In this document: positions 1-44,615 of the stretch, one piece after another
How the letters are laid out: every line of letters begins with the position of its first letter
Position numbering within the stretch: the first letter of the stretch is position 1
Assembly: GCA_001953115.1 (NCBI GenBank)
Contig: LSSL01001967.1
Location: 1 to 44,615, forward strand
Origin: Smittium mucronatum
Taxonomy: Eukaryota > Kickxellomycota > Harpellomycetes > Harpellales > Legeriomycetaceae
DNA length: 44,615 bases
Reading direction: 5' to 3'
Notes under the pieces: model-generated
What the model saw: the letters and a program-made list of their open reading frames with translations, nothing else
What the model was told of the DNA's origin: nothing
Databases searched by the model: none
Made by a program: the position numbers and the translations under genes

Positions 1-526
1 TACGAAAAAAATCTTTTCATAAAACGGAGATTTAAACAATATATTCTGATATATATATGATTGATTCTGAGTTATCTGATATGGATTTTGTGCCAAACAA
101 AAAATTAATCGCACACATATATATTTTATATACCTTTATATAGCATGTTTCTAAAAATAGGTGAATATTTTTTTTTGAAAGAACCAATTTTCAACAAAGA
201 TCATACTTTTTAGCCGGGAATTGAAATTTATTAGAAATAAACTGTGAGAAATTCAAACTTTTTTTTTATATGATTTTTTTATGAAATAAATAATTTCCAT
301 AAAATTAATAAAATATTATTTCAAATAAAAAATATTAATCAATTGAAATAAATAATGATCATTTAAAGTTAAATAGCAAAAATTTTCAGAAAAGTAAATA
401 TTTTTCAATTTTAAAAATAAACTCGTGAAACTAAATTGTCTGGATTAAAAAGATATCGTTTTTTGAAATTTTTTTATTCAAATACCGTTGATTTATTGCA
501 ACTTTAGTAATATATTTAAACTTTTT

Positions 527-569
527 AATAATATAATATAATATAATATAATATAATATAATATAATAA
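527..569. repeat. ATAAT pentanucleotide microsatellite
   Basis: About eight near-perfect tandem copies of a TAATA/ATAAT unit run without interruption. It is a simple repeat with no sign of function. Confidence 0.9.
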
Positions 570-2000
570 ATTTTTTGATATATAATGAAAGATTAATATA
601 TAAAATATTAATAAAATTTCAAATAAATGAAGAAAAGAATTTCTTTGGTTAATTTAATCAGTTTTATTTGATATATATTTTAAAATAAAAATAATCACAA
701 AATTACTAAGGTAAATGGAAAGGAAAAACATTTTATTTCATCATTTATTTAATAGCTAAATAGCAAAAATTTTAATGAAAGTACTGTATTAACGGTGATG
801 TTAAACACTAAAAATTAAAAATCTCATCAAATAAAACCATGGGTTTAATAGATAAACTATCGGTAAAATAAAATGTAAACTTATGTTTAAAATTCAAGTG
901 TCAAATAAAACTAAAAAATTATAACAATGAAATGATAAGATACTTGTGTAATTTTATTAAAAATAAAAATCATAAATATCACTTAGCAGCAGTGATAAAC
1001 TCTTATTGAAGCAACATGAGGTGCTTTACAGTAATATAATCGTAAATTTTATTAATCCATAAAAATTTTCATCAAAAAAATAAAAAAAATAAAAATGGTT
1101 TATATACAGAAAAATCCAACAATAACACTTTTAAATCACATTTTTCAACATTTTACCGCGTTTTAATATAAAAAATTTGGCTATGTATTTTTTTATTTTG
1201 GGGTCCAATTATTTAACATTAGAAAAATAATATAAAATTTTAGTTTTATAAAATTAAAAAAAAGCAATATTTCAATATTTCAATATATTAACACATTCAT
1301 ATTATGTCATAAAAAAAAGAAAACTTAGACCAAAAAAATTCATATGATTTACCATATAAGAAATTTGATTTGATTTGAATTAAATATCAAAAATATTGTT
1401 TATACACGTTGTTATATTTAAAAAAATTTAAAAACTTACTTGCATAAACTCACGGGTATTTTTTCCCTAAAAAATAGTTAATATGATATTTTTTCTGAAA
1501 TAAAAAATCAAAGTTCCAGGAAAAACACTTAAATATTCATAATAATTTTTGGAAATTTTATCTGTAAGACAATTAGATCAAATTTTCTATTATTATTTAT
1601 TAAATAAAAAAAAAAATTGAGTTTATAAGTTTTATTTATTTAGAATAACTATATTTATAATAAAGTATTAGGTTTTTTAATAAAAAGAGCATCGATCAAA
1701 ATGTGTTAACAATAAAGGAGATGAAAAAAACTTATGACCTTTATTTTACTCAAAAAAAAATCAATCGACTAAATAAAAAAGCCATGTTTCAGGAATATAT
1801 GCGTGTTTGGGCGAGCATGATGATTAGTAAAATTAATAATAAAACAATAATAATAAAATAAAAATAGTAAAATAAAAGTTTGGATTTATAAACAAGACAA
1901 GTTTTAAAAAATTTAAGATAAAAGTCTTAAGAACTGGAGTTTATCACTTATTATTATTAGAGGTTTATTAAGAACAAATGATGTTAAGATTCTAAAATGG

Positions 2001-2021
2001 TAATATATATATATATATATA
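2001..2021. repeat. TA dinucleotide repeat
   Basis: About ten TA units lie in AT-rich intergenic DNA. This is an ordinary microsatellite. Confidence 0.85.
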
Positions 2022-3353
2022 ATAACGCTGAAATATAATAAAATCAACTATAGATTATAATTAAGAATTTTTTTTCCAACATTCTCAATTGGCATTATTA
2101 TTATTATTACATCAAATCGGGGGATAGTAGCAGATCTCGAAACATATCCAAATCTGATTAAAGAAAATCTAAACTTTAAACAGCCAAATAGCAAAATACT
2201 AACAACACAATACTAATATTTGTGTTATTTTGGAATATTTTAAAGACTAGAAATCTCTAGAAAAAATATTAAAATTTTTATAAATAATTCAATTTTTTTG
2301 TAGGGTGTAAAATCAAATGATTTCCTATGAAATATAGTCAAATTTGTACAGAAAGACTAGAATTTGACTTTAAATAATTTTTTTCTCACAGTACAACTTT
2401 GGAAAATTAATTTTATTGATACAGGAATCCATAATTATATACACATCCATTTAATTTTTAAACCCAGAGTTAGTTTATATTAAAATAATATACATTATAA
2501 AAAATCAAATAAAAATATTTTTCGGCTAATGTCCAATTATATTATTATTTCTAAATCAAGGGGGAAAGATCTTATTTATTATTCATCCATATTTCAAACT
2601 AGCGATTTTTATATCATGGAAGAGAAAGTTTTCATGGACTACTAAAAAAAAACATAGAATATATTACACAGCTCTTTAACAACATTATTCGATAAATTTG
2701 GAGTTTTGGATTCAACAAGCAGGGATAAGTGTGGGCTACGAATTTTTATCGATACTCCTTAAAACAAAAAGATTTAAGGCTCTTATACTATTTTCGTAAA
2801 TCCCTGTAAATAAGTAAAGTTCAATCCCTAGAATGATTTAAAAATATGAAAACATATTATAATGGCAACGGGTTTAAAAAATGCTATCACGAATTTTGGT
2901 AAACAAACACCAGTTTTTCCAAGCAAGCTTACGCATTAAGTGGAAAAAAAAAAGCTGATGAATTGAATAAAAATTATAATCAATATATCTATATCTGTGA
3001 TTATTATCTATCGAATCCAATTAAATGGTTTTGCATGGGAAAAAAGTTCTTTGCACCCCCCGAAGCAGTTTAAACGAGGTATGAAACTGCTAGAGTGGCA
3101 GAGAGGAGTTGGGTGACAATTCTTTTTGATTTTTTTTTCTTTTTTTAAATTGGGGTTTATACCTTTTTATTAAATTGAAAATAATTATCCATTAAAAATA
3201 AGTACATAAGTATATTTATAGGACATTCTTCACATGAAAATATTCTTGCTTTCCGAGTAGATAACTTTTTCTAGCAATCAAATTAAAAGTCCATGTCAAT
3301 TATAAAAAATCCACATTCCTTACGCATAATCTTTATTCATTGATGATTATATT

Positions 3354-3892
3354 TTATTTTGATTCATGCTGTGTTAAAGTTCCTAATTAAAAAAAGATAA
3401 AGGTGAAATATGTAGTAATAAATTTATGGTACTTTAAAAAATAATTTGGAATTCAATTTCTATAGTATACCTGTTTTATTTGACTCTTTTTTATAATACT
3501 TTTGGTATACGGAAGAAAAAGTTATCTGATTGTTAAGCAGATCAAAAATTCCAACTCCTTTTCTAGTTTCAATGGTTGAAATAGTGTATTTCTCTCTCTT
3601 AAGCTTATACATATGCCACGCATTTATTAATGTGAATTTGCAATCGGTGTAACCATTAATATTTACTGGATCTGAAACTTTTACTTATGGATAAACCTAC
3701 TCGGTTTTTTGTGGGCACGAACCGCAGCTGTTCAATAAATCCATGAACACAAAACAATTTTCTTGATTTATACTTTATTAGTTCAATTTTCCTTACCTTT
3801 TCCCACTTGCTTACTTATCATGATCGTCATATTTTGGGCTTTCTTTTACCTGAGCTAGCGAAAACATCAAGCGTACACCAAAGCTCAACCAT
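3354..3892 (-). CDS. putative three-exon gene, unknown 90-aa protein
   Basis: Proposed exons on the minus strand are 3892-3850, 3671-3471 and 3382-3354, with GT-AG introns of 178 and 88 nt. All joints are phase-consistent: exon 1 ends with one extra base, which completes a GAT codon with exon 2, and exon 2 ends with one extra base, which completes GGA with exon 3. The middle exon is 67 codons without a stop, notable in DNA this AT-rich, and has balanced composition (for example GYTDCKFTLINAWHMYKL). The predicted protein starts MVELWCTLDVF and ends TQHESK. I recognise no domain, signal peptide or membrane segment. It lies 238 bp downstream of the HSP60 stop on the same strand. It could instead be a decayed transposon fragment or a chance open frame. 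RNA evidence would decide. Confidence 0.35.
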
Positions 3893-4057
3893 GATGATAA
3901 AATAGGACAAACAATAAGGGGCAAATAAAAAAAATAGAGAAATCGGTTTCGAAAATCGTCAAAAACTTAAAATAAACTAATATAAATGAAGAGTTTTAAA
4001 CTAAATTGATGATGTATAAAAGTGTAAGTTTCAGTAAAGAAAAGAATTGAAATAAAC

Positions 4058-4063
4058 TTTATT
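4058..4063 (-). terminator. AATAAA polyadenylation signal of HSP60
   Basis: AATAAA on the minus strand lies about 68 nt beyond the HSP60 stop codon, a normal distance for a cleavage/polyadenylation signal. This is a motif match only. Confidence 0.55.
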
Positions 4064-4130
4064 GTGAGAAAGGAAAATTAAAGGTGAAATATATTATAAT
4101 TAGATGGATGATAGAGATTGAAAATTCTTC

Positions 4131-7156
<3,026 letters not shown>

Positions 7157-7550
7157 ATGATTTCTTCAAGAGCTCTATTCTCTGCTAGAAAGGTCGTCCC
7201 ACTCTTCGACCGTGTTCTCATCCAACGTGTCAAGGCTGAAGCCAGAACTGCAAGCGGAATTCTCTTGCCCGAAAAAGCTATTGAGAAATTGCCTGAGGGT
7301 ATCGTCCTCGCTGTTGGTCCTGGAAAGGTTGGAAAAGACGGTGTTGTAGTCCCTCTGTCCCTCAAGGAAGGTGATCGCGTTTTGCTGCCAAGCTATGGTG
7401 GAAATGTTGTCAAAGTCGGTGCTGACAATGATGTAAGTTCATCTATAATATTACTTTTTTTATCTATCATTCCTTAACTCATTCATTTTTCTTATTTAGA
7501 GCGAGCACATCCTTCTCCACGAAAACGAGGTTTTGGCCAAGCTCGAATAG
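7157..7550 (+). CDS. HSP10: mitochondrial co-chaperonin HSP10 (Cpn10)
   Basis: Forms the heptameric lid of the mitochondrial HSP60 chamber. Exons are 7157-7432 and 7500-7550; the 67-nt intron (GTAAGT...TTTAG) is spliced in phase (ADND-SEHILLHENEV), giving 108 aa against a usual 100-106. Visible family features are the N-terminal PLFDRVLIQRVKAE strand, the mobile loop TASGILLPEKA (about residues 31-41) that binds HSP60, the EGIVLAVGPGK turn, GDRVLLPSYGGN, and a C-terminal HENEVLAKLE. Like other mitochondrial HSP10s it lacks a clearly cleavable presequence; the short N-terminus MISSRALFSARK is basic and probably acts as the import signal. The start is the only suitable ATG and follows a pyrimidine-rich leader. 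It lies head to head with HSP60. Confidence 0.97.
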
Positions 7551-7630
7551 AGTCGTTTAAGCTCCTCTTTATCCCTTATTCCCATCCACCCATCATTAAA
7601 TGTAGAAAGATATTCCCAATTTTTGTGAAA

Positions 7631-7636
7631 AATAAA
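7631..7636 (+). terminator. AATAAA polyadenylation signal of HSP10
   Basis: AATAAA occurs 81 nt after the HSP10 stop codon on the coding strand. The position fits a polyadenylation signal; motif evidence only. Confidence 0.5.
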
Positions 7637-8216
7637 TTAAAGTCAATGATAATTATCTTACTCCCCTCCTTTTTTTTATCTCTATTAGATCATAAATTAA
7701 GTGCAGTCCCCTGTTTATTCTTTACGTTTTCCTATTTATTTAAATCTTTTCTAGAATTATGCTACAAATACCTAATTATTTTCTGTTTTTGTATAAATAT
7801 GAATTTGTCTATCTTATTACCGTATATTATTTTCACCACTACTCCTTTTTATTTGTCCTCCTTTGATTTGTATGCTTGGTTTTTGGGATTCAGTTTCTAC
7901 TCGAGCTTCAGGGTAGATAGAGAGCGAGTCGATTATATATTATTTTTGCTTCTATAATCTATTATCTATAATATATATTTTTACTTTTTTCACATTTTTC
8001 GTCACTTTATACTCAATTCCCCCAACTCTTATTTTTCCCGCTCCTTTCTTCCTGTTTTCCTAACAAAAAAAAACAAAAAGAAATAGGAACTCATATTTAT
8101 CTGTGATTATCACATTTAATTTATAAATCAGTAGTAAGTATTAAAATTGGATGAAAATCTGAGCTTAAATGCCATGGATCTATCCGATTTTACGATATAC
8201 AGGGATTAAAAATATA
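7637..8216. other. intergenic, pyrimidine-rich on the plus strand
   Basis: This is the 3' flank of HSP10. An open frame at 7625-7957 translates to a low-complexity, Phe/Leu/Ser-rich chain and follows from T-rich composition, so it is not called. Just before the tRNA pair, an A5 run at about 8206-8211 is a T-run on the minus strand and is the likely Pol III terminator. Confidence 0.55.
8206..8211 (-). terminator. Pol III T-run terminator after tRNA-Gly
   Basis: A run of five T on the minus strand begins a few bases past the tRNA-Gly 3' end. There is none in the 2-nt gap between the two tRNAs, so both can belong to one transcript. Confidence 0.6.
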
Positions 8217-8287
8217 TGCGTCAGCCGGGAGTCGAACCCGGGCCAATTGCTTGGAAGGCAACTATTCTACCGCTATACTACTAACGC
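8217..8287 (-). tRNA. tRNA-Gly (anticodon UCC)
   Basis: A 71-nt cloverleaf without intron. The acceptor GCGTTAG pairs with CTGACGC (two wobble or AT pairs) and the discriminator is A. Anticodon stem GTTGC/GCAAT carries loop CTTCCAA, giving anticodon UCC. The T-arm CCGGG/CCCGG has loop TTCGACT and contains a good box B. Its 5' end lies 2 nt after the 3' end of tRNA-Asn, and the T-run beyond it suggests it is second in a dicistronic transcript. Confidence 0.97.
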
Positions 8288-8289
8288 CT

Positions 8290-8363
8290 CGCTCCCACCT
8301 AGGCTTGAACTAGGAACCTCCTGATTAACAGTCAGACGCGCTAACCAATTGCGCCATGGAAGC
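8290..8363 (-). tRNA. tRNA-Asn (anticodon GUU)
   Basis: A 74-nt cloverleaf without intron. The acceptor GCTTCCA pairs with TGGGAGC and the discriminator is G, usual for tRNA-Asn. The D-stem is GCGC/GCGC, the anticodon loop CTGTTAA gives GUU, and the T-arm CCTAG/CTAGG has loop TTCAAGC. It lies immediately upstream of tRNA-Gly on the same strand. Confidence 0.97.
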
Positions 8364-9286
8364 TTACGTCTAGGCTCAGTCTTAAATTAGTTGTTTAACA
8401 AAAAACAAAAATAAAAACAGTTCTAAATAATTTTGCAATTTTACAAAAAAAAAAGAGTTTATTGTGTCAAAGAATAATACAAAATGTCTTTCATACTTAG
8501 TGTCTGAATTAGAATATATTACAGTCAAAATATACTGTATATTCCACACAAAGTTGGCTCAGATAATCGTGTATGGTCGCAGCTAATTAGCAGCTATGGA
8601 CTAGACTTATTATTCACTACCTCACGATTTTACTGAAATTCTTTAAAACTTCTGATTATAGTAAGTTTTTGGCAGGATTAAAAATTATCAGCCACCTTTA
8701 TCTAAATCGAGTTTTGATTGATCTGGAGCTTCCCTACCCCCAAAAAACATACTCATGGATTTAGGTTCCACTTAGACGCTAAAAGTCCGTCATTCGTGAT
8801 AAAAAGCAAGCAGAGAATCCATAAACACCCAAATCATATTATTACTCACACGATTATCTTTATTATTATTGATATTTTTTATACCTGTTGGTTAAAAGCG
8901 GGATTCATCCGCAAAAAAAAGTTCGAAACAAAGTAAAATTTTATTAGACATAATGTGGAAGAGTTTGTTTCTTTTACCACACAACACACACCTCCTCCGT
9001 TAAGGGCTAGTGCTAATAGTTGATTATTTCTACCAATACAAAATACATAAAAGCGCATTTTATTAGTGAATAGAAAAATAAAAAACGAGAATAAAGCCAG
9101 GAAAATAAACATTGTAAAGGAATTATTACGCTTTCTTTTCCCATCAGGGGTGATGTTCTTGTTTTATTTTTTTTTATTTTGAGAGATTTGACAAATGTGT
9201 TGTCTCAATAAATTGCGGTCGAAAAATCCACTAGAGTCATGATATTTTTTGATCCTAATTTTTAATTCCCCTAAGAGTGAAATACT
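8364..9286. other. intergenic, no gene seen
   Basis: AT-rich DNA upstream of the tRNA pair. Short overlapping frames at 8718-8936 (+) and 8879-9112 (-) are Ile/Phe/Lys-rich or low-complexity and have no recognisable domain, so neither is called. Confidence 0.55.
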
Positions 9287-9299
9287 TTGCCGTGGTTTA

Positions 9300-9830
9300 G
9301 GGGCTTAATAGTGTACTTTTCGAAGTACACTAAACTAAAATTTCACACAGCATTGTACTATTCTTGGTTGGGAGTAATGATAAGAGCGTACAGCGATTCG
9401 GAGGACAGTGATTCCAGAGGAGGACCATCTCGAAGCAGGAGGAATCGATCGTTTAGCACAGCTGGAACGCAGTCTAGTGCACAAATCCAGCGTTCGACAG
9501 TTAGATGGATCTCAGAGTCTAACAGCTATTTGTATGAAAGCCATGTAGATCAAACACACTTTTGGGTAGGAGCCTAATTTTATTAATCCCGCTAGAATTA
9601 GGCTCTTAATAGGAGCTCAGTAACTTCAATGAACTGTTGTTCATCGAAGAAGGGCTTAATTCATGACTGCACGTAACCTCAGTCATCCAGCCTACTTGAA
9701 GCAATGCCAGGGGGGGTCTTTCGATTGGTAGGTTGGACCCCTTTCCCGTAGGTACGCAGCCGATGGTCCGGCAGAGGAGCTTAATGTGGTTAGATTAATG
9801 TTCTTTTCTATACGCCTTTTTTTTCTTTTC
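9300..9830. other. GC-richer island with three hairpins, unidentified
   Basis: The island has far more G and C than its surroundings. It holds three strong inverted repeats: 9309-9318/9323-9332 (10 bp, TTCG loop), 9570-9579/9596-9605 (10 bp, 16-nt loop) and 9624-9634/9639-9649 (10 of 11 bp paired, TGTT loop). A motif close to GGCTTAAT or GCTTAAT recurs near 9302, 9604, 9653 and 9779. A plus-strand frame (9287-9577) contains a Ser/Arg-rich stretch, SDSEDSDSRGGPSRSRRNRS, at codons from about 9393. Possibilities are a structured non-coding RNA, a non-autonomous transposon remnant, or a small gene. I could match none of the snRNA, SRP, RNase P/MRP or U3 signatures I know. Confidence 0.5.
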
Positions 9831-11563
9831 ATAATTTTTTAGTATATTTTTTAATGAAGTTATCTAAAAATAAAATCCCGTGATACAAAAAAAAACCACA
9901 TTTTTAATTCTTTTTCTTTAATTGCGAAAATTATGCGCGTAAGATGTTTTTGTCCTTATATTATCTTACTGTTATTGAAGGTGGAATAGGGATTAAAAAA
10001 AAATAACTGTGATATTTTAAAAGCTGGATCTTTGGGTTTAGCTTGTTAAAAGTTGGTTTTATAGATTTGGGTTTTCTGGTACTAGAGTTTATTCGTAATT
10101 TTTTCTTTTAATCTCTCGGTTTACAGTACTTCGGTGAACCTAATAGGTTACCAAGAACCATCCTGTGACCTAAATTCATTACTTAAAACTAAATAAATAA
10201 ATCTATCTTCACCCTTTTCTAGAAAAAATACGGTTAACTTTGCAATTCTCGATCTGTAATGCTAATTTGGGGTTAATTGTCGTGGTTTTGGCCAGGTATT
10301 ATTTTTTTAGCCTCATAGCTTCAATAGATTTACATTTAAGCTTGGAAGAATATTCATGAAATTCGGTATTTTCTGTTTATATTTAGTACTTATAAATTTA
10401 TTTAATATGAGACTGGGAGCAATTTTGCTGCTATTCAAAAATTTAAAAAAAATTCGATTGGTGTTCATGTATTTTCGGTTTAAATATGACTTATCCGCCA
10501 ACTCTAGCTCATGTGAAAATATCTTGTTCTTTTTGTTCTATGTTTTTGTGATTCACTTATGGAGTTTAATCTTTTCTAAACATCATCGGCCTTTCAATCT
10601 TTTTTTTGTGTTGGTATTAATGTTAAAATATTGGGTATTATTCACATAAAACTTTTGATGTGGAATTAAGAGTAGATCTTTCGCTCGGGCAAAATATGAA
10701 AATCCTGCGAAGTTTAATAGACTATACTAGCTGACCCTATGGTAATACATTTGTTCTTAGTTAATTTTCGACCCCTTTTTATAATTTTTTTCGTTTGTCA
10801 ATCTGTATCTAGGTGATATTTGATGAGTTTTTTTGTTGATTCATTAGATACTCCATCTTTTTTTGAAAATTTTCGAGTTGAGTTGATAGCTTCAAACGAT
10901 ATTTATATCCGTAATATCCGTTGCTTTATAAATATTTTTTTGTCAATTTTAAATCATTTTAAGATGCTATAGAACTCCTTTTTAACTTTAATAACTTATA
11001 AATATCTGCAAACATATATACCAAATACTCGATTGTAATATAAACCTTTTTTTAGATTAATTTCAAAATAAAGCGTAAGAAATTACAAGTATTGTTAATT
11101 CTAATTGAACAAGGTGATTTATTATTAAAAAAATAGCTACATTAATTCTTGAATGGCAAATTTTATTTGAGAAAAAGTTTAGTCGATTTGGAAAAAACTT
11201 AAAACTGGTCCGGAGGCACAAGGTAAAAAAAATTTCAAAGACATTTTACTTGGAATTTACACTGGCCCACAATTATTTCTTTAAAACATTGTATTTGGAT
11301 CCTTTTCATTGATATTTTTTTCTAAAAAAATGGCACAATTAATTTTTTCAAATCCCCCATTTTTAAAAACTAGATTTTTTGCTACTTTGCAAAAAATATA
11401 ACTGAAAAATTTACAATAAATTAAACTAGAATTATTTGCAAAAAAAATCTTTTAATAATAAAAAAACACCCTTTGAAGAGTAAATAAATTATAAAATTCG
11501 TATTATTAAAATATTTTTTTGATTAATTATCATCTATATACCCTGTAAAACTGGGGGGGAAAA
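9831..11563. other. AT-rich intergenic DNA, no gene seen
   Basis: Two antiparallel open frames at 10313-10649 are Phe/Leu/Ile/Lys-rich translations of AT-rich DNA. No other coding or RNA signal was found. Confidence 0.55.
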
Positions 11564-11719
11564 CTATCTAAATGATTCGACCGTGAGGAATATATGTTGA
11601 GGGTTTTCTTGGTCTGGGATAGACTTCTTCCGCGAAGTTATGTGGTTCTTTAAAGCTTCTACTTTTTCCTGTGGATTCTCAGCAGATTCCTGAAAGTTGG
11701 TAGAATTTTCTGTAGTCAT
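11564..11719 (-). CDS. putative 51-aa protein, unknown
   Basis: A complete small frame from ATG (11719) to TAG (11564-11566), with about 40% GC inside DNA near 20% GC. The peptide is hydrophilic, starts MTTENSTNFQESAENPQEKV and ends QHIFLTVESFR. It has no membrane segment or signal peptide. It resembles a real N-terminal or whole small protein more than random AT-rich translation, but I recognise no family. It may be one exon of a longer gene or a relic; no clear splice partner was found. Confidence 0.35.
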   Translation of the reverse strand: MTTENSTNFQESAENPQEKVEALKNHITSRKKSIPDQENPQHIFLTVESFR

Positions 11720-14592
11720 AGTAATACACTTTGTTAATTATGAAATTAAATTTGGTTGAGACTTATTGTGACAAGTTGTTTTTTTTTTTTGATTTATATT
11801 AATTTTTTTTGATTTGGGCTATTTTGGGGTTTTGTTTTTAGTAAGGAATGAGGTTAAGAGTAGTATTTAAAGAAGAGAAAAAAAGTAATGAAAATATTAA
11901 AGAATTAATTTCTTTAAGTATTTTCAGAAAAAGAAAGTTTAAAGAGTCGTAAAAATTTAGTGGACGAACTATAATAAATTGTTAATGAATTTTAATTATA
12001 TCTTAAGCGTAATTTTTTGTATGATGTTTATCTCTTTATGGTATTCGACTTTTTTTCTTTCTTTTTTCTTTCTTTTGAGATAATATAACCTTTTTAAATT
12101 ATTGTGCTTGAAATTTTTTATCCCTTTTCAAATTAATCCCTTTGTAAATCAATATTTTTGTAAATTGATTTTCAAAGAAAATTACTTCTTTGCACATTGA
12201 TTTCTTTGTAAAAAAATCTTTGGTTTATTATCTTTCGTTTCAATTTTTGTAAATAATCGATTTTGATTTAATAAAGTCCTTAATTATGATTGTAATATCG
12301 GGAGTTCCGTTATTTCCTCATTAGAACCTCCACATATGTATGTCAAAATAAAATTTCAGTAAAAAAGAACCAATTAGGTCCAAAAACTCTCAGCGTTAAA
12401 AATAATTTAGATGTAATAATTTTTATGGTTACTTGTTTAATTTTGCCATAAATTTTAACTCAACCTTTGTTGAAATGGTGTGATTTTTGAATTCTTTTTT
12501 TCATCTAAAAAAAAAATTGTAATTTCTAAAGTAATTGATGGTAAAATATCTTCATAAAATTTTTTTCCCAAATATTTCACATTATTTTCCAAAAAAAAAA
12601 AACTGAAACAATTATATATAAATTAAAATTATTCTTGATTTCGAATGGGCTATATACAATAAAAATAAAATTATTTTTAACTACCAGTATATTTTCAAAT
12701 CGGATTTGGAAAAGGTGTACCAATTTCAGCATGGTAGGTGAGAGATAGTACTATCGATAAATGAGTTTATCTGTGGTTTTGTTGGATATAACGGATTAAT
12801 ATGGTTTTATTTTTTATTTATTGATTGCTTTATCTTTTGGAATACTTATTGAGATTTTTTTTAGGTGTTATTTATTTCGTTAAAGTAAAAATACTGGAAC
12901 TTAACTTTGGTTATGATTTGATTTTATTAGAGATCATAGTAACCTGTAAAAAAAAGTTTTCTGTAATTTGGAGTTTTTGGTATTGATTTTTTTTTGGTTT
13001 GAGGAGGAGGATATAATTTATCATTCGATTATATCAATTCAATTTTACTAAATAGTATATTTTACTTTTTTCAAAAATTTATTCTTTATTTTTTCAACAT
13101 ATACCGTTATTTTTTGAATACTGCAATTGAAATTTTCAATAATATTTTTATATTGATAATTGAAATATTTTAAATTCCAAATAATATCTAACAAATTTTT
13201 TTGGATTTTTAAAATTTATTTATATTTCATAATTAGTTTTCAAAAATATCCAAATTTCGTTTTTCAGAATTATCTCAATTATGTAAAATTATAGAGAAAA
13301 AGTAAAAAAAAATTATTATTCAAAAAATAATAGCACATTTTTGAATATACACTGACAAGATATTTATTTAAATTTGTATTATTCCCGGTGATGTATTAAT
13401 TGGTCCCATGAAACTATATTAGCTCAATATACAGATTCAACTAAATTTTTGCCTTGTAACTGAGAATTTTCTAGCTATGTATTTTTTTCTATTGGAATTA
13501 CGACATGTAAATGTCATTTAGATTACAGATGATATACATCTTTCCACAGTTTTACAAATAATAATACAAAATTACTCTTATTTGCACGAATTTACATTTT
13601 AGCAATTATCGTTAAAATAAATCTAAACATTTAGAACATAAAAGTTATAATAAATTCCTTGGTAATTTTTTTTTTTTATTGGATTGCTTTACATTAAACT
13701 ATTGAAAATTAAGCTCTGGCAACAGTAAAACATAATTTTACTAGATAAACTTTAATTTATTCACCAATCAAAATAAAAAAACAATTATGTGCAAAATTAG
13801 TAATTTTTTCATCATGTTAATTAAACAAAAATATAAAAGTGTATAATTTATTTTAAAATTGTGCGAATTGGTGAAATTTCGTGCAAATAGATGAAATTAT
13901 GTGTATGTTTTTTGTGTAAATGTGGAGAAATTATCAACTTCCTTTAAACTATGATTCTGTTAAGACAATAGTTAATGTATGTTTTTTATATTTAAAAATC
14001 CGTTATTCATAAAAATTTATACACTTTTGTGTACCTTATTGATTTTTATGAGGTTTTGGGCCCCTCCAGGATAATATTTTGCTATTTTTATGTAAAATAA
14101 AATTTCGATGATTTTTTATCATAAATTAATAACCTATAGATGCAGTTTTTAAACTTTTTGCTCAATATTATCGTGTTTTAAATGCTCTTTTTTTGTTTCT
14201 TGATATAATAAAATCATATTTCTTAACCAAATGATCAACTTAATTGACGACTTTTCTTCTTTTTTTAGAAATATTTTATTGTTGGGTAAAATTTTAATCT
14301 GGTAAATTATTTTCTTGATTAATTTTATTCGTTTTCTCTATATGGATATTATTCGGCATTATGACTTTCGTTTTAAATGAGTTCATTTACAATTTATTAC
14401 GGTATGATTTATTGGTTAAATGTATGGAAATTTTATCAAAAATATAAGTTAAGTTTTTTTTATATTGGCCTATTACCAAGATTGGAAAGTTTTCTAATTA
14501 ATTTAATAAATCCGAAAAATGAAATAAAAATAAAAAATAGCAATAATTAAATTTTCCTCATCAACAAATAATCTTTCATATATTGGCTGAGT

Positions 14593-14603
14593 GGGGGGGG
14601 GGG
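14593..14603. repeat. G11 homopolymer
   Basis: Eleven consecutive G on the plus strand inside very AT-rich DNA. It is one of a set of such runs in the window. Confidence 0.9.
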
Positions 14604-15188
14604 AGGTTAAAAAAAATAAAAGGGCTTTCATTTTTGGAAAAGTATCGGATATACTCCCATTAATACTTTTTGAAATCTAAAAATATTGAAATAACTTTGA
14701 TATTTTTTAGTATATATCGATTTTTTTTTTATTCTCCACTTTATCTCTTAAATATTAATTTAAAAAATAATATTCCCGTAGAGTTAAATTTTGCCATTGA
14801 AAAAGGAGGGTTTTTTTAGTCTATACTTTATCTCTTTGAATTTTTTTTTCCAATACAGATCTTAATAATATGGTTTAATGTTACTTATTTTCTCAACTCA
14901 TTAATACATCTTACAACATTAATTTCGTTTAATTATCGAAAACCTCTCTTAAAAATACCCCTATGAAGTTTTTATAATTATGGGGCGCTTTGGTTATCTC
15001 AATAGTATTAAAAAACACTCATAATTACCATTAATAAAACTGAATGTGATTTTATGTTCTTTTTTTGATTTTATTCTTATGATATCATTAAAATCCAGAG
15101 AGTTTATTCTGTAAATCCTTTTTTTTCCTGAATATCAAAAAAAATTTAAATTATGGGGGGTGGTTATCCCTTTTTTGTAGAAATATCA

Positions 15189-15198
15189 CCCCCCCCCC
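15189..15198. repeat. C10 homopolymer
   Basis: Ten consecutive C on the plus strand in AT-rich DNA, 586 bp after a G11 run. The flanks of the two runs show no convincing inverted similarity. Confidence 0.9.
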
Positions 15199-15971
15199 TA
15201 GTATTTGGCATATATTATTAGAGCTATTGATAATTTTTTTTATGAATTTTTTTATTAAATAATCGTAAATTGGTGTTTTTATAACTCAGGTCTTAATATT
15301 TTCATCTATCTGACTTAGTAAATCCAGTGATTATTTCTTATTTAAGTTAATAAATTTTCTATAGATTGGATATTTTTATTAGAATAACCTATCTTAAAAT
15401 TATAACCATCGGCTCAAATAAATTTATATCTTCTTATTTTCCAAGATATGAAGAAATTAAGAAGAATAAATGCCCATATTATTTCATAAAAACTTTCTGA
15501 AAAATATTGAGGTGGATTTTATACTTAGTTTTAAACATATAGTTTCAGTTAAATATTTATATATCCAGACACTTTCAATATTATATATTTTTTTATTTGG
15601 ATATATATTACAAATTATTCGTTATAAAATATTTTAATTTTCTATTATGTGTATATGAGGCTAAAAAAATACATTCTCGAAATTTAATATTTATTTTTCA
15701 ATATTTTCTGATGATATTGTCATATATATAGGTTACCGGAAGATTTTTTTTTTGGGTATTCCATACTGATATAACTTAGTATAAATTTAAATCAAATTTT
15801 AAAAATCCTTTTAAACCCACTTTATTTTATTTGAAAATATATCCCAAAGTTAGCTTCCTTTATACTTTTAAAGTTCACGTATATTTATATATACATATAT
15901 ATCATTTTTTTAACATTTAGTTAATCTATCCGAATCAAAAGAAGATTAAATTAGTAATTTTAAGAGATAGT

Positions 15972-15982
15972 GGGGGGGGGGG
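15972..15982. repeat. G11 homopolymer
   Basis: Eleven consecutive G in AT-rich DNA. Confidence 0.9.
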
Positions 15983-17044
15983 TTCGAGATTCAAATATAT
16001 TGTGAATTTTAATATAATTTATTGGATTTAAATTGGTTTAATATCGTTTATTCTTGGATGATTATTTTGACTAGTTAAATAAAGTTTTTTTTTGTTATTT
16101 GAGATATTGTATATACAATTTTTAATTGTTACCCCTAGATAATACAAACTGATTCATTTTCTGTTTTTAATGACATTAATACTTGTATTCTATTTTCAAA
16201 ATTTATAAATCAGTCAATTTTTTCAGCATTTGTTTTGTTTTGAAAGATACTCATAGGATAATGAGAAGTCTGTATTTTAGTAATTTTTGGTATTATAATA
16301 TCATTTCACATCCTTCAAACTCTTATATAGTTGATAAATATAAGTTAAAATGAAAATACAGAGACTAAATTCATTCCTTAATTATTATTTTTTGGTTGAT
16401 TCTATTTAATTTCTAGATTGTAAAAGGAAAATTTTGGATATCACCTTAGTATTTAAACTTATTTTAAGTGGATTTATATAGAACCAATTTGGACTTCGAA
16501 AAATAATGATATTTATTCCTTGGTGTGGAGACTCTGAAAGAAAAATTTTATTTGGTAATCATAAAAAGCTTCAGTTTTTAAAGAAGTTATCTATAATCCC
16601 TGCCATTATCAAGTTTTCTTAAATTTAAAAAATAAATAAATAAATAATATATTTCTGATATTTATAATGATTTAATCTTTTCACGACCAGATTTTCACAC
16701 AAAAAAAGCTGGTATATGTAAGGGGTGTTTTCAGATGTGCTACATCAATAAAGGAAAAAATTATTATTCTTAGTATCTCAACATAAATAATAAAAATAGA
16801 GTAATTAAATAAAAAAATTCCCTGAAATCTTTATAAGACACTCCGTTTTAGTTAAATTGAGCCATAGTGATTGAAAAAGTGAAAAAAAGTTAATTTTATA
16901 AATTTTGGTGAATAAAAAAGACACACAAATAAGGTGGTAGAATCCTTATGAAAGCATAAAATATGGTTCAATAGTATTTTTACATTTAGTCTCTATTATT
17001 ATTAAAATTTAGAATTCAAAAAAAATATTCTAAATTAAATTTAG

Positions 17045-17993
17045 ATTATACGGCATTGGATGAATCATATTAAGTGAATCCAAAGGCATTATATCTAGTG
17101 TGATTTTCGCATCTGTTTTATGCGACAAGTGGTAATATATATCAAAAATCTCATAGCTTAAATATAAGTTTTAAGCTGCAATTAATTCATATGACACATC
17201 ATAGTTTGACACTACTGTAGCTCATATTTCTCTTACCTTGGAAATAGGTTCTTTTTTACATACAGAGCCATAATTTTCAAAATATTTTGGATATTTTTGG
17301 TTATACTGCTGATAGAAAGCGGCTTAAAAAAATCCTTATTATTTCTGAAAAATCTATTAAACATTGACTTATTATAGTTAATTTATATGTATATTTTTGG
17401 ACACATATTCGCCGCCAATCTTTTTCTATATGCCTTATAGACTTTGAATGTGAATGACAGCTTATCTGGATGCCGGTTAATATCACATAATATCACTATC
17501 AGCTGAACATTCTTTTTCTTTTTAGTGGAAACTATAATCATTTTTAGGATCCCGTCTTTGATTATTCTTTTTTCAACATTTATTGTATGAATTTCACCTG
17601 TTCGCATGAGAATATAAACTGCTAGCAGTCAGCATGTTTTCCTAGTTAGTATTTTTACATCTAATTCCTCAGATTTTCACATGGTTTTGAAATACTTTAT
17701 TAATGGATAAATGGCCAAATCTGGTCTTATGCAGTTTTTAAAGGTTGTTTATTTAACCCTCTTAACAATATGTTCATAAATTCACTCTCAAGTTTTGACA
17801 TTAGGTTATTTGATAGATCTAAGATGTAATATTTGTACATTTTTATTGTAATAACGCTCAGCTTTGTTTCGGTATATATTTTTTCTAAATAATTTAACAC
17901 GTTCGTAACTTTTATTATAGATTCTAAATAATTGCGAAAATGCAGATCCTTAAATTTATGTTGGATGGGATAGTAAGTAGCTCTCTGTGTCAC
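17045..17993 (-). pseudogene. DIRS tyrosine recombinase remnant
   Basis: The core-binding part is the open piece 17993-17727 (LHFRNYLESIIKV, SEFMNILLRGLNKQPLK). Then come DQIWPFI, LEYF-like and LLAVYILMRTGEIHTINVE, where the Arg of MRTGEI corresponds to the first catalytic Arg (R-P-S/G-E/D pattern). IIVSTKKKKNVQLIVI follows, then SITKNIQNILKIM. The last block, SYEIFDIYYHLSHKTDANIT (about 17150-17090), carries the candidate nucleophilic Tyr in the F-D-x-Y-Y-R-L-S context of DIRS recombinases. At least two frameshifts and several stops make it non-functional. Confidence 0.78.
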
Positions 17994-18249
17994 TTAAAAC
18001 TATTTAGAATTTATTAAATACAAAGCATTTTTGGAGATATCTTGGTCCTTAAAGAAGTTCCACTGATTCTCCTAACTGTAAATGACCATTTATTGTTCTT
18101 TTGTAGAGAGTATTTTCCACTTTTCGGGTCGATTATGATCTATTTTTACCGAATAAGATGTATTTATGAAACTTGAAGTGTTTTTATATCCGATAAACAT
18201 AGCTCTAAAGTTCATGAAGGTTTATATATAGTCATGGTGATAGGCTTCC

Positions 18250-18975
18250 TCCGTAATTTCTGCAATAGCTATAAGATCAGTCTCCATGGTGGAAAACATT
18301 TTAGTTTCTTCCAGTGCGTCGTATTTTGTCTCGGATTATTTTAAGCTACTAAATTTAGGTCTGGGAACTAACTTCAGTAAGATTATATCTTCTTACTCTT
18401 GGAAGAGGCGAATATATCCACATCGTGGATCCCGAATTACCATTTTAGGCATTTAAACGCTTTTTAATATAGTGACCCCTTTTTTTGAACCGTGAAACGA
18501 ATCAGAGCATCCTCAGGGTTTATTACAGTTGGTAAATACGTGACTTGAGGTCTGGAATTAGTTGAAAGACAATGTGCCAAAATTTTATATGATATTTTGA
18601 GAAATTATGGGGATATCTTCCCATCTTATTTACTGATATACATCATGTGTTAGTATTTTCTGAATAAATCAGGACAGATAGTTCTACCACTTCCTTTAAA
18701 TCCAGGGGAAGCAGAACTGATAAAATATTCTTTATTTTATTCTTGATTTCAGTTTCGTCCTCCAACATACTCTGTAATAATTTGTTTCCCCGATAACTTT
18801 TCACAAAGAATTATCGCTTGAATCCGTAAAAACATCGAGTTTTTGGAGTTTCCGACAACAATTCAGACCATTTCATTTTTTTAAATTCTCTATCTATAAG
18901 TGAATTTTCTCAAAGCAGGTTTTTTCAATAAAAAATTCTATGTACATGAAGTATTTACTTAATCAAGTCGATTTT
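18250..18975 (-). pseudogene. DIRS RNase H and methyltransferase-like remnants
   Basis: RNase H is marked by WSELLSETPKTRCF then, after a frameshift, TDSSDNS (about 18870-18800), the counterpart of the FTDASDxGWG motif. Further on, HDVDIFASSKS (about 18440) and PPWRLILQLLQKLRRKP (about 18290) match the W-G-x-H-D-V-D-L-F-A-S and N-P-P-W-x-L-I signatures of the DIRS Dam-like methyltransferase domain. Several stops and shifts separate the blocks. Confidence 0.75.
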
Positions 18976-19009
18976 TGAGCCCTAAAAGTCTCCTCAGTAT
19001 TAGCGTTTC

Positions 19010-20070
19010 TGGGAGAAGGGCCGCTTAAATTGACCTAACCTTTTCTGTAAAACTTTTTATACCTCTGAGAGTAGTTTCTCCTGGAATAATCATCTTTCTC
19101 ACTTCTCAGATCAGGTCTCAAATTTTGGAAGAAGGTGCCTTTAGTGGCATCTTGCGACTTTCTATCTTTATTCCCAAGTATATTATCTTTTGAGATCGAA
19201 TCAGCTCTGAATTTTTCGTATTTATGGGTTATAATAGCTATTTTATTTTTTATCTCATTTTACTGGTGTATTGGATTCACTTTTCATATCAATCGATTAT
19301 GACAAGATCGTACTTATATTTGGTGAAACTAATCTTCTGCGATCTTTTTCATTTTAGCACATTACATAAAGAATGTTTGAAAGTATGTGGACTCAAAGAC
19401 AGAACAAATAGAAATACCATAAATTGGTAATTTCTAATTTTCCAAAAAAAGTACAAGTATTTTAAGCAGTAATCGTGTATTATTATGTACAGAAATACAT
19501 CCTTCAGTCCCAAAAATGACATACAGCCCTTAATGCGCACTATGCTGAATATCAAATGGATTTGATTAATTTTTTAATTGCAATATTAAATTTTATTGTC
19601 CATTTTCATAGAATATAGCACTGATATTAGCTCTATCGCCGTTTTCCCAATACATAATAAGCTGCCTTAGAGCCCAGGAGTCCTTTTCTCTAATTCTTAG
19701 TTGTCTTAATTTGAAATTAATATCCCCACTTTCTTTTTCAAAATCTGTTGAGCATTGCGGTTCATATTTTTGTATCGGAATGGGTGTTGTGTAAGAGATT
19801 GAGGTTCAAAAATCCATATATCACTTTTTTACTTAATCACCGAACTTTATAAGTTTTTTTTTAGTCAGAACAACCATTTTATAGCAGAAGAACGTTTAAG
19901 CGGTCTTGCAATACCAATACCTTTTTCGGTTCATGCCCAAAGTCTGTATTTCCGGTCTCTTTTTTATAAAAGAAATATGAAATCCCTTCTAGATGATACT
20001 CTGAACCCACTGATTTTTCATTAGTTTCTTCCAGACCCTTTTTAGTGTCGAGAGGCGGCCCTCTATCTTT
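19010..20070 (-). pseudogene. DIRS reverse transcriptase remnant
   Basis: The N-terminal edge reads WKKLMKNQWVQSII, a stop, then KGFHISFIKKRP (about 20055-19970). This matches the W-x-x-I...WVL-x-x-I-x-x-G-F/Y-x-I-P-F pattern before DIRS RTs. The C-terminal edge reads YLGIKIESRKMPLKAPSSKI followed by a LRGIKSFTEKVRSI-like stretch and RRLLGLKNRL (about 19180-18975), the RT-to-RNase H junction of this family. The middle, including the catalytic YxDD region, is too degraded to read. Confidence 0.75.
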
Positions 20071-20282
20071 AGTTCTAATAAAAGCTTTATTGAGTGCCCC
20101 TTTCTTTTATCTAGCCTCTAATCCTAAAATATTACTTCTATGAGTAGGGGTTTTGAAGTGGTGTGTATACAGTCTCGTTTTGCACCATTTTAGGTTTTAA
20201 GTGGAAACTGTTCCTCCCACCAGCCTGTTATCTATAGCTAAAGGGCTTACGTATTCGGAGGCACTTTTTTGTATTTTTTCTA

Positions 20283-20866
20283 GTGACCATAATATTGAGC
20301 TTTTGCTGATACATGATGGGCTTTATTTTTGATTAAATCAATTTGTCTGAATCTCCAGGAAGCTCCATTTTTTTTAAGAAAATTATCTATCGTTCCCTGA
20401 GTCACAGTGGCTGCGATGCCGGATAGCAATAACCTCATGATTCTTTCAAAGATTATTTCCGAATCTTGCGGGTATATTCGGGCATCTCTTGGATCTTTCA
20501 TTGTATATAGAAGTATATAGGTCAATTTTATTGAGCTAATTTCTTCTGTACTCCATACAGGATCGAGTCGGCACGTATTATCGTTTGCGTTACAGATTCT
20601 ATAACTGGATTCGGCTGGAAATTCATAAAAATCTCCTCGGAAAAGAGTAGATCGGGTCTTTACGCATCTATCCAGTTAGCCGTGTGCTGAAAAAATACAC
20701 CTTGTTTGAAAATAGAACCCTCATGAATTGATAGACCTGCAGATTTTTTGCTTGAGCTCTTGAATTTTCTCACATTTTTTATGATAAGTTATCTCACCTC
20801 TTTCTAAAATGAGTCGGTTTACCTTATTCTACAGTTCTTTAATTAGCTATAAAATTCTGAGTCCAT
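20283..20866 (-). pseudogene. DIRS gag-like ORF, broken
   Basis: Begins near an ATG at 20866 (MDSEFYS, then a stop) and runs in shifted frames to a last open piece starting KDPRDARIYPQDSEIIFERI around 20507. The early part is Lys/Glu-rich and helical, the later part globular (ending WRFRQIDLIKNKAHHVSAKA). Position upstream of RT suggests gag. Gag proteins are poorly conserved, so the assignment rests on order, not on a motif. Confidence 0.6.
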
Positions 20867-23800
20867 GATTTATAATCTTTTTTATAAATAAATATTTAGA
20901 AAAAAATTTTCGAGTTTGAAAATCGTTCTAGCTAGTATAGTAAGTTTTTGAAGGAGGTGATTATAAGGATATCGATAAAATTTAAATTAATACTCATTTA
21001 AATTTGTAAATTTAGATAGTTTTATCAATAAATAATAATAAACATAATATGAATCCTTCTAATGACATATAATAGATAAAAATAAAATCATGGAAGATAG
21101 AAATAAAAACTCATCTAAAGTTACAGTGTTAAAAATGTTCTAGGTTCAAAAAACATTAATTATTATATTTTTTGGATAATCTATTGGAATTAAAAATAAA
21201 AATCCATGAAATTTTATATGATGGATGATTAATGATAAAAATTCAAAATAATAATAATAATAACAATAATAAACCAATTCGAAAACGAAAATGCTAAAAA
21301 TATTTATTATTAAAAACATCTATAGCTTAAGATCTCAACAAGTTATGCGCCGATGTATATCCTTATACTACCCTCAATATATCACAAATAATAATAAATT
21401 AGAACTTTTGAGCTACTTTTTTTATTCTTGTAAATTTTTTTAATTTTTTGTATGTGAAATTTATTGATTGCTAATTTCACCGGTATTCTCAATTACAGTA
21501 AAAAAATCTTTTATAAGAAGTTTAATTGGTTAAATTTATCTTTGTGGTTTATATTAAAAATAAAAGAAAAAATATTGGTCATACTTAAAAAATTTTAAAA
21601 TGCATATTCTCTAGCTATATAGTTGTAATAAACGTAAACAGAATTGAGGATTAGATTATTTTTTTTGGTTCTTTGATACAAAATGATAAAATTATCCATT
21701 TCCAATATTTAATAGATGTACTTTTTTAAAATAAATCAAGGGCTGTTGCTACTCTCGATCCAATTTAATTTTCACTTTACAAATTATTGGCTTAATTTAT
21801 CCATATCACTTTTTAGGTGAAATTTTTGATGCTAAAAACACCGAAAATTTTTGATCTCATTTTATTATTTTAAGGAAACACTTTAAATTTTCTTTAAATT
21901 TTTTCACTTATACGAAAATTTTAAAAAATTAAATTCTATAAACTGTTATTTCCTCTAAATATTTAATAAGCATGGGGGTTTCAATCCAAAATTTATACTA
22001 CTAAACGTATATTTACATTCGAAAACCATCGGATTTATTTTGAATTAGTCACAATTACAATTGATACGGGTAAGCATTGTAATAAATTGTATTTTAACAC
22101 AGATATAATTTTTAATTAAAATTAAATGCTTTTCATTATCCATTTTGGTATTAATAAAATTTCTTTCGTTTCAAACTATTTCATTTTTATTCTTTAGGTT
22201 TATTATTATTAAAATAATAATAGGTGATAAATTTTCTTTTTATATTTTTGGCTTCATTGGAAAAAATTCTAACGCATTTCAGTTATCTAATTGGTGGGAC
22301 TTAAAAATTTATTAATTTATTTTTTATTTTTGAAATTTATATCTCAAATATATTGAAAAAATGTTATCTATCTATATTCTAAATTAATATTAAAATTTTA
22401 ATTTATCTTTTCTTTATATTTTGAATACCAAGTAGCATATTGGTTATTTAGATTTAGAATATATATTATATCATCTATCCTTTGTTTTTATTTTTTTTTT
22501 AAAATGAACTTCTAACTTTTAATTTTATCTGAAAATTATCTAAATAAATCATATTCATATTATTTAATTGTTACTAAAATTAATTTAAATTCAGTCTATA
22601 ATATTTTTCATTTTTTGTGATTATCTTTGAAGTCAAAACATGAAGAATATATTTTTAGTAACTTTAAATATTATCTGATATAATGGCCCCTAAATTCTTG
22701 GAGAATACTTGAAAGACATAATAATTATTTGATTTGTGATTAGTAAAAAAGAATCCCAATGATTTTTATTTAATTCGTCTCAATTAAAATAATAATCTGG
22801 AAATTATTTTTATAAGTAGAAAGTTACTATTTTGATGTCTCAAATTGTTAGAATTTTGAAAAATAAAATATTTTAAAAATAAGCCCATTATAAAAAGCTA
22901 TGTGATATTTTTTTTCGAAGTAATAAAAATTAAGAATAATAAAAATTAGGGTGAAAAATCCTCTCCAAGAATTTTAAATCTTATTACGAACGTAAATATT
23001 TTTTACCTATGATATATTATGATACTCGGAAACAAAATTAAATATAAAATTTTTAGATAAATTAAGTTTATTATCAATTGAGCTTCTAAAACAAGAATCT
23101 ATAAATCAATATTTTTAACTTTATTAAAATCATTCTCAATTGAATCGCATTTATTTAAAAAAAAAAATTCAAAGAAATGGCGGATAAGGAATGAATCATC
23201 ACAAAAAAAATAGAATTTACATACTTATTTTATCGAAAAATATCAAAAAAAATTAAATAAACAGAAAATTTAAAAAAATTTCGAAAAATTCAAAACATCA
23301 AAAATTAAAAAAGAAAATCCCATTATTAATAGATAATTTTTATTTTGATTAAATAATATTATAAAGAAACTGTTTTATCTTTATTTCTTAAATAAAATAA
23401 CTAAATTATATTAGTATTTTAAAGGATCTTTAATAATATCTTGAATAAATAAAATTGGTTCAAGTTTTTTATAGAAAAAATAAAAATTAAAAGTAAAATA
23501 TTTCCGAAAAATATAAATATAAATTTGGATATAAATCTTCAAATTATTCATTTCATATTTTTTATTTTTTAAACTAATTGCTTCAAGATAATAGAAGAAA
23601 TAAGAAGAATAATTTCTGAAATTTGAGTGTATTTTAAACATTATATTAATTTTTAATCATCCCTGAATGATTATTTTTTCTTCAAAATGACTTTAATTTA
23701 CTGATTATAATCCTAGAGCATAATTAATCTTGATTATTTTTTTAAAATTAAGTTTATAATTTTTATATCTATACATTCCTTTCAAAAAAAAAATTATTTC

Positions 23801-24612
23801 ATATGAAATAAAATGAATTATTTTTTATTTTTGTTTTTGTTTTTCTTTTGATTCCTATTTTAAAACTAGCTATCATTATTATTACTTCATATAAGTTCAA
23901 TACAATAATAATTTTATTTTCATAAATAGTTTCAAAATGAGTTATAGTTTATTTTTACTAGATATAAAAAATTATTTCCAAGATTGTTATTAGTAGAATT
24001 TTAGGGATTTATGTTATAAAAAATGGCGATTTTTTTTTTTGAATAACTCCTTCCTCTTTTTTCCAATAGAATCAAATATTTTCTCATTTTTACCCAGATT
24101 TTTTTTAATTTATAATATTTATCTTTCATGTGTACAAATAAAATTTTCATCAGAATAAATCCAAACTTGTATAATAGTGGATATTTGGTTTATTTTTGCT
24201 ATATCAGGCTAATTTTATATTTTAAAATTTCATATTTCAAATATTTGGTACCTTAACTATTTCAGTATTTAAGTAAAAATGTTTTGGGATTACTTTTATT
24301 CTAATAAATATATTTTAAAAATATGATCAACTGTGCTTTTATATCTATCTGAAATTGGTTCAAAAATACCCTAATCATATCACAGAATTCTCTAATTTTT
24401 TTAAATCAATTTTAGCTTCCAGCTAATGGGTATATATTATTGCAATAAAGAGAATAATTTTTAAAATTTTTTTATACAAAATTTCATATTTATAGTTTTA
24501 TCCTGATATTATCACAAGTTATATATATGAAACATTATTTTATCATTATATTAAACTGAATTTATATCATTTAAATTTTTTCAAGCCTAAATATGTTCTA
24601 TTTGATTTTGAA

Positions 24613-24639
24613 TATTTCATATTTCATATTTCATATTCC
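24613..24639. repeat. TATTTCA heptanucleotide repeat
   Basis: About three and a half tandem copies of TATTTCA, the last imperfect. Short local tandem duplication in the desert. Confidence 0.8.
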
Positions 24640-27179
24640 ATCTTTTTACTTTTCAATGTCTTTTTGGTTCCAATTTTTTGTGTTTAATCATTCTTATTTA
24701 TTTTCTATTTCTCTCTATATATTTATTTTGTTTTTAATAAGCCTATAAAGCTGTATCTGTTGAATAGATTATATTATCACCCACTATTTAAAGAGAAAAT
24801 TATTGGATTATTTGCAAAAAGCTTGACACAGAAATTTTTTATATGAATCTAGAATATCGGTTTAATAATTTTTTATAAAAACGGTTTTTTTAAAAAATTT
24901 GATATATTTGTCATGTAATTTCACTAAATCAATATATATCCTATTTTTTAGATCAATATTTCAAATTATTTATTATATAATATAAAAAATCAAAATTTTC
25001 TTATTTTCCTAAAATTTTTATTTTTTATATTTAAATTGATTATTTTCAAATTATTTTATTTTATTTTACTAATAACTTTAATTTAATTTATTTATTATAA
25101 ATTTTGTTTAGTATAGTTTTTTGAAATGATCTTCTAGCGTACACATAGTTTATTTTTTTTAAATATAGCTTTGTTGTCTCTATTATTAAATATATCATTT
25201 TGAATTTTAATAAGGTATTTTTTTTAGTCATAAAACTTTATAGCTTCTGGAATCTCAAATTATTTATCGATCTTTAAAATATCTTTTAATAAATTATTTT
25301 ATTTATTTCACCATAAAAACTAACTAATTGAATATTTTCTATAATTACAAAAAAAAAAAAAATGAAACAGTGCGTAAATTCGCTAAATTTTTAATAATAT
25401 AATTGAATTGTGTAAAAAAAAGTTTTTTTATCTTAGACACTCTATTTTTGTGATAAATTTATTAATTTAGAAAAATAAAATTGTATAAAAATTGGAGCTA
25501 TATGTACCTTTACGCTACAGCTCAATTCAATCTCCATAAATTTAAACTTTCTTGGATTTTTTTCAGGCTATATATATTACCATTTTTAGAAATGTTGTTT
25601 CTTGGTATATTTTTTTGAATTTAAAATCTCTGAGTGGTCTATTTATTTGTTTAACTATGTAGACTTTTAATTTTTACTATTCATTTATACTGACACATAA
25701 CATGAATATTACATATTTTTGGATGTTTTAATATCTACAGGGATTATTTGAGGTTTTTAAGATAAAAAAATTGTTTTTTACACTACGAAACTATAAAATA
25801 ATACTTCTGAGTTTTCCGATAGTTATGAGCGGATATAAACTAGTTATTTTTATTAAAGGTTTTATCTAATCAAAAATTGGCCTTAAAATTTTTTTAATTT
25901 AATTTTACCGATATATAAAACTATAGAAAATTTTAAAAAACTTGAATTATTTTAAAATTTAATCCAAATAAATTAGGTATATATATTTATCTTTTTAAAA
26001 AAGCCTATATGTATCTTCTAGCTTTAAAGCGACTCTTATTACAAATTTTATAATTTGCTTTAAAATATAAACCGATAAACAATATATGTATATCATTTAT
26101 CGGAATAGATCTAAACTTCTTATTTTTTTTATTAATATTTTTGCAGTCTTTTTATTCCATGTAATATGAGCTGAGTTTTTTCCGATTTTTTAATGACTTT
26201 AGGTCTGTTTTTTTATATTGGGGAAAATAAATAACATAAAAAAAATGATATGATCAATTAGTTTTTTTATTATTAATTTTTATAATCAATTTATTATTTT
26301 TTCATTAATTGTCTTTTATGATTTTAAGGAAAACATTCTAATAAATCTTTCGCTGTCTCAAAAAGCAGTAAATGATAATCAAAAGTCTCAATATTTACTA
26401 CTTTAAAGAGTTGAAATCAGTTCCTAGCTCTTTTTTTATAAATTATACAGACCTGAATTAACTTATGAGCCAGTTCTTCGTTCAATTATTAAGAGAAAGA
26501 TTTTTTCTAAGAATAAAAAATACATTACTTTAATATCCTTTTTTTCCAATTTAATCTTGATATTGATATTTTTTTTAATATTAATTGTAAAAATTCATTA
26601 TATTGATATTTAAGATGTTTTAAGAAGCGTCGCTTACTATAATTAAAAATAAAAATTAAAAAAAATTCAAAAACTTTCGAGAAACTTATTAAAAAAATCT
26701 TTAAATTTACACTAGCTTTATCTTTTATCAATCATTTTTTGGAAAGAAAGCAGGTAAAATTAGGAGGATTTTTTATGCAATTTTCCATTATATGAATATT
26801 TATTTTATTATTTTATTTTTAATCTACTAATATCACAAATTATATTCCATAAACCCACAATTATTACCATTAGATATAAATAATTGCTTTTTTGTGAATT
26901 TTTTTTAAATTTTTGCAAAAAAATGTATTTATGTGTATCTTATTGATTTTTTTTTGGTTTGAAAAAGGGATTTATTTCTTATAATAAAACACTATTAAAA
27001 ATTAATCCCAAAAGAGATTCAATATTTTACTGTGTACTGCCTTTAATAACAGTAAAAAAATACCCTAATAAAAAGAAGAAATATATTATATTCATAAAAT
27101 TCTTTATTCTATATTAGCTAAAGAGAAATAATTAAATTTTTTTATCTTCTAACAAATGAGATGAATGATAATTTTTAGA

Positions 27180-27188
27180 CCCCCCCCC
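27180..27188. repeat. C9 homopolymer
   Basis: Nine consecutive C, then T and three more C, in AT-rich DNA. Confidence 0.85.
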
Positions 27189-30100
27189 TCCCATTTTTTC
27201 TGTTAATTTTTCGACAGAATTAACAAAAAATTGTTTTAATTTCGAAAATTCCGCATATTAAGGGAAAAAATCTGCAGATACAATTTTTAAAACTCAACTT
27301 TTGCCATAAAATTTTATAAAATCCCACAAAAATATACATTCTAAAGTTTTTTTCTAAATTTGGTTTTTATCCTCTTTATTAAAATGTTATTAAGATTTTA
27401 AATGGTTAAAATTTCGGTTACTAGCAGCTTTATTGAAAAAAAAAAAAAAACTTAACGTAATTAAATGTCCCAATGATTCTTTAGCTATTTAATTATGAAT
27501 TTTTTACAAATAAAATATCTTTTTGTTAGAAGGTAAGGGAGGTGAATAAAGGTTTATTTTCAATTTCATAAACATAAATTCAAATATTAAAGGAACCATC
27601 AATTTTTATATTTAATCAATTCAAATTAAATCGATAATTAAATGAGGACTAGATAAATTATACTCAGCTTCAAAACACCGTTAATAAAAACATAATATTA
27701 ATATATATATAATATTCATATTCCTTGATTTTAAATTTTGTTTTGAAGGATAAGAAATATTTTATATTTTATTAAAAAATTTTTTTACACGAAATATGAA
27801 CTATATGCTCTCTTTTTATGAGTTTTTTTTTTGAAATTTTTTATTTGAGAGAAGCATTTGTAGAAAATTCATTATTTTTCTAGTTTAATTTTACTTTTAA
27901 TACAAATTTGGGTTATGTTTTTTAATTTAAAATATATAATCTATAAATCTAGTAGTAATTTTTTATCAAGTATAACTCACTGTATAAATTTAGCGATTTC
28001 ATTCGAATCGACCTTTTAGTTCAAGAAATACAGTTAAATCTTTTTTTTTTAAAAAAAGATACAATAAATAATATAAACTCAAATATAAGATTTCAAAGTG
28101 TTTTATTTTTATCTATTTTGTATTTTGAGTCTATTTTAAAAATAATAAATATAATTTCGGTTTTCACTAAATCGTGCTTATGTGAAGGTGCTAGATAATA
28201 TATCCATAGAGGTATATAGCTAAATTGATCTCTATAATCTTTTATTATATCTAATGTCTTTTTGATTTCGACCCATTATTTTTTTGGGATATCAGCTCAA
28301 AATATATAAAATATATCAGGCATCCTTTTTTTAGATAAAAATAGACGATCTATACAATAAATGAATGTATTTCAAAAACACATTTTTTAGAAGAATTAAG
28401 GCAAAAAAAATCAAATATTATATGTATATATCAACTAAATGATTATATTCAATAAAATAAAGCAGAATTGATACATATATATATATTAATGCTAAATTAT
28501 TTCTATTTTAAAATAAATAGATCATTTTTTAAACTTAAGAAATTTAAGAATTTGGCGAATTAATAGAAATAAATCGAAAATAATCAAAATAGTGCTTCTT
28601 GTTAAAAATAAATAGAATTTCACAATAAAAATATTTAAACTGAAATAAAATTGATATTTGAAATTTCCTTTTTTTTAAAAAAAATTATAAATTATTAACC
28701 AAAATTGAATGGCTCTATAAGTGGATTAATATATCATTTTTTATTGGATTTTATTAATAAAAATACTATAAAAATTTATATTTTAAAATTTATTAACCAA
28801 TCCCATCCCTGCCCACTAGGGCTTTTATACCGTTTCGGCTTTTATTTCAGGTTAATAAATCATTTCTTAGTTTAAATTTCCGTATATTCCAATACCAAAA
28901 ACGACAACTCACCCTAAACTAAAAAAATAATTAAGCCTTAATATACAAAATTTCATTTTCAAATTTATTATTAAAATATTCATACATTATATAAAAAATC
29001 TACATACCCACGCATATTTTTTTTTGAAAGAGTTTTTTTAAAAAAAAAATTCCAGAAAATCCATTCTATTTGGTATTTTTGCGATAAAATGATATTAATT
29101 TTTACAATATCCTCGAATATAAGTAGGTTTTATACATCCTTCCACCTAAATCCAAAAAAATGAATTAATTAAACATATCTCTATTAAAACTACAAAAATC
29201 TCCGATTAATCGCTTTAATACTATTAAATCTACCTAAAATACATTTTCCACCCACAAATTCTCGTTCTAATATCAATTATATTTAATTCAAAGTTCAGAT
29301 GAAACAATCAACTATCTTCTAATCATCTTGTATAAAGTTTTTTATTTCTGGTTAAAAATTAAAAAAAACATTAAGCTATACAGTTTACTCCAAATCAATT
29401 TATATCTAAATATATAACTAATAAAATATAATTAATTCCTTTAAATATACCTATAAAACAATAAATTTATTTTTTTCCCTCCTCTATTCATTTATTTAAC
29501 AACAACTCATCTAAAATAAAAAGTGGTAGTAATTTTAAATAAATTAATATACCCAAATATTGTTAAAATCATATTTTAGGAAAACAGTTTGTGAAATTTT
29601 CAAATTTATTTTTAGCTTTAGTTTCTATATAATTAGAGTAGAATCACCCAAAAATAATTAAATATAAATGCCATTTTGAGAATATGGTAAAATATTATAA
29701 ATTTCTATATTAATATAAACGATACAATTTTAAAATCAAATCTTATTCTTTATAGTTTATATTAATGGATAAAACTTATAGCTCGAAGAATGTGATAGCT
29801 TCTTAAGTTTATTCAAAAAAAGAAAGATAATCAATTTAAAATACTAATAAAATATTTGATATCCACGCTTAAAGATGAATAAATTATTTTATAACTTAAT
29901 TTTGGCTATAAATGGTTATTCCAAAACAAAATTTGATGCTTATGGAGTTTTTATATAAAAAATATTTGCTTTATTCAACTATCCATTGATTATTCTTCTT
30001 ATTCTAGTAAAATTCGGATTTTTTAAAATAAAATAGTAGGTGTATTGCTCTTTCAGGATCTTAATAAAAACTTATAAGTTCTCATAAAATACTTTTAGAA

Positions 30101-30359
30101 AAGTAATTCATAACTAGAAAAATTATAAAAGAATAAAATGTCCCATATAAAAAACGTTATAAGCTTATTTATATAATTAAATTTCAATAAAAAAAAATTA
30201 CAACTTAAAGAAAAGTTTTTTTATTTTTATTTAATTATAAAAGCAAAAAAAAAAAAAAAAGTATGATAATAAGGTGATATCTAAATAAATAGATTACTGT
30301 TGCTATTGATGATAGATATTTTTAATGGATGTTAGATGGGATGTTAATTGGTCAAATAT

Positions 30360-31530
30360 ACATAAATACGGTTTATTTTTTAATGGATATCCAGCGATAT
30401 TCTTGTTTTAGGAACAGCAGCAATCGGGAGTTTTTTTAACCTTCCGAAATACTTTTTGCATATTAATCTTATCGAGTATAACCTTGAATTATTAAAATAG
30501 CTTGATTGGCAAAAGTTTGAACTTTTTATTGGTAAAACTTCCAGTGAACACCTTTCTATATCAAGATACCCCAAAACCGAATATTTTTTACCATAAATTG
30601 AGCTCTCTTCTGAAATTTTCAATAAATATTTTTTTAATCATCTAATCAGTTTAAAATTGTTTTGAGATCATACTTTGACGCATATTAAATGCCACTAATC
30701 ATTTTAAACTTCCCATATGCTATATGGTCAAATCCTCTTTTAACACAATAAATCTTGTGTTTTCCTAAGTATAAAACTTTTAATTCCCTAAAATGGATTG
30801 AAAATTTTGAGCTCTATTGTATATAGGCATCAATAATGATTATTTAACCAGGATAATATGAAAAAGACTATCCTTGAGATACTATGCTGTTTTTTTTTAG
30901 TTTGGACAAATTATTTTTTAAAGCTTTTTTTATTGCATTAGTTGTACTTGAAATTAATATTTGTGATGGATCAGAATTTATATTGAAGGATTTCATTATA
31001 TTTGAAAATTTTGAATAAACTTCAAGGTATGCTAAATAAAATATCAGATAATCATTTAAAGAAATATTGGATTTTATTCATTTATTACTCTTCATACTTA
31101 ATGATTCTGTACTTAAAAACAAAAAAATATATGTAAAATGAAGGGATCAAAAAAGTGTTCAATTTCTTTAGAAAGTCCTAATAAAATTTTTCGGATTAAT
31201 GTTCTATATATATCTCGTTGATTCGAAATTATTTTGAAATATTTAATTTTCTTTAAAATGTTTATCTATACCCTCTGCTCTTGAAAAATGTCTTTGAAAA
31301 TTAGAATCGGATTTTTTTAGGATATTTTTTTTCCTTAAAAATACATTGTATTTAGGTTTAGAATTTTATCTAAGATTATGCGATTTTATTCGAGATTTGT
31401 TGAAAGATTTCGATATTAATAAATTAAAAAGTATAAGCTTACCTATCAAAAAAATTGGATTATTTTTAGCAAAAATCTTTTTTTCGAATTTTTTTCTATT
31501 TATTGTAAATAATTCAACAAATTTTTAAAT
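30360..31530 (+). mobile_element. possible LTR-retrotransposon relic (weak)
   Basis: The patch at 30360-30630 is more GC-balanced than its flanks. At about 31333-31420 the plus strand reads PKNTLYLGLEFYLRLCDFIR, which loosely resembles the P-K-N...L-x-x-F-L-G-L-x-x-Y-Y-R-x-F-I-x-x-F segment after Ty3/gypsy RTs. The rest cannot be aligned by eye, and AT-biased translation could give this by chance. Confidence 0.2.
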
Positions 31531-34500
31531 TTCTCAATTTGTCAAAATATTTTATTGTTTTGAAATTGAACTAAATTTGCGGTAAACACGGCTTGTACAT
31601 TTTTAACGAATTATCACCGATTTTTTGTATTTAATTGATTTATGCATATATATATTTTAAATACAGCATTTTATTGCTCATGACTTCTAATATATTTAGT
31701 TGCATTTATAAGATTTTGAAAAATTTATAAATAAAAATATATATCTCCATATTCAAATTTTTTATCACCTGCAGCTAATATTAGCGCTTTATTTAAATAT
31801 TTATGGAGTTTAACAGAAATTAGTAGTTTATGTAATTGATCATTATAAAAATTTTGAGATAAAAATATTTTCCAATTGTCATCAAAACGGTGTTAGTTCT
31901 ATTTTATTCAAGGAAATTATTAGTGTAAAATTACCTCGTTAAAACTAATTCTTCGGAAGTGATTTTTATTTTTTAATTATGAGGGGGGCCATACATTTTC
32001 CTAATTTTCATCTATCTCAGTCAAATTAGTAATTATTTTTAGAACTATTAATAATATCTAATTGAATATTTGTTTTTTTAAAGTTGAGTTAAACCTATAA
32101 AATCAGTTATTTGTTTTTTTTTTGTATAAAGATTGGTAAATTCATACAAGTTTTATTATTATTTTTTGAAACAATTTTCAAGTGGAGTTTAAATTGAAAT
32201 CTTATTCTCTGGGAACCCATCATGTTTTTTTACGGATAAATCCAAATAAAGATCGAAATTTTTTCTAATTGATGATTTTAGATTTTTAATCAATCTGAAT
32301 TTACTTTTAATGAAAAATGAGATTTTGAGTTTAAAAATTGGTATATCTTATTTCTCAGTGCGTGGAACAATAATTAATTACTGTGACCTTATTTTCGGAA
32401 TTCTAATAAAAATTGAAAATTTAGGAGCCTAATATGCTATAAAATTCATTATTTTGAAGGATTTTTCATCATTCTTAAAGTTATATTTTATTTTTTCGAA
32501 TTATATTAAAATTATTTTTCTTTACCTATGAATTATAACTAGATTTAAATATAAAAAAACACTTTTTTCATCTAAAAACACCACTAAAAACAGAGTTACT
32601 ATATCTTCCGGTATATAAGTAACATATTAATGTAGAATTTGAGAGCTTTTAAAAATATTCAAAAGAATTTTTCGTGCTTATCACTATTCAGGTTCAATTT
32701 ATAACAAGCCTTTCCTTTAGAACTGAATCAAATCCAACTTTTAATTCATTTTTTTATACTTAATTAAAAACTGCTCCAAACTTAAAAGATTTTATAGAAC
32801 TTTATGATTCTTTTTTCTCTCAAGTAGGTAAAATATGAGTATATTATAATATATTCTGTCTCAATCTCCTTAACATATAACAACCTTTTGATCTCACAAG
32901 ACTATTTTATTCCTTCATATGTTTTTGATAACTCGTCTGTGAGAGATATATATGTTATTTTTTCCAAGAATCCAGAGTTATTTTTGTATTAATTGTAATT
33001 TTTTAGCAATCCTTTAAGATTTTATTCCTCTATTTTTAAAGCTGAATCACAACCTGAAGAATTCTTGCTTTTGTAGCTACATTTTGATAAGTTGTATCAT
33101 TTGATATAAAAAAAATCTACCAAGAGTCACATATTCTTCATCTTGCGCTCAATAGCCTTTATTTAGGAACAATTATTAATTCTTTTTCTTGATAATTCCA
33201 TCTTTATAAAATATGACCCAAAGATATATTATTTTTATTGATTGATTATATTAAAAGCGAATAATTAATTGTATGGGATATTTATTTATTTCAGCTATTT
33301 GTTTCTATTTTAAATTTTAAACATTTTAAGGAGTAATATTTTACTTTAAAGTAAAAATCAAATGTTTTTTATACAAATATATTCATAGGTTAATGTTAAA
33401 TACATATGCATCGATTTAGCTTATATTATAGAAAGTGATATCCAATCGATTTTCAGATATTTTTTAAAGATCTTTTCATATACTTGCGGTAGAAAATGTG
33501 CGGTAAAAATATAATCTGCCGATTTCCCCCCAAATTCGTGGATTCTTTCGAATTCTTTCGATTTTTTAATAATTTTCTTGAATCTTAGCATTTAACCTTT
33601 TTCACATAGTTTTAATAAAAAAAGTGATAGAAAAATATTTTAATAATAAGTTTTATTTACATATCCCTATTTCTTTTTATAAAAAATTTCAAAATAAATA
33701 CTCTGCGCCAAATAAGATATTTCAATTTGAAAATTGCAGCTACAAATTGATCTTAAACAAACGGAAAACTAAAATTTTACTTTGAAATATATTCATCACC
33801 CGAAAAATATAGATATTTATTACATTTTTTCGGAAAATCACATTTATAAAAATTTAATTTCAAAATATGGTTTTTATAGGGGTTTTCATTGTTAGAGAAA
33901 AATTATTTCATTTTTGGGGGGATTTTTTTTTCATTGTTAAAAACGCATAATTTCATTTTTGGAAACTATTATTACAGCTAGGGCATGTTCAATTAATTTA
34001 TTTTGTGGAGAATTAATTAATGATTAATTAGACAAATTTTCAAACAAATTAATTGTTTTTTTGAAAAATTTTAGAGAGCTTTATTGGGCTTTAGAGCTAT
34101 TTTAAAAAAAAATTCTAAAAATTGGTAAAAAAATGTATTCCAATTTGTCAAACTTAGTCTAAAGCAAAAAAATATCAAAAATTTTATTCTTTGGGATTGG
34201 ATAATCAAAATAGACTATTGTTCACCGTGATTCAACTTTTTTGATCTTTTTTATGAAAAATAGTCCTATAGTCTAAAAAAAATTTTTTTTTTCTTTCATT
34301 CATTTTGAAAGTTATTGTAACCAAAACGATATTCTAATTTAACCCGAATATCATTAGAAGAAAATTCATACGATGAGACTTCAAAATACGGTAAAAAAGC
34401 AAATTCGTAAAATTTGGTGAATCAAATAAACATATAAAACGAACTAATAAGATTTGCTGTTAATGGTATGTGATGGCTTATATAGTTTACTGGATGTACG

Positions 34501-35898
34501 TAAAGCATTTAATAAAAAAAATTAAAATAGTTTTGGGCCACAAAAAACGAAAATTAAATGGTCTTTATTAGATAAATAGGGAAAATTACATGTTTTTTTC
34601 GGGTTCCAGGTAGATAAGAGCTCCATTATTAACAAAATATTTTGTAATTATTGTTAAATAACAGTATATAATCAAAATAAAAGGACATAAGAAAATTTTA
34701 CTGAGTTATTCTTCTAAAGATTGGAGTTTAAGATAAATTTACTACAGATGCTGCGCATAATATGTAATATCAAGTAACACGGATGAATTTTTTAATGAAG
34801 TTGCTTATTTATCTATTTTTGAATTTTTTTAAAAAAACTAATGCTGAATTTGATCAAAAAATTTATACGTTTTTATTATCAATTGTTTTTCTGTTGATAA
34901 TTCAGTGAACCTATTTTATGAAAAGAATTATCATTTAAACACTGGCTTTTGTATTTTTGTTTTATTTGCCATGTTTATAAAAAAAAATTCGATTTCATTC
35001 GTGATAAAATAAAAAACTCACTATCATTTTCAAGTAACATAAAAAAATTCTTTTCTTGGGTCCTAATTCACAGCTCAGCCATTTCAATATTGAAAGTTAC
35101 TATATAAATTCCAATTTAGTCATAGAAAATATCATTAAAAGTATTTTAATATAAAATATTAAAGCACAACCTTCTCTATCTTTTCTAGCATTAATTGATA
35201 TTATATGATTTTTAAAATTCTCTAACAAAAACTCTAACCAATATATACATTCTCAAAAAAAAGCTCTCCTCAGTTCTAAATATTTTAATTTATATAAATA
35301 GTGATGTTTTCTAAATATGGTTCTAGTTGAAAAATTTTAAATAGGATTTCTGCCTCGTAAAAAGTTGGTAGTATAATCGCAATTTATAGCTATTTAAAAA
35401 TTTAATTAATTCGTATATTATATCTTAAATATTTTAAAGGATTTTTTTATTTTAACTTATTTTCTGAATACTACATATTTTATCCGGCTCTAACTTTCAC
35501 TAATTTAACATTTCTTAGGTATTTCCATTATCAAAATCTTCATTCTAGTATACTATATAAAATTAATTTTTGATTATTATCAGCCCGTCTATCTACCATT
35601 TTAATTAATTTCAAAATTTATGCTTTTTTTTCTCAAAATTGTATTAACTAATGTTTTTTTTTTTTTTTAATAAACCACAAATTAAGTTAAACCATATATT
35701 TCTTAAAAAATTGATTTTCTTACTCAAACCATTTATATTTAATAAATTAAATCATGCAAAGATACAAATATTAAAAAAATTTAATATTGTCAACTGGTAT
35801 CTATTTTTATTTTAAACATTTCTATCATAATTGGACTAGATTGATGTTTTACAAAAATAACTTTCCTGAAAAAGATAAAAATTTATAAATAAAATTGC

Positions 35899-35911
35899 GG
35901 GGGGGGGGGGG
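35899..35911. repeat. G13 homopolymer inside the hAT element
   Basis: Thirteen consecutive G on the plus strand in AT-rich non-coding DNA of the hAT element. It is the longest G/C run in the window. Confidence 0.9.
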
Positions 35912-36300
35912 ATATAAATTTCCATTATAGCTATACTTTTGATATATATTTTTAGGTTATCTAAATGGGATCTTTAAATATTATTTACATATTCCAAATA
36001 AATTCTATTAAATTTTTTAAACTTTAATGAACATAATCTTGATTATTTTTTCTCATTTTTAATCGTATTATTTCTTGTATAGAATAAAATTTAAAAAAAT
36101 TTACTCCTCAATTCTTCACTAAAAGTATCAAACTAACCATTAAGAAATATACTGTCAATTTTTTTTTAGTTTTTTTTTAGTTTAGAATTAGATAAATTCA
36201 AATTAATTGAAGAGCTATAGATTTTAAGATAAATTCTTTTTTTTTTAAAAAAAAACAATGATTAGAATCATAAATAAATATCTTAGTGAATTAAGTATGA

Positions 36301-38215
36301 TCTAGTTTTTAATATTCTGTCTACATCTTATCGGAAAAATTAGATCTGGGTTTTTTATAAAAAGGTCAGCCTCACTGAATCTTCTTTCAACCTCGATAGA
36401 TTAGAGGATATTTAAAAAAAGTTTTTATATTTTTTCTAAGGATTCTGGCCTGGTCCCAGTATGTTCAAATAGCACCATCTGGCTTCTTATATCGCTGAAT
36501 ACCTTGAATGTTGCTGTTCCCTATAATATTTTCATTGTTTTTTTCACAATAAAAATTTCAAGCTCTTTTTTTTTTTTTGAAATATTGTTTATTTTAAAAT
36601 ATTCTTGTATACCATTTTTTTCTTCTACAACTTCATCGCTAGTTTCATTATTAGCTATTAGACCATTATATATATCTAATTCTGTTTGTATAATGTTGTA
36701 TATACTTTCAGTCTTGAATATTTAATCCTTTGAAAAAACTATTAAGCTTTATTGATTCGAGTCATCTAAATACAAAATCAAGCTATCTAGGCTTTAATTT
36801 CTTCTCTACTCTACGCTATTCCTTATTGGATTGTAAATCATATTCCCAAAATATAAATTTTATGATCCATGTTTTTAATAATAAATTCGAATACCTTTGA
36901 TGATTTCAAAATTTCAGAATCATCCCTGAAAAGTGCTTGAGATCATATTTAAATTAAATCAATTATATCCGAAAGTTCCTTAATAAACGAAAATTATATT
37001 CCATTAGGGAAAAATAATATGGAATCTAAATCCATAAGCGTTAATTTGAGCGTGCTTTGTAACATCAAAAGTGTTTTTATCATATTAAATATGGAGCTCC
37101 ATCTCTTTTTTGAACCAATAACCAAATTTTTTCCCCAAGAGCTCTTAAGTTATTTTTTTGCAAAATATAATTTTTAAGAGGCGACCTCTTAAATATTTTT
37201 GCGAACATTCTAATTTTATGGGTTGTATTATTGAATTAAGGAAGGGTGATTTTATTTTTCGAGGTCAATTTTTTTATTTGGAATAATCTTGGATCTTTTT
37301 CAAATTCTTCATCGCTGCTCAATTCGCTCTCATTTTCAGTAAAATTATTATTTATAGCATCAAAGTTCTGGGTAAATTGATGGTTTTTTAATAATACACC
37401 ATATGAATCTTCCCTCTGGTGGATTTTTGAAAATTTAGTACCACGAGTATCCGTTTCCAAAATATTATTTTTTATAACACATCAACTACCCCTAAGTTAA
37501 TTCCATGAGCAAAACACATTTGATGGTAAATTCATGCAAGTGTTAATATTTTTATCATAATCAAAGCGCCGTCAGTAAAAAAGGAAACTAAAAGTTTTTT
37601 AAATATTATTCCATAAGCAACTAGTTTATTTTCGACAATTTAGACCGCCTTATTTGCGTACATAGAATCCTTTATTCTTAACATAGCGAGTCCTATAACT
37701 TTTTTTTCTTTATTGTGTAGATTAATCCCCGTGTACCTTCTGTTTCTTATTGAATTCCATTCATTTAGAGTTATTATAATCAGCCTCTCAGGCTTATTAT
37801 TTTCTTAGTAAATTATTTTTTACAAGTCTAATTTATCACCATACTCATCAAAATTTTTTTTGATTCCTTTCTCTTTCTTTGGTATTTTATAACCTTGTGA
37901 AATCCCTCCATTTCTAATTTACTCACTGTTAGTAAGGGTAGAAAAAGATATTCTGTCCAAGGCAACCAGCTTTGCAGAAAATTTTTGTGGATATCTTATT
38001 TATTTTTTTTCGAAAAATGCCCCAAGTTTATTTAGAGGTTTGGTAATGACTTCTGATTTTTCATCCTTAAAAAAACCATTATTTTGTGTCATATTGTATC
38101 TGCATGATGTAGTAGCTTGATGAAGTTTAAAATTTTGCTCTCAGTATCTGCATTTAAACATTTTAACGTTTCTATAATGAAACATTAAAATTTTCCAAAC
38201 CTCGGAATTTTTTTC
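36301..38215 (-). pseudogene. hAT transposase, decayed
   Basis: hAT transposases cut and paste DNA with a DDE catalytic core inside an RNase H fold. Reading the minus strand through stops and shifts gives the domains in order. A BED zinc-finger-like start is SEVWKIL...FKCRY, then NFKLHQATTS (about 38205-38085). A linker has FSAKLVALDRISFSTLTNSE (about 37975). The conserved strand is TLNEWNSIRNRRYTGINLH (about 37770-37715). TDGA, with the catalytic Asp, lies near 37575, and CFAHGINLGVVDVL near 37515-37475. Then come SKKRWSSIFNMIKTLLMLQS (about 37115), an acidic spacer, LFEHTGTRPESLEKI (about 36465), and the dimerisation block IEVERRFSEADLFI (about 36400-36360), the counterpart of V-E-A-E-R-A-F-S-x-A-x-L-F. 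Many stops show long inactivity. Confidence 0.88.
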
Positions 38216-38485
38216 AGTTATAGAAATCCAAAAAAAGCTTTTTTCAGAAATTTTTTATCCATAAATTACATTCTGAATGAACTTTTTTGTTTTAAACATA
38301 TTTATCCTTTAGATAATGTATTGAAGATTTAAAATAAATTTTAACTGAGTATTTTTCTGTGTCATAAATTAATCAGCTGCTTAAATATTATACTCTCCGA
38401 TTAAAAATTTTTAAACTTTTTGTGGATAAACTGTTAAAAGAATAAAAAAAGTTCTTACAGAAGAAGTTGCAAGATACAATACGAG

Positions 38486-38512
38486 AATCAAAATCAAAAT
38501 CAAAATCAAAAT
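38486..38512. repeat. AATCAA hexanucleotide repeat
   Basis: About four tandem copies of AATCAA within the hAT element, upstream of its transposase. Confidence 0.85.
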
Positions 38513-39068
38513 TATAAAAAGCATATTAACTTATTATATTTTTATAAAGATTATAAAAAATAGTTTATTACTTTTATATAAATATATTTTCTTCCATTGG
38601 AGCTTTAAAAAATTTTTTTTGAATTTTTTAAACTATCGTGTCTCGATGAAATATTTACCACTTATTTTAACACTTTTAAATAAGTAAATCTCCATAATCA
38701 CATAAACATAAATTTTTTTGTGAAAGAAATTTTACAAAATTTTATTGGAAAGCGATGTTTATATTTTTTTATGAGAGTTTTTTAATCTTTTAAAATCAGT
38801 TTTTACGAAAATTGTATCAAACTTTCCGCCATTAAATAAATTTTAATAAAAATAAATTGTTTTAATTGGGTAAATTTTTTCTATAATAGAAAAAAATTTC
38901 AGAAATACAAGTGTAAACTCAATAAAACTTTCGGTACTAAATAAATTTTACCAATAAAAATATCTAAAAAAGCATGATTAATTGAGACAAGAAAAATGAT
39001 TAATCGATTAATTCTTAATTGGAGAAAAAAAAATTAATCGATTAATCCAAACATGCCCTAATTGCAGT

Positions 39069-39721
39069 ATTGGAGATGTTCATTATCATAGTTGTAGAAA
39101 TTTCCCCAATTTATTTAACGTAATTACTAGATTTCCTGTAGCGACAAATGGGAATGGGATGAAATTTAATAATCGTTTTTTCCTTTATTATATTTTTATT
39201 TTGGTTTTTTCTAGTGTTATAATATTGTAAATAAACTCCCTTCTTTTTTTTTTTTTTTAAAAAAAAACTACTTGATTTGAATAATTCGATGTAATTATTT
39301 TTACAGAAGAAATTTATAATTCAGATCATTCAGTTATATCTTCGGTCTCATATAAAACATCCAAGCTATTAGATGGATTATCATTTGAAGCTGTCAAAAA
39401 GCGCATAAAAAAAATAATCATAAAATAAAAATAAAAATAAAAATAAAATGACAAATAAAATAATTATTACTTTATGAAGAAAGTTCCATTATTTGTTCTC
39501 GTATTTGGTAATTATATTGAGGAATTGGTTTTAGATAGACATTTTTGAAATTATTAAAAAATTGAAGGACCATCATAATTAAATAAGATAATATCTTTTG
39601 ATTTTCGGTGCCCTCAAATTTTGCTATTTTCAATTTTCTGATGGTATATTGAATGGATTTGTTCTTGGTGAAATCATACAAGACAGAAATTCTTTTATAA
39701 AAATAATTGTGGCGAATTATT
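39069..39721. other. internal part of the foldback-like element
   Basis: After the end of the left arm (to about 39134), some 590 bp of spacer lie between the arms. It contains a 69-codon minus-strand frame (39472-39681; Lys/Ile/Gln-rich, for example KIAKFEGTENQKILSYLIMM) with no recognised domain, and an AAAAT simple repeat at 39421-39449. The frame is too AT-biased to call a gene. Confidence 0.45.
39421..39449. repeat. AAAAT simple repeat
   Basis: About five copies of an AAAAT/AAAATA unit in the spacer of the foldback-like element. Confidence 0.8.
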
Positions 39722-39779
39722 CAAATCAAGTGGTAATTATGCTACACAAAGTGGGAAAATTTCTGAAACTATGAAAATA

Positions 39780-40003
39780 TACATCTCCAATCTCTTAATA
39801 TTATGCCTCCAAAAATTTAAAAAAATCCCCACAATCATGAAATAATATATCCCTAAGAATGAAAAAAATATCAGAAAAAAATGTAATAATATGCCTCTAA
39901 AAATGAATTTATGTGTTTTTAACAATGAAAAAAAATCCCCCCAAAGATGTAATTATGTGTCTCTAAAAATGAAAATTGTCACCTCTAAAGATTAAAATCC
40001 CTG
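39780..40003. repeat. degenerate 20-24 bp minisatellite (right arm)
   Basis: About nine units following a pattern near ATGCCTCTAAAAATGAA with a variable A/T tail, for instance at 39798, 39892, 39950 and 39979. It forms the right arm of the foldback-like element; related units in inverted orientation form the left arm at 33877-33978. Confidence 0.7.
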
Positions 40004-41464
40004 TAATAGCAATACCATCCCATATCTATTAAAATTTGTAGTATTAATTTTGATTGGAGTTTTTAAATTTCTTTAAAAAACACTTTAACCAAATTTAAAT
40101 TATTAGCTCATAAAAAAAATCCCACAGCTTGCATCCCTTTATCCCCATGTCTTTTTTATCACTTCATTATATTCAAATTAAGGCAAATTACACTATTTAA
40201 AAGACCATCCTTCACTAAGATTTGAAAAAAAAACTTTCAAGGCCAGATTATAAATATAAACAAGTTTAGTTAAAATTTTATCAAAACTTATTATATTAAA
40301 AAACGGGCTTTTGTTAAAATAAAAAGATTATAGTTCAATGCTGATGAGTTGAGAAGACCGGTTTGATGTAAAGGTATATGGGCATAAATATAAACAATAG
40401 TAATATTTCAGTATCTGGAAAATAATTTATGAATTTTAATGGGATTTGCAGCCAAAAGTGAAATCTGTCGAGTTTTCCATATTAAATATATTTTACCCTG
40501 ATTCTGTCGATATATTAACACCATCTCCTTGCGCACGGATGATTTTCTTCATGATTGTTATAAGCGTCTTAGGTTACTCTTTTCTCATGACGGAGTTTTC
40601 TCTGTGATAAACTAACTCCAAATTAAATACACTTCATCGCTATTTCCTACTAATGGTAGGAACGACGTGGAAAAAACCCCCCCAATACAACGCACCCGTA
40701 AAAATAAAGCAATTAATTTCCCAATCCGTGGATATTATCTTCGCCACTATAAGATATGGTTATTATATTTGTAAAAATGGGTTGGATTTAGCAAAGAGGT
40801 TGATGGAAATAAAATATCGTTCAGATACCAGCGCCATTTAGAATAGATTTATAAAAGGATAAAAATAAAATGATTTATGGAGAATTTTTTGGAATATCGT
40901 GTTTTAAATTTATAAAAAACATAATAAAATTGGGATTAGTTCATTAATAATGATAATAGTATGGTTATAAACGAAAAAAAGGTAAATATACTATTATTAA
41001 TAGTACACTATACAAAGATGAAATACGCGTATAAGGAATACGGTAGATAGGTTTGTAAAAGCATTTCAATTCAGATATTTTATTTTCTAAAATCTTAGAT
41101 GTGTATTTATAATAATTACATTTGAGTCTCCTACCTCGCCATATAATTAGGTTCATTGATTTATGCCGTTGGAACTTTTATAAAATGATTAATTCGTAAA
41201 AATAGACTTCCCCACTAACTCAAATGAATTCCTTTATTGCTATAGATACTAATAAAATGGTCTTGCTGTGAATGATAAAGATCCTAAATAAGTGTTTTTC
41301 TTTGAATCGGATAATTAAAAAATAGGCGTCATTTAAGTTTCAAAGTCTATTTAATACATCTAATATGACCGGATCTTTATTTCCGTGTTCTGGATTGATA
41401 ATCTCCAACACTTAACTCTTTGTTTTAATATTTTTCAACTAAACATATTTTGGGTTCAGGTAAA

Positions 41465-41515
41465 GTCTCTTCATATTCTATGGTTTTCCAGGGAAATAGG
41501 AAAGTATGAAGAGAC
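41465..41515. repeat. 11-bp perfect inverted repeat
   Basis: GTCTCTTCATA at 41465-41475 is mirrored by TATGAAGAGAC at 41505-41515, with a 29-nt loop. It could be a hairpin in RNA or a short transposon footprint; nothing nearby decides. Confidence 0.6.
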
Positions 41516-41997
41516 GAAACGGCACCTAAAATATTAATGGTCAGAAATGATAACCAAGTCATTGAGTTAATTGATTTTCATGGCAATCGGTTTATTTTCA
41601 AGCATGTGTTTGCTATTTTCACATTCAATTAAAGTTACAAGAGCATAAAGGTTGAACAACTTCCATAGTGGATTCCACCACATTTAGTACAGAATGATCA
41701 GCAATACATTGGATTCCAGCAAATTAAAGGAAAACAAGTGATTATAGTCCCGTTCTTATTAACTCGGCGATGTCAATCTAATCATAACCACCGAATTCAA
41801 TAAATAAAGGTCACTTATTAAATATTCCTATTGGACAATAATCAATGAGGCCCCAGACTCATGAAAAGCTCGGATTCATTCAATTATATTCAAAAGGACC
41901 ATTAAAATGTAGTATTAAAGGGGGGAGGGGGGGATAAAAACAAGATGGAAAAGGGTTAGAGAATAGTTAGAGGTGAAAAATGAATTGGGTTGGGCTT

Positions 41998-42003
41998 TTT
42001 ATT
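41998..42003 (-). terminator. AATAAA polyadenylation signal of the 14-3-3 gene
   Basis: AATAAA on the minus strand, about 50 nt past the stop codon of the 14-3-3 gene. Motif and position only. Confidence 0.5.
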
Positions 42004-42052
42004 GAAAGTCAATAAGGACAAGAGAGACAAAAAGTAAAAAAAAGAGAGCAAG

Positions 42053-43290
42053 TTATTCTTTTGGCTCTTCGTTCTTAGTTTCGGCAGGGGCCGCACCCTC
42101 ACCATATTGTTGATCCTCTACTTCTATTAAATAATATAATGTTTTAATGAATATATAGATAAACGTATATATAAGAAAAGCTAACCATTTTGGAGGTCGG
42201 AAGTCCACAAAGTCAAGTTGTCACGGAGCAACTGCATAATCAATGTGCTGTCTTTGTAAGAGTCCTCGTGTAAGTTATCGAGTTCGGCTATAGCCTCATC
42301 GAAAGCTTGTTTAGCAAGATTACAAGCAAGTTCAGGAGAGTTCAAGATTTCATAGTAAAACACTGAAAAGTTGAGGGCAAGACCCAATCTGATGGGGTGG
42401 GTTGGGGCTAATTCTTTATCAGAAATCTCGGAGGCTTTCTTATAAGCGCTAAGAGCGGTGTCAGCAGATTCTTTGCGGAGATCAGCGCTCATGAATTCAG
42501 CGAGATATCTATGGTAATCACCCTTCATTTTGTAGTAGAAGACTTGGGATTCGGGAGTAGATGCTCCTGGGATCAAGTTGGTGTCGATGGTTTCCAAAAT
42601 ATCGTTACATACATCTTGGAGCTCCTTTTCGATGGTTTGTCTGTAAGTTTTAATTAGCTCAGCATGTTGAGTGTTTCCACGCGAAGTCTCCTTGGCCTCG
42701 ATAGAGGTGACTACTCTCCAGGAAGCACGTCTAGAACCAATGACATTTTTGTAAGCAACTGACAACAAATTGCGCTCCTCAATTGTGGGTTCAGAATCAA
42801 GCTATTAGGGCAACAAAAAACGCGATTAGTTATGAAACAAAATAATAACAATAATAATTACCTTGGCAACAGCCTAAAGTCCGGGTAGAAGTGGATAAAA
42901 ACAAGTATAAAAAAAGATGAACATTGAAAAATTGGTAGATAAAACTGACCTTCATATAACAGATCATCTCTAAAAAACAAAAAGAAGAAATATTAAATTA
43001 AATAACTTTTGTTAAATAAAAGAAAATTCAGTACCTTCGTAACGCTCAGCCTGTTCAGAGAGTTTGGACATGTAAACCTATATCAAGGGTGAATAAGATA
43101 GGTAAGGATATGCTAGATTTTTTTTAAATACACATATATGTGTAAATAGTTACCAAAGATTCTCTGTCCAAACCGACCTACATAGCAAAACAAAAAAGTA
43201 AAATCAATAAGATGGTGAAATAAAGAGTGGTAAGCAAGATATACAGTGAAAGTAGTTTACAGTTATTTCGCTTGATGGCATGTTCAACAT
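42053..43290 (-). CDS. 14-3-3 protein, seven exons
   Basis: Dimeric adaptor that binds phosphoserine/threonine motifs in many signalling and metabolic proteins. Exons on the minus strand are 43290-43261, 43177-43154, 43077-43035, 42969-42950, 42873-42862 (12 nt), 42801-42186 and 42123-42053. All introns are GT-AG (83, 76, 65, 76, 60 and 62 nt), and the phases join without error into 271 aa. The assembled N-terminus reads [20 protein letters not shown], then EMICYMKAVAKLDSE, as expected for the dimerisation helices. Phosphopeptide-pocket residues are present: Lys61 and Arg68 in [15 protein letters not shown], Arg141-Tyr142 in [10 protein letters not shown], Asn187 in [11 protein letters not shown]. 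The C-terminus TLWTSDLQ is followed by an acidic tail ending KNEEPKE. The first ATG (43290) is chosen; a second in-frame ATG at 43281 is possible. Exon 1, being non-conserved, is the least certain. Confidence 0.95.
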
Positions 43291-43636
43291 TTTTTTTTAT
43301 TAAGAATTGGGAATGAAAAAAGACCTGGTTTGATGAGTAGATATAACTGACACTGAAGAAAGATGAAAACGATATTTTAGACAATTATAAAAGCTATAGA
43401 CTATTCCCTTTAGCCCTTGCTTTTTTGTTTGTTTGGAAATAGGTCAGTTTTGTCATACATTGTTTTAGCCTTACTCATCTATTTTTATGCTGATCAGACT
43501 CATACCATTGGCCAAAGTATTAGTCATAGTTTCCAGCCTAATGGTTTCACATATTTCACCCATTCGAACGTTCTATTGGAGGTTGATTTCAGAGCATTCC
43601 ATTTGTTTTCTTTCCATATTTAGCCGCCAAACCGCA

Positions 43637-43986
43637 AACATGCTAAGCTCCTCTCCAGATTGGACTCAGATTCCCTCCCAATGGTATGTCTCAACTCTTA
43701 TATACACAGCACATATAACCAAATCATATTTACATCCGCCTATATTAAATAATAATTGACCAATTATATTCTTGGAGATGTCTGACATTTTTCAAAGACC
43801 TGACCGGATACGGTAGGCTTTATTGAGGAGTAATTTCCCAATCTATATTCACACCTATAGGAGGCAAAATTTCGATATTGATAGCAGAGTGTTGTCACCC
43901 AATTCTCATCTGCCCAATCTTGAAAAGATATTTATCGACTTTTTCATCCAGTTCAATGCCTTTTCCAAAACGCGGCATCACTGATA
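43637..43986 (+). CDS. possible two-exon fragment, unknown (weak)
   Basis: An ATG at 43637 opens MLSSSPDWTQIPSQ and meets a canonical GTATGT donor at 43684. An acceptor (CACCTATAG, ending 43860) joins in phase to RQNFDIDSRVLSPNSHLPNL and onward to a stop at about 43986. The 177-nt intron is longer than those of the secure genes. The plus frame competes with a minus-strand frame over the same DNA (43895-44077). No family recognised. Confidence 0.2.
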
Positions 43987-44077
43987 ACCAGCCAATAAAC
44001 GAACTCTGATTGCTATCACCAGCTTCTAATACAAGTTGTCTGATGAACCTTCCTACCAATGAGCGACAATCATACAT
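43895..44077 (-). CDS. possible exon or gene fragment, unknown (weak)
   Basis: A 60-codon frame with balanced composition (LVGRFIRQLVLEAGDSNQSS, then FIGWLSVMPRFGKGIELDEK). It could be the last exon of a gene entering from beyond the window, as an AG acceptor lies inside its first codons, or a relic. I recognise no domain; the opposite strand also has an open reading here. Confidence 0.25.
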   Translation of the reverse strand: MYDCRSLVGRFIRQLVLEAGDSNQSSFIGWLSVMPRFGKGIELDEKVDKYLFKIGQMRIG

Positions 44078-44615
44078 TTTTTTCCTTTAACTGGCACTCT
44101 GATATTAATGTGGGTAGATGGAAGATGCTTACTACATGCCCAAATCCATATTTACATTTCGGTTGGCGTTAATAGGTAGACAAAATCTGGAAAAAATATA
44201 TATAACCTGGAAATTTCCGCAAATTCTGGAAAATATGTACAGAATCTATTTTTTACCTGTCATTTTTGTCCGCAAATTTCGGAAAAATTCCTCAATTTTT
44301 TTTTGAAATGTAAACATTGGCTATTTTTTTTCTTTTGGCTAAAACTTGTCTTAGGCTATAATAAATCACCAATAATATTTTATAGAGGTGCTTCTTTCGT
44401 GGTTTCACAAAGATTTTATCTAATATATATGTCTCATTTTTACTCTTTCAGGATAAGTATTAAATTATAGCTATCACTATCCTATAATTAAAATGTTCAA
44501 TTTACTATAACTCCTAATAATTGGATAAACCTAATCAACCACCAAATAGAAAATGATAGCTAGAGAAAAAAAAGGGCTTCATAATAATCCTGGGTCCCAA
44601 AATAGAATAAAAAAT

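What the first reader, a model, noticed from the sequence alone, without database searches (positions are those of the whole stretch)
33877..40003. Nested transposons: hAT inserted into one arm of an older inverted-repeat element
The inverted similarity between the left arm and the right arm (about 39722-40003) stops exactly at 33978, where the hAT TIR begins, and resumes just after the hAT right end at 39060 (ATTGGAGATGT...ATAGTT...AGAAATTT). This dates two events in order and gives base-level hAT boundaries that do not depend on the TIR or TSD call. The host element itself has YAGGG termini and arms made of degenerate 20-24 bp units, and would be about 1.04 kb. It may be an undescribed non-autonomous, minisatellite-armed foldback family possibly related to hAT.
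Basis: seen in the sequence. Interest (0 to 1): 0.8.

Follow-up and report, generated by a model that had tools for sequence, protein, structure and literature searches.

The report
hAT inside a foldback Tc1-mariner relic
In an AT-rich gut-fungus genome, a decayed hAT jumping gene and a small retroposon have landed inside an older, many-copy transposon whose long mirror-image arms are built of 22-base repeats; that older element looks like a helper-dependent relative of Tc1/mariner transposons rather than of hAT.

Summary
Window 33979-39060 is a decayed hAT element (TIR TAGGGCATGTT, 8-bp TSD ATTACAGC/ATTGCAGT) inside the left arm of an older inverted-repeat element, 33877-40003. Without the hAT, the inverted diagonal crosses the join (0 of 500 shuffles reach any of three arm scores), and 13 of 13 paralogues examined have that site uninterrupted. 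A second insertion was missed: 39130-39266 is a SINE-like retroposon, so the host is about 900 bp here, not 1.04 kb.

Kinship of the host with hAT is not supported. Host-family pieces lie on at least 42 contigs. Its ends read CAGGGG, mostly with TTA/TAA outside; no clear 8-bp TSD was found; the arms are 22-bp units. Three longer elements share its ends and arms around one interior; that interior, read in C2539, holds broken DDE_3 (Tc1/mariner/IS630) pieces with DD34E-like spacing. I read the host as a non-autonomous, foldback-type derivative of a Tc1/mariner-like family. TA duplication is likely but unproven. Foldback-like arms on a Tc1/mariner-like element have a precedent (Mcmar). New variant of a known kind; the nesting is ordinary.

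The parts
33877..33978 (.). Outer part of the left arm of the host foldback element (TAGGGG terminus; its last 8 bp are one copy of the hAT TSD)
   Evidence: Inverted match to the right arm, score 121, 0 of 500 shuffles reach it
33971..33978 (+). hAT target-site duplication, left copy ATTACAGC
   Evidence: Present once at the same site in paralogues, e.g. CCTGTAAT on the other strand in C400 and C2675
33979..39060 (-). Decayed hAT element, 5082 bp; TIR TAGGGCATGTT at both ends; transposase remnants on the - strand
   Evidence: relatives C305, C449, C641 at 76-83% identity; zf-BED and Dimer_Tnp_hAT hits in C305 and C449, below the curated cut-offs
39061..39068 (+). hAT target-site duplication, right copy ATTGCAGT (6 of 8 identical to the left copy)
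39069..39129 (.). Inner part of the left arm of the host element
   Evidence: Inverted match to 39733-39791, 0 of 500 shuffles reach it
39130..39266 (+). 5'-truncated SINE-like retroposon with A-rich tail, inserted in the host's left arm
   Evidence: Absent at this junction in the 13 aligned paralogues; in C1459 query 1-60 and 200-652 lie next to each other; 40 scored matches of 196 candidates, self included; a longer relative in C164 ends in poly(A) with a 12-13-bp TSD
39267..39721 (.). Conserved core of the host element (39267-39314 and 39687-39734 are its innermost inverted parts)
   Evidence: Matches on 36 contigs, window included (40 of 240 candidates scored; counted); inverted repeat I5
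39722..40003 (.). Right arm of the host element, 22-bp degenerate units, CAGGGA terminus
   Evidence: 42 match rows on 31 contigs, self included (40 of 113 candidates scored; counted); 22-bp period

Best explanation
The region is a stack of three mobile elements. The oldest (33877-40003 without the two inserts, about 900 bp) is one copy of a non-autonomous, foldback-type DNA transposon family: two inverted arms of about 280-320 bp in good copies made of degenerate 22-bp units, a conserved core without a long open frame, ends CAGGGGTTTTCATTGTTAG and usually TTA...TAA outside. It most likely moved by cut-and-paste with the transposase of a Tc1/mariner/IS630-like (DDE_3) element that shares its ends and arms, with TA as the target duplication. 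Later a SINE-like retroposon landed at the core/arm junction and a hAT element landed in the left arm with an 8-bp duplication; the order of these two is not resolved. Shown: the nesting, the hAT duplication against uninterrupted paralogues, the family, the shared ends and arms, the DDE_3 pieces in the C2539 relative. Inferred: that this transposase moved the short elements, that TA is a true duplication, and that the 22-bp units serve as transposase-binding or spacing units.
For: Arm statistics and joined alignment. The hAT site is uninterrupted in 13 of 13 paralogues examined; of their 26 arms 24 align with score 48 or more and 2 (5' arms of C88 and C2675) only with 40 and 42. Family: arm or core matches on 42 contigs; 46 terminal-pattern matches, 0 for the reversed control, with 13 convergent same-contig pairs of 767-4429 bp (one pair is the longer C2539 element). 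C2539 (2266 bp) has TTACAGGGG...CCCCTGTAA ends, an inverted match of 423 bp at 96.5% between its two sides, and about 75% identity to the C2665 host-family copy over its outer 207 bp. Its interior gives DDE_3 hits (4.3e-7, above the cut-off; 6.1e-4, below it), with 34 residues between the last D and E. C478 and C1325 carry the same interior at 77% and 75% between the same kind of arms; C478's left arm matches the C2665 copy at 82% over 186 bp. The only two proteins found for the joined pieces are DDE_3 proteins. TA stands on both sides in 10 of 17 pairs; background TA frequency in the flanks 0.128.
Against: The C2539 interior does not match the C2665 host core (only arms matched), so no element joining this core to a transposase was found. 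TTA/TAA is so uniform that it could be part of the TIR; own pairs match no better than mismatched pairs for 2-3 bp. Three pairs that I had first left out (C1459, C518, C1109) do not have TA on both sides: 9 of 13 host pairs without them, 9 of 16 with them. Skipping the TTA/TAA, 8-bp flanks match somewhat better than chance: total 57, reached by 138 of 10,000 shuffled pairings, one of five tests; C1817 alone gives 7 of 8 (ATGTTGAA/ATGTTAAA), while C2539, with clean ends, gives 4 of 8. So an 8-bp duplication outside a TTACAGGGG terminus is not wholly excluded. The C2539 transposase is broken; the C478 and C1325 interiors were matched as DNA only, not translated. In the hAT relatives the Pfam hits lie below the curated cut-offs (20.2 and 19.1 against 21.4; 17.0 against 20.6) and the two window pieces sent gave none.
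Confidence: 0.8

Rival explanations
1. The host is itself a non-autonomous hAT element (YAGGG ends), moved by hAT transposase.
For: CAGGG/TAGGG ends look hAT-like. Skipping the TTA/TAA, 8-bp flanks match a little better than shuffled pairings (138 of 10,000 reach it; C1817 7 of 8). The hAT family does have short derivatives of about 435-462 bp with 7-of-8 duplications (C2016, C144, C486).
Against: Directly next to CAGGGG no 8-bp duplication: 5136 of 10,000 shuffled pairings reach the observed total; the C2539 relative with clean ends has 2 of 8 adjacent and 4 of 8 outer. hAT ends read TAGGGCATG and share no arms with the host family: a host-family copy matched only L051 and L061, both the window's own locus, among the 30 loci fetched with hAT queries. 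The same arms surround a DDE_3-like interior.
Confidence: 0.06
2. The host is a Mutator-like foldback element, as most described foldbacks seem to be, and the DDE_3 elements share or captured its ends.
For: [quoted passage not shown]
Against: No 9-bp duplication: 8784 (adjacent) and 7961 (outer) of 10,000 shuffled pairings reach the observed total. Arms, not just tips, are shared with three elements that carry the DDE_3-like interior. No genome-wide search for a MULE transposase within such arms was made.
Confidence: 0.06
3. The arms are an inverted satellite array and not a transposon.
For: 22-bp periodicity.
Against: Interspersed copies on at least 42 contigs with recurring ends, recurring flanks and a conserved core.
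Confidence: 0.02

Closest known systems
Mcmar, Tc1/mariner-like element of Meloidogyne chitwoodi (as described in a passage of PMC3169594)
   Same: Tc1/mariner-type element whose TIRs (355 bp) are built of direct repeats and palindromes, likened there to a foldback structure
   Different: Nematode; here the host is a many-copy non-autonomous family with its own core and a uniform 22-bp unit, in a gut fungus
Galileo (P superfamily; starts of abstracts in listings, PMC4168063 and PMC3573991) and Tetris (suggested Mutator; passages of PMC4079207)
   Same: Long, internally repetitive inverted arms; for Tetris a middle domain without apparent coding capacity
   Different: Other superfamilies; Tetris has 8-10 bp TSDs, the host family here has TA-type flanks and a DDE_3-like partner
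Tm1 Mutator/Foldback family of root-knot nematodes (passages of PMC3169594)
   Same: One family holding short non-autonomous and transposase-bearing members with composite TIRs
   Different: Phantom/Mutator-type transposase, 9-bp TSD and a motif of about 14 bp instead of 22 bp
hAT transposons (defining features recalled)
   Same: The insert 33979-39060 has YAGGG TIRs, an 8-bp TSD, and relatives with BED/hAT-dimerisation remnants
   Different: Decayed; no intact transposase seen

Membership tests
hAT (the insert 33979-39060) | Short TIR of YAGGG type | tested here: met
   TAGGGCATGTT at both ends, 11 identical bases
hAT (the insert 33979-39060) | 8-bp TSD | tested here: met
   Window copy 6 of 8, and the 8 bp stand once in paralogues; relative C305 has ATCACACG on both sides, 8 of 8
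hAT (the insert 33979-39060) | hAT transposase domains | tested here: inconclusive
   Dimer_Tnp_hAT 5.3e-4 and 1.1e-3, zf-BED 0.006 in relatives C305 and C449, all below the curated cut-offs; the two window pieces tested gave no hit; one C305 piece found one BED-domain protein at 9.1e-11
hAT (the host element) | 8-bp TSD directly outside the TIR | tested here: not met
   17 paired ends, adjacent 8 bp: 5136 of 10,000 shuffled pairings reach the observed total. Skipping TTA/TAA: 138 of 10,000, a weak excess led by C1817
Tc1/mariner/IS630 (the host element and its longer relatives) | TA target-site duplication | tested here: inconclusive
   TA on both sides in 10 of 17 pairs (9 of 16 host pairs and C2539), but TIR and TSD cannot be told apart without an orthologous empty site
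Tc1/mariner/IS630 (the longer relatives) | DDE_3-type DD34D/E transposase | tested here: met
   C2539: DDE_3 4.3e-7 above cut-off and 6.1e-4 below it, 34 residues between last D and E; same interior by DNA and same arms in C478 and C1325. The frame is broken
Tc1/mariner/IS630 (the host element) | Its own transposase, or proof that a DDE_3 transposase moves it | not testable with these tools
   The host carries no transposase seen here; mobilisation is inferred from shared ends and arms
Foldback-type elements | Long inverted arms composed of short tandem units around a non-coding core | tested here: met
   22-bp period at lags 22, 44, 66, 88; inverted arms; no open frame of 150 aa or more in 33877-40003
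SINE (39130-39266) | A-rich tail, TSD and many dispersed copies | tested here: met
   the TSD was read in the C164 relative, that of the window copy is degenerate
SINE (39130-39266) | Pol III promoter boxes / RNA-gene origin | not tested
   Longer copies read GCCCAGTGGGTACGGAGC, which resembles a tRNA A box from memory only

The most novel reading that the evidence does not exclude
A Tc1/mariner/IS630-type family in a Harpellales gut fungus evolved foldback arms from a uniform 22-bp unit (about two helical turns), shared by transposase-bearing and short members, so that each arm is a phased array of transposase-binding sites; the short members, with a different core, appear more numerous and may titrate the transposase of the long ones.
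Probability: 0.3. Interest if true: 0.55.

Novelty: new variant of a known kind. Interest (0 to 1): 0.4.

Why it matters
Foldback elements can lack a known transposase (Tetris is an example), and most are assigned to Mutator (PMC4079207, passages). Here short foldback copies and longer relatives with the same ends and arms sit in one genome, and the relative that I read carries DDE_3 pieces. That makes it possible to ask how repeat-built arms arise and whether the repeat units bind transposase. The nested hAT and SINE-like insertions by themselves are ordinary for a transposon-rich fungal genome.

Tried and rejected
Considered the 3.4-kb DDE_3 element between two host-family arms in C1817 (L032) as the autonomous partner: rejected, because it has its own inverted ends (GGGCAAATTTC...) and sits inside an otherwise ordinary host-family copy. 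Considered 39130-39266 to be a MITE: rejected for a SINE-like retroposon on the poly(A) tail and the duplication of the C164 relative. The search of solved structures with the DDE_3 pieces found nothing. Paper searches for Smittium or Harpellales with transposon or SINE terms and for foldback with Tc1/mariner terms listed no title or abstract start that describes this family (open-access library only; several listings were capped and most papers not opened; passages of four papers read).

Rows dropped: one search used 14 paired ends; C1459, C518 and C1109 were left out as poorly preserved, and the C2539 row was one base off.
Full report
SOURCE. The window is the whole of contig C1115 (44,615 bp) of a 73.8-Mb assembly in 2957 contigs, for which no related genomes are held. 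Its HSP60 open frame (4131-5591, - strand) is 87% identical to a Smittium angustum protein, the best of 7999 scored candidates, so I infer a Harpellales gut fungus.

CHECK OF THE OBSERVATION. The left and right arms are inverted relatives. Tested in three pieces against 39687-40003, the outer left arm (33877-33978), the inner left arm (39069-39129) and the core edge (39267-39314) score 121, 63 and 56; the best of 500 dinucleotide shuffles reached 41, 30 and 36. Controls from the hAT left end, the hAT right end, the SINE-like piece and the outer left flank were reached or exceeded by 373, 480, 214 and 35 of 500 shuffles. With both inserts left out, one local alignment runs through the hAT join, with gaps elsewhere. 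Scored separately, the outer part pairs with 39882-39975 and the inner with 39733-39791, leaving about 90 bp of the right arm, about four units, without partner.

THE hAT INSERTION. Both ends read TAGGGCATGTT (from 33979 and from 39060 on the other strand), next to ATTACAGC and ATTGCAGT. In 13 of 13 paralogues examined the site is uninterrupted: C400 and C2675 read CTCCAATCCTGTAATATTAT where the window reads CTCCAAT-ACTGCAAT-[hAT]-GCTGTAAT-AATAG on the same strand. Of the 26 arms, two (5' arms of C88 and C2675) align only weakly. Relatives of the insert lie on C305, C449, C641, C1752 and others at 65-83%. C305 has ATCACACG on both sides. Open frames of C305 and C449 give Dimer_Tnp_hAT (5.3e-4, 1.1e-3) and zf-BED (0.006) hits, all below the curated cut-offs. 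One C305 piece searched alone found one protein with a BED domain (9.1e-11). The window copy is full of stops, and the two of its pieces sent to Pfam gave no hit.

A SECOND, UNNOTICED INSERTION. 39130-39266 is absent at the same junction in the 13 aligned paralogues; in C1459 the sequences on its two sides are adjacent. It has 40 scored matches of 196 candidates, itself included. A longer relative interrupts the host-family copy on C164: it contains CAATGCCCAGTGGGTACGGAGCC near its start, ends in poly(A), is flanked by ACTTTATGAAGAG (12-13 bp, as the first A may belong to the tail), and has 451 N inside. I read the window piece as a 5'-truncated SINE-like retroposon. The host is therefore 900 bp in the window.

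THE HOST FAMILY. The right arm gives 42 match rows on 31 contigs (40 of 113 candidates scored); the core search gives 53 rows, of which the core proper lies on 36 contigs (40 of 240 scored); together 42 contigs, window included. The five clearest pairs are 975, 982, 992, 993 and 1003 bp long. A 26-base terminal pattern has 46 matches against 0 for the reversed control; 26 of these ends form 13 convergent same-contig pairs of 767-4429 bp, one of them the longer C2539 element, and the longest with a nested insert. Thirteen oriented copies were aligned with the window copy. Lags 22, 44, 66 and 88 all exceed the shuffle 95% maximum in the window arm and both C2665 arms; in the C2539 arm only lag 22 clearly does.

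FLANKS OF THE HOST FAMILY. They mostly read TTA|CAGGGG...CCCCTG|TAA. With the 17 pairs that I defined, TA stands on both sides in 10 (9 of 16 host pairs and C2539). An earlier count of 9 of 14 had left out C1459, C518 and C1109, none of which has TA on both sides, and had the C2539 row one base off. Directly adjacent 8 and 9 bp match no better than chance (5136 and 8784 of 10,000 shuffled pairings reach the totals). Skipping the TTA/TAA, 9 bp does not (7961), skipping two bases 8 bp does not clearly (1034), but skipping three bases 8 bp does somewhat (138 of 10,000; one of five tests; C1817 7 of 8, the others 4 or fewer). I do not take this for a duplication, as C2539 with clean ends has 4 of 8, but it keeps an 8-bp reading open.

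THE LIKELY PARTNER. C2539 holds a 2266-bp element with the same ends; its two sides match inversely over 423 bp at 96.5% (the match begins about 20 bp outside the left end), and its outer arms are about 75% identical to the C2665 host-family copy over 207 bp. Its minus strand has pieces matching DDE_3: 4.3e-7 (30.3 bits, cut-off 28.6) and 6.1e-4 (20.1 bits, below it); a third piece had no hit; 34 residues separate the last D and E. The pieces are separated by a stop and a frame change. A search with the pieces joined by X found two proteins, both with DDE_3, from the acanthocephalan Pomphorhynchus laevis (4.6e-21 and 7.1e-14). The interior matches 17 places, C2539 included. For two others (C478 and C1325) I fetched both flanks, and all four flanks carry host-type arms. 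C258 also shows a terminal match at a fitting distance. Flanks of the other places were not read, and only C2539 was translated.

MECHANISM. Best supported: the host family moved by cut-and-paste with a transposase of the C2539 type, as its short, non-autonomous, foldback-type derivative; later this copy was struck by a SINE-like retroposon and by a hAT element. The order of those two is open, since neither lies inside the other. The host core is not shared with the C2539 interior, so the exact parent, if any, was not found. The 22-bp units as binding sites are inference.

COMPARISON. Passages of PMC4079207 say most foldbacks seem to be Mutator, with exceptions, and cite Galileo as a foldback-like member of the P superfamily. 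A passage of PMC3169594 describes Mcmar, a Tc1/mariner-like element with 355-bp TIRs of direct repeats and palindromes: the closest precedent. The paper searches listed no description of this family (listings only, most papers not opened). I therefore call it a new variant of a known kind, of moderate interest.

Noticed in passing
L058 1165-1614, L059 1510-1944, L078 about 1124-1585 (C2016, C144, C486): Short elements of about 435-462 bp with the window hAT's ends and 7-of-8 bp duplications: probably non-autonomous hAT derivatives.
   Followed up: partly
L032 about 1316-4750 (C1817): A 3.4-kb element with its own inverted ends and a DDE_3 fragment (3.9e-6, just below the cut-off) lies inside another host-family copy.
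   Followed up: partly
L034 1299-2206 (C1253): A 908-bp insert with GGTTAA-type inverted ends, in A-rich flanks that allow a 9-bp duplication, interrupts another host-family copy.
   Followed up: no
P0121, P0122: The only proteins found for the C2539 DDE_3 pieces are from an acanthocephalan worm; whether this reflects horizontal transfer was not tested.
   Followed up: no
window 9289 (- strand); L036 361, L044 2188 (- strand); a similar stretch at L035 2856: A shared stretch ACACTATTAAGCCCCTAAACCACGG occurs in three places and a variant in a fourth: another dispersed repeat.
   Followed up: no
window 8217-8363: Two tRNA matches on the - strand, two bases apart.
   Followed up: no
L083 365-381 (C478): A second CAGGGG-type end begins about 15 bp after the right end of the C478 element.
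   Followed up: no
L037 2027 and 3130 (C344): The flanks of this host-family copy are themselves near-inverted over about 17 bp (AAAATTTATGTAGATTA / TAATTTACATAAATTTT); unexplained.
   Followed up: no
window 42181-42801: Open frame on the - strand that resembles a 14-3-3 protein (recalled resemblance, not searched).
   Followed up: no
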